Assembly (NCBI GenBank): GCA_030526225.1
Contig: JAUNDF010000003.1
Location: 1 to 59,541 of the forward strand
DNA length: 59,541 nt
Direction: 5' to 3'
Source: Clostridia bacterium
GTDB taxonomy: Bacteria; Bacillota; Clostridia; Christensenellales; Aristaeellaceae
Shown one piece after another: positions 1-59,541 of this stretch. Every line of letters begins with the position of its first letter. The stretch's first letter is position 1. The notes under the pieces were generated by a model. It was not told the DNA's origin, made no database searches, and worked only from the letters and a program-made list of their open reading frames with translations. A program made the position numbers and the translations under genes.

Positions 1-99
1 TGCCTCCACATACCAGCAGCGTCCTTTTTCCTTGAAATTGAAAAGGGACAGCGCCAGACCGCCAATCAGCGGGAGAAGCAGCGTGAGAACAATCATCAT
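1..99 (-). CDS. NuoL/MrpA-like antiporter subunit, N-terminal fragment (runs off the left edge)
   Basis: Only the first 33 residues are present, starting at the ATG complementary to 97-99. They form one hydrophobic helix (LTLLLPLIGGLALSL) followed by a basic stretch, the usual N-terminus of the NuoL/NuoM/MrpA/MrpD proton-channel family. It follows the NuoM/MrpD-like gene by 16 bases on the same strand, so it is the last visible member of the antiporter operon. Whether it is the MrpA-like large subunit or another MrpD/NuoN paralogue cannot be told from this much sequence. Confidence 0.6.
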   Translation of the reverse strand, partial: MMIVLTLLLPLIGGLALSLFNFKEKGRCWYVEA

Positions 100-115
100 A
101 GCAGCGTCTCCTTTA

Positions 116-1603
116 TCACACAATCAGTGCGGCAACAGACTGGAACAGGCCGATGAGTGCATTGGGGAACAGACCCAGCACCACGCTCAGTACGGTGAGA
201 ATCAGCATGGGCACAAGCATCACATAGGTGGGTTCCTTCTTCTCAAAGAAAAGCAGCTTGCCGTCGGCACCGTGGCCGGGGAAGAAGCCCTTGATGAAGA
301 TGGTGAACAGGTAGCCGGCGGTCAGCAGGGCAGAAACCAGCAGCACGGCGGGGCCGGCATACATGTATGCGGAGGCAACGCCGGTCATGTTCATGGCACC
401 CTGTGCCAGGTACCACTTGCTCACAAAGCCAAGGCAGGGAGGAATGCCCACCAGACCGACACTGGCAAAGGTGAAGCACCACATGACGAAGGGCATCTGC
501 TTGCCAATGCCGTCCAGCTCGCTGACACGGGTCTTGCCGGTCTTTTCGATGATGGCACCGGCGGACATGAACAGGGTGTTCTTAATCAGCGCATGGGCAA
601 CCACATGCAGCAGTGCGCCAATCAGGCCCAGGGGATGCATGGTGCTCAGGCCGAACAGAATGTAGCTTACCTGGCTGACAGAGGACCAGGCCAGACGCTT
701 CTTCAGCAGGCCCTCGCGATAAGCCAGCATGGAGCCCATGAACACGGTGAACAGCGTCAGCACCATAAAGGTGGTCTGTACCCAGGTGCCCCGCAGGAAG
801 GAAGTGCCGAAGAAGAAGAAAATCAGGCGCAGATTGCCCAGCACACCGGCTTTGGTAATCACGCCGGAAAGCACAGCGCTGGCAGGGGAGGGAGCAACGG
901 GGTGGGCGGTGGGCAGCCAGCCGTGCAGGGGGAACATACCGGCCTTGGCGCCAAAGCCCATCAGCATCAGCAGGCTGACGGTCAGCACATAGCCCTCATG
1001 ACCGGCAACCTTTGCCATATCCAGCACACCGCCGGGGGCAAAGGAGAAGGTGGATACGAAGGGGCTGAGCAGGAACACGCCCAGCAGCACCAGAGAAGCA
1101 CCGATAACGGAGTAAATCAGATACTTGATACCGGCGGCCACGGCTTCCTTGGTCATGGTGTGCATCACCAGCGGCACGGTGAGCAGCGTCATGAATTCGT
1201 AGAACATGTAGAAGGTCACAATGCTGCCGGAGAAGCACAGGGCCATCAGCACACCGAGGGTAATCAGATAGAAGGAATAATAGCGGCGCTGGTTGTCCTC
1301 GTGGGCCATGTACTCAAAGGAGTAGGCACCGGCCATGCACCACACAAAGCACATCACGGCGGCAAAAATCCTGCCGACGGTATCCGTGTGCAGGAAAATG
1401 GGCAGATTATCGGAAAGAGAGAACAGCGTCAGGGACATATCGGGGGCCAGCAGCACGGGAATGAGCAGGCCGACGTTCACCGCCAGGGTGAGCATGGTCA
1501 GGGCGTTGCGGGCCTTCTTGCCCTCAAAGGGCTTCAGGAAAGCAACCAGCAGGCCGCTGATGACCGGCAGCAGCACCGGCACGAGCAGATACCAGGGATT
1601 CAT
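116..1603 (-). CDS. NuoM/MrpD-like proton-translocating antiporter subunit
   Basis: A membrane protein of about 495 residues with 13-14 hydrophobic segments. It carries the proton_antipo_M signature (LHGWLPTAHPVAPSPASAVLSG, in part) and the VAHALIKNTLFMSAG segment with the buried lysine/histidine used for ion translocation. The frame can start at a GTG at 1612. The ATG at 1603 (MNPWYLL) is preferred, because the GTG lies only two bases from the GAGGAG ribosome site. The stop is TGA. It is the second large MrpD-type subunit in this operon, after 1661-3163. A standard Mrp operon has one MrpD plus a long MrpA, so this copy may stand in for the N-terminal half of MrpA. Confidence 0.88.
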   Translation of the reverse strand: MNPWYLLVPVLLPVISGLLVAFLKPFEGKKARNALTMLTLAVNVGLLIPVLLAPDMSLTLFSLSDNLPIFLHTDTVGRIFAAVMCFVWCMAGAYSFEYMAHEDNQRRYYSFYLITLGVLMALCFSGSIVTFYMFYEFMTLLTVPLVMHTMTKEAVAAGIKYLIYSVIGASLVLLGVFLLSPFVSTFSFAPGGVLDMAKVAGHEGYVLTVSLLMLMGFGAKAGMFPLHGWLPTAHPVAPSPASAVLSGVITKAGVLGNLRLIFFFFGTSFLRGTWVQTTFMVLTLFTVFMGSMLAYREGLLKKRLAWSSVSQVSYILFGLSTMHPLGLIGALLHVVAHALIKNTLFMSAGAIIEKTGKTRVSELDGIGKQMPFVMWCFTFASVGLVGIPPCLGFVSKWYLAQGAMNMTGVASAYMYAGPAVLLVSALLTAGYLFTIFIKGFFPGHGADGKLLFFEKKEPTYVMLVPMLILTVLSVVLGLFPNALIGLFQSVAALIV

Positions 1604-1660
1604 CTTTCGCACATCTCCTCAATATTGAAATTCGTTGCGTTATGTTGTCGGTTTCGTCTG

Positions 1661-3163
1661 TCAGCAGAACAGGGACAGGCCGCGCATCAGCCCGGCAATC
1701 AGGGGCTGAGCGAACATGCCCAGGGCGATGTTCAGGGCAATGAAGGCCACCAGAGACACAACCAGTGCAGGGTTGTTCTTTTTTGCGGCATAGGTGATGC
1801 CTTCGGTCCCCTGCTTGGAATAGATGCTCATCATCGTCCGCAGGAAGTACAGCACATTCAGCCAGGTGGAAATGGCCAGTGCGGCCAGTGCCAGCATCAT
1901 GTGATGACCCTGATACTGCAGTGCGGCATCGGCAAAGTTGATTTTGCTGATCAGGCCGCCCAGGAAGGGGAAGCCGACCATGGACAGCGCACCCACGGTG
2001 AAGGCGATGCCGGCCAGCTTGTTGCGGTAGCCGCTGCCCTGCAGATCCTTCAGGCTGCTGTTGCCGTTGGAGGCATCAATCAGTGCGCTGGAGGAAATGA
2101 ACAGCATGGCCTTGCTGGCAGAGTGGGCAAAGATGTGGAACATGGCGGCCATCATGCCGAACTCGGTGCCGAAGCCGATGCCCATGAAGATGTAGCCGAT
2201 CTGGGCCACGGAGGAGTAGGCAATCATCCGGCGGATATCCGTCTCGCGGATGGCCATGATGGAGCCCATAATCATGGCGACGATGGCGAATACAAACAGC
2301 ACATTGGTTACGCCTGCCTCAGCGACAATGTCCAGATTGTACACGCGGCAGTAAATCTTAATCAGCAGGAAGATGTATCCCTTGCTCACAAGAGACGACA
2401 GCACGGATGCGGAGGCGGGGGTGGTGCTGCCGTAGGCATCCGGCACCCAGGTGTGGAAGGGGAACAGCGCGGATTTAATGGCAAGGCCGGAGGTAATCAG
2501 CGCAAAGGCCACGGTGACAGGGATGTCATACTGGCCGGTCATGGCCAGCTGGCGCATGCTGTCGTGCACATTGCTCATCAGCAGATGACCGGTCAGGCCG
2601 TAGGTGAGAATCAGACCCAGCAGGAACAGACCCGAGCCGATGGAGTTCATAATCATGTACCGGGTGGAGGCCAGCAGGGACTTGCCCCGGTTGCGGGCTG
2701 CAATCAGCGTACAGGCGGCAATGGTCATGATTTCCACAAACACGTAGGCGGTGAACATGTCATCGGTGTATACCTGCGCCATCAGTGCGGCGGTCAGCAG
2801 CAGCATCACTACAAAGTACAGGTTGTGCTTGCCGGCAACCACGTGCTCATCCAGCTTTTTCACACCGCCCAGCAGAGACAGCAGCATCACCAGACTGAAG
2901 AAGAACGCGGTGATGGCCTCCAGCTGACCGACACGGATCATGTTGCCCCAGGGAGCATCATAGTGACCCATGCGATAGGGATAGCTTTCCGGATAGGATG
3001 CCATCAGCACAGCCAGCACGGCAGCACCGATGACCTCAGCCAGCAGAACTGCAATGGTCCAGCGGCGGGCACCCTTGCCCTTCAGCACGCTGGTCACAGC
3101 AGCGGAGCCAAGGGGCAGCAGAATGCAGGCAAAGGGGATGGATTGCCAAAGAGCCATATGCAT
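1661..3163 (-). CDS. mrpD: Na+/H+ antiporter subunit D (MrpD/MbhH-like)
   Basis: A 500-residue polytopic protein of the proton_antipo_M family. Visible signatures are FPFHTWVPDAYGSTTPASAS, LSSLVSKGYIFLLIK and a HIFAHSASKAMLFISSS helix containing the conserved transmembrane histidine and lysine. The ATG at 3163 follows GGAGGAGG and lies inside the end of mrpC, so translation is coupled. The stop is TGA. In Mrp antiporters and Mbh-type complexes this subunit forms one of the half-channels that exchange Na+ and H+ across the cytoplasmic membrane. Confidence 0.92.
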   Translation of the reverse strand: MHMALWQSIPFACILLPLGSAAVTSVLKGKGARRWTIAVLLAEVIGAAVLAVLMASYPESYPYRMGHYDAPWGNMIRVGQLEAITAFFFSLVMLLSLLGGVKKLDEHVVAGKHNLYFVVMLLLTAALMAQVYTDDMFTAYVFVEIMTIAACTLIAARNRGKSLLASTRYMIMNSIGSGLFLLGLILTYGLTGHLLMSNVHDSMRQLAMTGQYDIPVTVAFALITSGLAIKSALFPFHTWVPDAYGSTTPASASVLSSLVSKGYIFLLIKIYCRVYNLDIVAEAGVTNVLFVFAIVAMIMGSIMAIRETDIRRMIAYSSVAQIGYIFMGIGFGTEFGMMAAMFHIFAHSASKAMLFISSSALIDASNGNSSLKDLQGSGYRNKLAGIAFTVGALSMVGFPFLGGLISKINFADAALQYQGHHMMLALAALAISTWLNVLYFLRTMMSIYSKQGTEGITYAAKKNNPALVVSLVAFIALNIALGMFAQPLIAGLMRGLSLFC

Positions 3164-3165
3164 GG

Positions 3166-3531
3166 TTAATCCTCCTCCTTCTGTGCCAGCACGGTGATTT
3201 CGTCAATGTCAAGGGTGTGATAATGGCGGTACAGGCGAACGGTCAGGGCCAGCATCACGGCAGAGGATGCCACGCTGACCACGATGCCCGTCAGTACCAG
3301 ACCTGCGGGGATGGGGTTGATGTAGGCGGCCACATTCGTAATGCCGTCCACCACGATGGGGGCCTTGCGGCCGTCCACATAGCCGATGGAGGTCAGGAAC
3401 AGATACAGGGCGCTGTCCATCATGGAAAAACCGATGATTTTCTTCATCAGGTTTCTGTCCAGAAGAAGCACAGAAAAGCCGATGCCGAAGAGAATCACTG
3501 CGGCAATCATTTCATAATTGCTGAAATTCAT
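3166..3531 (-). CDS. mrpC: Na+/H+ antiporter subunit C (MrpC/MbhG, NuoK-like)
   Basis: A 121-residue protein with three predicted helices, the size and fold of NuoK. The signature GIVVSVASSAVMLALTVRLYRHY near the C-terminus is typical of MrpC/MnhC. The ATG at 3531 follows GGAGACATG. The gene sits three bases downstream of the MrpB-domain gene and ends (TAA) three bases before mrpD starts, the order seen in Mrp operons. It is a membrane part of the antiporter with no catalytic role of its own. Confidence 0.9.
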   Translation of the reverse strand: MNFSNYEMIAAVILFGIGFSVLLLDRNLMKKIIGFSMMDSALYLFLTSIGYVDGRKAPIVVDGITNVAAYINPIPAGLVLTGIVVSVASSAVMLALTVRLYRHYHTLDIDEITVLAQKEED

Positions 3532-3534
3532 GGC

Positions 3535-4482
3535 TTACATGTCTCCTTTCCGGAACAGGGTATACAGGGCATACATGGTGCAGCATACCACCAGACCGAC
3601 GGCCAGGTTCAGGTAGGGAATCAGACCTGCGCTGAACAGCTTGCCGGGGGTGCCGGGGGTGATGAAGGACCACAGATGATTGGCACCTGTGAAGAAGGAA
3701 TAGGTCTTGCTCACCGCATAGAAGGTCAGCGCGGCAACAGACACCACCTTGAAGGTTTTGAAGGTGAAGAACTTCTCCGTCTTATCAAAGCCGAAGGCGC
3801 TCAGGTACAGAATCAGACCGGCACCCATAATGGCACCGCCGGAGAAGCCGCCGCCGGGAGAAATGTGACCATTCATAATCACATACATGCCGAACAGAAG
3901 CACCACAGGCACCAGCACCTGTGCAATCTTCTGGAGAATCAGGTCGTGCTTGGGCTCGGTCATGCGGTCGTGGGCTTCCTCCTCCAGTGCACCGGCAGGG
4001 TCGCCCTGACCGATGCGCAGCAGAATCATCACCGCGCAGGCGGCGATAAACAGCACGTTGCTTTCACCCAGGGTATCGAAGGCACGGTAATCCAGAATCA
4101 TGCCGGCCACGATGTTCACAGCGCCGGTTTCCTCCATGCCCTTTTCAATATACCGGCGGGATACCTCGTTGTTGGCCGGGTCGGCGGCGTTGCCGAACTC
4201 GGGCAGCTGCATGGCAGTCATCAGCAGGAACGCAATGATGCCGCAGCACATCAGTGCTGCCAGAATGCGGTATACAAGCTGGTAGAAGTTGACATGCTTT
4301 GCTTTCTTCTTTTCCCATGTGCGATGGTGCTGCACTGCCGGTGCCGCAGGAGCAGCCTCCTGTGCGGTGTCATCGTCATAGTCGCTCTGGAGGGCTTCAT
4401 CCAGCGCGGAATCGTAATGCATCAGCCAGTGGCCCAGCCGGTCGCGGCGGCTGCCGGACATATCATGCTTGAGCTTTGCCAT
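3535..4482 (-). CDS. Fused MbhE (MrpA C-terminal) and MrpB/MbhF antiporter subunit
   Basis: A 315-residue membrane protein. Residues 1-65 are charged and cytoplasmic. A first module at about residues 70-155 (NIVAGMILDYRAFDTLGESN) matches the tail of MrpA, called MbhE in hydrogenase complexes. A second module at about residues 175-310 is MrpB (MnhB), with the conserved GHISPGGGFSGGAIMGAG. The ATG at 4482 (MAKLKHD) is chosen; the longer frame from 4536 would extend too deep into the upstream gene, which ends at 4463. The stop is TAA. Two subunits that are separate in Mbh systems are joined here. Confidence 0.85.
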   Translation of the reverse strand: MAKLKHDMSGSRRDRLGHWLMHYDSALDEALQSDYDDDTAQEAAPAAPAVQHHRTWEKKKAKHVNFYQLVYRILAALMCCGIIAFLLMTAMQLPEFGNAADPANNEVSRRYIEKGMEETGAVNIVAGMILDYRAFDTLGESNVLFIAACAVMILLRIGQGDPAGALEEEAHDRMTEPKHDLILQKIAQVLVPVVLLFGMYVIMNGHISPGGGFSGGAIMGAGLILYLSAFGFDKTEKFFTFKTFKVVSVAALTFYAVSKTYSFFTGANHLWSFITPGTPGKLFSAGLIPYLNLAVGLVVCCTMYALYTLFRKGDM

Positions 4483-4765
4483 CCTCGGCCACCTCCTTGT
4501 CGTAAACGGATTCCTTATGGCGGTCAGCCAGGTCAATGGCGTGAATCTTCTTCAGCGTGGCAAACATCAGCAGGCTGTCAATGCCCGCGCCCACAGCGGC
4601 CTCGGTGATGGCCAGATCGGGAGATTCCAGCAGCACCCAGACCACGCTCAGTGCCAGACTCATGGACATGAACAGCACAATGGAGCGCAGCAGGTTTTTG
4701 CTGAAGGCCACTGCCACGGCGCAGCCGATGATGAATATCAGCAGGATAATGTTCAATGCTTCCAT
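4463..4765 (-). CDS. DUF4040 antiporter subunit (MbhD-like, detached piece of MrpA)
   Basis: A 100-residue protein with three hydrophobic helices. It carries the hallmark ESPDLAITEAAVGAG, the MbhD/DUF4040 domain that normally lies in the C-terminal part of MrpA. The ATG is at 4765, and the stop (TGA) overlaps the start of the next gene by about 20 bases, so the two are translationally coupled. A free-standing DUF4040 subunit points to the split-MrpA layout of Mbh/Mbx/Mbs complexes rather than the seven-gene bacterial Mrp operon. Confidence 0.88.
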   Translation of the reverse strand: MEALNIILLIFIIGCAVAVAFSKNLLRSIVLFMSMSLALSVVWVLLESPDLAITEAAVGAGIDSLLMFATLKKIHAIDLADRHKESVYDKEVAEDGKAQA

Positions 4766-4767
4766 TG

Positions 4768-5121
4768 TCAGTTATCCTCCTTTTCATGGGCTACGGCCTC
4801 GGGGTCACCGATGGCAACCACCTTGGGCAGATCCTCGTTGATGGTAACCTCCAGCTTGCCAATCAGATGAGAGGCAACGGGGGAGGTGAGCCACAGCATG
4901 GGGATAATCAGCAGGAACTTGACGGATGTAATGTCAAAGCCCTCGGCGATAATCAGGCCCAGCAGCATCAGCAGAATGCCAAGGCTGTCCAGCAGGGCAG
5001 CGGCATGGATGCGGTTGAGTGAGTAACGGAAACGGAACACGCCCAGCACGCCGGAGATGATGACAAACAGACCCACGGCGGTGCACACAAGGCTCAATGC
5101 AAAGCGGATGAAATCAAGCAT
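4768..5121 (-). CDS. mrpG: Na+/H+ antiporter subunit G (MrpG/MbhC)
   Basis: A 117-residue protein with three helices. It shows the MrpG pattern GVFRFRYSLNRIHAAALLDSLG near residue 35 and LTSPVASHLIGK in the middle. The ATG at 5121 is chosen over the ATG at 5127, because GGAGA sits one base from the upstream ATG but six bases from this one. It overlaps the end of mrpF by eight bases. The stop is TGA. It is an accessory membrane subunit of the antiporter. Confidence 0.9.
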   Translation of the reverse strand: MLDFIRFALSLVCTAVGLFVIISGVLGVFRFRYSLNRIHAAALLDSLGILLMLLGLIIAEGFDITSVKFLLIIPMLWLTSPVASHLIGKLEVTINEDLPKVVAIGDPEAVAHEKEDN

Positions 5122-5434
5122 GGTCATTCTCCTTTCCGTTTTCGTTTTCCTGATGAAGCTTCTGGCGGTATACGCCGATGTAAATCTTGCTGAGGATAAC
5201 CACCGCAAGGAAGGACAGCATGGCGTAGATGATGGCTACATCAGCCAGATAGCCCTCGCCCTTGACAAAGGCCAGCACGCAGATGATGATGAGAATCAGG
5301 GTGCCCATCATGTTGACGGCGATGATTTTGTCGGCAATGCGCGTGCCGGTGATGGCGCGGATCAGGCAGATGCAAAGCAGAACGCCCAATACCACCATCA
5401 CAATGTTGTACATGATGCTGTATGCCTGTGTCAT
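5114..5434 (-). CDS. mrpF: Na+/H+ antiporter subunit F (MrpF/MbhB)
   Basis: A 106-residue protein with three helices. The MrpF signature is visible in CLIRAITGTRIADKIIAVNM, followed by the DVAIIYAMLSFLAVVILSK helix. The ATG is at 5434, overlapping the mrpE stop (5431-5433) as ATGA. The stop is TGA. In characterised Mrp systems MrpF is required for ion or cholate efflux. Confidence 0.9.
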   Translation of the reverse strand: MTQAYSIMYNIVMVVLGVLLCICLIRAITGTRIADKIIAVNMMGTLILIIICVLAFVKGEGYLADVAIIYAMLSFLAVVILSKIYIGVYRQKLHQENENGKENDHA

Positions 5435-5901
5435 GCTTTTTTGCCTCCTTCCACAGCCATGATGCGCTGCTGCATTTCGCTGTCTTCAATGCCCTCGGAG
5501 AATTCCGTGTCCAGTGCATGCACAAGGAACAGGTCCTCATGCACGTCCACGGTGATGGTGCCGGGGGTCAGGGTGATGGAATTGGCCAGAACCGTTTTGC
5601 CCATGTCGGTCTTCAGCTTTGTTTTAAAGCTGACCAGCTGGGGCTCAATCTCCCGGTCAAAGGCCCAGATCAGGCGAATGGTGGCACCGGCGCTGCGGGT
5701 GATTTCGCCAACCAGATACACCAGATAGCGGAAAAAGCCCGGGATGCGCCTGGCGAACTGCCAGTCACGCTTGGGTGAATACCCCATGAACTTCCACATA
5801 AAAAGATACAGCAAACCACTGAGTACAGCGCCGGTCACGGCAATCTCAGTTGTCCACTGCCCATTGAGAAGTATCCACACTGCAAATAGAACAAAGAACA
5901 T
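5431..5901 (-). CDS. mrpE: Na+/H+ antiporter subunit E (MrpE/MbhA)
   Basis: A 156-residue protein and the first gene of the antiporter operon. Two N-terminal helices are followed by the MrpE core: EITRSAGATIRLIWAFDREI, then LANSITLTPGTITVDVHED, the most conserved part of the family. The ATG at 5901 (MFFVLFAVW) has a clear GAAGGAGGT ten bases upstream; the frame remains open to 6003 but without a good ribosome site there. A promoter lies at 5959-5987. The stop is TGA. Confidence 0.92.
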   Translation of the reverse strand: MFFVLFAVWILLNGQWTTEIAVTGAVLSGLLYLFMWKFMGYSPKRDWQFARRIPGFFRYLVYLVGEITRSAGATIRLIWAFDREIEPQLVSFKTKLKTDMGKTVLANSITLTPGTITVDVHEDLFLVHALDTEFSEGIEDSEMQQRIMAVEGGKKA

Positions 5902-5958
5902 GCTTGCACAAACCTCCTTCAGTGCATGACAAATAATGCCTGAAAAACAAGCAAAAAC

Positions 5959-5987
5959 ATTGTAAACTTTCCTATTAAATAATTCAA
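5959..5987 (-). promoter_or_regulatory. Sigma-A promoter of the mrp operon
   Basis: Read on the minus strand, TTGAAT (5982-5987) is separated by 17 bases from TACAAT (5959-5964). It lies about 58 bases upstream of the mrpE start, back to back with the promoter of the FNT-like gene. Confidence 0.75.
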
Positions 5988-6034
5988 TGCGCAAAATGGT
6001 CAATATTTGGAAAATATGGGCAAAAACTCATCCA

Positions 6035-6063
6035 TTGACGCGGCAGGGGATGCTTGCTACAAT
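6035..6063 (+). promoter_or_regulatory. Sigma-A promoter of the FNT-like gene
   Basis: TTGACG (6035-6040), a 17-base spacer and TACAAT (6058-6063). The start codon at 6110 is 46 bases downstream, with AAAGGAG as ribosome site. Confidence 0.8.
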
Positions 6064-6109
6064 AGACAGGACAAACATCGCCGCTTTTTCCGGACGAAAG
6101 GAGAAATGA

Positions 6110-6682
6110 ATGATGCTGCTTTCCTTCCTGCCCTCGGTGGCTGCCGGTGCCTGTATCGGCATGGGCTGTGTTATGTTTCTGACTGCGCAGAGCCAGTATG
6201 TGGGAGCCCTGCTGTTCTCCATCGGGCTGCTGTTTATCCGGCTGTGCAAATTCGATTTGTATACCGGTGCCATTCAGAAGGCGGCCCGGCGGGAGATTTC
6301 CTTCCTGCGGCTGGCACAGATTCTGGCGGGCAATGCTGTGGGCATTCTGCTGGTGTATGCCCTGTCCCTTCTCATGGGCCGGGATGTGGCGGACAAGGCG
6401 GCGGCAGTCGGCGCATCCGTATCCCAGCTGCCCCTGACCAGCGTGCTGGGGAAGGCCATCTTCTGCGGCGCGCTGATGACCGTTGCCACCTACCCCGATG
6501 CACCGCTGTGGGTATCCTCCATGTGCGTGGTGGCCTTTATTCTCTCCGGCTTCCGGCATTCGGTGGCGGATATCTTCTGCATGCCCGAACTGACCCATTG
6601 GCTCACGGCTGTTGTTGGCAACCTGATTGGCGGCTACGGGCTTGCATGGTTTGATTATATGAAAAAGAAAAACGCTGCCTGA
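6110..6682 (+). CDS. Short formate/nitrite-transporter-like membrane protein
   Basis: A 190-residue protein with six predicted membrane segments. It resembles the FNT channel family: a first repeat with GALLFSIGLLFIRLCKFDLYTG, a long hydrophilic loop, and a second repeat ending in GFRHSVADIF, close to the FNT motif GFEHSVANM. Full FNT channels are about 260-280 residues, so this is a compact member that has lost loops and termini. Transported substrate is unknown; small weak acids such as formate or acetate are the family norm. It is monocistronic, with its own promoter and a terminator overlapping its TGA stop. Assignment to FNT is by motif resemblance only. Confidence 0.65.
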   Translation: MMLLSFLPSVAAGACIGMGCVMFLTAQSQYVGALLFSIGLLFIRLCKFDLYTGAIQKAARREISFLRLAQILAGNAVGILLVYALSLLMGRDVADKAAAVGASVSQLPLTSVLGKAIFCGALMTVATYPDAPLWVSSMCVVAFILSGFRHSVADIFCMPELTHWLTAVVGNLIGGYGLAWFDYMKKKNAA

Positions 6683-6697
6683 ACGGTCAGCGTTTTT
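6668..6697. terminator. Bidirectional terminator between the FNT-like gene and tadA
   Basis: AAAAACGCTG and CAGCGTTTTT form a ten-base-pair stem with A and T tracts on both sides, between two convergent genes. The left arm overlaps the stop codon of the FNT-like gene. Confidence 0.8.
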
Positions 6698-6711
6698 CAC
6701 AGTCAGCCGGG

Positions 6712-7158
6712 TTATCGTTTTGCTTTGAAAAAATCCTGCAGAACCTTGCCGCATTCGGCCTGCATCACGCCGGCCTGCCAGCGGGTCCTGCCGCCCAGTG
6801 CCTTGTCGCCGGGCAAATCGTAAATGCTGCCGCAGCAGCCCAGCTTTTCGTCACAGGCGCCGAAAACGCACATATCCAGCTGGCTCATCACCATGGCACC
6901 GGCGCACATGGGGCATGGCTCCAAAGTGACATACAGCGTGCAGCCTGTCAGATGCCATGTGCCCAGCAGCTCGGCGGCACGGCGCATGCAGAGAATCTCC
7001 GCGTGTGCGGTGGGGTCCTTGGAATGCTCCCTTGTGTTGTGTGCCCGGCACAGGATGTGTCCGTTATGCACCATTACGGCACCCACGGGCACTTCGCCCT
7101 CCTGCGCGGCCAGCCTTGCCTCCTCAAGGGCGAGGGACATATAGTCTTCATGCTGCAT
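6712..7158 (-). CDS. tadA: tRNA-specific adenosine deaminase TadA
   Basis: A 148-residue cytidine-deaminase-fold enzyme that converts A34 to inosine in tRNA-Arg(ACG). Zinc and catalytic residues are visible as HAE (in PTAHAEILCMRRAAE) and PCPMC (in LEPCPMCAGAM), with the ACDEKLGCCGS segment typical of bacterial TadA. The ATG at 7158 follows GGGAGG; the frame is open far upstream but has no reason to start earlier. Its own promoter is at 7183-7211. The stop is TAA. Confidence 0.95.
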   Translation of the reverse strand: MQHEDYMSLALEEARLAAQEGEVPVGAVMVHNGHILCRAHNTREHSKDPTAHAEILCMRRAAELLGTWHLTGCTLYVTLEPCPMCAGAMVMSQLDMCVFGACDEKLGCCGSIYDLPGDKALGGRTRWQAGVMQAECGKVLQDFFKAKR

Positions 7159-7182
7159 GGCATCCACCTCCCTTATGGAGTC

Positions 7183-7211
7183 ATTGTACCATACGGCATC
7201 CGGGAACGCAA
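7183..7211 (-). promoter_or_regulatory. Sigma-A promoter of tadA
   Basis: On the minus strand, TTGCGT (7206-7211), 17 bases and TACAAT (7183-7188), ending 25 bases before the start codon. Confidence 0.7.
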
Positions 7212-7257
7212 TCTGCTTCAATTTCTTTATATTTTGTTCAACGAAAGAGTGATATCC

Positions 7258-8469
7258 ATGGCAAAGGAACATATCGGCATTATGGGCGGTACCCTGGACC
7301 CCATTCATGAGGGCCACATCCGCATGGCCAGAGCTGCCGCCAAGACGGTGCGTCTGGACAGAATCATCATGCTGCCCACCGGCAACCCGCCCCATAAGAC
7401 CAACATCTCTCCCGCAGAGGACCGCTGGCGGATGCTCTGTGCCGCCACCGCCAAGGAACCCATGCTGGAGCCCAGCCGCATGGAGATGGACCGGGAGGGC
7501 GTGATTTACACCGTCGACACCCTCCGGGAAATCCAGCAGCAGAACCCCAAGGCAGAGCTGTACTACATGATTGGCTCCGATACCCTGCTGGATTTGAAAA
7601 ACTGGCGCAATTACGAGCAGGTGCTGACCATGTGCCGCTTTCTTGTCTGCCCGCGCCCCTGGGATGCTTCGCCCGAGGAAATCACCGAGGAGCGCAAGCG
7701 GCTGACGGCCATGGGCGGCAAATTTATTTCTGTGGATATGGAGCCGGTGGATGTGGCTTCCTCCGAGCTTCGCAAAGCGCTTTGTGAGGATAAGCCTGCC
7801 CCGCATCTGCCGGTGGTGTGTGCCACCTATGCACGGCTTGCGGGACTCTACGGCATCGCGCCCCATCTGGACCGCGCAGAAGAGTGGCTCGGCAAGCTGT
7901 TTGCCGATTTAACGGTCAAGCGCTTTGCCCACACGCTGGCAGTGACCCACACGGCACGGCAGCTGGCCATGCTCCATGGGGTGGATGTGAAAAAGGCAGA
8001 GGTTGCCGCCGTACTGCATGACTGCGCAAAGTGCATGCCGCTGAAGGAAATGCAGGCCATCTGCCGGGAGCATTCCCTGACGGATGACCCTGCCGTGCTG
8101 GAAAGCGGTGCACTGATGCATTCTCTGGTGGGCGCCTATCTGGCCTCTGAAAAGTACGGGGTGGAGGATCCCGATATTCTCCATGCCATTGCCAACCACA
8201 CCACCGGCTGTGCGGAGATGACGCGCCTTGATATGGTGGTGTATCTGGCCGACAAAATCGAACCCACCCGGGATCCGTATCCCACCCTTGACCGGGTTCG
8301 TATGTTGGCACAGCTCAGCCTGTAGCACGCACTGCTGGTCAGCATCGAGGGAACAGGGGAGCATGTGAAGAAGGGCGGCAAGGCTGTTCATCCCAAAACG
8401 CTTGAAACCATCAAATGGCTGAAAACCTTGCCGGAAATCCAGCAGAAAACAAGGAAATCCGACACCTGA
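7258..8469 (+). CDS. nadD: NadD-YqeK fusion: nicotinate-nucleotide adenylyltransferase plus HD-domain Ap4A hydrolase, with in-frame TAG
   Basis: A 403-residue fusion if the TAG at 8323-8325 (codon 356) is read through. The first half is NadD, which makes NaAD from NaMN: GGTLDPIHEGHI near the start, SDTLLDLKNW, and SSELRKAL. The second half (from about residue 205) is a YqeK HD phosphohydrolase that cuts Ap4A symmetrically; KRFAHTLAV and VLHDCAK hold the metal ligands. After TAG the frame continues HALLVSIEGTGEHVKKGG to TGA at 8467-8469, which is the expected YqeK C-terminal helix ending in a HPKTLE motif. Without read-through the HD domain would lack its last helix. rsfS follows, as in most Bacillota, where nadD and yqeK are usually adjacent separate genes. 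Start ATG 7258 with GAAAGAG upstream. Confidence 0.9.
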
Positions 8470-8512
8470 TGTCGAAATGATACAATACAAGAAAACAAAC
8501 AGGAGGTATTCT

Positions 8513-8875
8513 ATGCAGGATCAAGCTGTGGCCCAGGCCGTTGCCGGAGTATTGTGGGAGCACAAAGCACAGAATATCATTGTACTGGATGTCCGTCACC
8601 TCACCTCCATTGCCGACTACATGGTCATCGCCAGCGGCCGCAATGCCAATCAGGTGAAGGCTTTGGCCGATTTTGTGGATGACAAAATGGCCGAGCTGGG
8701 GCAGACACCCATCCGCACCGAGGGCATGAATGACGGTCACTGGTGCATCATGGAGTACGACAGCTGTCTGGTGGAGCTGTTCCATCAGGAGGAGCGGGAA
8801 TTCTACCGTCTCGAGCGCCTGTGGGAGGACGGGGCCAACCGTGTTCCGCTGCCCTTTGACCAGACAAAGGAATAA
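8513..8875 (+). CDS. rsfS: Ribosomal silencing factor RsfS
   Basis: A 120-residue RsfS/Iojap protein that binds ribosomal protein uL14 and blocks joining of the subunits when nutrients are scarce. Visible motifs are DVRHLTSIADYMVIASGRNANQ, in which a polar core follows the first strand, and GHWCIMEYDSCLVELFH near the end. AGGAGG sits six bases before the ATG at 8513. The gene starts 43 bases after the TGA of nadD-yqeK and is probably co-transcribed with it. The stop is TAA. Confidence 0.95.
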   Translation: MQDQAVAQAVAGVLWEHKAQNIIVLDVRHLTSIADYMVIASGRNANQVKALADFVDDKMAELGQTPIRTEGMNDGHWCIMEYDSCLVELFHQEEREFYRLERLWEDGANRVPLPFDQTKE

Positions 8876-8898
8876 CATTGCTCACCATTCGCATCATG

Positions 8899-8922
8899 AG
8901 CGCGGCCTGTCCGCGCTTTTTT
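8899..8922 (+). terminator. Terminator after rsfS
   Basis: Stem AGCGCGG / CCGCGCT with a five-base loop, followed by a run of T to 8922. Confidence 0.8.
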
Positions 8923-8977
8923 CATTGCCTTGCAAGCACCCTGCACGGAATTGTGCCGCAAGAAAATACACTTCGGG

Positions 8978-9006
8978 TTGCAAAAAAATCGCTTTGGATT
9001 TATAAT
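8978..9006 (+). promoter_or_regulatory. Sigma-A promoter of the rplI-dnaB operon
   Basis: TTGCAA (8978-8983), 17 bases and a perfect TATAAT (9001-9006), 41 bases before the ATG at 9048. Confidence 0.8.
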
Positions 9007-9047
9007 ACAATCGTATATCTGTATATTGTTGCAAGAGGAGCGAGTGC

Positions 9048-10100
9048 ATGGCAGAAAAGGAAACACGGAATGAATCGAAATCTCTGTTTGCCATGCTGAT
9101 TGCGATTGTACTCTTTGCCGGATTGCCGCGGGCCCTGCCCGATGCATCTGCCGCCAAATGGCTTGTCCCCCTGTGTCTGCTTGGCTGGCTTGCGGGCGCT
9201 TGTCTGCAGGTATTCCGGCCGCGGCAGGCCTGGCTGATTCCTGTATCGGCGGCCGTGGGAGCGATTCTGCGTGTGCCGCAGCACATGGGCCTTTATGGCC
9301 TGCTGGGGCTGGTGGGAGCCGCTGGTCTGATGCTTTCCGGCAAGCTGAAGGCGGATTTCCGCTGGCGCATTGCCGTCTGGTGCGGTGCCGCCATGGCTGC
9401 TTCTGCCGCCATGATGCTGTATCTGCAGCAGTTCAGCGGAGAAACGCCCGCCTATGCGCTGGCGCACATGGTTCACCGGATGGTGGAAGCATCGCCCCGA
9501 TGCGGGGAAATGCTGGCATCGCTGTGGCAAATGGGCATTGTCGGCACCGGCAGCCATGCGGCAGTGCGGATTGTCAAAATCGGCACCACCGTCGCCATGC
9601 CGCAGGAAACACAGCTGCAGCTGCTCTACAGCCTGCGCTCTGTGCTGGAAGACAGCCTGACGCTGATGCTGCCTCAGCTGATTGGCGCCATGATAGTGGC
9701 CATTCCCGTTCTCTGCGTGCTTGCGCCGGACCATTTCCGCCGCAGGGGAAAGATTGTGCCTGCTTCTGCGGCGATTTGTCCCCGACTGGAAAGCTTCACC
9801 ATTCCGCTGCCCTGGCGCAGCAGGGTTTTTGCCCTGTATATGCTTGAACTGCTGGGCACCTTCGGGAGCGGTGTTATTGCCACATGGGGGCTGCTGTGCG
9901 GCAGTATTGGGGAAGCGATGCTCTTTGTTCAGGGCATCAGCTGCATGCTGTGGCTGCTGGACCGCGGCCGGCTGGCTGTCCCTGTCCGGTGGCTGCTGCT
10001 GGCGGCGGCTTCGGTGATGATGCCCGTTATTCCGGTGCTGTTCGGTGCCGCTGATTTGATTTTTCTCATCAGGGCACGGGGCGCAAACAACAAACTGTAA
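9048..10100 (+). CDS. YybS-like (DUF2232-type) polytopic membrane protein
   Basis: A 350-residue protein with about eight membrane segments and few charged residues outside the termini and one loop near residue 230. No catalytic motif is visible. Its place directly before rplI and dnaB is where Bacillota carry yybS, which encodes a DUF2232 membrane protein. Identification therefore rests on size, topology and position, not on a sequence signature. The gene for the c-di-AMP phosphodiesterase GdpP, usually between yybS and rplI, is absent here. AGAGGAG precedes the ATG at 9048; the stop is TAA. Confidence 0.6.
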   Translation: MAEKETRNESKSLFAMLIAIVLFAGLPRALPDASAAKWLVPLCLLGWLAGACLQVFRPRQAWLIPVSAAVGAILRVPQHMGLYGLLGLVGAAGLMLSGKLKADFRWRIAVWCGAAMAASAAMMLYLQQFSGETPAYALAHMVHRMVEASPRCGEMLASLWQMGIVGTGSHAAVRIVKIGTTVAMPQETQLQLLYSLRSVLEDSLTLMLPQLIGAMIVAIPVLCVLAPDHFRRRGKIVPASAAICPRLESFTIPLPWRSRVFALYMLELLGTFGSGVIATWGLLCGSIGEAMLFVQGISCMLWLLDRGRLAVPVRWLLLAAASVMMPVIPVLFGAADLIFLIRARGANNKL

Positions 10101-10127
10101 CCCAATTCGAAAGTGAGGATATATGCA

Positions 10128-10580
10128 ATGAAAGTGATTCTTCTGGCTGATGTAAAGGATATCGGCAAGCGTGATGAAATCGTAAACGTATCTGACGGTT
10201 ATGCCCGCAATTTCCTGTTTCCCAAGAAGCTGGCCACGGAAGCAAAGCCCGGCGCCATCAAGGAAATCGAGAAGAAGCGCGCCGCCGAGGCTGCCCGCGA
10301 GGCAGAGCGCCGCGCCGCCGCAGAGGAGAAGGCCGCATCCCTGAAGGGCAAGGTGGTTAATCTGCAGGTCAAGTGCGGTGCACAGGGCCGTCTGTATGGC
10401 TCCATCACCACGGCTGAAATCGCTGTGGAGCTGGAAAAGCAGCACGGTGTGGCTGTGGATAAAAAGAAGATTGAACTTGGCGAATCCATCCGCACTCTGG
10501 GTGATTATCCCATCACCGTCAAGGTGTACACCGGCATCAGCACCAACATGACGGTGCATGTGGAAGCCCTGGCCAAGTAA
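10128..10580 (+). CDS. rplI: 50S ribosomal protein bL9
   Basis: A 150-residue L9 with the invariant N-terminal domain [19 protein letters not shown] and the loop [15 protein letters not shown] long lysine/alanine/glutamate connecting helix spans about residues 45-80, and a C-terminal domain contains GSITTAEIA. Length is normal. The ATG at 10128 follows GTGAGGAT. dnaB starts 39 bases after its TAA stop. Confidence 0.97.
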
Positions 10581-10619
10581 TTCCCTCAAAAAAGGAAACA
10601 GGAATGGAGGTTGTGTGCC

Positions 10620-11978
10620 ATGAGTGAGCTGCGCGGAGCAACGCCGCCCAACAGTGTTGAGGCGGAGCGTTCTGTTCTCGGTGCCATGCTGCAGGATCAG
10701 AATGCCGTGATGCAGGCGGTGGAGCAGCTTACCGCAGACGACTTCTACCAGCCCATGCACCATGAAATCTTTGATTGCATGGTCAACCTTTTCCGCAATC
10801 AGACCCCTGTGGACCTGATTACCGTGGACAACGAGCTTTCCCGCCGCGGTACCCTGGAGGGTGTGGGCGGCACAGCATATCTGATTCACCTGAGTCAGGC
10901 CGTGCCCACCACCGCCAATGTCAAGGCCTATATCGGGCTGGTGGCGGAAAAAAGCACCCTCCGCAAGCTGATTACGGCCTCCCAGCAAATCAGTCAGGAG
11001 TGCTACAGTCAGCAGGACCCTCTGCAGGATGTGATGAATCACGCGGAGAAGGCAATCTTCGACATCGTGATGAACCGCACCAGCGGCGATGCACTGGTTC
11101 ATGTGAAGGAAGTCCTGTACAATACTTATGCCAACATCGAGGAACTCAGCCGGCTGAAGGGCGGCATTTCCGGTGTCCCCACCGGCTTCACGGCGCTGGA
11201 TAATCTGCTCACCGGCATGCATGGCGGCGAACTGATTCTCGTCGGCGCCCGTCCTTCCATGGGCAAAACCTCCTTTGCCATGAACATTGCCTCCTATGCC
11301 GGCATCTATGCCAAAAAGCATGTGGCAGTGTTCTCGCTGGAAATGCCCCGTGAGCAGATTGCACTGCGTATGCTTTGCTCCGATGCGCGGGTGGATATGC
11401 AGAAGGTCCGTCAGGGCCGCCTTGCCGCCGATGACTGGATGCGCCTTGCCAAGTCCATCGGGGTCATGGCCGATGCGCCCATCTACATCGATGATACCGC
11501 CGGCATTACGCCCAGCCAGCTTCGCAGCCGTCTGCGCCGGCTGATGATGGACAAGGGCCTCGACCTTGTGGTGCTGGACTATCTGGGCCTGATGCACTGC
11601 GACGGCAAGGTTGAAAACCGCCAGCTGGAGGTCAGTGAAATCTCCCGCCAGCTCAAGGCCATCGCGCTGGAATTAAAGATTCCGCTGATTGCCTGCGCGC
11701 AGCTGTCCCGTGCGCTGTCTACCCGTGTGGATAAACGCCCCATTCTTTCCGACCTTCGTGACTCCGGCTCCATCGAACAGGACGCTGACGTGGTTATGTT
11801 TATCCACCGCGAAGGCTACTATGACCCCAACTGTGAGGAAAAGAATGTGGGTGAATGCATCATCGCCAAGCAGAGAAACGGCCCTTTGGGTACGGTCAAG
11901 CTGGCATGGCTTAGCGAATACACCACCTACGCCAATCTGGCACCCGAATCTAACTATGCCGGTGACGCGCCCTTCTGA
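10620..11978 (+). CDS. dnaB: Replicative DNA helicase DnaB/DnaC
   Basis: A 452-residue hexameric helicase that unwinds DNA ahead of the replisome. The N-terminal DnaB domain begins PPNSVEAERSVLGAMLQD. The RecA-like ATPase core has the Walker A GARPSMGKTSF and the Walker B VVLDYLGLM, then AQLSRALSTRVDKRP and SDLRDSGSIEQDADVV. No intein is present. The ATG at 10620 is preferred over the one at 10611, because GGAGG lies eight bases upstream of it. The C-terminal tail is short (APF). The stop is TGA. Confidence 0.97.
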   Translation: MSELRGATPPNSVEAERSVLGAMLQDQNAVMQAVEQLTADDFYQPMHHEIFDCMVNLFRNQTPVDLITVDNELSRRGTLEGVGGTAYLIHLSQAVPTTANVKAYIGLVAEKSTLRKLITASQQISQECYSQQDPLQDVMNHAEKAIFDIVMNRTSGDALVHVKEVLYNTYANIEELSRLKGGISGVPTGFTALDNLLTGMHGGELILVGARPSMGKTSFAMNIASYAGIYAKKHVAVFSLEMPREQIALRMLCSDARVDMQKVRQGRLAADDWMRLAKSIGVMADAPIYIDDTAGITPSQLRSRLRRLMMDKGLDLVVLDYLGLMHCDGKVENRQLEVSEISRQLKAIALELKIPLIACAQLSRALSTRVDKRPILSDLRDSGSIEQDADVVMFIHREGYYDPNCEEKNVGECIIAKQRNGPLGTVKLAWLSEYTTYANLAPESNYAGDAPF

Positions 11979-12011
11979 TAAAGGCGAAGCATCCGGCAAG
12001 GAGCTGAAACA

Positions 12012-12965
12012 ATGGAAAATTTGACGATTTCCCGCCTGCAGGCCAACACCCGCATTACCACCTTCCTGCTGGTCCGGTATGCAGAGCGGAGAACCGATAA
12101 AAACGGCAACAGCTATCTGGATATGAATCTGGCCGACAAAACCGGCGAAATCAACTGCAAAAAGTGGGACGGCGATACACCCGTGCCCGCTGCAGGCAGT
12201 GTGGTCAAGGTACAGGCCACCGTGCAGGATTACAACGGCCGGCTGCAGATGCGTATCGAAAAAATCCGCGAGGCCACCGAGGATGACCCCTATGACCTCA
12301 GCCAGCTGGTGGCTGCTGCCCCCGAAAAGCCCGAGGTCATGAACCGGGAAATCCTTGATACGGTGGAAAAATTCAAGGATGAGGATTTGAAGAAGCTGGT
12401 GCTGGAGATGCTTCGCATTGCAGGTGACCGGCTGATGTATTTCCCGGCTGCCCAGCGCATGCACCATGCCGAGCGCAGCGGTCTGCTGCACCATACCACC
12501 GGCATGCTGCGCACCGCTGAAAAGATGCTGGAATGTTATCCCTTCCTCCACGGCGATTTGCTCCGGGCCGGCGTGATTCTCCATGACCTGGCCAAGATTG
12601 ACGAGATGAAGAGCGACGAACTGGGCAACGTCACCGACTACACCCGGGACGGCCTTCTCATCGGCCATCTGGTGCGCGGCGTGGCAACGCTCCATCAGGC
12701 GGCAGAGCATGTGGGCGTGAAGGGGGAGAAGGTGGCGCTGCTGGAGCACATGATTATCAGCCACCACGGCATCGCCGAATACGGCAGCCCCAGAAAGCCC
12801 ATGTTCCCCGAAGCGGAGGTGCTTCACTGGCTGGATATCCTTGATGCCCGCATGAACGAAATGCAGGGCATTATGGAACGCACGCCCGCCGGCAGCTTCT
12901 CTGAAAATATCAAGAGTCTTGAACGGCGTATTTATCACCCTATGTATGAGATGGATGCGGAGTGA
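12012..12965 (+). CDS. YhaM-like 3'-5' exoribonuclease (OB fold plus HD domain)
   Basis: A 317-residue protein, close to the 314 residues of YhaM of Bacillus subtilis. Residues 1-95 form an OB-fold nucleic-acid-binding domain (YLDMNLADKTGEINCKKW). The HD domain at about residues 150-280 shows HHAERSGLLHHT, ILHDLAKI and HHGIAEYGSP as metal-binding segments. It degrades single-stranded RNA or DNA from the 3' end in a Mn2+-dependent way in characterised relatives. AAGGAG precedes the ATG. It starts 33 bases after dnaB. The stop is TGA. Confidence 0.85.
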   Translation: MENLTISRLQANTRITTFLLVRYAERRTDKNGNSYLDMNLADKTGEINCKKWDGDTPVPAAGSVVKVQATVQDYNGRLQMRIEKIREATEDDPYDLSQLVAAAPEKPEVMNREILDTVEKFKDEDLKKLVLEMLRIAGDRLMYFPAAQRMHHAERSGLLHHTTGMLRTAEKMLECYPFLHGDLLRAGVILHDLAKIDEMKSDELGNVTDYTRDGLLIGHLVRGVATLHQAAEHVGVKGEKVALLEHMIISHHGIAEYGSPRKPMFPEAEVLHWLDILDARMNEMQGIMERTPAGSFSENIKSLERRIYHPMYEMDAE

Positions 12966-12981
12966 GGAAGAAAGCTCCGTT

Positions 12982-12998
12982 TTGATTCGTTGAATCAA
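12982..12998. repeat. Short inverted repeat before the lipoprotein gene
   Basis: TTGATTC and GAATCAA are separated by three bases. No T-run follows, so it does not look like an intrinsic terminator. It may be an operator or mRNA hairpin for the gene starting at 13032; its role is unknown. Confidence 0.4.
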
Positions 12999-13031
12999 TA
13001 GAACAGGTCCAAATGATTGGAGGGAATCGGG

Positions 13032-13883
13032 ATGAAAAAGGTATGTTTGCTTGCGGCTTTGCTTCTGCTCTGCCTGACTGTGCTGGCAGGATGCGGTGAA
13101 AAATCCGAGCCGCAGCGTTTCCAGGTGGTTACCAACACGCAGAATGTCAGCGGCTTTGCCCTGTCCACGCCTGTGCCCGCAAACAACACGAATGATGCTG
13201 AGCCTGACGGGGATGACGGCTTCATCGATTTTGATGACGGCACCTACGACCCCGCCCAGGAAGAGTACGGCGAGCCTGATGTGATTGACTTGCCCGTCAA
13301 CGATACCATGCCCCCTGTGACTGCGGCTCCCACGGTATCCAGCGAGTATGCCGGCGCGACTCCCGTGGTCATCGATCCCATCGACAAGCCCACCCCCACG
13401 CCTGTGCCCCCGCTGGCCTTCACCTTCCAGACCTACGAGGCCACCAAGCTGCATCTCTCCTTTGAGGCACCTGCGGGCTGGGCTGTGGAAGACGGACTGG
13501 ACGGCATGATTGTGCTGACCAACCCCGATACCAATGCGGATTATCCCGCCTCCATCACGGTGACCGCAGGTACGGTCAGCAGCCAGTACGGCACCAGCGA
13601 CTTGAAGAAGGAACTGAACAATATGATGAACACCTTCAAGGTGGGCATGAAGAAGTGGAGTCCCTCCAAGACCGCTGACCGTACGCTGATGGATAAGAAC
13701 GGCGTGTATGTCAACTATACTGCAACCACAGCTGACGGCGCTCAGATTGGCGGCCGTATGCACGTGACCTGCATCAACAAGGTGCTGTACACCGTGCATA
13801 TCACCTATCCCGCTGCCTACAAGGATACCTACATCGACAGCGTGTACAAGCAGCTGCGCAACACCATCAAGATTACCCAGTAA
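13032..13883 (+). CDS. Secreted lipoprotein of unknown function
   Basis: A 283-residue protein. The signal peptide ends in a lipobox, LTVLAGC, with Cys at about residue 21. A low-complexity Asp/Glu/Pro/Thr linker (residues 45-130) is followed by a globular domain from about residue 135 (FTFQTYEATKLHLSFEAPAGW) that resembles small beta-rich domains found on clostridial lipoproteins. Enzyme motifs are absent. GGAGGG lies ten bases before the ATG at 13032, chosen over an ATG at 13017 that precedes the signal peptide. The stop is TAA; the next gene starts 22 bases later. Confidence 0.75.
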   Translation: MKKVCLLAALLLLCLTVLAGCGEKSEPQRFQVVTNTQNVSGFALSTPVPANNTNDAEPDGDDGFIDFDDGTYDPAQEEYGEPDVIDLPVNDTMPPVTAAPTVSSEYAGATPVVIDPIDKPTPTPVPPLAFTFQTYEATKLHLSFEAPAGWAVEDGLDGMIVLTNPDTNADYPASITVTAGTVSSQYGTSDLKKELNNMMNTFKVGMKKWSPSKTADRTLMDKNGVYVNYTATTADGAQIGGRMHVTCINKVLYTVHITYPAAYKDTYIDSVYKQLRNTIKITQ

Positions 13884-13905
13884 TCAAAACAGGGGATGAA
13901 GCCGC

Positions 13906-14358
13906 ATGACCGGGCGACAGAGAAAAGCACTGCAGCTGTTTTCCAAGGGCTTTAACTGCGCCCAGAGCGTGCTGATGGCCTACAGCGATGTGGCAGGGCT
14001 TACGGAAGAGCAGGCCGCCAATGTTGCCGCCGGGCTCGGTGCCGGTGTGGGGCGGCTGCGTTAGGTGTGCGGCGCATTTTCAGCCGCAGCCATGCTTTGC
14101 GGTCCCATATCAGGCGAGGATGCTTCCCAAAAGGATGTCCGGGACCGGGTATATGCCCGGGTACAGGATGTCCATGCCCGGTTTGTCCGCGATTGGGGCT
14201 CTGTTGTCTGTGCGGATTTGCTGCATATTCCCCGTGGTGCGCAGGAAGCAAAGCCTGCCGAACGCAATCAGGCGTACTATCAATCCAGACCCTGTGCGAA
14301 AATCATACGGTCGATTTGTGTGATTCTCGATGAGGAACTGGGAAAGCAAGGAATGTAA
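13906..14358 (+). CDS. C_GCAxxG_C_C family protein with in-frame TAG
   Basis: Reads as a 150-residue protein with one TAG at codon 53 (14062-14064) and a TAA stop at 14356-14358. The family (TIGR01909) is small, Cys-rich and of uncertain function, thought to be redox or metal related. Its pattern spans the TAG: FNCAQSVLMAY near residue 17, GLGAGVGRLR, then the TAG, then VCGAFSAAAML. In relatives the position before VCGA is usually Glu or Gln. Later cysteines in VVCADLL and RPCAKII complete the pattern. The ATG at 13906 follows AGGGG, and the next gene starts three bases after the TAA. With TAG as stop only a 52-residue stub would remain, so recoding is more likely than decay. Confidence 0.85.
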
Positions 14359-14361
14359 CAC

Positions 14362-15486
14362 ATGAAAGCATTGATTCTGACCACCCATACCGGCGGCGGC
14401 CATGATGCCGCGGCAAAGGCCATCACCGATGCACTGGAAGCAAAGGGCGTGGAGTGCCGCATCATGGACTGCGTTGCCTTTGCCGGCAGATGGGTGTCCC
14501 GCATTGTCAGCAACAGCTATGTGAAGATGGTCCAGAAGACGCCCAACCGCTTTGGACACATTTATCGTCTGGGGCAGATTATCTCCACGCCGCGGATGCG
14601 TTCGCCGATTTATGCGGCCAACTGTACCTATGCCCATCGCATGCGCAAAACGCTGGATGAAATCAAGCCGGACATGATTGTCTGCACCCACCTGTTCGGT
14701 GCGCAGACGGTTCAGCATCTGATTAAGCACAAGGACTACAGCGGGCTGCACTGCATGATTCTCACTGATTATACCAACTGGCCCTTTGTGGAGGATGTGC
14801 ATCCGGATGTGATGTGCATCGGTCACAAGTGCATGGAGCAGCAGCTGATTGACAAGAAAATCCCTGCTGAATGCCTGTATCCGCTGGGCATTCCGGTTAA
14901 TCCTGCCTGCCGTCCCTGCTATGACAAGCAGGAAGCAAAGCGGGCCATCGGTCTTGATGAAAACTGCAGGGAAGTGCTGATGGTGGGCGGCTCCATGGGC
15001 GCGGGCAATCTGCCCGAAGCCATCAGCCGCATTATTCCGGCACTGGGTGAAAACGGCCATCTGTCTGTGGTCTGCGGCTCCAACAAGCTGGCTGTTGATC
15101 AGGCAAAGCAGATGTTTGGCGACAACAAACAGGTAACGGTGTACGGCCGGGTCAGCCCCCTGTATCCCATGATGGCGGCGGCTGATGTGCTGGTTACCAA
15201 AACCGGCGGCCTGACCTCCTCTGAAGCCATGACCGTGGGCGTGCCCATTGTAGGCTTCCACCCCATTCAGGGCTGCGAAACGGCGAACATGGAATTTATG
15301 GAAAAGCACGGCATGGCAGTTCATGCCCGTGATGATGAGGAGCTGACCGCGCTCGTCCGAGATTTGCTTCAGGATGATGAAAAGCGGGCGAGGATGATTA
15401 AAGCCCAGCACGATAACATCGATCCTGACTGTGCCGAGCATCTGGCATAGCTGCTGATTGAAAAAACGCTGCAGCATCAACAATAA
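14362..15486 (+). CDS. MGDG-synthase-like glycosyltransferase (UgtP/MurG fold) with in-frame TAG near the end
   Basis: A 374-residue GT28-type glycosyltransferase if TAG at 15448-15450 (codon 363) is read. The N-terminal MGDG_synth domain shows TTHTGGGHDAAAKAI and LFGAQTVQHL. The C-terminal nucleotide-sugar domain has VMVGGSMGAGNLPE and KTGGLTSSEAMTVGVP. Related enzymes glucosylate or galactosylate diacylglycerol at the membrane to make glycolipids. After TAG the frame adds LLIEKTLQHQQ and stops at TAA, eight bases before a terminator hairpin. This extension is short, so taken alone it is weak evidence for read-through, but the residues fit a helix continuing from AEHLA. The ATG at 14362 is three bases after the preceding gene. 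Confidence 0.88.
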
Positions 15487-15493
15487 ACCATTC

Positions 15494-15524
15494 GGGGGCT
15501 CTGGTGACAGGGCTCCCGTTTCTT
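15494..15524 (+). terminator. Terminator after the glycosyltransferase
   Basis: Nine-base-pair stem GGGGGCTCT / AGGGCTCCC (two G-U pairs), six-base loop, then a T-rich tail. It starts eight bases after the TAA at 15484-15486. Confidence 0.6.
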
Positions 15525-15603
15525 GCTTTTCGGGCATACAGCCGGATGCGGTAAGGAGTGCCTTTTAACATCGCCAAATCAGGAACTCCTGCTCCTGGAA
15601 ACA

Positions 15604-15632
15604 TTGCAGGAAAAGGCAGGATGTGGTATAAT
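15604..15632 (+). promoter_or_regulatory. Sigma-A promoter of the DUF1934 gene
   Basis: TTGCAG (15604-15609), 17 bases and TATAAT (15627-15632), 28 bases before the ATG at 15661. Confidence 0.8.
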
Positions 15633-15660
15633 TAACCGGATATCTGAAGGAGGATGAACC

Positions 15661-16113
15661 ATGCCTATCCCTGTACTGTTACGGCTGACCAGCTCCGCCC
15701 GCAATGAAGACGGCGATGAGACCCCCATGAGCACCACCACCCGCGGCATCCTTGACATCAACGGAAATGTGTATTCTCTCCGCTATGAGGATGTGCAGGA
15801 GGACCCCGATGATCATTCCGTGCTCCGGCAGAACATCCGTCTTGATATGCAGTCCGGACAGATTGAGATGACGCGGGAAGGCGACTACGGCACCTCCATG
15901 ATGTTTGTCCGCGGCAAGCGGTTCGAGGGCATCTACCATACGCCCTTCGGTGAAATCGATATGGCTGTGTATGCCACCCGGGTGGATACAAACCTTGCGC
16001 CCGAGAAGGGCGGCTTCCATCTGCAGTATCAGCTGGATACGCAGGGGCGGTTCGCATCCATGCTGGAGCTGAAGCTGGATTACATTGCCATCCCCGAAAA
16101 AATGGCGAAATAA
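15661..16113 (+). CDS. DUF1934 protein (YwiB-like, calycin-type beta barrel)
   Basis: A 150-residue protein of the DUF1934 family, common in Bacillota and related to YwiB of Bacillus subtilis. Recognisable features are the N-terminal strand VLLRLTSSARNEDGDETPM and the later GGFHLQYQLDTQGRF near the C-terminus. The structure is a lipocalin-like barrel; the ligand is unknown. It is cytoplasmic, without a signal peptide. AAGGAGG is eight bases upstream of the ATG. The next gene starts two bases after its TAA. Confidence 0.85.
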   Translation: MPIPVLLRLTSSARNEDGDETPMSTTTRGILDINGNVYSLRYEDVQEDPDDHSVLRQNIRLDMQSGQIEMTREGDYGTSMMFVRGKRFEGIYHTPFGEIDMAVYATRVDTNLAPEKGGFHLQYQLDTQGRFASMLELKLDYIAIPEKMAK

Positions 16114-16115
16114 CC

Positions 16116-16601
16116 ATGCTGACGAAAGAGCGTGAGCAGCTGCGGATGCTGATGGCGCAGGCAGGGTTTCACAGAAGACCGGCTCTGAAGCGCTGTCAGG
16201 ACCCCGATTATCTGATGGCCACCGATTTTCCTGCGGCTGCTTCGGAGGAGCAAACAGAAGTGTTTGTCCATTCTCTGCAGAATCATGGCTGGCTGTGCAC
16301 CCGAAAGGGAAACTGGCTGTTTCTGGATAAAGAAAGCTACGAATTGCCAAACCCGCCCGTACCGGACACGATACCGGCAGGTGAAATCGGCTGCTGTATC
16401 AGTCTCCTTCAGCGGCATATGTCTGATTGCGGAGACATTCGGCTTGTTCGGCTGCTGATGAAAACGGCGGATGAATCGGCACAAAAAACAGAAGCGTTAT
16501 GTCTTGTCTGGCACCGTGAATGGGCAGCCGGACTGCGCCGGGGTTAGTCGCTGCCTGGGCGCGTATACCCCTATTTATTGCTGGCGGCAGAGGTGATATA
16601 A
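16116..16601 (+). CDS. Hypothetical protein with in-frame TAG
   Basis: I do not recognise this protein. It reads as 161 residues with TAG at codon 144 (16545-16547) and a TAA stop at 16599-16601. The middle (VFVHSLQNHGWLCTRKGNW) looks like a small mixed fold with a winged-helix-like beta turn. Just before the TAG is HREWAAGLRRG, and just after it SLPGRVYPYLLLAAEVI. The second part looks like a plausible amphipathic C-terminal helix rather than random sequence. If read through, the gene ends two bases before the ATG of the next gene (16604), whose ribosome site AGAGGTG lies inside it. That gives the tight spacing seen elsewhere in this operon. Confidence 0.7.
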
Positions 16602-16603
16602 TC

Positions 16604-17257
16604 ATGATTATCAAAAACATCGGTCATGCCATGTTCCTGCTGGAGCTGGATAACGGCCAGCGTATTGTTACGGACCCCGTGGACCATGAATCCGGCTATC
16701 CGGTGGAACGGATTGCGGCAGATACGGTGCTTGTATCCCACAAGCATCACGACCACTGTGCCATGGAAAATGTGCAGGGCTGGTCCCGGTGTATTGATGC
16801 GGCAGGAACGTATCTGGCCGGATGCGATGTCAGCATTCAGGCGGTGCTCTGCTTCCACGATGACAAGCATGGGACACTGCGCGGCAATAACCTGATGATG
16901 ATTCTGGAGGCCGAAGGATTGAAGGTGGTCCATTTGGGAGACCTTGGTCATCCGCTGACAGATGAACAGGCGAAGGCGGCCATGTATGCCGATTTGCTGA
17001 TGGTTCCGGTGGGCGGCTTCTACACCATCGATGCCGCCGCGGCCAAGGAGCTGGCAGACCGCCTGCAGGCTCGTGTTGTATTGCCCATGCATTACAGAAC
17101 GAAGTACAACAGCGATTGGCCCATTGCCACGGAAGAAGATTTCCTTGCGTATTATGCGCCGGAAAGCATTCGCCGCCAGCATGAACTGCGGGTAACGGCA
17201 GGGGATTTGGTCTGCATCCCGCCGGTGGTGCTGCTGGATGCCCAGCTGAAGGGCTGA
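16604..17257 (+). CDS. UlaG-like metallo-beta-lactamase-fold hydrolase
   Basis: A 217-residue MBL-fold protein. The metal-binding motif appears as SHKHHDHC at about residues 45-52, followed by LGDLGHPL and a C-terminal PMHY with the last histidine ligand. Proteins of this type (UlaG/L-ascorbate-6-phosphate lactonase clan, also called UPF0173) often have unknown substrates. The ATG at 16604 (MIIKNIGHAMFLLE) is favoured; the frame stays open upstream only because it overlaps the previous gene. The stop is TGA. Confidence 0.85.
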   Translation: MIIKNIGHAMFLLELDNGQRIVTDPVDHESGYPVERIAADTVLVSHKHHDHCAMENVQGWSRCIDAAGTYLAGCDVSIQAVLCFHDDKHGTLRGNNLMMILEAEGLKVVHLGDLGHPLTDEQAKAAMYADLLMVPVGGFYTIDAAAAKELADRLQARVVLPMHYRTKYNSDWPIATEEDFLAYYAPESIRRQHELRVTAGDLVCIPPVVLLDAQLKG

Positions 17258-17259
17258 GA

Positions 17260-17288
17260 TTGATTTTCATCCTGTGTTTTGGTAAAAT
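17260..17288 (+). promoter_or_regulatory. Sigma-A promoter of the 17330 gene
   Basis: TTGATT (17260-17265), 17 bases and TAAAAT (17283-17288), 41 bases before the ATG. Confidence 0.7.
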
Positions 17289-17329
17289 ATTCTAAGTGAT
17301 TCCTGCGTATTCGCATACTGGAGGCAAAC

Positions 17330-18685
17330 ATGCTGCGAAAAATCCTGCCGGTATTCTTAATGCTGGTATTGTTCTCTGCTTCTGCCATGGCAGACGGCAC
17401 CATGCTGCATATCGAGCGTGAGCCGGTCCCGGTCAAGGGAACCTACGCCTATCGGCTGACCATCACCAACATGGGTGATGAAGCTGTTGAGGACCTGACC
17501 GTGGTTGACAGCGGTGTCGGTGCCGAAGGCTGTATGGGCGGCTTTGTGGAGGCGGAAAATGCCCGGCTGGCCCGCGACGGCAGTGCCTCCGTGGCTTCAC
17601 TGGATGCCAAGGGCGGTGACAAGGATACGGCAGTGCTGGTCTATCAAAGCACCGTCCCCGAAGGCTGTACAGAGGCCGGAAGCACCACCAAGGTGCTCTG
17701 GCGTGACGGTGACAAAGCGGTCATGCATGTTGCCGAAGGAATGCTTCCCGTATCCGGTGAAGGCGATGAACCCATCATCCGCAATTACAAAACACTGAAA
17801 ACCGACGTGGATGTATACAGCGGCAGCCTGACCGGCATCCGCGAACAGAATGGCATCCGCATCAGCCTGACGGTTGATGATATGGCCCAGCGACCCAATG
17901 AGCAGGCTTTGGTGAAGGCCACCGTGACCAATACCGGTGCAGGAGCTGCTTCTGTGCTGAAGGTGACAACGGAGAACTGCTCTGCCGTGGAAGAAATCGG
18001 CAAAACCGAGCTTGCGCCGGGCGAAAGCATTGCGTTTACTGTCCGAGCAGCGCTGGGTGAGCAGGGAACAAGCGTAACGCCTGTGGTCCGTGCTTCATGG
18101 CAGCGGCAGGGTGCTGAACAGACCGCTGAACACAGCCTGACCCTGACAGCCCGCATGCCCGGCATCCCCGTGATGACCATCAACAGCACCAACTGGCTCC
18201 TGGATCATGCAGACCGCCGCGATGCCGTTGTGACACTGCACAATGACGGCGGCACGGAACTGACAGACATCACCCTGTCCGCTTCTCATGTGACGGGTGA
18301 TAACCGCGACTTCGGCGAAGCGGTGTTTATCCGCAAGGGTCTGCAGACACTGAAGGGCAAGGAACGCGGCGCTTCTGTGCACATTGACAGCCTGCCTGCA
18401 GGGGAGAGTGTGGAGTACACGGTTGCGTGGACACCCGATGTCAATCTGCTCAGCGTTAAATCCCTTGAATGTACGATTACACTGGAAGCATCCACCATGG
18501 GTCAGCAGATTCAGCAGACAGCGGTCATTGCCGCGGATGACAGCAGCCTTCGCCATCAGCTGAACGAGCTGGTCATTAAGGGTCCCGTAACAATCAGAAA
18601 CATCCTGCTGGTATTGACCTGTACAGCGGCTGTGGTGCTGCTGGCGGCGGCAATCCGGATTATGATCGTCAGAAAGAAAAAGTAA
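17330..18685 (+). CDS. Membrane-anchored extracytoplasmic protein with repeated Ig-like (DUF11/CARDB-type) domains
   Basis: A 451-residue protein. An N-terminal signal peptide (about residues 1-20, cleavage near SAMA-DG) is followed by three beta-rich modules with the pattern [34 protein letters not shown] and [16 protein letters not shown]. That pattern is typical of CARDB/DUF11 cell-surface domains. The C-terminus has one hydrophobic helix (about residues 425-446) and the basic stop-transfer RKKK. It has no enzyme motif and is probably structural on the cell surface. TGGAGG precedes the ATG at 17330; the stop is TAA. Confidence 0.75.
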
Positions 18686-18705
18686 GAGGAGAATTCAAAC
18701 CACCG

Positions 18706-19437
18706 ATGTTTGAACAGATGAAGGAAGATATAGCGGCAGTGATGGCCCGCGACCCTGCCGCAAAATCCTGGGTGGAGGTTCTGCTGTGCTATCCTGGTCT
18801 GAAGGCCATCAGGGCCCATCGTCGGGCACATAAAGCCTATGAAAAGGGGCATATGCTCCGGGCGCGGTTAATCAGCCAGCGCTCCAGAAACAAGACCGGC
18901 ATTGAGATTCATCCCGGTGCAGTCATAGGCCGCCGGCTATTTATTGACCACGGCGACGGTGTGGTGATTGGTGAAACCACCGTCATCGGGGACGACGTGA
19001 CCATCTATCAGGGTGCGACTCTGGGCGGTACCGGCAAGGATACCGGCAAGCGCCACCCTACCATCGGCAGCGGTGTGACCATCGGTGCCGGTGCCAAGGT
19101 GCTTGGTCCCATTACCATCGGTGATGGCTGTAAGGTGGGAGCCGGCAGCATTGTGCTGAAGGATGTGCCGCCCAACTGCACTGTGGTTGGCAATCCCGGA
19201 CGGATTGTCCGCAAAAAGCAGCCCCACGTCAAGGGCGAAATCGACCTCGACCAGATTCATCTGCCTGACCCTGTGCTGGAGAAGCTCCAGAGCCTTTACA
19301 ACCGGGTCGGTCATTTGGAAGAGTGTATGCTGCAGCGTGCAGGCCACATGGATGAACACACATGTCAGGGCTGCGATGAACGCTGTTTTGTGAAAGAGGA
19401 TTTGATTCAGGCGAAAAGCGAAAAGGAGGAAATATAA
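18706..19437 (+). CDS. cysE: Serine O-acetyltransferase
   Basis: A 243-residue left-handed beta-helix acetyltransferase that makes O-acetyl-L-serine, the precursor of cysteine. Hexapeptide repeats run through about residues 65-170, with the active-site pair in [11 protein letters not shown] and [13 protein letters not shown], and the C-terminal [12 protein letters not shown]. An extra tail holds a CQGCDERCF cluster, an unusual Cys-rich addition that might sense redox state or metal (inference). The ATG follows AGAGGAG at 18686; cysS starts directly after the TAA, so sulfur assimilation and Cys-tRNA charging are co-expressed. Confidence 0.93.
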
Positions 19438-20856
19438 ATGCAGATTTATAACAGTGCCACCGGCAAAAAGGAAACGTTTGTCCCGATTCATGAGGGCGAG
19501 GTAGGCATCTATGCCTGCGGCCCCACCGTTTATAACTACTTCCATATCGGCAACGCCCGTCCCTTCATCACCTTTGATGTGCTGCGCCGTCAGATGGAGC
19601 GCGAGGGCTACAAGGTGACCTTTGTGCAGAACTTTACCGACATCGATGACAAGATGATTCGCCGCGCCAATGAGGAGGGCATTACCGTCAAGCAGCTGGG
19701 TGACACCTTCATTGAAGAGTATTACAAGGATGCAGCCGCCCTGGGCATCCGCAAGGCCACGGTACATCCCCGTGCCACCGAGCATATCGCGGAAATCATC
19801 ACGCTGGTGCAGCGCTTGATTGACAACGGCCACGCCTATGCATCCCCCAGCGGTGATGTGTACTACCGTGTGTCCGCATTCCCCGGCTACGGCAAGCTGT
19901 CCGGTCAGAGCATGGAGGACCGTCAGATGGGCGCATCTGCCCGTCTGGATGTGGAAACCGACAAGGAAAATCCCGCTGACTTTGTGCTGTGGAAGGCACA
20001 GAAGCCCGGCGAGCCCGCATGGGAAAGCCCCTGGGGCATGGGCCGTCCCGGCTGGCACATTGAGTGCTCTGCCATGTCCATGAAGTATCTGGGCGAAACC
20101 TTTGATATCCACTGCGGCGGCAAGGACCTGCTGTTCCCCCATCACGAAAACGAGATTGCCCAGTCCGAGGGTGCAACCGGCAAGCCCTATGTGCATTACT
20201 GGATGCATAACGGCTTCATCAATGTGGATGGCGAAAAGATGAGCAAGTCTCTGGGCAACTTCTGGACTGTCCGCGACATTTCCAAGCAGTATGATCTGGA
20301 AGTAGTGCGCATGTTCATGCTCAGCGCCCACTACCGCAGCCCCATCGACTTCTCCAAGGAGCAGATTGAGAATGCCTTCAATGGCCTCAACCGCATGTAT
20401 ACCGCCCGCAACCGCCTGCTGGAGCTGGAGAAGAACGCCGAAGACAAGGCCATGAGCGAGGCCGAAGAGCAGATGCAGCAGCGTCTGGCCGGCTACGAAA
20501 AGCACTTCGACGATGCCATGGACAATGACATGAACACCGCCGAAGCCATCGGTGCCATTTTCGATCTGGTGAAGGATGCCAATGTCAACCTGAATGCCGA
20601 CAGCAGCAAGCAGGCCATTGCAGCCGCCCTGAAGAGCTTCAAGGCCCTGACCGATGTGCTGGGTCTGGTGCAGAAGGACCAGCTGGAAATCAAGGAAGAG
20701 CCTATTCCCGAAGAGGTTATGAAGCTGGCCGAGGAGCGCGCTGCCGCCCGCAAGGCAAAGGACTGGAAGAAGTCCGATGAGCTGCGCGATGCCATCAAGG
20801 CACTGGGCTATATTCCCGAGGATACGGCACAGGGTCAGAAGATTCGCAAAGCGTAA
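19438..20856 (+). CDS. cysS: Cysteinyl-tRNA synthetase
   Basis: A 472-residue class I synthetase. HIGN at residues 36-39 is the HIGH motif and GEKMSKSLGNF the KMSKS loop. Zinc ligands are visible as Cys27 and in the segments HIECSAMSMKYL and GGKDLLFPHHENE. A C-terminal DALR-type helical domain follows. The ATG overlaps nothing but follows cysE immediately, with AGGAGG inside the cysE tail. The comEA start overlaps its TAA as TAATG. Confidence 0.97.
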   Translation: MQIYNSATGKKETFVPIHEGEVGIYACGPTVYNYFHIGNARPFITFDVLRRQMEREGYKVTFVQNFTDIDDKMIRRANEEGITVKQLGDTFIEEYYKDAAALGIRKATVHPRATEHIAEIITLVQRLIDNGHAYASPSGDVYYRVSAFPGYGKLSGQSMEDRQMGASARLDVETDKENPADFVLWKAQKPGEPAWESPWGMGRPGWHIECSAMSMKYLGETFDIHCGGKDLLFPHHENEIAQSEGATGKPYVHYWMHNGFINVDGEKMSKSLGNFWTVRDISKQYDLEVVRMFMLSAHYRSPIDFSKEQIENAFNGLNRMYTARNRLLELEKNAEDKAMSEAEEQMQQRLAGYEKHFDDAMDNDMNTAEAIGAIFDLVKDANVNLNADSSKQAIAAALKSFKALTDVLGLVQKDQLEIKEEPIPEEVMKLAEERAAARKAKDWKKSDELRDAIKALGYIPEDTAQGQKIRKA

Positions 20857-21230
20857 TGCGTTTTATCGAAGCAATCAAACAAAACGATGCCCTTCGCGAA
20901 AGGATGGCCGTTGCACTGGCGATTGCCACGTTGCTGGTCATCCTTTTGACAAGGGTCTTTCCGCAATAGGACCCTGCTGATTCCTATGCCGCATCGGGCA
21001 GGGAATTCCAGCTGCAGTCCATTGAATTTGCGGGCGGCGAAATCAACATCAACACCGCAGACCTTGAGGAGCTGACAAGGCTGAAGGGCATCGGTCCTGC
21101 CACGGCGGAGAGTATCATCGCCGAGCGGGAGCTGAACGGTCCCTACTATTATCCCGAGGATTTGCTTGCCATCAAGGGCATCGGTGCGAAAACACTGCAA
21201 AAATTTGCGGATAAGCTTCAATTTGATTAA
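20856..21230 (+). CDS. comEA: ComEA-like helix-hairpin-helix DNA-binding protein with in-frame TAG
   Basis: A 124-residue protein with TAG at codon 38 (20967-20969) and TAA at 21228-21230. Residues 18-36 are one membrane helix (VALAIATLLVILLTRVF). The TAG lies just outside it in the linker, between FPQ and DPADS. Residues 62-124 are the ComEA HhH repeat: INTADLEELTRLKGIGPATAE and DLLAIKGIGAKTLQKFADKL. ComEA binds incoming DNA outside the membrane during transformation. Without read-through, only a 37-residue membrane stub would be made and the DNA-binding domain would have no start codon near a ribosome site. The start overlaps the cysS stop and dnaX follows 14 bases after. Confidence 0.88.
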
Positions 21231-21244
21231 CAGGAGGCAATGCC

Positions 21245-22861
21245 ATGGCGTATCAGGCGCTATACCGTCAGTGGCGGCCGGCGGATTTCTCATCCATGGT
21301 CGGTCAGGAAACGGTCATCAAAACCCTCCGCAATCAGGTGGCCTCCGGGCGCATTGCCCATGCCTATCTGTTCTGCGGCAGCCGTGGTACAGGCAAAACA
21401 TCCACAGCAAAAATCATGGCCCGTGCGGTCAATTGCGAGCATCCGGATCATGGCGACCCCTGCGGCGAATGCGAAAGCTGCCGCCGTCTGTTGGGGGAAG
21501 AAAGCCTTGATGTGCTGGAAATCGACGCTGCCTCCAACAACGGCGTGGATGAAATCCGCGACCTGCGGGAAACGGTCAAGTATCCGCCCCAGTACGGGCG
21601 CTACAAGGTGTACATCATCGACGAGGTGCACATGCTGTCCACCAGCGCCTTCAACGCACTGCTGAAAACGCTGGAGGAGCCGCCGAATCATGTGGTGTTC
21701 ATTCTGGCCACCACCGAGCCGCAAAAGCTGCCCGCCACCATTCTCAGCCGCTGTCAGCGGTTCGATTTCGGCCGTATTCCCGCACAGCAAATTGTGGACC
21801 ATCTGCGGGAAGTAACGGAAAAGACCGGTGCACAGGCGGACGAGGATGCCCTGCACATGATTGCCCGGGCAGCCGAGGGCGGCATGCGTGATGCACTGTC
21901 CATTCTGGATATGTGTTTGGGTTATGAAAACCACGTCACAGGCACACTGGTACACAACGTGCTGGGCACGGCAGACAGGGCCTTTCTGTTCCGGTTTGGC
22001 GATGCACTGCAGAATGCCGATGCCTCCACGCTGATGTTCCTTATTGACGAACTGATGCGCTCCGGCCGCGAACCCATTGTGTTTGCCAAGGATGTCTCCC
22101 AGCATCTTCGCGCATTGCTGATGGGCCTTTGCTGTGCCGATGACCTCAGCAATCTGCTGGAAATCACCAAAGAAGATGCGGATGAATACATCGGTCAGGC
22201 GCAGGGGTTCACCCAAACGCGGCTCATGCGCATGATGGACCTGTTTATGGCGGTGGAAACCGAGCTGCGATCCTGCTCATCCCCGCGGCTGGCGCTGGAA
22301 AAGGCGGCGCTGAAGGCATGCCTCCGTACCAATGAGGCTGATGCGCAGGCGCTCTCTGACAGAATCGAAGAGCTTGAAACGCAGCTGGCCCAGCTGACGG
22401 AAAAAATCAAGAGCGGTGCCATCGCCGTTTCCGCGGCACCGCAGCAAAAGCAGGCAGCTTCTGCCGAAGGCGCAGCCCCTGCACCGGCAGCGGAAAAGCC
22501 CAAGTCCATCCCCAAGGCAGACGGCACCGCAGAGGGCATCTGGAAGGCTGCCATGACGGAATTCAGCAAAGCTGATCCCGGGTTGTTTGCCCAGCTGAAA
22601 ATGGGCAAGCTGATTTCCGGCAAGGACAACCAGTTCCTGTGGATGGGCAAGGATGTGTTCGTCAACATGATGAACGCCGACAATCGCCGCACCGTCATTG
22701 CCAACACGCTGACACAGATTGCCGGCAGCCCCTGCACCTTCAAGGCTGTGACAGAGCAGCAGGCAAGCACCGTCAGCGCCGATGCCCAGTCCTCCATTGA
22801 CATTCTCCGTGAAACCTTCGGCGCGGAAAACGTCATCGTTCAGGCCGAGGCAAAGGGATAA
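21245..22861 (+). CDS. dnaX: DNA polymerase III subunit gamma/tau
   Basis: A 538-residue clamp-loader ATPase. Walker A GSRGTGKT is at residues 45-52. Four zinc cysteines are at 64, 73, 76 and 79. The Walker B/DEVH region is YIIDEVHMLSTSAFNALLKTLEEPP in part, and the SRC sensor is ILSRCQRFDF. Domain III follows, then an Ala/Pro linker (about residues 400-425) and a C-terminal domain with a tau-like fold. CAGGAGG lies upstream of the ATG. The stop is TAA. No slippery A-tract was noticed, so a frameshifted gamma form is not suggested. Confidence 0.96.
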   Translation: MAYQALYRQWRPADFSSMVGQETVIKTLRNQVASGRIAHAYLFCGSRGTGKTSTAKIMARAVNCEHPDHGDPCGECESCRRLLGEESLDVLEIDAASNNGVDEIRDLRETVKYPPQYGRYKVYIIDEVHMLSTSAFNALLKTLEEPPNHVVFILATTEPQKLPATILSRCQRFDFGRIPAQQIVDHLREVTEKTGAQADEDALHMIARAAEGGMRDALSILDMCLGYENHVTGTLVHNVLGTADRAFLFRFGDALQNADASTLMFLIDELMRSGREPIVFAKDVSQHLRALLMGLCCADDLSNLLEITKEDADEYIGQAQGFTQTRLMRMMDLFMAVETELRSCSSPRLALEKAALKACLRTNEADAQALSDRIEELETQLAQLTEKIKSGAIAVSAAPQQKQAASAEGAAPAPAAEKPKSIPKADGTAEGIWKAAMTEFSKADPGLFAQLKMGKLISGKDNQFLWMGKDVFVNMMNADNRRTVIANTLTQIAGSPCTFKAVTEQQASTVSADAQSSIDILRETFGAENVIVQAEAKG

Positions 22862-22920
22862 CGGGTAAATGTTACAGTTGAAACGATACACCGGTTTGAC
22901 ATGATTTTCGCAATTCAATC

Positions 22921-22949
22921 TTGAAAGATTGACAAAATTATGTTAAAAT
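22921..22949 (+). promoter_or_regulatory. Sigma-A promoter of rex
   Basis: TTGAAA (22921-22926), 17 bases and TAAAAT (22944-22949), about 63 bases upstream of the rex start. Confidence 0.7.
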
Positions 22950-22957
22950 CTAAACCA
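22940..22957. promoter_or_regulatory. Possible Rex operator over the rex -10 box
   Basis: ATGTTAA-AATC-TAAACCA matches 11 of 14 half-site positions of the clostridial Rex consensus TTGTTAA-N4-TTAACAA. It overlaps the -10 box, as expected for autorepression at low NADH. The match is imperfect. Confidence 0.4.
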
Positions 22958-23012
22958 TGGCAGACAAGCGTTGGAGCTGTCCATCAAGTATCATTCAGAC
23001 AGGAGCAATGTT

Positions 23013-23642
23013 ATGGCAGGCTATGTTTCGGATGCGGTGATTCGTCGTTTGCCCGGTTATTACAGGCATTTGCGTGAACTGGAAAAGCAGGGTGTGGTTC
23101 AGATTTCTTCCCAGGAAATGGGCAAGCAGATGAATCTGACCCCCTCCCAGATTCGTCAGGATATCAACTGCTTCGGCGGTTTTGGCCGGCAGGGATATGG
23201 TTATAAGGTTTCCGAGCTGAAGGAGCACATCGGTGAAATCCTTGGCTTGAACAATCAGCATCGGATGATTATCGTGGGTGTTGGCTCCATCGGTCTCGCT
23301 GTTTGCAATTATGCCAATTTCTCCCGGGAAGGCTTTGAGACCGTGGCGCTGTTTGATGCCAATCCCGACAAGGTGGGCAAGCTGATTAATGGCGTGCCTG
23401 TTCTTTCCGATCAGGAACTGGAGAAGTACATCAGCGAGCATGATGTGGATATCGCTGTAATCGCTGTTCCCGATGTGGCGGCACAGGCAGTGATGGACCG
23501 CGTGGCAGCTTGCGGCATCAAGGCTGTATGGAACTTCGCACCCATTGACCTGAAGTATGATTCCAGCATGATTGTGGTCAATGTGCATCTCAGCGATAGC
23601 CTTCAGATTCTGTCCTACAAAATGGCACACGCGGATGACTAA
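23013..23642 (+). CDS. rex: Redox-sensing transcriptional repressor Rex
   Basis: A 209-residue Rex. The N-terminal winged helix reads RRLPGYYRHLREL and SQEMGKQMNLTPSQIRQDI, followed by FGGFGRQGYGY. A Rossmann domain binds NADH (VGVGSIGLAVCNY, then ALFDANPDKVG), and a C-terminal swapped helix ends in SLQILSYKMA. Rex represses fermentation and respiratory genes until the NADH/NAD+ ratio rises. The ATG at 23013 is chosen, as AGGAG lies seven bases upstream; the frame is open from 22971. The stop is TAA. Confidence 0.95.
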   Translation: MAGYVSDAVIRRLPGYYRHLRELEKQGVVQISSQEMGKQMNLTPSQIRQDINCFGGFGRQGYGYKVSELKEHIGEILGLNNQHRMIIVGVGSIGLAVCNYANFSREGFETVALFDANPDKVGKLINGVPVLSDQELEKYISEHDVDIAVIAVPDVAAQAVMDRVAACGIKAVWNFAPIDLKYDSSMIVVNVHLSDSLQILSYKMAHADD

Positions 23643-23651
23643 GCTTTTTCT

Positions 23652-23681
23652 CGCCGGGCGACCTTGTGTTGTCCGGCGATT
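23652..23681 (+). terminator. Probable terminator hairpin after rex
   Basis: CGCCGGGCGAC and GTTGTCCGGCG form a stem with two G-U pairs around a short loop, ten bases after the stop. The T-run that follows is poor, so it may be a weak terminator. Confidence 0.45.
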
Positions 23682-23716
23682 TATGCTATGTATGGCTTCA
23701 ATGCGAGGTGAAATGA

Positions 23717-25438
23717 TTGCGTTATGACGATCGTCAATCCGGACGATATGACAGACAAAACCCGCCCATTTATGAGGGGGATGGGGAAGTGCTGTACCCG
23801 GAGCAGCGCTCATCCCCCTATGACGGCTACGAGGCACCGGGCCGCCGTCCATTGGGGAGAACGGAGGCGCTTCAGGCAAAAACACGAACCGAAAACGAGC
23901 CTCATTATCAGTGGGATGCCAATGGCCGGCTGCGGCAGGTGAACGGGAAACAGAAAAAGCCCTTCTTCGGGCTGTGGCTTACGCTGTTCCTTGTGTCTTT
24001 GCTGCTGCTTGCCGCATTGGTGGTGCTGGTACTGCCCACCCTGACGGGCATTACCTACCGGTATCTGCCCACGGTAACCTTTGTCAACGGCAGTCTGGTG
24101 GCGATGGACAAGCCGACCTATCAGAACTACCTGACCTACCGCAAATACATGGATACGGATACCATTTATCCCGGTGTGTATGTGGATGGCATCAGCCTTG
24201 GGGGCATGACCACTGCCGAAGCCGAGGCTGTGCTGGGCGCGGCAGGCGAGACAAATGCACAGCCGTTCAATATCACGGTTAATATTGGCAACAAGGCATG
24301 GAGCATCACTTCCGATATGCTCCACAAATCACGCAATGTATCCCAAATGGCTGCCCTGGCACACAGCTATGGCCGAACCAACACCACCTCCATCCGCGGC
24401 ACCCGCATGACGCCCTATCAGGAGCGCCTCAACGCCGCCTTGTCACTTCGCAGCAACCCCATCGGTCTCTATTCCGAGGAGAGCTACGATGACGGCAGCC
24501 TTCGTGCCATGACAGACAGCATTGTGGCTTATGTCAACCGGGAGCCGGTCAACGCCATGGTGGAGTCCTTCAGCTTTGTCGATCAGACCTTCACCTTTAC
24601 CACGGATCAGCCCGGCGCAAAGGTAGACGGAAATCTGCTCTTTCATCAGGTCAAAGCATGTCTGGACAGCGGTGACAATTTTGCGACCCTCACCATTGTT
24701 CCGGAACGGGTGCTGGCACGCGTGACCAAAGCAGAGCTGATGAACTCCTTCGGCAAAATCTCCACTTATACCACCGACACCACCTCCAACGATAACAGAA
24801 ACACCAATATTGACCTCAGTGCACGGGCCATCAACGGCATAACCGTGCTGCCGGGCGAAACTTTCTCCTTCAACCGCACCACCGGTGAGCGCACGGCCGA
24901 AAAGGGCTATAAGCCTGCGGCGGCCATTGCCGGGGGACAAAGCCGGGATGAAATCGGCGGCGGCGTGTGCCAGACAAGTTCCACCCTGTTTAATGCGGTG
25001 GCAAGAGCGGGCCTTGAAATTGTCAAGCGAAGCCCCCATGCATGGCCCTCCAATTATGTGGAAAAGGGCATGGATGCTACGGTTAACTGGCCTGACCTTG
25101 ACTTCCGGTTCAAAAACAACACCGACTGGCCCATTTTCATTGTGGCCAAGTACCATAAGCGCAAGGTCACCGTGGATATCTACGGCAGAATGCTCCCCGA
25201 CGGCATGACCATCGATCTGGAAAGCGAGGTCACCCGCACCATTGAACCGCCCGACGGTGTGAAGTTCGTGCAGAATTCCGCATTAACGCCAGGAACCAGT
25301 GAAACCACAGTCAAGCGCAGAACCGGCTATGCGGTGGATACCTATCAGCTGTGGTATCAGAACGGGGAAGTGGTCAAGCGGGAAAAGCTTTGCTCTTCCA
25401 CCTACAAGGCATATCAGGAAACGGTTGAATACAATTAA
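23717..25438 (+). CDS. VanW family protein with one membrane anchor
   Basis: A 573-residue protein starting at TTG 23717 (CGAGGTG upstream). A polar, Tyr/Arg-rich cytoplasmic tail of about 80 residues precedes one membrane helix (LTLFLVSLLLLAALVVLVL). The outside portion has a YkuD-like peptidoglycan-binding module (YPGVYVDGISLGGMTTAEA in its first copy), then the VanW domain with DEIGGGVCQTSSTLFNAVA and HAWPSNYVEKGMDATVNW. A C-terminal G5-like tail follows. Such proteins act at the cell wall; the activity is unproven despite the name linking them to vancomycin operons. Monocistronic, with a terminator at 25449. The stop is TAA. Confidence 0.9.
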   Translation: MRYDDRQSGRYDRQNPPIYEGDGEVLYPEQRSSPYDGYEAPGRRPLGRTEALQAKTRTENEPHYQWDANGRLRQVNGKQKKPFFGLWLTLFLVSLLLLAALVVLVLPTLTGITYRYLPTVTFVNGSLVAMDKPTYQNYLTYRKYMDTDTIYPGVYVDGISLGGMTTAEAEAVLGAAGETNAQPFNITVNIGNKAWSITSDMLHKSRNVSQMAALAHSYGRTNTTSIRGTRMTPYQERLNAALSLRSNPIGLYSEESYDDGSLRAMTDSIVAYVNREPVNAMVESFSFVDQTFTFTTDQPGAKVDGNLLFHQVKACLDSGDNFATLTIVPERVLARVTKAELMNSFGKISTYTTDTTSNDNRNTNIDLSARAINGITVLPGETFSFNRTTGERTAEKGYKPAAAIAGGQSRDEIGGGVCQTSSTLFNAVARAGLEIVKRSPHAWPSNYVEKGMDATVNWPDLDFRFKNNTDWPIFIVAKYHKRKVTVDIYGRMLPDGMTIDLESEVTRTIEPPDGVKFVQNSALTPGTSETTVKRRTGYAVDTYQLWYQNGEVVKREKLCSSTYKAYQETVEYN

Positions 25439-25448
25439 AGGCAATCAA

Positions 25449-25481
25449 AAAGCACCTCAGCCATGATGACTGAGGTGCTTT
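25449..25481. terminator. Bidirectional terminator between the vanW-like gene and lepB
   Basis: Twelve-base-pair perfect stem AAAGCACCTCAG / CTGAGGTGCTTT with a nine-base loop between convergent genes. Confidence 0.85.
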
Positions 25482-25498
25482 GCGTTGTTGCTGTTCGG

Positions 25499-26137
25499 TT
25501 ACCGGTTGATGGCGCGCCAGTTGGAGAAGGGGAACATGACCTGCAGCACCTTGCCCACAATCATTTCGCGCTTGATGGGTCCGATGATGTGGCTGTCGTT
25601 GGAGTTGGAGCGGTTGTCACCCAGCACGTAGTAGCAACCTTCTGGGACTTTGATAGGCGGTGTAATGTAGTTGGGGCGGTTGACAATGTATTCTTCCTCA
25701 TACATTTCACCATTTACGAACAAATAGCCACCCATAATTTGTACTGTATCGCCGGGCAGACCAACCACGCGCTTTACAAAGTTGGTAGCGCCGCGGCCAG
25801 GGTAGTGGCAGATGACAATGTCGAACCGTTCGGGGTTGCCGAAAATGGGCTTCTCGACCAGCGGCAGGGTGGTGTAGTTAAACTTGCTCACGAACATGAT
25901 TTCGCCGTCAGCCAGGGTGTAGTCCATGGAGTGGCCGTCCACCCGGACGGGTTCAAAGATGAAGGTGCGGATGACCAGCGCAATCAGCACAGCCACCACA
26001 ATGGTCACGACCCAATCAAGAATTTCCTTGCCCACGGATTTCTTTTCCTTCTTCTTGCCGGTTTCGGGTGCGGCTTCTGCGGCTTCCACGTTTTCTGCTG
26101 CCGTCTCTTCAGCCGGCTTCTTTTCAATTTCGCTCAT
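25499..26137 (-). CDS. lepB: Signal peptidase I
   Basis: A 212-residue type I signal peptidase with a single membrane helix (about residues 39-60). The serine nucleophile is Ser70 (in DGHSMDYTLADGE) and the general-base lysine Lys122 (in NFVKRVVGLPGD). The late motif is YVLGDNRSNSNDSHIIG. It removes signal peptides from secreted proteins at the outer face of the membrane. The N-terminal 35 residues are Glu/Lys/Ala-rich and cytoplasmic. The stop is TAA. Confidence 0.96.
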   Translation of the reverse strand: MSEIEKKPAEETAAENVEAAEAAPETGKKKEKKSVGKEILDWVVTIVVAVLIALVIRTFIFEPVRVDGHSMDYTLADGEIMFVSKFNYTTLPLVEKPIFGNPERFDIVICHYPGRGATNFVKRVVGLPGDTVQIMGGYLFVNGEMYEEEYIVNRPNYITPPIKVPEGCYYVLGDNRSNSNDSHIIGPIKREMIVGKVLQVMFPFSNWRAINR

Positions 26138-26177
26138 GGGAACAACCTTCTTTCGTCAATGTTTTGCGATGCTTCGT

Positions 26178-27002
26178 TTATGCTTTCAGAGCGGCAAGCT
26201 CCTGCTCAACCTGCTCCTTGGTCACATAATTCAGGGAAGAGAAGCGGCGCTCCAGGATGGCCTCCAGCTTTTTGATGGCTTCATCCTTTTTGCCTTCCTC
26301 CAGATCATAGCGGCTGAGGAACCAAAGCGTGTCAATCTGGTCCTCCTTCAGGGCATATGCTTTGTCGAACCACTTGCGGGCCTCAACCTTGTCGCCCAGC
26401 ACACGGTAGTAAATCTGGCCCATGTTGTCAAGGCAGATGGAGTCCTCATCGTCGTAATCGATTGCTTCCTCGTTGAATTTCAGCGCCTTCTGTACGCCTT
26501 CCTCCCAGACAGCCAGCGGGTCGAGCTGGGGCTGTGCGGATGCTTCAGCGGTAGCGGCGGTTTCCTCGCCCTCGGGTGTTTCATCTGCAGCGGCTTCAAC
26601 AACCGGAGCGGGCTCGGGCTTGTTCTTCAGGTCATACTTTTCTGCATACAGGTAACCCAGCGTTTCATAAATAAGACCGGTGGGGTGATGCAGATGGATG
26701 TTTTCCAGCATCTTTACAGCGCGGTCCACTTCGCCCAGCTTGTAGCAGCATACAGCGTAGTTCATTCTCAGCTGAGACTTCTGCTCCTCAGACATGGGCA
26801 CCTTCTGATATTTCACCAGATGCTCCCGCGCCTTCTGGTATTCCTCCAAACGAATCAGCAATACGGCATATGCCAGCACGACACGGGCTTCCTGACAGCC
26901 ATCGGCAAAAGCCTGTTCATACATGGCCTTTGCACCTTCAAGATCGCCGCTGTTGTGCAGCTTGATGGCCTTGTTGCCCTTCATGCCAGAAAAAAGACCC
27001 AT
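26178..27002 (-). CDS. TPR-repeat protein
   Basis: A 274-residue cytoplasmic protein made of tetratricopeptide-like helical pairs, clearest at residues 10-50 (AIKLHNSGDLEGAKAMYEQA) and 190-250 (KARKWFDKAY-type repeats). An acidic, Ala/Glu-rich linker (about residues 125-160) interrupts them. No enzyme domain is seen, so it is a scaffold of unknown partner. It starts seven bases after the exonuclease gene and precedes lepB, suggesting one operon. The stop is TAA. Confidence 0.75.
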   Translation of the reverse strand: MGLFSGMKGNKAIKLHNSGDLEGAKAMYEQAFADGCQEARVVLAYAVLLIRLEEYQKAREHLVKYQKVPMSEEQKSQLRMNYAVCCYKLGEVDRAVKMLENIHLHHPTGLIYETLGYLYAEKYDLKNKPEPAPVVEAAADETPEGEETAATAEASAQPQLDPLAVWEEGVQKALKFNEEAIDYDDEDSICLDNMGQIYYRVLGDKVEARKWFDKAYALKEDQIDTLWFLSRYDLEEGKKDEAIKKLEAILERRFSSLNYVTKEQVEQELAALKA

Positions 27003-27008
27003 CGTAAA

Positions 27009-28169
27009 TCACTCCTTCAGCTTACTCAGCTTCTCTTTCAATCGTTTGTATCGGTATTGTACCGCATTTCTTTGCTCTTGTACAGTCTTATCGTCCATGG
27101 CCAGCTTCGGCTCGGCCAGCATCATCATCGCCTGACGGGTGAGCGTCATGGCTTTGGGGATGTCTCTTGCGGTATGCTCGTAGTATTTGGCCAGTTCAAT
27201 CAGGGGGACAATGCCGCCTTCCTTTCGCCTTGCCATGTCTTCCCACAGGGATACGGCTTCTCTCTTGTTGCCGCAGCGGCGGCAGGCGGCAGCCAGATGC
27301 AGCTGACCCTGCGACCGCATTTTGCCAAAGGAGGAAAGCCGGTAGCAACGCTGGGCCTCTTCGTGGTGATGCAGCTTTTCCAGCGCAACGCCCATGGAAA
27401 ACAAATCTTCCTCGTGCTTTTGCTCCTCAGGTGCTTCGTACATGTGCGCCATGTGTCCCAGCAGTACACACAGGCTGGCCACGTCCTGCTCGTTATGCTC
27501 CAGCACAGGGATGAGCAAATCAAAGGCGCCTGTCTTCAGATAGGAGAAAAAGCGCTGGGGCGCTTCGCTGCCGGGCAGGTCATCGGTACGGGGCATGCCC
27601 AGCACAGCTTCCTCCAAATGGGCCAGATTGCATCGCTTCAGGCGAAGCTTGAATACGCGGCGAGCGATGTGCAGCAAATCGATGTGGGGCAAATCCAGCA
27701 CCGTGGCATCCATGCGGTTCATAATCAGCCTGTCACGAAGCAGGGGGATGTCAAAGGACTTGCCGTTGAAGGTGCAGATGACATCAAAGTCCTCCAGCAA
27801 CGCGGCGGTGCGTGACAGCATATAGCGCTCTTCCGGATAATCCCGCATCACCAGCTGCTGAATGACAAAACCCTCATCCGTCAGATACCCCAGTCCAATC
27901 TCAAATGCAACGGTGCCGGCACCGCCGGAAAGTCCGGTGGTTTCTGTATCCAGATACAGGATTCGCCGCGGATCGAGATCAGGCGGCATATCCTCGCCCT
28001 GCATTAACATCAGCGTTTCAGGGGAGAGATGAAAAGCATGTGGGAACTCCTCAAGGGGGTGAAGTGACGTTTTGTGCCAGCAGTCGGTGAATGTTTTTTT
28101 GGCGGCAGCGGTTCTGCCAGCTGCGTTGTCCACCGCCTTCAGTTTATCCCGCAGATTCAGAACCACCAC
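27009..28169 (-). CDS. YprB-like ribonuclease-H-fold exonuclease with TPR tail
   Basis: A 386-residue protein. A DEDD-type exonuclease domain covers about residues 65-240: ILYLDTETTGLSGGAG (first Asp/Glu pair), TFNGKSFDIPLLRDR (second Asp) and EHNEQDVASL (last Asp). A C-terminal stretch has TPR-like helices. YprB of Bacillus is a paralogue-type nuclease encoded next to the helicase YprA, and the YprA homologue is present 577 bases upstream, separated by one gene. The start is uncertain: the GTG at 28169 overlaps the AGGAGG, so translation may begin a few codons later. The stop is TGA. Confidence 0.82.
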   Translation of the reverse strand: MVVLNLRDKLKAVDNAAGRTAAAKKTFTDCWHKTSLHPLEEFPHAFHLSPETLMLMQGEDMPPDLDPRRILYLDTETTGLSGGAGTVAFEIGLGYLTDEGFVIQQLVMRDYPEERYMLSRTAALLEDFDVICTFNGKSFDIPLLRDRLIMNRMDATVLDLPHIDLLHIARRVFKLRLKRCNLAHLEEAVLGMPRTDDLPGSEAPQRFFSYLKTGAFDLLIPVLEHNEQDVASLCVLLGHMAHMYEAPEEQKHEEDLFSMGVALEKLHHHEEAQRCYRLSSFGKMRSQGQLHLAAACRRCGNKREAVSLWEDMARRKEGGIVPLIELAKYYEHTARDIPKAMTLTRQAMMMLAEPKLAMDDKTVQEQRNAVQYRYKRLKEKLSKLKE

Positions 28170-28196
28170 CTCCTTTATGCGAAGTCAAAGAATCAA

Positions 28197-28709
28197 TCAG
28201 GAATTGACGGCCTTCCGGTCGCGCAGAATGAAAACAATGCCCAGTGCGTTGGTGATGACAGCCACCACATCAAACACGAAGGCAGAGTAGTTCATCAGCA
28301 CAAAGTCAAACAGCGCCCACGCAGCCTGACCGATGATGATAACAGCCTTCAGCACGATGGGATTTTTTGAATCAATGGCCAGCGTAAACATACAGGCGGC
28401 AATCACCGGCAGCCAGCCCAGCAGACCGTTGGTATTGAAGAAGACGGTCAGAATAATCTGCACAGCCACAAAGCCCAGCTTGGCCGCCATGGGCAAATCG
28501 CGCTTCAGGCTGAAGGCGTTGCGCACAATGCTGACGCCATTGGCAATTACGCCGCTGATGCCGCCCAGCAGCAGATTGCTGGCACCGAGAATGGCAAATA
28601 CAAAGGACTGCACCACCAGAATCTGCTTTCTGCTCTTCAGCAGACCCAGCAGAACCATCAGCGTGGCACCGACAAAGGAAATAATGTTGGCAATAACCGT
28701 AATGCTCAT
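28197..28709 (-). CDS. YgjV-like inner membrane protein
   Basis: A 170-residue protein with about five membrane helices, resembling the YgjV (Imp-YgjV) family: short loops, the segment LKSRKQILVVQSFVFAILGA early and DSKNPIVLKAVIIIGQAAW later. Function is unknown for the whole family. The ATG at 28709 is chosen because AAAGG lies eight bases upstream; a TTG at 28715 is too close to it. The stop is TGA. It lies between yprA-like and yprB-like genes. Confidence 0.7.
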   Translation of the reverse strand: MSITVIANIISFVGATLMVLLGLLKSRKQILVVQSFVFAILGASNLLLGGISGVIANGVSIVRNAFSLKRDLPMAAKLGFVAVQIILTVFFNTNGLLGWLPVIAACMFTLAIDSKNPIVLKAVIIIGQAAWALFDFVLMNYSAFVFDVVAVITNALGIVFILRDRKAVNS

Positions 28710-28745
28710 GAACAATACCTTTCTATGGAAAATCGATTGATATGA

Positions 28746-31025
<2,280 letters not shown>

Positions 31026-31055
31026 CCAAATCACCCCATCATAAAAACTATACTG

Positions 31056-31084
31056 ATTATAATCCATCTTGCGGCGAATATCAA
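31056..31084 (-). promoter_or_regulatory. Sigma-A promoter of the yprA-like operon
   Basis: On the minus strand, TTGATA (31079-31084), 17 bases and TATAAT (31056-31061), 30 bases before the start. It supports the start at 31025 over longer frames. Confidence 0.78.
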
Positions 31085-31140
31085 GAGCAAGTGTTCGTAT
31101 TATTGCGAACAAAAAATGACAGAAATGAAATATTTGGTCT

Positions 31141-31169
31141 TTTCATCCGGGGCGGAATGTGATAGAATA
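31141..31169 (+). promoter_or_regulatory. Possible promoter of the DUF4317 gene
   Basis: TTTTCA (31141-31146), 17 bases and TAGAAT (31164-31169), 33 bases before the start. The -35 box matches only four of six positions. Confidence 0.5.
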
Positions 31170-31202
31170 ACACTTGAATATATGAGCAGGAGAATGACCT
31201 AT

Positions 31203-32372
31203 ATGAATCAGAGAGATATTGCAGAAATCCGCCGCCGGCTCAACCCTGACCGCCGCCATCCTACCATTATCCGCGGCTGTTATGTGGGCAGTGACGGCCA
31301 CATCATTTCCACCTTTGATAAGAACATCGGCTCCATGGCACAGGAGGAGAACGAGAAGTTCATGGCCCTTTTCAAAAAGGTGCTGTCCGGTACGCCGGGG
31401 CAGAACTTCCTTGCCATTGACTATACCACCCAGCAGGCCGCGGACGGTGCCCAGCACATGCTCCTCGATCAGCTGCGGGACAGCGCCCTGAAGGACGATG
31501 CCGCCGTGGAGTATTTCTTCGGTCAGGCTGCAGAGTTTATCAAGGGCTATGCAAATGCAGACCTGTCCGTGGATGAGGCGCAGAAGCTGCCCAACTATCT
31601 GGTGCTGATGCTCCATGATGGCTACGATGTGCCCCATCGCGACAACAACGATGAAATGGACCATGATCGCTCTGCCGGCGTGTTCGGCTATACCCTGTGC
31701 GCCGTTTGCCCTGTCAAGCAGAGCAAGGCAGCCCTTCGCTATTTTGCGTCCGAGGGTGATTTCCACGCCCAGGAAAGCGACTGGGTGGTGGGCATGCCGG
31801 AGCTGGGCTTTATGTACCCCGCTTTTGAGGAGCGCGGCGCCAACATCTATCGGGTGATGTACTATACCCGCAACAGCAATGACCTGCATGATGATTTCGT
31901 TACCGGCATTCTGGGGGCGGATTTGCAGATGACTGCCGGCGAGCAGCAGGAGACCTTCCGCTCCATTCTGTCCGAAACGCTGGCAGATGAATGCAGCATG
32001 GAGGTTGTGCAGACCGTCCACGAAACCATTGCCACCCTGATTGAGGAGCAGAAGGCCGACAAGACCGCCGAGCCTCTGGCCTTCAGCAAGCAGGACATGG
32101 TCCATTTGCTGGAGGAAAGCGGCGTCAGCGAGGAAAAGACCGCCAAGTTTGAGGAGCGCTATGACGAGTCCTTCGGCGAACAGGCGGTGATTCCTGCGGT
32201 GAACACCGTACAGCCCAAGCAGTTCAAGGTGGAAACGCCCAGCGTATCCATCAAGGTGTCTCCCGAGCGCAGTGACCTGATTGAAACCCGCATGATTGAT
32301 GGCAAGTACTACATCATGGTGCTGGCTGACGGCGAGGTGGAGGTCAACGGCATGCGCATCAGCATGGAATAA
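31203..32372 (+). CDS. DUF4317 family protein
   Basis: A 389-residue cytoplasmic protein starting MNQRDIAEIRRRLNPDRRH, the characteristic N-terminus of the DUF4317 family of Clostridia. It also holds GCYVGSDGHIISTFD and DYTTQQAADGAQHMLL. Function is unknown. The C-terminal part (about residues 285-389) is helical, then a beta-rich tail (SIKVSPERSDLIET). The ATG at 31203 has AGGAG ten bases upstream; an in-frame ATG at 31194 lies too close. Most of the open frame upstream is only antisense to the helicase. The stop is TAA. Confidence 0.85.
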   Translation: MNQRDIAEIRRRLNPDRRHPTIIRGCYVGSDGHIISTFDKNIGSMAQEENEKFMALFKKVLSGTPGQNFLAIDYTTQQAADGAQHMLLDQLRDSALKDDAAVEYFFGQAAEFIKGYANADLSVDEAQKLPNYLVLMLHDGYDVPHRDNNDEMDHDRSAGVFGYTLCAVCPVKQSKAALRYFASEGDFHAQESDWVVGMPELGFMYPAFEERGANIYRVMYYTRNSNDLHDDFVTGILGADLQMTAGEQQETFRSILSETLADECSMEVVQTVHETIATLIEEQKADKTAEPLAFSKQDMVHLLEESGVSEEKTAKFEERYDESFGEQAVIPAVNTVQPKQFKVETPSVSIKVSPERSDLIETRMIDGKYYIMVLADGEVEVNGMRISME

Positions 32373-32419
32373 TTGTAATTCTATATTGTGGACTGGATGT
32401 GAACGGAAAGGAGAAGCAT

Positions 32420-33805
32420 ATGCTGGATCAAAACATTGCGGCAGAGGTGCTGGCCTGCGCAGTCAAAACAGGCGGTGACTTTGCGGAGATTTTTATGGAG
32501 GATGCGGTCAATCACGGCATTACCCTTCGCTCCGGCGTGATTGAAAGCGCCAACACAAGCCGCAGACACGGTGCCGGAATCCGTGTGCTCTCCGGTACAC
32601 AGGCAGTGTATGTGTATACCAATGATACCAGCCGTCAGGGCCTGATGGACTGTGCAGCCAAGGCGGCTGCCGCGGTGAAGGGCGGCGCAGGCTGCAGTCT
32701 GATTCCCTTTGCGGCAGTTGACTATGCCCGCCCCGGGGAGATTGCCGTCGACCCCATGACGGTCAAGGCTGCGCTGAAGGCAGAAAAGCTCCGTGCCGCC
32801 AATGCGGCTGCCCACAGTGTTTCGGATGAAATCATTCAGGTCATGGGGACCTACAGGGATTCCGTTCAGCATGTGCTGATTGCCAATACAGAGGGCGTGT
32901 TCGCGACGGATATCCGCACCGAAACCCGCCTGGCTTGTCAGGCCGTGGCCAGCAATGGTACGGAAAACCAGATTGGCTTTGAAGGCCCCGGTGCACGCAT
33001 GGGCTTTGAATTTTTCGACAGCCGCATCAATCCCGAGGAGATTGCAAAAGCCGCCGCACAATCTGCCGTCACCATGCTTCATGCACCTCTTTGCCCTGCC
33101 GGTACCATGCCCGTCTGCATTGACAACGGCTTTGGCGGCGTGATTTTCCATGAAGCCTGCGGCCATTCGCTGGAGGCTACCAGCGTTTCCTACGGGTTGA
33201 GCGAATTCACCGGCAAGCTTGGTCAGCAGATTGCCGCCCCCTGTGTCACCGCCATCGATGACGGCACCCTGATGAACGAATGGGGTAGTCTCCATGTGGA
33301 TGACGAGGGCATGCCCACCCAGCGCAATGTGCTGATTCAGGATGGCATCCTGACCGGCTACATGATTGACAAGCTGGGCGGCCGCCGCATGAACATGGCA
33401 CCCACCGGCTCAGGCCGCCGTCAGGGCTATACCCATGCACCAACCAGCCGCATGACCAACACCTACATTGCCGCCGGCAGCGATGATGAAGATGACATGA
33501 TTGCCACCATGGGAGACGGTCTGTATGCCAAAAAGATGGGCGGCGGCAGTGTGGATCCCGCTACCGGTGAATTCAACTTTGCCGTCAGCGAAGGCTATCT
33601 GGTCAAGGGCGGCAAAATCGTCCATCCTGTGCGCGGTGCATCGCTGATTGGCCGAGGCAGTGAGGTGCTGATGAAAATCGACCGGGTAGGCAAGAATATG
33701 CGGATGGGGCAGGGCGTTTGCGGCTCTGTTTCCGGCAGCGTCAATACCAATGTGGGCCAGCCCATGATTCGTGTCAGCAGTCTGGTTGTGGGTGGAGGTA
33801 AGTAA
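32420..33805 (+). CDS. tldD: Zinc metalloprotease TldD
   Basis: A 461-residue TldD. The zinc site is HEACGH (His244, Glu245, His249), followed by VTAIDDGTLMNEWGS and the C-terminal zinc cysteine/glycine-rich segment GVCGSVSGSVNTNVGQP. TldD/TldE heterodimers trim leader peptides of modified peptides (microcins, PQQ-type, linear azole peptides) and degrade unfolded peptides. AAAGGAG precedes the ATG at 32420, and tldE follows one base after the TAA. No precursor-peptide or cyclase gene is close by, so a housekeeping role is as likely. Confidence 0.93.
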   Translation: MLDQNIAAEVLACAVKTGGDFAEIFMEDAVNHGITLRSGVIESANTSRRHGAGIRVLSGTQAVYVYTNDTSRQGLMDCAAKAAAAVKGGAGCSLIPFAAVDYARPGEIAVDPMTVKAALKAEKLRAANAAAHSVSDEIIQVMGTYRDSVQHVLIANTEGVFATDIRTETRLACQAVASNGTENQIGFEGPGARMGFEFFDSRINPEEIAKAAAQSAVTMLHAPLCPAGTMPVCIDNGFGGVIFHEACGHSLEATSVSYGLSEFTGKLGQQIAAPCVTAIDDGTLMNEWGSLHVDDEGMPTQRNVLIQDGILTGYMIDKLGGRRMNMAPTGSGRRQGYTHAPTSRMTNTYIAAGSDDEDDMIATMGDGLYAKKMGGGSVDPATGEFNFAVSEGYLVKGGKIVHPVRGASLIGRGSEVLMKIDRVGKNMRMGQGVCGSVSGSVNTNVGQPMIRVSSLVVGGGK

Positions 33806-33806
33806 G

Positions 33807-35147
33807 ATGGATATCAATCTGTTTATCGATCGGCTGTTTGAAAAGGCGAAGGAAGAGCAGTTCGAGGCTGCCGAGGTATGGGTCGGCGAAAGCGAAGCAT
33901 TTTCCGTTAAGTGCATTGAAGGCAGCATTGATGACTACAAGGTGTCCCGCAGCGGCGGACTGGGCCTGCGTGCGCTTGTCAACGGCAAAATGGGCTACGC
34001 GTCCACCCAGGCATATGATGATGATGCCATCATGCAGCTGATTGATGGCGTCAGGGAATCCGCCGAGCTGAATGAATCCCCCGAGCAGGACGAAATCTAC
34101 GCCGGGGACAGCGAATACCCAACCATTAAGAAGGATGCCACAGACATTTTTACTGTAACGCCAGAGGAGAAAATCGCCGCTGCCGAGCGGATGGATGCCG
34201 CGGTGCTTACCTGCGACAGCCGCATCACCAAAACCAAGGGCAGCGTGGTCTCCACCGGCACCGGCAGAACGCTTCTGCGCAACACCTATGGTCTTTGTCT
34301 GGAGGACAGCGCCGCCTATTGCGTGGCATATACCGGTGCGGTCGCGCCCCGTGGTGACAGCGTGGTTTCTGCCTATGACATGGGCTGCGGTCTCTCCTTT
34401 GGCGAACTTGATCCGGAGCAGATTGCCCGCAATGCCGTGCGCAGAACAATCGACCAGTTGGATGCCGCGCCTGTTTCTGCCGGTGAATACCGCATCATCT
34501 TTGAGCGGGAAGCCATGTGCGACCTTCTGCAGACCTTCTGCGGCATCTTTTCGGCAGAGAATGCCCAGCGCAAGCTGTCCCTGCTTCAGGGCAAGGAGGG
34601 CGAAAAGATTGCATCCGATGCAGTCACGCTGGTGGATGATCCGCTGATGAAGGGCGGCTATGCAACCTCTGCCTTTGATGCGGAAGGCTCTGCTGCCCGC
34701 ACCAAGGCTGTGATTGAAAACGGTGTGCTGAAAACGCTGCTGCACAGCCGCAAAACAGCCCGGATTCAGGGCGTAGAAACCACCGGCAATGCCAGCAGGG
34801 CAGGGTATGCTTCTCCCATTACCGTTGCACCCACCAATTTCTATTTTAAGCCCGGCGAAAAAACGCTTGACGGGCTCCAGCAGCAGATGGGTGACGGACT
34901 GGTGATTCTGGAAATCAGCGGTCTGCATGCCGGTGCCAACGCCGTCAGCGGTGACTTCTCCCTGTTGGCCAAGGGCTACGCGGTGAAGGATGGCAAGCGC
35001 ACCCACGCGGTGGAGCAGATTACCATCGCCGGTAATTTCTACCGTGTGCTGGAAAATATCCGTGAGGTGGGCAGTGACCTGCTGTTCCCCGGCAGCGGCA
35101 TCGGCAGCCCCTCTGTGGACGTGGGCACGCTGGTGGTGTCTGCCTGA
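33807..35147 (+). CDS. tldE: TldE/PmbA protease subunit
   Basis: A 446-residue partner of TldD that lacks the HExxxH zinc motif, as TldE proteins do. Family landmarks are SVKCIEGSIDDYKVSRSGG near residue 35, GLGLRALVNGKMGYAST, KGGYATSAFDAEG, and the C-terminal GSDLLFPGSGIGSPSV. Its start codon is one base after the tldD stop, with GGAGG inside tldD, so the two subunits are made in step. The stop is TGA; the ArsR regulator starts 16 bases later. Confidence 0.93.
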   Translation: MDINLFIDRLFEKAKEEQFEAAEVWVGESEAFSVKCIEGSIDDYKVSRSGGLGLRALVNGKMGYASTQAYDDDAIMQLIDGVRESAELNESPEQDEIYAGDSEYPTIKKDATDIFTVTPEEKIAAAERMDAAVLTCDSRITKTKGSVVSTGTGRTLLRNTYGLCLEDSAAYCVAYTGAVAPRGDSVVSAYDMGCGLSFGELDPEQIARNAVRRTIDQLDAAPVSAGEYRIIFEREAMCDLLQTFCGIFSAENAQRKLSLLQGKEGEKIASDAVTLVDDPLMKGGYATSAFDAEGSAARTKAVIENGVLKTLLHSRKTARIQGVETTGNASRAGYASPITVAPTNFYFKPGEKTLDGLQQQMGDGLVILEISGLHAGANAVSGDFSLLAKGYAVKDGKRTHAVEQITIAGNFYRVLENIREVGSDLLFPGSGIGSPSVDVGTLVVSA

Positions 35148-35162
35148 TAAGGAGGACCGAGT

Positions 35163-35522
35163 ATGAACGAAGAAGCCGAGGTATGCAGCTTCCTGCATGT
35201 GCATGAGGATACAGTGGCTGAAGTGCGGGAAAAGCTGCCTGATGAAAACACGCTTCAGGGCCTTTCCGAGCTGTTTAAAATGCTGGGGGATGCCACCCGC
35301 ATCAAAATCCTGTATGTGCTGTTTGAGGCATAGGTGTGCGTGTGTGATATCGCCCAGCTGCTGGGCATGACACAGTCTGCCATTTCCCATCAGCTGCGGC
35401 TGCTCAAGCAGGCACGGCTGGTCAAGTCACGCCGGGATGGAAAAATCATTTTCTATTCTCTGGCAGATGATCATGTGGCCACACTGCTCCGTCAGGGTAC
35501 CGAGCATGTGAATGAGGACTGA
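35163..35522 (+). CDS. ArsR/SmtB-type metalloregulator with in-frame TAG
   Basis: A 119-residue repressor if TAG at codon 57 (35331-35333) is read. N-terminal part: FKMLGDATRIKILYVLFEA. Directly after TAG comes VCVCDIAQLLGMTQSAISHQ, the metal-binding and recognition helix. In CadC and SmtB this motif is ELCVCD or ELCVGD, with Glu exactly where the TAG lies. The wing RRDGKIIFYSLADDHV and a His/Glu C-terminus (GTEHVNED) complete the fold. It probably senses a soft divalent metal (inference from CVCD and the histidines). GGAGG is seven bases upstream of the ATG; a terminator follows the TGA at once. A target pump gene is not visible nearby. Confidence 0.9.
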
Positions 35523-35530
35523 AACTGAAT

Positions 35531-35572
35531 ACAAAAAACGAGCGTTGCACGGAAGCTGCGCTCGTTTTTTGT
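35531..35572. terminator. Bidirectional terminator between the arsR-type gene and sdaAA
   Basis: Fourteen-base-pair arms, ACAAAAAACGAGCG and CGCTCGTTTTTTGT, between convergent genes. It starts nine bases after the TGA of the regulator, not after its TAG. Confidence 0.85.
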
Positions 35573-35575
35573 ATG

Positions 35576-36436
35576 TTATCCGTTTTTGCATCTGGATTTG
35601 ATGCTTGCACAGGCGGCACATCCGCCAAGGCCGGTTTCCCGCAGGGAAGGGGGCAGTGCGTCGCCTACTTCCTTCATGGCAAGGATGACATCATCGGGGG
35701 CAATGGGGCATTTGATGCCCGCCAGCACCATATCCGCGGCGGTGAACGCAATGCCGGAGGCACCCACATTGCGGTATACGCAGGGAACCTCCACCAGACC
35801 GCCCACGGGATCGCAGACAAGCCCCAGCAGGTTCATCAGCGCGAAGCCCGCCGCATCGGCACATTGCTGTGGGGTGCCGCCCCGCAGCTCGGTCAGTGCG
35901 GCGGCGGCCATGGCGGCACCGGTACCACATTCTGCCTGACAGCCGCCCTCTGCGCCGGAGATGCTGGCCTTGAAGGCGATGGCTTCGCCCACAGCAGCGG
36001 CGGTGAACAAAGCATCCACCTCTTTTTCCCGGCTCAGGTGCTCTTCCTCTGCCAGCGCAAGGATGGCACCGGGCAGGATGCCGCAGGCACCGGCAGTGGG
36101 TGCGGCAACGATTTTGCCCATGCAGGCATTGCACTCGGCGGTGGCTAAAGCATAAGCCTCAGCCTTGCTGAGAATGCCGCCGCACAGCGATTTGCCCTCA
36201 TTGATGTACTTCAGCAGCAGATATGCCTGACCACCGGCAAGGCCGCTGACGGAACGCAGGTTTTCATCCATGCCTGCCCGGACAGCATCCTTCATCACGG
36301 CCAGCCGCTCGTGCATCTTTGCCCGAACCTGTTCTTCTGTGCAGCCGTTCTGCTGTGCCTGAAAACGGATGGCCGCCGCAGACAGCGTGCCTTCACCGGC
36401 CAGCTGGACCCATTCGGCAAGGGTGTGATTCATCAT
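35576..36436 (-). CDS. sdaAA: L-serine dehydratase, alpha subunit (iron-sulfur)
   Basis: A 286-residue subunit that, with SdaAB, deaminates L-serine to pyruvate using a [4Fe-4S] cluster. Visible marks are the GSCGILPG-like AGACGILPGAIL, GAEGGCQAECGTGAAM and DPVGGLVEVPCVYRN. The C-terminal LGGCAACASIKSRC supplies cluster cysteines. The ATG overlaps the stop of sdaAB (ATGATGA), so the pair is translated together. The stop is TAA. Confidence 0.95.
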   Translation of the reverse strand: MMNHTLAEWVQLAGEGTLSAAAIRFQAQQNGCTEEQVRAKMHERLAVMKDAVRAGMDENLRSVSGLAGGQAYLLLKYINEGKSLCGGILSKAEAYALATAECNACMGKIVAAPTAGACGILPGAILALAEEEHLSREKEVDALFTAAAVGEAIAFKASISGAEGGCQAECGTGAAMAAAALTELRGGTPQQCADAAGFALMNLLGLVCDPVGGLVEVPCVYRNVGASGIAFTAADMVLAGIKCPIAPDDVILAMKEVGDALPPSLRETGLGGCAACASIKSRCKNG

Positions 36437-37098
36437 GCATCACGTCCTTTCAGGAATTCTACGGATTGTACGCCGCCAATCAGGCGCAGGTTGTCGACCA
36501 CATTGTCACCGATGGGGGCATCCAGCTCCAGCACCATCATGGCATCGGCTCCGGCTTCTGCCCGATAAACCTGCATGGTGGCAATGTTCATCTTGTGCAG
36601 TGCCAGCACGGTGGTCACGCCGGCAATCATGCCGGGTTCGTCAGTGTGATGGATAATCAGCGTGTTTTCCTTGCCGCTGAAATCGACCTTCATGCCATCC
36701 AAACGGCGGATGCTGATCAGGCCGCCGCCCACGCTGGCCGCATCCATATGGACGGTTCTGCCGCTGACGCCGGTGATATCCAGCCGCACCGTGTTGGGGT
36801 GTGCATCACGCAATACGCCGGTAGTAAAGTGAATGTCAATCCCTGCTTCCTTTGCAAGGGAAAGGGAATCGCGCAGCTTGGGGTCATCCACCGCCATGCC
36901 CATCAGACCGCCCACAATGGCGCGGTCAGTGCCGTGGCCCTGATAAGTGCCGGCAAAGGAGCCGTGAAACAAAATATCAGCAGACTTCACCTCTTCGCCC
37001 AGAATCATCCGGGCCGTCAGGCCGATGCGTGCTGCACCGGCGGTATGCGAGCTGCTGGGACCAATCATGGTGGGACCAATCAAATCAAACAGATCCAT
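36433..37098 (-). CDS. sdaAB: L-serine dehydratase, beta subunit
   Basis: A 221-residue subunit. The N-terminal domain has the family motif IGPTMIGPSSSHTAGAARIG and FHGSFAGTYQGHGTDRA. An ACT domain at about residues 148-221 (TLIIHHTDEPGMIAGV) is the likely L-serine or effector sensor. The ATG at 37098 follows GGGAGG; the promoter is at 37126-37154. The stop is TGA. Confidence 0.95.
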   Translation of the reverse strand: MDLFDLIGPTMIGPSSSHTAGAARIGLTARMILGEEVKSADILFHGSFAGTYQGHGTDRAIVGGLMGMAVDDPKLRDSLSLAKEAGIDIHFTTGVLRDAHPNTVRLDITGVSGRTVHMDAASVGGGLISIRRLDGMKVDFSGKENTLIIHHTDEPGMIAGVTTVLALHKMNIATMQVYRAEAGADAMMVLELDAPIGDNVVDNLRLIGGVQSVEFLKGRDA

Positions 37099-37125
37099 AG
37101 GGAACCTCCCATCTTTGATAAATCA

Positions 37126-37154
37126 AGTTTACTCCGTTTTCCTTCTGCGGTCAA
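37126..37154 (-). promoter_or_regulatory. Sigma-A promoter of sdaAB-sdaAA
   Basis: On the minus strand, TTGACC (37149-37154), 17 bases and TAAACT (37126-37131), 27 bases before the ATG. Confidence 0.65.
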
Positions 37155-37178
37155 TGACCATTCTGTGCCAAGAATTGT

Positions 37179-37207
37179 TTGCATTTCATCTGCAAATCGG
37201 GTATAAT
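37179..37207 (+). promoter_or_regulatory. Sigma-A promoter of ychF
   Basis: TTGCAT (37179-37184), 17 bases and TATAAT (37202-37207), 42 bases before the ATG. Confidence 0.75.
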
Positions 37208-37249
37208 AATACGGTATATGGATATCACCTGAGAGGAGATACGTGATTT

Positions 37250-38350
37250 ATGAAGCTTGGTGTCGTAGGACTGCCCAACGTGGGCAAGAGCACGCTTTTT
37301 AATGCCATTACCCAGACCAACAATGCCCAGGCCGCCAACTTCCCCTTCTGCACCATCGAGCCCAATACCGGCATCGTGATGGTGCCCGACAGCCGCCTGG
37401 ATGTGCTGTCTGATATGTACCACCCCAAGAAGGTTACCCCCGCCACCATCGAGTTTGTGGATATCGCCGGCCTTGTGCGCGGTGCCAGCCACGGCGAAGG
37501 CCTGGGCAACAAGTTCCTCAGCCACATCCGTGAGGTGGATGCCATCGTTCACGTGGTGCGCTGCTTTGAGGATGACAACATCATCCGCGCTGATTGCTCC
37601 TCCGATCCGGCCTCTGATATCGAGACCGTGAATCTGGAGCTGATTTTCGCCGACATGGAAACCGTGCAAAAGCGCCGTGACAAGGCCCTGCGCGCCAAGA
37701 ACGGCGGCGACAAGAAGGCGCTGGCAGAGTGCGAACTGGCAGACCGTATGTTGGCTCATCTGGAGGGCGAAAAGCCTGCCCGTACCCTGTCCCTGAACGA
37801 AGCCGAAAAGGAAATCATGGACAGCTGGTTCCTGCTGACCAGCAAGCCCGTGATTTATGCCGCCAACATTGCCGAGGATGACCTGGGCAAGGACATCAGC
37901 GAAATCAAGGACCTGGACAAGGTCAAGGCCATTGCCGACAGCGAAGGTGCCGAAATGCTGGTCATTTCCGCCGCCATCGAGGAGGAAATCTCCCAGATGG
38001 ATGCTGACGAAAAGGAAGTCTTCATTGAGGAGCTGGGCCTTGGTCAGAGCGGTCTGGACCGCATGATTGTGGCCTGCTACCGACTGCTGGGTCTGATCTC
38101 CTTCCTCACCGCCGGCGAGGATGAGTGCCGCGCATGGACCATCAAGGAAGGCACCAAGGCACCTCAGGCAGCCGGCAAGATTCACACCGACTTTGAGCGC
38201 GGCTTCATTCGCGCCGAAATCGTGCCCTTTGATGCCCTGAAGGAGCTGGGCTCCATGACCGCCTGCAAGGAAAAGGGCCTCGTCCGTTCCGAAGGCAAGG
38301 AATATGTGATGAAGGACGGCGACATCACCCTGTTCCGCTTCAACGTGTAA
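37250..38350 (+). CDS. ychF: Ribosome-binding ATPase YchF
   Basis: A 366-residue Obg-family protein that prefers ATP over GTP and interacts with the ribosome and stress response. G1 is [15 protein letters not shown] near the N-terminus. The switch region is [12 protein letters not shown], and G3 is [18 protein letters not shown] coiled-coil insert lies at about residues 130-195, and a C-terminal TGS domain at about residues 280-366 ([13 protein letters not shown]). Length is standard. GAGAGGAG precedes the ATG. The stop is TAA. Confidence 0.97.
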
Positions 38351-38363
38351 GGAGATGCATTCC

Positions 38364-39374
38364 ATGAGCCGACTTGGTTATTTTTGCAAGCGTGTTGTCC
38401 GGATGGACTGGAAGCGGATGTGGGAAACAACTGCGCTGCTGAAGGAACGCAGCGGGAAAAGCCGCATCTGGCTGCTGTGCGATATGCTTCGCTGTGCGCT
38501 GAAATACAACGCCGGCTATGTGGATTACAAAATCGCGCAGATGTATAACCTCAGCGATGCACAGCGCAGAACGGTCATCACCCGCGGTATTTCCAACAAC
38601 ATCGTCCGCCGCATGAATGACAAGGCATACTGGCATTTCTTTGATGACAAAACCCAGTTCAATACCTTGTTCGCGCAGTACATCCCCCGCAAATGGATGC
38701 TGATTGATGATGCGCCCGACATGGACAAGCTCCGCGACATGATGGATACCCTGCCGCAGATGATTGGCAAGCCCCTGGAAGGCTCCAGCGGTCAGGGCAT
38801 TCAGAAATATCTGCCGGAGGATTGGCAGCAGGGTCCCGAAGCCTTCCTGAAAAAGCTTCGCGCTGACGGCATCGGCATTCTGGAGGAGATTGTTGTCCAG
38901 CATGAGAAGATGGCCAGCCTTTGCCCCACCTCCTGCAACACCATCCGCATTGCCACCCTGCTGGGTGACAAGCAGCAGGGGATTGTCTATGCCTTTATGC
39001 GCATCGGCAACGGCAAGGTGATGGACAATGTGGACTGCGGCGGCATGGCTGCCCGTGTCGATCTGGAAAGCGGCATTCTGAAAACCGTGGGTGCCGACAA
39101 AGCCGGCAACACCTTCGATACCCATCCCATGACAGGCACCCCCATCGTGGGCTTTCAGGTGCCCTATTGGGAGGAAGCCAAGAAGATGTGTCTGGAGGCC
39201 GCACAAAAGGTGCCGCAGATGCGCTTTGTGGCATGGGATGTGGCCATCACCCCCAACGGTCCCACATTCATTGAGGGCAACTCGTTCCCCAGCCATGCTA
39301 TTCCGCAGTTTGCGGCACACTATCCCGATGGCATCGGCATTCTGCCCGAGTTTGAAAAGTTTATTGATCTGTAA
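38364..39374 (+). CDS. Sugar-transfer-associated ATP-grasp protein
   Basis: A 336-residue protein of the ATPgrasp_ST (pfam14397) group. The ATP-binding glycine loop is KPLEGSSGQGIQKY, followed by LEEIVVQHEKMA and the metal-binding C-terminal segment VAWDVAITPNGPTFIEGNS. Such enzymes are thought to ligate a carboxylate to an amine on surface sugars or polymers; the substrates here are unknown. The ATG at 38364 lies 13 bases after the ychF stop, with AAGGAG upstream. The stop is TAA. Confidence 0.8.
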   Translation: MSRLGYFCKRVVRMDWKRMWETTALLKERSGKSRIWLLCDMLRCALKYNAGYVDYKIAQMYNLSDAQRRTVITRGISNNIVRRMNDKAYWHFFDDKTQFNTLFAQYIPRKWMLIDDAPDMDKLRDMMDTLPQMIGKPLEGSSGQGIQKYLPEDWQQGPEAFLKKLRADGIGILEEIVVQHEKMASLCPTSCNTIRIATLLGDKQQGIVYAFMRIGNGKVMDNVDCGGMAARVDLESGILKTVGADKAGNTFDTHPMTGTPIVGFQVPYWEEAKKMCLEAAQKVPQMRFVAWDVAITPNGPTFIEGNSFPSHAIPQFAAHYPDGIGILPEFEKFIDL

Positions 39375-39377
39375 TCA

Positions 39378-40178
39378 ATGGTAACAACAATGCTGAAAAG
39401 AATCGTACTGCTTCTTCTGGCAGTGGTGCTGGTATTCTCCTGTGCCATGGCTGAAGAGAATATTGAATGGGAAGTCGAGGAAGAGGAAATCGTAGAGGAA
39501 GCGGATGAAAATCTGCTTTCCGAAGGCGATGTTCCTCAGGAGCGAACCCCCAGAGATGACTTCATTGACCGCATCGTGGAGACGGGGCATCAGCTGTACA
39601 TCAAGGCCAACGGCAAGCTGCAGCGGGCGCACTATTCCGGTGATATCTACGTTTGCAAAAACTTCACCGTATACCTGTTCAGGGAAAACCGCGATGACTT
39701 CCGCATGGCGGAGTACCCCGATGTCCCCCTGGTCATCCCCGATAATCTGCCCAAAAACGATTGCAAGCCCTACGCCTACGGTTTCCTGTGGAAGGATGTG
39801 CCCGCCTCCGATGGCAACCCCTTCTATGTGGCGGCCCAGTTCATCTATGACAGCGAATTGAGCAAGGATGAAAACATGGCGCTGGCGGTGGAGTTTATGA
39901 AGCAGGTTCGCCGTGGCGATTATTTCCAGATGTCCGCAGATTATGAATACGGTGTGGGCGCCCACAGCGCCATCATGATTTCTGACTACAATCCCGAAAC
40001 GGGTACCGTCCACTGGATGGACAGCAACATGCGCGGCGGCAAGAAGAACAACGAGCGCTACGGCATGGTGCAGTTTGATGAGGAAAAGAGCATTGAATGG
40101 TGGGCCAAGGCATTCTGTCACAAAAAGCGCGGTGCCACCCTGTATCGCTTGCGGGATGACATCATCTACGCGCCATAA
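39378..40178 (+). CDS. Secreted protein of unknown function
   Basis: A 266-residue protein with a signal peptide (LLLLAVVLVFSCAMA, cleavage near residue 25). A strongly acidic stretch of about 30 residues (EWEVEEEEIVEEADEN) follows. The rest is one globular domain. GVGAHSAIMISDYN and VHWMDSNMRGG resemble the His and Asp segments of NlpC/P60- or CHAP-like papain-fold domains, but I cannot see a convincing catalytic cysteine. Start is the ATG at 39378 or, less likely, the one at 39390. It follows the ATP-grasp gene by three bases. The stop is TAA. Confidence 0.65.
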   Translation: MVTTMLKRIVLLLLAVVLVFSCAMAEENIEWEVEEEEIVEEADENLLSEGDVPQERTPRDDFIDRIVETGHQLYIKANGKLQRAHYSGDIYVCKNFTVYLFRENRDDFRMAEYPDVPLVIPDNLPKNDCKPYAYGFLWKDVPASDGNPFYVAAQFIYDSELSKDENMALAVEFMKQVRRGDYFQMSADYEYGVGAHSAIMISDYNPETGTVHWMDSNMRGGKKNNERYGMVQFDEEKSIEWWAKAFCHKKRGATLYRLRDDIIYAP

Positions 40179-40186
40179 CGGCAACA

Positions 40187-40216
40187 AAGGACAGGTGAAT
40201 GCCTGTCCTTCTCTAT
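40187..40216 (+). terminator. Terminator after the secreted-protein gene
   Basis: Nine-base-pair stem AAGGACAGG / CCTGTCCTT with a six-base loop and a T-rich tail. Confidence 0.65.
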
Positions 40217-40249
40217 GTCAATTGTTACAGACTTGAATAACGGAAAACG

Positions 40250-40278
40250 ATGCAAAGATAGAAAACCTGTGGTATACT
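40250..40278 (+). promoter_or_regulatory. Probable promoter of the dac-like gene
   Basis: TATACT (40273-40278) is a good -10 box. The -35 candidate ATGCAA (40250-40255), 17 bases away, is weak. Confidence 0.5.
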
Positions 40279-40317
40279 GAAATAGATATGGAATGCAGGG
40301 AGGTGGATGGATTGACG

Positions 40318-41778
40318 ATGAAGCGGCTGCTGTGCGCACTTTTGGCGCTGATGCTGTTGCTGGGTTCTTTTGCTGCCCTGGCAGAGGATACCGGCGATCA
40401 GATTGTGGAGCCGACCCTGTCTCCCGATGCGGAAAAATATGACCCGGAGCATCCGGAGGACCTTTCCGAGGATCAGCTGTATGCACAGTCTGCGATTCTG
40501 ATTGAAGCCAATACCGGCTTTGTCATTTTCGAGAAAAACGCGGATGCCATCATGTACCCCGCATCCACCACCAAGATTTTGACAACACTGCTGGGTCTGA
40601 TGATGGTGGAGGATCTGGACCAGACTGTTATCGTCAGCGAAACTGCGGCAGATGTGCCCTCCGACTCCTCCCATATGTCTCCGTCACTGCAGGTGGGGGA
40701 GGAAATCAGCTTCCGCGATATCCTCTACGGCACGCTGATGGTTTCCGACAACATGGCTGCCAATGTGATTGCCGAAACGGTTTCCGGCAGCATCGGCGCC
40801 TTTGTGGACCTGATGAATCAGGCCGTGGCCACCTTCGGCTGTACCAGTACCCACTTTGCCAATGCCCACGGCTACCACGATTTCAATCACTATACCACCG
40901 TGCGGGATATGGCCCTCATTGCCAAGGAGGCCATGAAGGACCCGACCTTCCGCGAAATCGTATCCACGGTCAATTATACCATTCCGCGCTCCCAAATGGC
41001 CAGAGCGCGGAACATGACCACCAAGAGCCGCATCATGATTCCGCCCACGGAAGAAAATGATAACAAGTATTATTACGAATTCGCCACCGGTATCAAAACC
41101 GGTTCTCACTCTCAGGCCGGCTATTGCTTTGTCGGCTCTGCAGAAAAAGAAGGCGTAGAGCTGATTTCTGTTGTGTTCTACACCTCCAATCGCGGCAGAT
41201 GGAGCGATACGAAAAAGCTGATGGAATACGGCTTTTCCCAGTACACCTCCGTTACGCCGGTGGATTTGTACAACATGAATCCCATTACCATCGACACCAA
41301 CAACTATTCCCTGAAGGATACCAACATGGGCCGTCTGCCCCTAAGCTGTGTGCCGGCAGAAAAGGGCAAAACGGTGAAGATTACGGCCACCAACGAAGAA
41401 ATCGAAATCATGGCAAGCAATCTTCGCTCCACCATGCTCATTGAGTTTGTCCGCGATTTCAAGGCGCCTATCGAAGCCGGTGAAGTCATCGGCACCATGA
41501 CCTACTTTCAGGACAACGGCAATGAGGTCACCTATAACCTGATTGCTTCCCGTTCCGTCAATCAGCGCGAAAATGCACCGCCAACGCTGGAAGAAATTGT
41601 GGAAATGACGGAAAAGGACCCCAATCCCTTCCCGCCCATAACAGTGGAGTTCGTGCTGTCCATCGTCCTGCCCATTGCGGCGGTGTGGTTCCTGATTGCC
41701 ACCGGCATCAAGCACATCAAGCGCAGACGGAAGAAAAAGGTCAAGATTAAGAATAACATCAAGCAATACCTGAAATAA
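40318..41778 (+). CDS. D-alanyl-D-alanine carboxypeptidase (DacF-like PBP)
   Basis: A 486-residue serine peptidase that trims the terminal D-Ala of peptidoglycan stems. The signal peptide ends near ALA-ED at residue 22. The penicillin-binding motifs are SxxK at residues 83-86 (PASTTK), SDN at 143-145 (VSDNMAAN) and KTG near residue 260 (GIKTGSH). A C-terminal beta domain and one membrane helix (about residues 450-470) with a Lys/Arg-rich tail anchor it. The ATG at 40318 is used; a TTG at 40312 is nearer to GGGAGG and may be the true start. The stop is TAA. Confidence 0.93.
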   Translation: MKRLLCALLALMLLLGSFAALAEDTGDQIVEPTLSPDAEKYDPEHPEDLSEDQLYAQSAILIEANTGFVIFEKNADAIMYPASTTKILTTLLGLMMVEDLDQTVIVSETAADVPSDSSHMSPSLQVGEEISFRDILYGTLMVSDNMAANVIAETVSGSIGAFVDLMNQAVATFGCTSTHFANAHGYHDFNHYTTVRDMALIAKEAMKDPTFREIVSTVNYTIPRSQMARARNMTTKSRIMIPPTEENDNKYYYEFATGIKTGSHSQAGYCFVGSAEKEGVELISVVFYTSNRGRWSDTKKLMEYGFSQYTSVTPVDLYNMNPITIDTNNYSLKDTNMGRLPLSCVPAEKGKTVKITATNEEIEIMASNLRSTMLIEFVRDFKAPIEAGEVIGTMTYFQDNGNEVTYNLIASRSVNQRENAPPTLEEIVEMTEKDPNPFPPITVEFVLSIVLPIAAVWFLIATGIKHIKRRRKKKVKIKNNIKQYLK

Positions 41779-41797
41779 TCCGATTTGGAGCATCATT

Positions 41798-42430
41798 ATG
41801 GATAAGCAGCAGCTGGCTCTGACAGTCATTGAGAAATTAAAGCAAGAATACCCGCATACAGCATGCACACTTGATTATGACGAGGCATGGAAGCTGCTGG
41901 TCTCTGTTCGTCTTGCTGCCCAGTGCACAGATGCCCGGGTGAATGTGGTGGTCAAGGAGCTGTTTGCGCGTTATCCCAGTGTGGATGCGCTGGCAGAAGC
42001 TACCGTAGAGCAGATTGAGGAAATCGTGAAGCCCTGCGGACTTGGTCACAGCAAGGCCAAGGACATTCACGGCTGTATGGTCATGCTTCGGGACCAGTTC
42101 GGCAGTAAAGTCCCCGACGATTTCAATGCACTGCTTTCTCTGCCGGGTGTTGGCAGAAAGAGCGCCAACCTGATTATGGGGGATGTATTCGGCAAGCCTG
42201 CGGTGGTAACCGATACACACTGTATTCGTCTGTGCAACCGTATCGGTCTGGTGGATGGCATCAAGGAGCCGGCTAAGGTGGAAAAGGCGCTGTGGAAGCT
42301 TCTGCCGCCGGAGGAGACGAATGATTTCTGCCATCGCATGGTGGATCATGGACGGGCCGTATGTACAGCAAGAACGAAGCCGATGTGCGAAGCCTGTGTA
42401 CTTCAGGATATCTGCGAAAAGAACATATAA
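41798..42430 (+). CDS. nth: Endonuclease III
   Basis: A 210-residue DNA glycosylase/AP lyase for oxidised pyrimidines. The helix-hairpin-helix reads LPGVGRKSANLIMGDVFG with catalytic Lys, and Asp follows in VVTDTHCIRLCNRIG. The C-terminal [4Fe-4S] cysteines are CTARTKPMCEACVLQDIC: the first gap is seven residues instead of the six in the Escherichia coli enzyme. TTTGGAG precedes the ATG at 41798. The stop is TAA. Confidence 0.95.
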   Translation: MDKQQLALTVIEKLKQEYPHTACTLDYDEAWKLLVSVRLAAQCTDARVNVVVKELFARYPSVDALAEATVEQIEEIVKPCGLGHSKAKDIHGCMVMLRDQFGSKVPDDFNALLSLPGVGRKSANLIMGDVFGKPAVVTDTHCIRLCNRIGLVDGIKEPAKVEKALWKLLPPEETNDFCHRMVDHGRAVCTARTKPMCEACVLQDICEKNI

Positions 42431-42435
42431 TAACA

Positions 42436-42462
42436 GCCCCTGCGGAGTCATTCCGCAGGGGC
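42436..42462. terminator. Hairpin between convergent nth and the propeller-protein gene
   Basis: Eleven-base-pair perfect stem GCCCCTGCGGA / TCCGCAGGGGC with a five-base loop. T-runs are short on both sides. Confidence 0.65.
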
Positions 42463-42481
42463 ATTGCATTGTATTCGGGAT

Positions 42482-43633
42482 TTATTCGGGGAGATTGACG
42501 GAATATACGGTTTCACCGCAGGCAAGCAGTGCATGGTTATCCTTTGTCATGCCGAGATATGCGGTCACATTCTCACCCTCGGGGAGGGGGATGGCATAGG
42601 GGTAGAACCGCTGGGTAGCGATGTCAGACCGGAAAATGTACCGGGAAGAGAAACCGTAGATGCTGTTGTTGACCACATCAGCGCCGACGCAGGGACCGGG
42701 CAAGGTGTAGCGTCTGTCATTGTTGCCCTGAATCACGCGAAGGTCAGACAGGCTCTTGTTGCTGCCGGTCTGGGTAGTGGGGGCCAACAGCATGGCGGCA
42801 TCGCCGCGCTCGGGGATAAAGGTGCCGATGTGTTCCCAGCCGTAAACAAGGCGGGTATCATTGGTATCCTGTACAGCCTTGTAGTCAAAGGTCAGCAGCT
42901 GCTGGGTGGTAAACACGCGCAGACGCTTGTTTTCAAACAGTATGCTGTAGGCAGGCTTTTCACCAAGGGAAACGACACCGGTGTTCATTTTACCCACCTG
43001 GAAGGTGTTCAGCATGGTGTTCATGGTGGTGCCGTAGATATCCATGGCCAGGGTCCACAGGTTTTCACCGTTGTCACCGAAGAAGCCCATATCCAGCATA
43101 AAGGTATTCTTGAAGGCTTCCGTCTCTTCGTCAATTTGGGAGCCCTGCAGGTCCTTTACAGAAAGCTCGGGGCTTGTGTCAGAGCCAAGCACCACGGCAA
43201 CATATTGCTTGCCGACCCGGGCAAACTGGATGTTGCCGGACAATGCTTCGTTATAGGTGGGGTGACCATTCTGATCGACAAAGTACAGCTGGTTGCCAAT
43301 CCAGATGGCAATATGTGTGTCAGAGCAGGCAAAGGATGCATCACTGCCCACGGTATAGCTCCAGCGGATGGCACCGTTGGAGGAAAGGCAGTGGATGGAT
43401 ACGCCGTCGTAATACAGCACGTTATTGCCAAAGGGCGTAACCGCCTGACTGGAAAGGCAGGTGAGCCGTATGGCGGTCATTTCCGTAGAACTGCCCACAT
43501 TCTGCAGCATCAGGAAGATGATGCCCAACACAACCAGTACAATGCCTGTCAGCACCCAGATTCTGATGCGCTGGGCTTTCCGCTTTTGTGCAGATGAACG
43601 GTCTGTATAATAGCTTCTGTTTCTTGATTGCAT
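42482..43633 (-). CDS. Membrane-anchored propeller-like protein (DUF5711-type), last gene of the pilus-like operon
   Basis: A 383-residue protein. A basic N-terminus is followed by one membrane helix (about residues 25-45, WVLTGIVLVVLGIIFLML), and the rest is outside the cell. The outside part has repeated blades such as VLYYDGVSIHCLSSNGAIRW and HIAIWIGNQLYFVDQNGH, which look like a PQQ-type beta propeller. It resembles DUF5711 proteins of Clostridia. Position after pilT suggests a role in the same envelope machine, though that is inference. Its ATG (43633) has AGGAG just past the pilT stop. The stop is TAA. Confidence 0.72.
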   Translation of the reverse strand: MQSRNRSYYTDRSSAQKRKAQRIRIWVLTGIVLVVLGIIFLMLQNVGSSTEMTAIRLTCLSSQAVTPFGNNVLYYDGVSIHCLSSNGAIRWSYTVGSDASFACSDTHIAIWIGNQLYFVDQNGHPTYNEALSGNIQFARVGKQYVAVVLGSDTSPELSVKDLQGSQIDEETEAFKNTFMLDMGFFGDNGENLWTLAMDIYGTTMNTMLNTFQVGKMNTGVVSLGEKPAYSILFENKRLRVFTTQQLLTFDYKAVQDTNDTRLVYGWEHIGTFIPERGDAAMLLAPTTQTGSNKSLSDLRVIQGNNDRRYTLPGPCVGADVVNNSIYGFSSRYIFRSDIATQRFYPYAIPLPEGENVTAYLGMTKDNHALLACGETVYSVNLPE

Positions 43634-43648
43634 AAAGCTCCTTTAAGG

Positions 43649-44707
43649 TCAACGCAGGCGCTTTTCCATCATATCGCGGTTGACGGAATAGAGCAGTGCG
43701 TTGTCACGGGAAATCTTGCCCTCCTGATACAGCCGCTGGATGGAGGAATCCATGCTCATCATGCCGTTCTGTGCACCGGCAAAAATCATATTGTCAAGCT
43801 GATGGACTTTGCCGTCGCGAATCATGCTGGCAATGGCGTTGTCAACCATCATGATTTCAAAGGCGGGTACCAGCTTGCCGTCCACACCGGGAATCAGCTG
43901 CTGGGACACAACGGCGCGCAGCAGCATGGACAGCTGTACGCGAATCTGCTGCTGCTGGCTGCCGGGGAACACATCCACAATACGGTCAATGGTCTTGGCG
44001 GCACCCACCGTGTGCAGGGTAGAAAGCAGCAGATGGCCGGTTTCTGCGGCGGTCATGGCGGTGGAAATGGTTTCCAGATCGCGCATTTCGCCCAGCAGAA
44101 TTACATCCGGCGCCTGACGAAGTGCGGCGCGCAGTGCATAAGAGAAGTTGCCGGTATCCGTGGATACCTCGCGCTGGCTGATGAGGCACTTGTCGTGGCT
44201 GTGCAGGTATTCGATGGGGTCTTCAATGGTGATAATATGGCCTTCCCGGGTCTTGTTGATTTTGTCAATCAGGCAGGCAAGGGTGGTGGACTTGCCGCTG
44301 CCCGCAGGGCCGGTCACCAGAATCATGCCGCGCTTGGTATCGGCAAGGTTCATCACCTGAGGGGGAATCTGCATGGTTTCGGGGGAGGGGATGCCGAAGG
44401 GCACGGCACGAAGCACTGCGCCGAAGGAGTTCCGCTGACGGTATGCGCTGCAGCGGAAACGGCCTACCTCCCGCAGGGAGAAGGAAAAGTCATCGTCACC
44501 GGAGGAACGCAGCAGACCCATGTCGCGATCCTGTGCCAGATGATAAATCTGGGTCAGAATCTGCTCTGCATCGGCGGGAGAAATCCGTTCCTCGGTTTGC
44601 GGAACCAGATTGCCGCGAACCTTTACCATCATGGGGGAGCCGGGAAGAATATACAGGTCAGAACCGCGTTCCTGGATAGTCTTACGGAGAACTTCAATCA
44701 AATCCAT
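43649..44707 (-). CDS. pilT: PilT-type ATPase of a type IV pilus/secretion-like system
   Basis: A 352-residue hexameric ATPase. Walker A is GPAGSGKSTTLACL. The Asp box, Walker B and His box read DVILLGEMRDLETISTA, TAAETGHLLLSTLHT. The N-terminal PAS-like domain begins DLIEVLRKTIQERGSD. PilT normally powers pilus retraction, while extension needs PilB, which is absent in this cluster. The ATG at 44707 follows GGGAG by eight bases; the TTG at 44722 is less likely. The stop is TGA. Confidence 0.9.
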   Translation of the reverse strand: MDLIEVLRKTIQERGSDLYILPGSPMMVKVRGNLVPQTEERISPADAEQILTQIYHLAQDRDMGLLRSSGDDDFSFSLREVGRFRCSAYRQRNSFGAVLRAVPFGIPSPETMQIPPQVMNLADTKRGMILVTGPAGSGKSTTLACLIDKINKTREGHIITIEDPIEYLHSHDKCLISQREVSTDTGNFSYALRAALRQAPDVILLGEMRDLETISTAMTAAETGHLLLSTLHTVGAAKTIDRIVDVFPGSQQQQIRVQLSMLLRAVVSQQLIPGVDGKLVPAFEIMMVDNAIASMIRDGKVHQLDNMIFAGAQNGMMSMDSSIQRLYQEGKISRDNALLYSVNRDMMEKRLR

Positions 44708-44728
44708 TCGAAACACTCCCAATTCAAA

Positions 44729-45205
44729 TCACTTCATCAAATCAAAGGGCTCATCATCAAAATCCGCATCATCCTGGTTAATGGTTTCGGTGGCGTACCG
44801 GGTAATGGTATACCGTGTCTGTTCGCCGGGCTGATTAACCGTCAATGCCACGTTCAGGCAAAGATTGTCGTTGGCGGGGACAGAAAAAGTAATTTCATCT
44901 CCATCCAGCTCGGCAGTCATGCCGGCATCGGCAATCTTTTGGCTGATGGCATCCAGATAGCTGTCACCCTCAAGTCCTGCACAGGATGCGATGATGGCAT
45001 CCAGCTCGGCAATCGTCCGCTGGGCGGTGTTCTGAGCTGCGTATACCTCGTGCTGTACGCTTGATACGCGCTCGCGAGGGCGTTTTTCAGAGGATGCGGA
45101 GGAATAGCACAGGGCGCTGAGCATGGTCAGACAAAGGATGACCAACACCATCAGCAGGGAGGTGGCACCGGTACCGATGCGGTAGCTTTCTTTCTTTCCT
45201 GCCAC
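44729..45205 (-). CDS. Small pilin-like membrane protein (N-terminal helix)
   Basis: A 158-residue protein starting at GTG 45205 (AAGGAGGT upstream). One hydrophobic helix (TSLLMVLVILCLTMLSALCY) near the N-terminus is followed by a coiled-coil-like stretch and a beta-rich tail. The topology is that of minor pseudopilins, but no prepilin cleavage motif with Glu at position five is seen. It ends 22 bases before pilT. The stop is TGA. Confidence 0.6.
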   Translation of the reverse strand: MAGKKESYRIGTGATSLLMVLVILCLTMLSALCYSSASSEKRPRERVSSVQHEVYAAQNTAQRTIAELDAIIASCAGLEGDSYLDAISQKIADAGMTAELDGDEITFSVPANDNLCLNVALTVNQPGEQTRYTITRYATETINQDDADFDDEPFDLMK

Positions 45206-45207
45206 AA

Positions 45208-45603
45208 TTACACCTCCTTGGAGAAATAGGCAGATGTGGTGTAAGAGGCCTCGTTGCTCTTTGCATCACTGCCGGTAAAGGTGGTTGTAATCATCACGCC
45301 GGCGGGCTTTTCCTCGCGGCTGACTGTGGCTTTCCAGTTGACCTCCCCATCGGACATGGTGTATGCGGTGTCATCGGCAGAAAAACCCAGTTCAGCCAGA
45401 TATGCCTCCACGTCCTCGCGGCCGAAAAGCATGGCAGACCAGGTCTGAATCTGCTGCTCCATTTCGCCCATGGAGGTGGTGGATGCTTCAATCTGCCGGG
45501 CAGATGCAAACACGCCGAGAGAGAAAACGGAGGCGATGGAGAAGAACAGGATAACGATAATCAGCTCAACCAGGAGAACATTGCCGTGATATCCGTGCTT
45601 CAT
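45208..45603 (-). CDS. Small pilin-like membrane protein with near-canonical prepilin start
   Basis: A 131-residue protein. The start MKHGYHGNVLLVELIIVILFF looks like a class III pilin leader, short and basic, then a helix with Glu after VLLV. The residue before the helix is Asn rather than the usual Gly, so cleavage by a prepilin peptidase is doubtful. A beta-rich globular part follows. The ATG is at 45603, overlapping the previous gene's stop. The stop is TAA. Confidence 0.65.
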   Translation of the reverse strand: MKHGYHGNVLLVELIIVILFFSIASVFSLGVFASARQIEASTTSMGEMEQQIQTWSAMLFGREDVEAYLAELGFSADDTAYTMSDGEVNWKATVSREEKPAGVMITTTFTGSDAKSNEASYTTSAYFSKEV

Positions 45604-46091
45604 GGCTGTCCCTCCTGTGTGTGCAAATAGTACTGAATCAGATGATTGCTGCCTTCAGCGTCAACCAGATTTACCCGGATGAGCTGGCCTTCTTTTTCAA
45701 TATGCATGGAAGAAGCAGAAGCGATGGCAACACCGTTTTCAGGGTCGAATTCGTCGCCCTCGTCCAGAATATCTTCCGTAAGCTTGCCGTCATACACATA
45801 GATGACGCTGGTCAGGTCGCCGGAAGAAATGCTCAGTGCGGGACCTGCGTCTGTTTCCAGCACCTGTATGGCACCGGCGGTATCTCCGGCACGCAGCTTG
45901 GCGGTAATGTAGCCGGTCATCAGCCGTACATCAGCAGACAAAGACAAGTCTGCCTGTACGCTGGAATATGCCTGCACGCTGAAGGAAACCGTCAGCATGG
46001 ACATGATGGCGAAGACGGCAATCAGCAGAAAAACGGCTGCGCCTGCAATGGGATGGGACTTGGATTTCTGCGCTCTCTGCAAATCACTCAT
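45600..46091 (-). CDS. Small pilin-like membrane protein
   Basis: About 163 residues. A basic N-terminus (RAQKSKSHPIAG) precedes one helix (AVFLLIAVFAIMSMLTVSF) and a soluble domain. The start is uncertain: the ATG at 46091 overlaps the previous gene's TGA, but GGAG touches it directly. An in-frame TTG at 46082 has better spacing, and an upstream ATG at 46109 is also possible. It lies between two similar genes and is translationally coupled to them. The stop is TGA. Confidence 0.6.
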   Translation of the reverse strand: MSDLQRAQKSKSHPIAGAAVFLLIAVFAIMSMLTVSFSVQAYSSVQADLSLSADVRLMTGYITAKLRAGDTAGAIQVLETDAGPALSISSGDLTSVIYVYDGKLTEDILDEGDEFDPENGVAIASASSMHIEKEGQLIRVNLVDAEGSNHLIQYYLHTQEGQP

Positions 46092-46401
46092 CTCCTTTGT
46101 CAACAACATAGATTTCAGGAAGAATGTTGGATGCGAACGCATTGTAGCGGATAAAATAGCGGTTTTCATCCCAGGAAAGTCCGTAATGCTCTTTCAGGTA
46201 GTCAATTTCGCCGGGATAGAAGCCCTCTGTGGCATAGCAGGTAGCGGCAGCACGATAGGCAGCCTGCTGGACAAGGTTCAGCTGCTTGGCACTGTTCTGC
46301 TCCTGCACGGCAACAATACCGTTGACAGAAGAGATAATCACCGCCGCAAAGATGGCAATGGTCAATATGATACCGCGGTATTCCTTCAGACGCTTCAGCA
46401 T
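46084..46401 (-). CDS. Small pilin-like membrane protein
   Basis: A 105-residue protein with a short basic leader (MLKRLKEYRG), one helix (IILTIAIFAAVIISSVNGIV) and a small C-terminal domain. The leader plus helix resembles a type IV pilin, yet Glu at position five is missing. AGGAGGT lies upstream of the ATG at 46401. The stop is TGA and overlaps the next gene. Confidence 0.6.
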   Translation of the reverse strand: MLKRLKEYRGIILTIAIFAAVIISSVNGIVAVQEQNSAKQLNLVQQAAYRAAATCYATEGFYPGEIDYLKEHYGLSWDENRYFIRYNAFASNILPEIYVVDKGDE

Positions 46402-46443
46402 TCCGGGACCTCCTTTCCGGTGAAAATCAATAGTGCGATGATG

Positions 46444-47493
46444 TTATGCAATGGATGTGAGAATGGATGCCATGGGCAGCATCACAGCCAGCAGGATGGC
46501 GCCGATAATCACAGCCAGCACAGCCACCAGGGTGGGCTCAATCATGCTGACGAGATTGGACAGCTGCTCATCCATGTCCATTTCATAGACCTCGTTTAAC
46601 CGGCCCATCACCTGATCGGCACGGCCGGCATCAAAGCCGAGACGCACCATGCGGCCATACAGCGGGTCAAAAATCTGGGACTGTTCAATGGCATCGGCAA
46701 AGGGAACACCCTGTTCCACCTGATCGCGGACGAAGTGAATCTTCTTCAGTGCATCGGCATCGGTGAACAGGTCATCCAGCAATGCGAGGCTTTCGGACAG
46801 GGGGAAGCCGGAGGAAAGCATCATCTGCATAACCCCGGCAAAACGGGAGGCAGACAGCTTGCGGCGCACCTGTGCATAGGGCGGGAAAAGCTTGATAATC
46901 AGCTTATCCGCATGTTCCGGGTCAAAGTGGCGCCATACCAGCATGGCAATCACAGCCAGCAGCACAACGCCAACCAGAATCAAAACCCAGCGGCCGATGT
47001 TGGTGCCGATGTTCAGCAGGCTGTTGCTCTCGGCGCTGGTGTTGCCAAGGCCGCCCAGAATGTTGCGGAAAATCGGCAGCACCCGGGATACAAGCAGCAC
47101 GATGACACAGGCCATCATGGCAATCAACACCATTGGGTAGGTGACTGCGCTGCGGATAGCCTTGCGGATGCCGTCTTCACGGTTGTAGTACAAATCAAGG
47201 CCGTGCATCACGTTTTCCAGCTGGCCGGTGGTTTCGCCGATGCGGACCATTTCCTTCATGTACTTGGGGAAAAGGGGAGAGTCCTTTACGCCGCTGTACA
47301 GGCTGCCGGTCATGTTGATTTCCTCGCCAAGCTTGGTCATCTCGGCAGCGTAGGGCGTGGAAGCGTAGTTGGCAGCCAGGGTGGGCATGCCCTCATGCAG
47401 GGGCAAACCTGATGAAAGCAGCAGTTCGACCTGCTGGCAGAACAGACTGACCTCGGCGGCACTGAGCAGTGCCTTTTTTTCTCTTGCCTTCAT
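46444..47493 (-). CDS. PilC/GspF-type inner membrane platform protein
   Basis: A 349-residue protein with two T2SF domains (about residues 15-135 and 215-340), each carrying the pattern seen in MVRIGETTGQLENVM and MVRLGFDAGRADQVM. Three membrane helices are visible, around residues 115-140, 165-190 and 320-345. It forms the membrane platform that the cytoplasmic ATPase turns in type IV pilus and type II secretion systems. Its length (349) is a little short of the usual 400. The stop is TAA. Confidence 0.88.
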   Translation of the reverse strand: MKAREKKALLSAAEVSLFCQQVELLLSSGLPLHEGMPTLAANYASTPYAAEMTKLGEEINMTGSLYSGVKDSPLFPKYMKEMVRIGETTGQLENVMHGLDLYYNREDGIRKAIRSAVTYPMVLIAMMACVIVLLVSRVLPIFRNILGGLGNTSAESNSLLNIGTNIGRWVLILVGVVLLAVIAMLVWRHFDPEHADKLIIKLFPPYAQVRRKLSASRFAGVMQMMLSSGFPLSESLALLDDLFTDADALKKIHFVRDQVEQGVPFADAIEQSQIFDPLYGRMVRLGFDAGRADQVMGRLNEVYEMDMDEQLSNLVSMIEPTLVAVLAVIIGAILLAVMLPMASILTSIA

Positions 47494-47519
47494 ATAATGC
47501 AGATCCTCCTTCAGCTTTA

Positions 47520-48350
47520 TCAGTAATATCGTTCAAGTGAGTACTTCTTAACCTTGGTGGCGGTGGATTCGGCTGTCAGGTCAATGCGCTTCCATTCGCC
47601 GTCAATCAATACCATGTTCCAGGCGTGATATACCTTGTCAGCGTAGCCGATGCACAGCTGGGTGGGAATGCCCTGGGAGCGCAGCATACAGGCAGTTAAT
47701 GCGGCGTAGTCAAAGCAGATGCCCTTGCCGCCGTCCAGTACGGCATCCAAATCAGGCAGATAGCCGGTGGACACATTCAGTGCAAGGATGTAGTCGTATT
47801 GCAGCGTCTTCAGCACAAACTTGCTGACTGCTTCCAGCTTTTCGCTGTCGGAAGATAATCCGCCGCAGATTTCAGCAGCCTTGGCCACAGCCTTGGTGGA
47901 CTGGGTGTAATTTACATACTGGTTCGGTCCAAGGAAGCATGCCTCCTCCGGGCTGAAGGAGGAAACCGTAAAGGTCTGGGAAGATACAGAGGCGTACTTC
48001 TTGCCGGATTTGCGCTTGAACACGCTCACCTTGTACTTGCCCTCACCCAACTGCAGGGGGAAGACCTCCCAGTTGCCGTTGGAATTCAGGTCGTAGGTCA
48101 ATGTATTCTTGCCCTTTTCGACCCGGAGCTTCAGGTCGCCGGAGGCTTTCTCCTGCTTGACCATGATGTAGCCCTGGTCCGCATGGGTGATATCAATCAC
48201 CGTGCCTGATTTCTTCAGGGTCTTATTGCCGGTTTCCGGCCAAATCGGGCTTTGCGCTGCCAGCACGATTGCACACAAAAGCACAACAAACACAGCCAGT
48301 AGGCCGGCTGCCATGCTGTGTCCCCGAATCTTGCGTGTCATCGCTCTCAT
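47520..48350 (-). CDS. Transglutaminase-like secreted protein
   Basis: A 276-residue protein. An N-terminal membrane helix or signal (LLAVFVVLLCAIVLA) is followed by a beta-rich domain (about residues 45-135) and a transglutaminase-like papain-fold domain. The catalytic triad is visible as Cys in GKGICFDYAALTACML, His in YHAWNMVL and Asp in RIDLT. Such domains act as proteases or cross-linkers on the cell surface. It sits between the regulator and PilC in one operon. The stop is TGA. Confidence 0.82.
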   Translation of the reverse strand: MRAMTRKIRGHSMAAGLLAVFVVLLCAIVLAAQSPIWPETGNKTLKKSGTVIDITHADQGYIMVKQEKASGDLKLRVEKGKNTLTYDLNSNGNWEVFPLQLGEGKYKVSVFKRKSGKKYASVSSQTFTVSSFSPEEACFLGPNQYVNYTQSTKAVAKAAEICGGLSSDSEKLEAVSKFVLKTLQYDYILALNVSTGYLPDLDAVLDGGKGICFDYAALTACMLRSQGIPTQLCIGYADKVYHAWNMVLIDGEWKRIDLTAESTATKVKKYSLERYY

Positions 48351-48373
48351 GTCTTGCTAACCTCACATTTATC

Positions 48374-49603
48374 TTAGCCGTCGATATCCTTGCTTCCGCC
48401 ATCCGGTGTTCCGCTGCTGGTCAGGGGACCGAGCCGATAGGTCAGGATGAAATTGGAGCTGGGGAAGCGGGCGTAGAATTTGCTCTTCAGCCGCTCCATC
48501 ACCATCCGGCCGGAATCATAGTTGATGGTGGGCAGCAGCATGGCAAACTGTGTTGCACTGAACTGGGTAATGGTATCGCCCTTGCGCAGGCTGGATTTCA
48601 GCACCGCGGCCAGTCCGCTCATCACTTCGTTGAGCATCAGCGGGGCGATGGTCTGGCTGTTGTCGGTGGGTACCACCATCAGCAGCGCCAGGAACATGCT
48701 GGAGCCAAGCCGCTCCAGATTGCGCATCTGCAGATTGTAAATTTCCTTAAACACGGAGTAATCGCAGAAGAATGCGCCGGATACCTCGCTGTATGCGCGA
48801 AGCTCACCGCGGATGGCATCCAGGTTATCCTAAAGGTTGCTGCTCACATGGGCAATCTGCTTGTAAAACTCCTGTACGCCTTCAGGGGGCTGTACGCCGA
48901 GGTAGTGATAGTGCAGATTGGTCACGTGCTTGTACTGCATCAACGCTTCGTTGTTGCGATTTGTTTTAATCAGCGCATTCATTAGCTGGAGATGCAGCTG
49001 CTCATCAAAGGCATCCACATCCAGTGCGTGACGGCAGACGGAGATGATTTCTTCCCAGTTCTCTTTCTGCTCCAGCAATCCGAGATAGTGATAAACAAGC
49101 TTCAGATAATTGTCATTGAGCAGGGAAGAGAAGCCGGCGTACCAGCTGTGCTTTTCATCACCGCTGAGCAAATCGCCTGCGTACAGATGAATGGCCTTGC
49201 GGAACAGGGGTGCAGTTTCCTCGTCCAGCACATTCACATCCAGCAGCCGACCGGCCAGATCCTCAAATTCATACACGTCCACCGATACGTTTTCGTTGCT
49301 CTTCCAGCGGTAGCTGCCGCGTTCGGTGGCAATGCAGGCGCTCAGGTCGGGACTGATTTGCCCCAGAATCACACGGAAGCGGCTGATGAGCGTTTTCAGT
49401 GCGTTTTCGGGGTTGGTGGATGTTTCGCCGCCCCACATGATTTCAATCAGCTTGGAGGTGGTGATAGCCTGTCCGTGCTCCAAAATCAAAAACTGCATCA
49501 GGGCCATGCCCTTGCGGGATTTGTTGATTACAGCATCCATGTTTACGCCGTCAAGCGTTACGTGAAAGCCGCCGAGCAGGGAAACATGAATGTGGGCTGC
49601 CAT
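48374..49603 (-). CDS. BTAD-type transcriptional regulator with degenerate GGDEF-like domain and in-frame TAG
   Basis: A 409-residue protein when TAG at codon 258 (complement of 48830-48832) is read. It starts with an OmpR-type winged helix (LLGGFHVTLDGVNM, KLIEIMWGG) at residues 1-100, then a BTAD helical domain at about 105-250 ending LGVQPPEGVQEFYKQIAHV. After the TAG comes DNLDAIRGELRAYSEVSGAF, the usual linker helix. The tail is a GGDEF-like domain in which the signature is FSATQF, so it cannot make c-di-GMP. As two frames these would be a 257-residue regulator and an orphan tail without a ribosome site. It heads the pilus-like operon and likely regulates it. TAAAGGAG precedes the ATG; the final stop is TAA. 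Confidence 0.88.
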
Positions 49604-49667
49604 TTGTCCATCTCCTTTAAATTGTTATAAAAATGTTGGTGGTTACACGCGTTACATATCCTTTATC

Positions 49668-49696
49668 ATTATATCAGTTATCGGTGCATCTTGCAA
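49668..49696 (-). promoter_or_regulatory. Sigma-A promoter of the BTAD regulator and pilus-like operon
   Basis: On the minus strand, TTGCAA (49691-49696), 17 bases and a perfect TATAAT (49668-49673), 65 bases before the ATG. Confidence 0.78.
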
Positions 49697-49720
49697 CCCA
49701 TGTAATCCGATTGTTACAGC

Positions 49721-49762
49721 AAAAATGCCTGAAAATCGGAAAACTTTTTCCAACTTTCAGGC
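49721..49762 (-). terminator. Terminator after the NSS transporter gene
   Basis: GCCTGAAA / TTTCAGGC outer stem with an inner GGAAAA / TTTTCC stem, followed on the minus strand by a T-run. Confidence 0.7.
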
Positions 49763-49788
49763 ATCATATGATGATATTGACAGAAGTA

Positions 49789-51147
49789 TTATACCAGACC
49801 CTGGATAATCAGAATCACAATCAGCACAGGCAGTACAAACTGCAGGAAGGGCTTCAGAGCCCGGGGGAGCTTCATGCCCTCGCCGCTGTTGCATTCCTTC
49901 AGGTAGTTATCAAAGCCCCAGCCCCAGCGGGATACGCAGAACAGCAGATATACCAGCGCACCGATGGGCAGCAGCAGGTTGGATACGATGAAATCCTCGC
50001 TGTCCAGCACATCCCGGCCGCCAATCAGGTGCAGGTTCTGCCACACATTGTAACCCAGCACACAGGGGATGGAAGCAATCAGGATAAACAGACCGTTGTA
50101 CAGTACAGCTTTCTTGCGGCTGATGTGGAACATCTCCTCGGTGAAGGACATGATGTTCTCAAATACCGCAATAATGGTGGAGAAGCTGGCAAAGCTCATG
50201 AACAGGAAGAACAGGGAGCCCCAGATTCTGCCGCCGGGCATGTTGACGAACACATTGGGCAGCGTTACAAAAATCAGGGAAGGACCTGCGTCAGGCTGAA
50301 TGCCATAGGTGAAGCAGGCGGGGAAGATAATCAGGCCGGACATGATGGCCACAAATGTATCCAGCGCGCAGATACGCAGGGATTCGCCGGTCAGGGTCTT
50401 ATCCCCGGGCATAAAGCTGCCGAAGATTTCCATGGCGGCAATGCCAAGGCTCAGGGTAAAGAAGGCCTGATTCATGGCGGCGGTCACCGTTTGCCACACA
50501 CCGTTGCTGCGGATGGCGTTCAGGTTGGGCTCAAGGTAGAACTTCAGGCCCTCACCGGCACCGGAAAGCATCAGGCTGTTGACGGCCAGCACCAAAATCA
50601 GCACCAGCAATGCGGACATCATCACCTTGCTGACCTTTTCAATGCCCTTCTGCAAACCGCGGCTGCAAACCAGCAGACCCAGCAGAACAGTAATGGCCAT
50701 CCAGATGCCCATTTCCAGCGGATCGGCCAGCAGACTGCCGAATACGGCACTCACCTGAGCGGGCTCTGTCATTTTGCTGAACGCGCCGCCGGCAAACTTG
50801 AAGAAGAAAGCGAGCATCCAGCCGGAAACGGTGGTGTAATACATCATCAGCAGATAACAGCCAAGCATGCAGAACCAGCCGTGGATGTGCCACTTGTGCC
50901 CCGGCTTTTCCAATGTTTTGTAGCTGAGTACAGCGCCCTTTCGGCTGGCGCGGCCCACAGCCAGCTCCATGGTCAGCACAGGGACACCCATCACCAGCAA
51001 AAACAGAAGGTACAGCAGGACGAAAAAGCCGCCGCCGTTTTGACCCACCACATAGGGGAAGCGCCATACATTGCCGATGCCGATGGCACAGCCGGCGCTG
51101 ACCAGTATGAACCCAAGCCGGGACTTGAAGTTTTCTCTCTTATTCAT
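49789..51147 (-). CDS. Neurotransmitter:sodium symporter (NSS) family transporter
   Basis: A 452-residue LeuT-fold transporter with 11-12 membrane helices. The signature helix 1, SAGCAIGIGNVWRFPYVVGQ, carries the sodium and substrate site, and helix 6 reads FFTLSLGIAAMEIFGSFM. Bacterial relatives carry amino acids such as tyrosine, tryptophan or alanine; the substrate cannot be told. It lies last in a small operon after a ROK kinase and DUF3842. AGGAG precedes the ATG at 51147. The stop is TAA. Confidence 0.92.
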   Translation of the reverse strand: MNKRENFKSRLGFILVSAGCAIGIGNVWRFPYVVGQNGGGFFVLLYLLFLLVMGVPVLTMELAVGRASRKGAVLSYKTLEKPGHKWHIHGWFCMLGCYLLMMYYTTVSGWMLAFFFKFAGGAFSKMTEPAQVSAVFGSLLADPLEMGIWMAITVLLGLLVCSRGLQKGIEKVSKVMMSALLVLILVLAVNSLMLSGAGEGLKFYLEPNLNAIRSNGVWQTVTAAMNQAFFTLSLGIAAMEIFGSFMPGDKTLTGESLRICALDTFVAIMSGLIIFPACFTYGIQPDAGPSLIFVTLPNVFVNMPGGRIWGSLFFLFMSFASFSTIIAVFENIMSFTEEMFHISRKKAVLYNGLFILIASIPCVLGYNVWQNLHLIGGRDVLDSEDFIVSNLLLPIGALVYLLFCVSRWGWGFDNYLKECNSGEGMKLPRALKPFLQFVLPVLIVILIIQGLV

Positions 51148-51162
51148 ATGATGCTCCTGTTA

Positions 51163-51573
51163 TTATTTCTCAAGCATTTTGACTGCGGCGCTGACCGCAT
51201 CGCGGACAGCATCTGCCATGGTCGCTGCCGTGCAGCCGGCAACCGTCGTCTGGCAGCGGGACACAGGCACAAGAATCTTGTGTGCCTTGCTGGAACCGAT
51301 GGCGCAGGCAATGTCACCTGTCACCTCACCCAGCATGGCATCGCACAGTACCATGCCGATGGGACAAAGAATCAAATCGGCATTCCGGGCGCAAACACGA
51401 ATGGCATTTTCACCCGTTGCACCCTGATCGGCACCGGCCCGCAGCATGGCGGCGGTTGCCAGAGAGTTGGTTCCGACGGCAATGATTTTCTGTGCGGGCA
51501 GGGCTGCCTTCAGCTGCTCTACCAGCTGCTTGCCGATTCCGCCGCCCTGAGCATCAATCACAACTACGTTCAT
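51163..51573 (-). CDS. DUF3842 protein
   Basis: A 136-residue protein opening MNVVVIDAQGGGIGKQLVEQ, a nucleotide-binding-like glycine loop characteristic of DUF3842 from Clostridia. The middle has ADLILCPIGMVL. The family has no known function. Its start overlaps the stop of the ROK kinase gene (ATGA), and the transporter follows 15 bases after its TAA, so the three are co-expressed. Confidence 0.8.
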   Translation of the reverse strand: MNVVVIDAQGGGIGKQLVEQLKAALPAQKIIAVGTNSLATAAMLRAGADQGATGENAIRVCARNADLILCPIGMVLCDAMLGEVTGDIACAIGSSKAHKILVPVSRCQTTVAGCTAATMADAVRDAVSAAVKMLEK

Positions 51574-52454
51574 GCTTCCTCCAATGCACGGCGCGCCAGC
51601 AGATAGGCACCCAGCACGCCGCTGTTTTCACCGCATCCGGGCGGTACGATGTAGTCATTCGCGCCATCGGTGATGGCAGGGGATGCGATATAGCCATTTA
51701 ACGACTGCGCGACCAGCCTGCGGACCTTGTCAAACAGGAAATGCTGATGCATCACGCCGCCGCCGAGGATAATCTTCTCGGGGGAAAAGGCAGTGATAGC
51801 GTTGTGGCACATGCTGGCAAGATAATATGCCTCGATATCCCACGCCACGTGATCTTCAGGTATTTGGAATGCAGGCATGCCCCACCGTTTTTCCAACGCA
51901 GGACCGGCGGCAAGCCCCTCAAGGCAGCCCTTGTGATAGGGACAGAAGCCGTCAGGGGAAGGGTCGCGCTCGACAGGCCGAAGCAGCATATGGCCAAGCT
52001 CTGGGTGAACCAAACCATGCACCGCTTTGCCGTCAATCACCAATCCGCCGCCGATGCCCGTGCCGATTGTCACATACAGGCAGGAGCCCAGTCCCTGTGC
52101 AGCACCGTAAGCATGTTCAGCCAGCGCGGCTGCGTTCACATCCGTGTCAATGGCGCAGGGGATTTGGAGAGCTTCCCGGAATTTGGAAAGAATCGGGTAA
52201 TCCTTCCAGGCCAGCTTGGGTGTTTTGGTAATGCTGCCATAGGAAGCGCTTGCCGGGTTTAAATCCAGCGGACCAAAGCACCCGATGCCCAACGAATCCA
52301 CCTGATGATTGCGGAAAAAGTCAATCATGACCGGCATGGTAACAGATGGTGGTTCTGTAGGGATGGATTCCCGGACAAGAATCTGTCTGTTCTCATCCAG
52401 AATGCTCAGTACCATCTTTGTGCCGCCGGCTTCAAGGGCACCGAAATGCAGCAT
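51570..52454 (-). CDS. ROK family sugar kinase (probable fructokinase)
   Basis: A 294-residue kinase. The N-terminal phosphate loop is GALEAGGTKMVLSIL. The sugar and zinc region reads HPELGHMLLRPVERD, then CPYHKGCLEGLAAGPALEKRWG, the pattern of Bacillus-type ROK fructokinases. The glycine loop near the middle is VTIGTGIGGGLVI. It phosphorylates a hexose with ATP; fructose is the best guess by motif. The ATG at 52454 follows AGGAGGG by six bases. The stop is TGA. Confidence 0.85.
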   Translation of the reverse strand: MLHFGALEAGGTKMVLSILDENRQILVRESIPTEPPSVTMPVMIDFFRNHQVDSLGIGCFGPLDLNPASASYGSITKTPKLAWKDYPILSKFREALQIPCAIDTDVNAAALAEHAYGAAQGLGSCLYVTIGTGIGGGLVIDGKAVHGLVHPELGHMLLRPVERDPSPDGFCPYHKGCLEGLAAGPALEKRWGMPAFQIPEDHVAWDIEAYYLASMCHNAITAFSPEKIILGGGVMHQHFLFDKVRRLVAQSLNGYIASPAITDGANDYIVPPGCGENSGVLGAYLLARRALEEA

Positions 52455-52632
52455 GGTTTTCCCTCCTGTATACAGCAAAATAAAACACAGGCAGCGTGAT
52501 TGCTTGTGCGAAAGGCTTCTTATGAAAATGTTACACTACAAATCTACAGTAACTACATACTCATCTTATAGAAATCGTCAGTGAATGTAAAGAGGAAAAA
52601 AGAGGAAACAGACATAAATGCAGAAAAAATAC

Positions 52633-52661
52633 AAAAAACCCTGAGGCGCGAAGCCTCAGGG
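52633..52661 (-). terminator. Terminator after the flavoprotein reductase gene
   Basis: Nine-base-pair perfect stem CCCTGAGGC / GCCTCAGGG, five-base loop, then a T-run on the minus strand. The remaining bases of the 52455-52700 gap hold nothing I can identify. Confidence 0.85.
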
Positions 52662-52700
52662 CGAAAATCAATTCATGTGAGCAGGTTCACTGCTGTTGAA

Positions 52701-55187
52701 TCAGTTTTCAGCGGTGATGGTCTGTGCAGCGATACGGCCGGATACGAAGATCTCAACGATAGCGTTGCCGCCCAGACGGTTGCCGCCGTGGATACCGCCG
52801 GTAACCTCACCGGCTGCGTACAGACCGGGGATGGCGTTGCCTTCGGTATTCAGCACATGACGCATGGTGTCGACCTTCAGGCCGCCCATGGTGTGGTGGG
52901 TAGAGGGAGCCATCAGACGGATGCGCAGGGATACGCCTTCCAGCTGATAGGTCTCGGGGATGTACTTGCCGTTCTCGTCAACCTCGCAGTTACCGATCAG
53001 GCGGCTTGCGTTGGTCTTCTTCACATCAGCGGGCTGTTCGCCGGCCATGATGGCAGCGTCATAGGCCTTGATGGTCTCGATAACGGTGTTGGCATCGGTA
53101 TCCAGGCCGATGGTAGCGAAGACATCAGCCAGGCCCTCGATGGTGTTGATGTACTGACGATGGTATACATCACCGGCATCATACAGGCTGTAGGGGCCGG
53201 GGATGCGCTGTTCTTCGTTGGCGATTTCAATGAACACGCCCTTAGCGCCGTCCATTTCGATGCCGTTGCGGAACTCAGCCAGGGACAGAACGTCACGCTC
53301 GGAGGTTTCGTCAACAAAGCGCTTGCCGGTTACGGGGGAGATGTACACAGCGTAGTTGCCTGCGCCGAAGGCCAGCTGACCGTTGTCAATCCAGCTGATG
53401 GGCATCATCTGGGTGAAGTTCATGCCGGTCACGTCAGCACCGACAGCCTGAGCCATGGTGATGCCGTCGCCCTGCAGAGAGGAACGGTTGGTGGTCTTGG
53501 TGGTAGCAGATACGTATTCGGGAGACCAGTACTCGTTGTAATCGCAAACCATCTGGATGTTGGCTGCATAGCCGCCGGTAGCCAGCACAACGCCCTTGGT
53601 GGCCATAGCGGTTACGGGGGTGCCGTCGAACTTGGTGGCCTTTACGCCAACCACGCGGTCGCCATCCACAATCAGGGATTCGGCGGTGGTGCGGGTCATC
53701 ACAGCGTTCTGCTCAGCGGTGGGGGAGGCAACGGTCAGGGTGTTCAGGGGAGCCTGGAAGTAGGTGCCCCAACGGCCGGGATAATCAACGCCGTCGATGG
53801 TAGCGCCGATGTACTCGTTTTCTCTGTACCACAGAGCGCCGATCAGGGTGGGCTGGGTGTCTTCCACGAAGGTGGAGCCCTGAGCTTCCAGCCACTGCTT
53901 CAGGAACTGGCCTTCCTGGATGAACTGGCTGGCCAGATCGAAGTCGGGATATACCCATGCAGACATATCAGCGGTGGGACGCAGACCGCCGTAATAGGTC
54001 TGGAAGATGTGCAGGTTTACGGTGGAGAACAGGGTCAGCTTGCCGGCGCCTTCGGCAACCTTGGGCTCGGCCCAATCCAGGTAAGCCTGGATTTCAGACT
54101 TCAGAGCCTGCAGGGTGGGCAGATACTCGGCATGTACGCCATGCTTGGCCTGCTCAACGGTATCACCGGCAACAAACTCGTTGGTCTTGTAGAATTCTTC
54201 GTCGAAGGCTTCCTCGTTCCAGTTCAGGATGGTCTTCAGCTCATCCAGGGTGTTGATGGAAACGGTAACCTTGTTGTAGGTGTTGCCGTCAAAGCCAACG
54301 CCGGTGGTGGCATCGGGATCGGCAGGATCCCATACCAGGTAGGGCATTACGCTCTGATACTGACCGCCGGAAACAACGGTGTTGCCGCCGATTTCAGCGT
54401 TCTTTTCAATCACCAGAACGGTGTTGCCGTCCTGTGCAGCCTGAGCGGCAGCAGCCATACCGGCACCGCCGGCACCGACAACAACCACGTCGTAGGTCAC
54501 TTCGATGGGCTCACCGGCTTCAGCCTTGTAGCTGTTGGCCATGAAAGCATCCATGTTGGTGCAGCCTGCGGCTTCGGCAGCGGCAGTTACAGCTTCACGC
54601 AGACCCTTGCTGGTGAAGGTGGCGCCGGAAACGCCGTCCACATTGGTGCCGTTGGCGGTCACCATGTCAGCAATCATGATATCGAAGGCGGGGGTGCCGA
54701 CCTTGTCGGTTTCATGATGGGCAACAACCTCAATGCCGGTCAGGGCATCATTGGTGAAGGTGGCGCTCACTTCGATGGCGCCGCCGTAGCCATTGCCAAC
54801 ACCGGTGTAGGTACCGGCGGTGAAGGCCAGCTCGGCAGCCTCGCCGGCTTCGCCCTTGGCAGCAGCCAGAGCCTTGGCGGTGGCTTCCTTCACAGCGTTG
54901 GTGGTGACGGTAGCACCGGCCACACCATCGATTTCAGCGCCGTTGGCCTTTACCTGTTCAGCCAGGGGCTCCAGGGCGGCAGCGCCGATGCCGGGGGTCT
55001 CATCGTTGCCGGTGATTTCCACAGCAGTCACATTTTCTTCATCCACAGTTACCTTAACGGTCACCAGACCGCCAAAGCCCTGGGCGCTTGCTTCATATTC
55101 GCCGGGGGTGAAGGTTGCTGCGTTGCCCACAGAAACCATACCCATGGCGAGCATGATGACAAGCATGATGGAAACAAACTTTTTCAT
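52701..55187 (-). CDS. Secreted flavoprotein reductase with two FMN-binding domains (fumarate/urocanate reductase type)
   Basis: An 828-residue protein. The Sec signal peptide (about residues 1-23) ends near GNA-AT. Two FMN_bind domains follow: the first ends in GVAGATVTTNAV near residue 90, the second in GVSGATFTSKGL near residue 190; the threonine in each SGAT-type motif is where ApbE attaches FMN covalently. The FAD domain starts with VVVVGAGGAGMAAAAQAAQD near residue 230, and the C-terminus has HHTMGGLKVD and GEVTGGIHGGNRLGG. Such extracellular reductases take electrons from the membrane to fumarate, urocanate or similar acceptors. The acceptor here is unknown. Strong promoter at 55236; the stop is TGA. 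Confidence 0.92.
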   Translation of the reverse strand: MKKFVSIMLVIMLAMGMVSVGNAATFTPGEYEASAQGFGGLVTVKVTVDEENVTAVEITGNDETPGIGAAALEPLAEQVKANGAEIDGVAGATVTTNAVKEATAKALAAAKGEAGEAAELAFTAGTYTGVGNGYGGAIEVSATFTNDALTGIEVVAHHETDKVGTPAFDIMIADMVTANGTNVDGVSGATFTSKGLREAVTAAAEAAGCTNMDAFMANSYKAEAGEPIEVTYDVVVVGAGGAGMAAAAQAAQDGNTVLVIEKNAEIGGNTVVSGGQYQSVMPYLVWDPADPDATTGVGFDGNTYNKVTVSINTLDELKTILNWNEEAFDEEFYKTNEFVAGDTVEQAKHGVHAEYLPTLQALKSEIQAYLDWAEPKVAEGAGKLTLFSTVNLHIFQTYYGGLRPTADMSAWVYPDFDLASQFIQEGQFLKQWLEAQGSTFVEDTQPTLIGALWYRENEYIGATIDGVDYPGRWGTYFQAPLNTLTVASPTAEQNAVMTRTTAESLIVDGDRVVGVKATKFDGTPVTAMATKGVVLATGGYAANIQMVCDYNEYWSPEYVSATTKTTNRSSLQGDGITMAQAVGADVTGMNFTQMMPISWIDNGQLAFGAGNYAVYISPVTGKRFVDETSERDVLSLAEFRNGIEMDGAKGVFIEIANEEQRIPGPYSLYDAGDVYHRQYINTIEGLADVFATIGLDTDANTVIETIKAYDAAIMAGEQPADVKKTNASRLIGNCEVDENGKYIPETYQLEGVSLRIRLMAPSTHHTMGGLKVDTMRHVLNTEGNAIPGLYAAGEVTGGIHGGNRLGGNAIVEIFVSGRIAAQTITAEN

Positions 55188-55235
55188 GTTCTTTCCCTCC
55201 TAAATATTTCGTTCAAGAAACAGAACGCTTATTAT

Positions 55236-55264
55236 ATTCTATGATATTGTCTGATAAATGTCAA
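55236..55264 (-). promoter_or_regulatory. Strong sigma-A promoter of the flavoprotein reductase
   Basis: On the minus strand, a perfect TTGACA (55259-55264), 17 bases and TAGAAT (55236-55241), about 48 bases before the ATG. Confidence 0.8.
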
Positions 55265-55324
55265 TGATTCTGGGGAATAATGTTCATGAATTATCGTTAT
55301 GATTTGCGAATAAAAAAGTTTTGA

Positions 55325-55353
55325 TTATATAAAAAACTCCGCCATTGGCGGAG
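55325..55353 (-). terminator. Terminator after the PAS/HD-GYP/GGDEF gene
   Basis: Seven-base-pair stem CTCCGCC / GGCGGAG with a three-base loop and six T on the minus strand. Confidence 0.8.
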
Positions 55354-55365
55354 CAAAGTGGAAGC

Positions 55366-58300
55366 TTATGTTTTTTCGTGAATCATCAGCTGATGACCGC
55401 CTGCGCGCTTGGCCTGATACAGTGCCCTGTCAGCCTGTTCATAAAGCGCGGTGAAGGACACGCTGTCATCCATGCCAAGAGCAACACCCATGGATACAGA
55501 GGCGCCCTCCAAACCGGAAAGCTCCTGACTGACCTGCCTGAAAATCTGGTCGGCGCGCTGGAGCATGGTATCCGTTCCGGCTGCCTTGTCAAAGAACAGC
55601 ATGGCGGCAAATTCATCACCGCCCATGCGGCATGCCAGATCATCACTGCGCAGGGCGGCTTTGATGCTGCGGCTTACGCAAATCAGGTAACCGTCACCGG
55701 CATGGTGTCCTCTTGAATCGTTGTATTCCTTGAAATGGTCAAGGTCCATCATGATCATCATCGGGCAATATCCCTTGGACAGCAGCTTCTCTTCCACATC
55801 GCACTGGAATGCCTCGTGGGTCAGAAGACCGGTCAGGGAATCGCGGCGATACTTGTTCTCCCAGTGCGCAAGACGCGTTTCGGCGTCCTTTTCAGCCTGA
55901 AGATAGACATCCTGTACGGCGGCGGTGTCATTGGTGTTGACCACAATGATTTCCGAGCGCTCTTCCCGTGCGGCAGAATCATAGTACAGACGGCCGTAGC
56001 ACATGACAGGAACAATTTCCCCATCCTTGCGGCGAAGGCGATGCTCGAAGAAAGCGGTCTGTTTGGCATTGATGGATTCATCCAGCGCCACAAGGTAATC
56101 ATCCAAATCCTCAGCGGGGAGTAAATCAAACTGGGAGAGAACGCCGGACTCGATATCCTGCTGCGTGTAACCAGTCAAATCGCTGAATCGCTCATCGGCA
56201 GCAATGATGCGGTTATCACCGCCCAGCTGATAGGCAGAGTAATTCACCATATGAATATGACTCTCACTGCGGGGTGCGGTGTTCTTCAGCTGGCGCATAT
56301 TGTCCGTATCCGCATCTTCGTTTGAGATAAATGCGGCATCCTTACCGGCTGCCTCTTCAGTCGGATTGGTCTCCTCCAGCATGCGCAGGAATTCAGCGGT
56401 GACAGCGGGGTCAAATTGTGAACCTGCACATTTGCGAAGCTCCTCCCGTGCCGCCTTCTCGGAAATGTGCGCGCGGTACACACGGTCGTTGGTCATGGCA
56501 TCGTAGGCATCCACCACCGCAATGATGCGGGAAAGCAGGGGAATGCATTCCTTGCTCAGACCATCGGGATAACCCTTGCCGTCCCAGCGCTCGTGATGAT
56601 GCAGAATCATATCTGCGATACCGTTCAGCCCTTCGGAAGACATGGCAATCTGATAGCCCTTGTACACATGGGTCTGCAGTGTTTTCCATTCTGCATCGGT
56701 CAGTCTGCCGGGCTTGTTGAGGATTTCCAGCGGGATGCCGATTTTGCCGATGTCGTGCATGATGCACAGCAGCGACAGATTGCTCTGCTCCACATCGGAA
56801 AGCCCCAGCCGGGTGCCCAGGGCCATGCCCATCTGCTGGGTACGGCGGACGTGTTCCTCGGTGGTGCTGTCGCACTCCATCAGCGCACGGTTCAGCGAGT
56901 TCAGCACATCGGAATGCTTGGCGCGCCTGTCCAGCAGCTTTTTCGTGCGCAGACCCTTGATGGCGGAATTGATGGCATCCTGCACGGTGGAATTGCTGCT
57001 GTCGATGGGGCAAAGCGCACCCTGCATGTTTCCGTTGAATTCATCGGTGACAAGGTCCAGATATTTGCGGCATTCTTCTTCTGATTTGTGATAGCAGATG
57101 GCAATCAGCTGGGCATCATAGCCGCGGATAAACTGGGAGTCTGCAGGGAAGTGGGTTTTCATCAGGTAGGCAAGCTGCATGACCAGCAGGTCACCGGCGC
57201 TGCGCCCCTGTGTGCTGTTGATATCAGACAGGCCGTTGATGTCGGTGATGACCACCGTTCCCGTTTGCCGGGAGAGGGATTGATCGCGGTCGGCCATCTT
57301 CCGGAAGCTGTCCAGCATCTGGAAGCCCGTCAGCACATCCGTTTTCACCACGGATTCGGACAGCACAAACAAATAGCCGGTGATTTGCCCTTTATCATTC
57401 CGCTGGGGCTTGTAGTCACAGCGGATGGGGGAGTAGCCCTCTGCGCTTTTTTCATAATGCTGGAAGGACAGCTCCTGCGAATCTTGAATTGTTTCGGGCT
57501 TGATGGCCCAGTGCTGCAGCATTGTATCCAGCTCGAGACCTGTTTCAAGGGTTAATCCGTCAATCAGTACAGCTGCTCTGCTGTTCCATACGGTCAGCTG
57601 CTTTTGATAGTCAAACAGCAGAATGCCTTGGCTGATGTTGTTGAAAATCGAGCTGCGAAGGCCGTTCAGCATCCCGTGTCGCATGTAGCGGAAGCAAATA
57701 AGGAACAGCAGTAGCTCCACAAAGTAGTACATCCACAGGGAGACATCAAGATTATGGAAGGGATTGCTATCCGTAGGGACAAACAGAAAGACGCAGTTGG
57801 TCAGCAGCACCGCGGAGAGCCCCACAATGGTCAGCACATAAGGGCGTTTGTAACCGGCAGGTGCAATCACGATTTTTCTGGTAATGCAGTACAATGCACA
57901 GATGCACATGGCATAGCAGAAGGCCAGATGCAGGATAAACATGGGCTTAAAATCATAGCTGAAAAAAGCAATGTTGGCATCCTGCAAGGGAAGATAGGTG
58001 ACGGCAATTTCGAAAAAAGGGTTAAGCAGGAAAACGCAGATATCAAGGTAAAGACAAAAGCGGAACGCCTTGTTCAGCAGCATGTTCGCCGGGGTCTTGG
58101 GATGATGGGTAAACTCAGCTGCAAACTGCAGCATGAAATATGCTGTTGTGCTGATGGAGATAAAGTACAGGCTTGAACATACAGACATCCAGAAATAGTT
58201 CCGTATATTGATGCTTGCCAGATATGCGCAGGAAACACAGATGCCGGCTGTAATCATGGCGGTCAGCTGATAGCCCGTTTTCGTTTTTGTCTGATGAGCG

Positions 58301-58374
58301 GCAATACAAAGCCCCGTGCTGGCCAGCACCAGAGCCGTGGAAATCATGAGATAGATAACCGTACCAATCGGCAT
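55366..58374 (-). CDS. Multidomain cyclic-nucleotide signalling protein: 7TM sensor, degenerate GGDEF, HD-GYP, PAS, GGDEF
   Basis: A 1002-residue protein. About seven membrane helices cover residues 1-225. A PAS-like segment follows (QGILLFDYQKQLTVWNSRAA), then a degenerate GGDEF (TGFQMLDSFRKMADRD; signature replaced by IRGYDAQLIA). The HD-GYP phosphodiesterase has HDIGKIGIP (His540, Asp541) and HHERWDGKGYPDGL. A second PAS sits at about 690-810, and an intact GGDEF follows (MGGDEFAAMLFF, residues 918-922; DLDHFKEYNDSRGH). It may both make and break cyclic dinucleotides. ATG 58374 is chosen over GTG 58383, which lies too close to AAAGG. The stop is TAA. Confidence 0.9.
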   Translation of the reverse strand: MPIGTVIYLMISTALVLASTGLCIAAHQTKTKTGYQLTAMITAGICVSCAYLASINIRNYFWMSVCSSLYFISISTTAYFMLQFAAEFTHHPKTPANMLLNKAFRFCLYLDICVFLLNPFFEIAVTYLPLQDANIAFFSYDFKPMFILHLAFCYAMCICALYCITRKIVIAPAGYKRPYVLTIVGLSAVLLTNCVFLFVPTDSNPFHNLDVSLWMYYFVELLLFLICFRYMRHGMLNGLRSSIFNNISQGILLFDYQKQLTVWNSRAAVLIDGLTLETGLELDTMLQHWAIKPETIQDSQELSFQHYEKSAEGYSPIRCDYKPQRNDKGQITGYLFVLSESVVKTDVLTGFQMLDSFRKMADRDQSLSRQTGTVVITDINGLSDINSTQGRSAGDLLVMQLAYLMKTHFPADSQFIRGYDAQLIAICYHKSEEECRKYLDLVTDEFNGNMQGALCPIDSSNSTVQDAINSAIKGLRTKKLLDRRAKHSDVLNSLNRALMECDSTTEEHVRRTQQMGMALGTRLGLSDVEQSNLSLLCIMHDIGKIGIPLEILNKPGRLTDAEWKTLQTHVYKGYQIAMSSEGLNGIADMILHHHERWDGKGYPDGLSKECIPLLSRIIAVVDAYDAMTNDRVYRAHISEKAAREELRKCAGSQFDPAVTAEFLRMLEETNPTEEAAGKDAAFISNEDADTDNMRQLKNTAPRSESHIHMVNYSAYQLGGDNRIIAADERFSDLTGYTQQDIESGVLSQFDLLPAEDLDDYLVALDESINAKQTAFFEHRLRRKDGEIVPVMCYGRLYYDSAAREERSEIIVVNTNDTAAVQDVYLQAEKDAETRLAHWENKYRRDSLTGLLTHEAFQCDVEEKLLSKGYCPMMIMMDLDHFKEYNDSRGHHAGDGYLICVSRSIKAALRSDDLACRMGGDEFAAMLFFDKAAGTDTMLQRADQIFRQVSQELSGLEGASVSMGVALGMDDSVSFTALYEQADRALYQAKRAGGHQLMIHEKT

Positions 58375-58425
58375 ATCGATCACCTTTCTGCCTTGCAGGT
58401 TGGGGAAGTAACAAAGGGATACCTT

Positions 58426-58454
58426 ATAGTATCATGAAAGCAAAGCTGCGTCAA
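58426..58454 (-). promoter_or_regulatory. Sigma-A promoter of the PAS/HD-GYP/GGDEF gene
   Basis: On the minus strand, TTGACG (58449-58454), 17 bases and TACTAT (58426-58431), 51 bases before the start. Confidence 0.72.
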
Positions 58455-58530
58455 CATATTGCGGTTGCAAATGTGTGCAGAAATTTGCTGGAAAATGTTC
58501 CGAGCATGTAATAACAAACAATTCGAAAAC

Positions 58531-58559
58531 AAAAAAAGCTGATTCATAACGAATCAGCT
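58531..58559 (-). terminator. Terminator after tRNA-Val
   Basis: Nine-base-pair perfect stem AGCTGATTC / GAATCAGCT, five-base loop, then seven T on the minus strand. Confidence 0.85.
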
Positions 58560-58562
58560 AAA

Positions 58563-58639
58563 TGGTGGGGTTAAATGGGCTCGAACCATCGACCTTTACG
58601 ATGTCAACGTAACGCTCTAACCAACTGAGCTATAACCCC
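58563..58639 (-). tRNA. tRNA-Val, anticodon GAC
   Basis: The minus strand folds as a full cloverleaf of 77 bases with encoded CCA. The acceptor pairs GGGGTTA with TAACCCC, the D-stem is GCTC/GAGC, and the anticodon stem TTACG/CGTAA encloses TTGACAT. The anticodon is GAC (complement of 58603-58605), reading valine codons. The T-loop is TTCGAGC. A promoter and terminator flank it. It is not an amber suppressor. Confidence 0.95.
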
Positions 58640-58656
58640 ATTCGGTCAACGCAAAT

Positions 58657-58685
58657 AATATACCACAAAATCGAGATGATTGCAA
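58657..58685 (-). promoter_or_regulatory. Promoter of tRNA-Val
   Basis: On the minus strand, TTGCAA (58680-58685), 17 bases and TATATT (58657-58662), 17 bases before the tRNA 5' end. Confidence 0.75.
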
Positions 58686-58706
58686 TACCCTTTTTGAAAT
58701 AAATTC

Positions 58707-58737
58707 AAAAAATCTCCTCTGCCATGTGGCAGAGGAG
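58707..58737 (-). terminator. Terminator after the yerB-like gene
   Basis: Ten-base-pair perfect stem CTCCTCTGCC / GGCAGAGGAG, four-base loop, then a T-run on the minus strand. Confidence 0.85.
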
Positions 58738-58749
58738 ACAAAGTGCAGA

Positions 58750-59541
58750 TTATTCGTAGGAAACGGTCTTGCCCAGATCATTGTTGTAGGGGAACAAAAC
58801 AATCAGGGTACGGCCGCGCTGCAGAGGCATTTCGTTGCCGTCGGGACCGTAGAACACGGTACGGGAGCTGCCGTTTTCGCGCTTCCAGTAACCGGCGACA
58901 TGAACGCCGCCCATGAAGAAGTCGGCATTGCCCTCACCAACGGTTACGGTGGTGGGAGCATCAGCAACGGAGTAGGTGGTGGGAGTGAACTGGATGATAA
59001 CGTTGTTGAAGCTCATCAGTTCGCCGGAGTCACGGTCCTCATAGGGAACTTCCACGCCGTTGGGGTAAATCATGTAACGGAAGTAGGCGTTGCTGTCGAA
59101 GTCATACACCAGGTGAGAAGAATACTGAATGTACCAGTTGATGTAGATGTCCTCGGCGAAGTCGTTGCTTTCGGGCACATCATCGGTGAACAGGAAAGCA
59201 TGGTTCGGTACATTGTTGTCATCGGAAATCAGAGCAGCCATGGAGGCAACGTCAGCCCAAACGTTGTGGGGGGCCACGATGCCGGGGCGGCGGCCATAGT
59301 ACTGCTTCCAGGGGTGAGACTTGCTCTCGCTCACGGTACCGTCAAACAGCACGAAGATGTCGTTGGCATTCTTGCCGGTCTTGCGGCTCAGGCCGTTGGC
59401 GGCGAATACATCGTTGATGCTGGAGCCGGGGTAGGTCTGGCCACCGTAGAACAGGAAGCCTGCGTTCCATTCTTCACGCAGCCAGCAGTGGCCGACACGG
59501 GCGGAACGAACGGGACCGACACCCCAGGTGCTTACGCCGTC
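58750..59541 (-). CDS. DUF3048 (YerB-like) protein, C-terminal part (runs off the right edge)
   Basis: 263 residues are visible and the frame is open to the window edge, so the N-terminus is missing. The GTG at 59352 is an internal valine, not a start. Recognisable YerB/DUF3048 features are WGVGPVRSARVGH (the GP[IV]RSAR motif), APHNVWADVASM, MSFNNVIIQFTP and the tail GYWKRENGSSRTVFYGPDG with GNEMPL. YerB proteins are usually lipoproteins at the cell surface with unknown activity. The stop is TAA, followed by a terminator. Confidence 0.85.
   Translation of the reverse strand, partial: DGVSTWGVGPVRSARVGHCWLREEWNAGFLFYGGQTYPGSSINDVFAANGLSRKTGKNANDIFVLFDGTVSESKSHPWKQYYGRRPGIVAPHNVWADVASMAALISDDNNVPNHAFLFTDDVPESNDFAEDIYINWYIQYSSHLVYDFDSNAYFRYMIYPNGVEVPYEDRDSGELMSFNNVIIQFTPTTYSVADAPTTVTVGEGNADFFMGGVHVAGYWKRENGSSRTVFYGPDGNEMPLQRGRTLIVLFPYNNDLGKTVSYE

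Follow-up and report, generated by a model that had tools for sequence, protein, structure and literature searches.

Changes of the genetic code that were known in bacteria until the work of Shulgina and Eddy (PMC8629427) all concerned UGA, and the new bacterial codes reported by these authors involve arginine codons. The change of UGA to Trp is what a survey of 42,109 genomes from 2026 (PMC13092985) treats. Here we describe a gut bacterium, of an uncultured Clostridia lineage, in whose genome, in our opinion, UAG means glutamate throughout and RF1 has been lost. We consider this reading very likely (probability of about 0.88), given that it rests on one assembly, without reads or proteomics, and that neither a decoding tRNA nor RF2 is found in that assembly.

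The bacterial UGA codes (Trp in Mycoplasmatales and reduced endosymbionts, Gly in Absconditabacteria and Gracilibacteria) resemble this case, since there too a stop codon has become a sense codon on a chromosome and the change goes along with loss of the corresponding release factor, which for UGA is RF2. The differences are that here the codon is UAG and the lost factor RF1, and that the genome is not reduced and A+T-rich, but has a size of at least 2.2 Mb and 56% G+C. TAG is also read as an amino acid in the crAss-like and other gut phages that use genetic code 15, by means of a suppressor tRNA (PMC9523058, PMC10879173); however, the hosts of these phages use the standard code and the amino acid is Gln, whereas we are dealing with a bacterial chromosome, a deleted RF1 and, by our inference, Glu. 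The nuclear code of Blastocrithidia, where UAR is read as Glu, shares the meaning of UAG (PMC12153298), but it is eukaryotic and has UAA and UGA changed as well, while UAA remains the main stop in our genome. Bacteria that use pyrrolysine do decode UAG as an amino acid (PMC7593587, PMC8318568); our genome, unlike them, has no detectable PylS, and its housekeeping proteins are inferred to carry plain Glu at UAG. Finally, the RF1-deleted E. coli strains (C321.deltaA, RFzero) lack RF1 and have RF2 as the sole terminator (PMC6207430, PMC6387211), which for our genome is an inference; those strains are engineered, whereas here RF1 was lost in nature and UAG has been put to new use. We found no bacterial UAG-to-Glu code in the open-access literature that we searched, although an earlier report is not excluded.

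The window, that is the whole stretch of DNA analysed (59,541 nucleotides), contains a gene with a TAG in its middle:

13906 to 14358, plus strand: gene for a C_GCAxxG_C_C (PF09719) redox-type protein, recognised by its Pfam match with the TAG read through
14062 to 14064, plus strand: in-frame TAG, codon 53 of this gene, read here as Glu on the basis of the homologues

The initial annotation, made from the letters of this DNA, had placed this TAG inside the core motif of the family, between GRLR and VCGA, and had claimed that all downstream cysteines are kept and that the frame closes at a TAA three bases ahead of the next gene. All three claims hold. The TAG is indeed in frame and flanked by these two motifs. 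With the TAG read through, residues 16-143 match PF09719 with 98.7 bits (cut-off 27) over profile positions 1-117 of 118, a full-length match with spaced cysteines on both sides of the TAG, thus the cysteines 3' of the codon are kept. The open reading frame ends with TAA at 14356-14358, and the ATG of the next gene is at 14362. It had further been stated that Glu or Gln is common at this column. The family alignment then proposed as a check has been made and gives Glu at the column: of 29 homologues of the same family, 21 have Glu there, with Gln, Asp and Met in 2 each and Arg and Leu in 1 each (a homologue was found in 67 of 120 family genomes).

Relaxed selection downstream of the codon had been named as the result that would refute translation of the TAG, and it is not seen. 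The identity of this gene to its homologues is comparable past the TAG, and in 12 TAG-bearing genes the identity to relatives averages 0.58 up to the first TAG and 0.63 beyond it (Wilcoxon p 0.57). Only genes with at least one relative that reaches 40% identity entered this comparison; synonymous rates were left out of it, as they would be unreliable between relatives so distant. Hence the view that the TAG is translated and is not the mark of a pseudogene is supported, both by the Glu at the column and by the constraint past it. The composition 3' of the TAG in this gene is below background, though still the best of six frames, so the case for this particular gene rests on homology; a PDB search with the protein returned no relative. 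The initial annotation said nothing about the genome-wide extent of the phenomenon, the deletion of RF1 or the meaning being Glu rather than Gln. This TAG is real and, in the light of what follows, we have little doubt that it is one instance of a genome-wide stop-to-sense reassignment, not an oddity of a single gene. Internal TAGs are frequent in G000, the genome described below, and essentially lacking in two relatives, a difference far beyond what chance would give.

The same window holds at least five TAG codons of the sense type, the one above included, and a sixth is probable:

7258 to 8469, plus strand: gene for a NadD-YqeK (HD domain) fusion protein with an in-frame TAG, by comparison with homologues
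8323 to 8325, plus strand: in-frame TAG in the YqeK part of this gene, by alignment to relatives
14362 to 15486, plus strand: gene for an MGDG synthase / GT28-type glycosyltransferase (Pfam MGDG_synth and Glyco_tran_28_C)
15448 to 15450, plus strand: in-frame TAG close to the 3' end of this gene, 11 codons ahead of its TAA, with a downstream part too short for good scoring
16545 to 16547, plus strand: probable sense TAG in the open reading frame 16116-16601, by reading of the sequence only
35163 to 35522, plus strand: gene for an ArsR-family regulator (Pfam HTH_5, 62.5 bits)
35331 to 35333, plus strand: in-frame TAG in the ArsR-family gene, Glu in homologues
48374 to 49603, minus strand: gene for a BTAD-type transcriptional regulator (Pfam BTAD and Trans_reg_C with the TAG read through; gene finder)
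48830 to 48832, minus strand: in-frame TAG in the BTAD-type regulator (gene finder)

The presence of several in-frame TAGs in one window suggested a feature of the whole genome and not of a single gene. In the NadD-YqeK fusion, the TAG column is occupied by Glu in relatives at 67 and 51% identity (GAG in the nearest) and by Pro or Ala in others. The relatives identified with this protein are Clostridia metagenome-assembled genomes, several of them from goat and deer gut. For the ArsR-family regulator, Glu is present both in the homologue from the nearest relative (73% identity) and in CzrA structures. The TAG at 16545 is probably sense because its open reading frame, when read through, stops two bases ahead of the next ATG at 16604; a homologue search for this frame found none. 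Further TAGs, in an open reading frame at 5057-5929 and in plus-strand frames at about 48269-51747, were set aside, as these are shadow frames and not genes.

The genome to which the window belongs (G000 hereafter) is a fragmented bin of 2.19 Mb in 136 contigs, about 80% complete and with 2% contamination. We sampled 684 kb of it, the window included, together with stretches (L102-L119, L123-L162, L204-L223) of two relatives that have RF1, G007, which is the nearest, and G023. Since antisense shadow frames at this G+C content mislead counts of open reading frames in a single sequence, a six-frame gene model was used, with an equal penalty on all three stops. In the first 400 kb of G000 this model placed 26 TAG, 1 TGA and 14 TAA codons inside genes, against 0, 2 and 9 in G007 and 0, 2 and 4 in G023. 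We read the internal TAA cases as adjacent genes sharing a frame, and they occur in the relatives as well. In a larger set, internal TAGs in coding segments number 55 per 185,054 codons in G000, 0 per 229,549 in G007 and 1 per 141,223 in G023, which puts the frequency of TAG in G000 coding sequence at about 3 per 10,000 codons. If those near segment ends are counted, there are 72 distinct in-frame TAGs in the 684 kb. They occur on 28 of 41 stretches and therefore do not come from one contaminant contig. Genes with TAG that are named by NCBIfam models include DnaG (with two TAGs), RpoD, ScpA, RlmN, PrmC, RecD2, WhiA, SbcC and MgtE.

Does TAG still terminate translation of any gene in this genome? 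For every scorable TAG (70 of 70, with at least ten codons downstream) the best of the six frames past the codon is the one in phase, and in 65 cases it also exceeds background. After TAA or TGA the best frame is in phase in only 118 of 373 cases, and also above background in 71. TAG no longer terminates in G000: no clear terminator case is left, and genes end with UAA or UGA.

Some observations concern individual regions. The density of TAG is highest on contig C35 (8 in 17 kb). This contig (L093) carries two tRNA-Ala(GGC) genes, at 4479-4551 and 11220-11292, with equal scores and 6.7 kb apart; the region could be an integrated element lying between the duplicated tRNAs. Two very long open reading frames, L200:6985-16545 (3187 codons) and L096:9576-15998 (2141 codons), have one in-frame TAG each and perhaps encode large surface proteins.

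As to the amino acid, it was inferred from those closest relatives that reach 40% identity, with a model built from the substitution rows of G000's own codons. The 16 usable TAG columns have E in 11, D in 2, T in 2 and V in 1. The log-likelihood at these columns is -21.5 for E, -38.9 for D, -45.4 for Q and -43.6 for a random position; Glu thus leads the next amino acid by 17 log units and Gln by 24. Distant solved structures, searched with the codon masked as X, have Glu at the corresponding position in RecD2 (3e1s), RecD (5ld2), CheR (5ftw), RlmN (6fz6) and CzrA; two differ, a second CheR with Leu and RlmN 3rf9 with Gln. Some TAG columns are occupied by other residues in relatives (T, V, A, K). 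It should be kept in mind that CAG changes to TAG by a transition and GAG by a transversion, so that either random nonsense mutation or decoding as Gln would favour Gln columns, which makes the prevalence of Glu notable. Given reassignment, we hold it very likely that UAG is Glu, albeit as an inference from aligned residues and not from proteomics.

Regarding release factors, a prfA model found no match in the whole G000 assembly; RF2, which this model also picks up in relatives, is likewise absent. The same model exceeds the cut-off in 57 of the 60 genomes searched first and in 179 of 200 sampled family genomes. With an assembly about 80% complete and no RF2 found in it, the absence of prfA is weak evidence alone, and only gene order makes the loss of RF1 firm. 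In G007 the order is rho-rpmE-DUF1385-prmC-prfA-sua5 (this is what we take these genes to be, from our reading of their translations). Contig C109 of G000 has DUF1385-prmC-sua5, with 30 bases from the TGA of prmC to the ATG of sua5; identity to the G007 genes is 58% for prmC and 73% for sua5. The junction lies in the interior of this 38-kb contig, which has nine TAG codons of its own, one of them in prmC itself, where G007 has Glu (MALEVP). As judged by gene order against the nearest relative, prfA has been deleted from the prmC-sua5 interval of G000. That UAG has been reassigned and RF1 lost together in this genome is, we believe, very likely.

Whether other members of the family are recoded cannot be concluded from their sua5 neighbourhoods. 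No prfA hit was obtained in 19 of 200 family genomes, G000 included. Among nine of the genomes without a hit in which sua5 was located, four have pieces of prfA, cut by a contig end or frame-shifted, and five have no adjacent prfA; for one of these five, a differing gene order explains the absence. Loci L230 (genome G185) and L236 (genome G021) have no prfA hit in their genomes, and sua5 is preceded there by neither prfA nor prmC; in G185 a long open reading frame, which we took for dnaE, precedes it.

The decoding tRNA has not been found. Of 43 tRNA matches in the G000 assembly, down to E = 10, none has the anticodon CTA, and nothing was returned by an Rfam search of the whole genome, by ARAGORN on the tRNA loci or by a search of eight genomes for a CTA-anticodon pattern, in which a match at G000:C28:612 proved not to be a tRNA. 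A tRNA-Glu(CTA) pattern also found nothing in a viral collection. However, tRNA-Tyr and tRNA-Ile are missing from the assembly too, hence incompleteness is the simplest reason for the lack of a CUA tRNA. For PylS, G000 gave no match over cut-off; the weak hits, at the level of other synthetases, are obtained in relatives as well. One tRNA-Glu(CTC) (L098:16204-16279, contig C125) has a C27-A43 mismatch and thus an anticodon stem of four base pairs. It adjoins tRNA-Gln(CTG) downstream of a TAG-bearing gene, which looks like a phage tail protein but has no Pfam match. At L039:472-538 (contig C12) there is a weak tRNA match without a proper 5' half, resembling the 3' tRNA end left by integration of an element.

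Several other explanations should be considered. It could be argued that UAG is sense genome-wide but means Gln, as in genetic code 15, through a tRNA-Gln(CUA). Indeed, reassigned TAG is predicted to mean Gln in gut phages (PMC9523058), and among eukaryotic nuclear genomes this meaning is the commonest (PMC8629427); the transition from CAG is mutationally easier, and Gln is present at a minority of homologous residues. It was also our initial working assumption. We dropped it because of the alignment likelihood, where Gln trails Glu by 24 log units and does slightly worse than a random position. None of the 16 best-match residues is Gln either; we now give this reading very little chance. Near-cognate decoding is a subtler alternative: RF1 would be lost and UAG read without a dedicated tRNA, with Glu-tRNA favoured, perhaps the tRNA-Glu(CUC) with the four-pair stem. 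In favour of it are the absence of a CUA tRNA from the assembly, the C27-A43 mismatch, the fact that four-pair stems widen decoding (PMC13092985) and the mistranslation of unassigned UAG in genomically recoded E. coli (PMC6207430). However, the known extension concerns position 34, while CUC reading UAG needs a mismatch at position 36; a mixture of residues would be expected, yet the columns are quite consistently Glu; and with tRNA-Tyr and tRNA-Ile absent too, a missing CUA tRNA is no surprise. In our judgement near-cognate decoding is very improbable.

The two remaining alternatives can be all but dismissed. Ordinary nonsense mutations in decaying genes, or errors of sequencing or binning, might be suspected in a fragmented bin with 2% contamination and no close sister genome for comparison. 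Against this stand 26 internal TAGs versus a single TGA, and no TAG in the relatives in the first count; dnaG and rpoD are among the affected genes and constraint persists downstream. The replaced residues are mostly Glu, which requires a transversion and is unlike the mix expected from nonsense mutation, and RF1 is gone. As for pyrrolysine, which some archaea also read at UAG, gut bacteria that use it exist (PMC7593587), but no PylS exceeds the cut-off in G000, and TAG columns are conserved Glu across unrelated housekeeping families, which leaves it practically no room.

Returning to the reading that we prefer, reassignment of UAG to Glu with loss of RF1, a Glu-charged tRNA with anticodon CUA would decode UAG and RF2 alone would terminate at UAA and UGA; both are inferences. 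In the RF1-bearing relatives TAG terminates 15 of 661 genes (G007) and 3 of 427 (G023), that is about 2% or less, so UAG was near-vacant before the change and loss of RF1 would harm few genes. The likely route would then start with UAG as an already very rare stop in the family, allowing RF1 to be lost at little cost; a Glu-accepting tRNA may next have captured UAG, although this order is inferred; and Glu codons (GAG, through a G-to-T change) would have drifted to TAG in small numbers. We see the change in one assembly only, as no second genome of the genus was examined. A bolder version, which we regard as unlikely, is that Glu is inserted without a cognate tRNA, via the tRNA-Glu with the altered anticodon stem, or else that a tRNA-Gln-like CUA tRNA is charged with Glu and escapes amidation. 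In the latter case such a tRNA might be charged by a non-discriminating GluRS and, if left unamidated, would yield Glu; this is speculation based on what is generally known of Clostridia. If either were true, the new code would have been reached by a molecular mechanism that is itself new, opened up by the loss of RF1.

If our main reading is correct, this would be, as far as we could find in the literature searched, the first code of a bacterial chromosome in which UAG means a standard amino acid, and a natural counterpart to the laboratory RF1-deleted E. coli, at a normal genome size and 56% G+C. It has an immediate practical side, as standard gene calling truncates dozens of G000 proteins, DnaG and RpoD among them, at TAG. 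A code with UAG as Glu is also relevant to how phages get past barriers between codes. Because UAG is still rare in the coding sequence of this lineage, the change may be at an early stage; its RF1-bearing relatives, with almost no TAG stops, represent a plausible prior state and would offer a direct test of the codon-capture idea.
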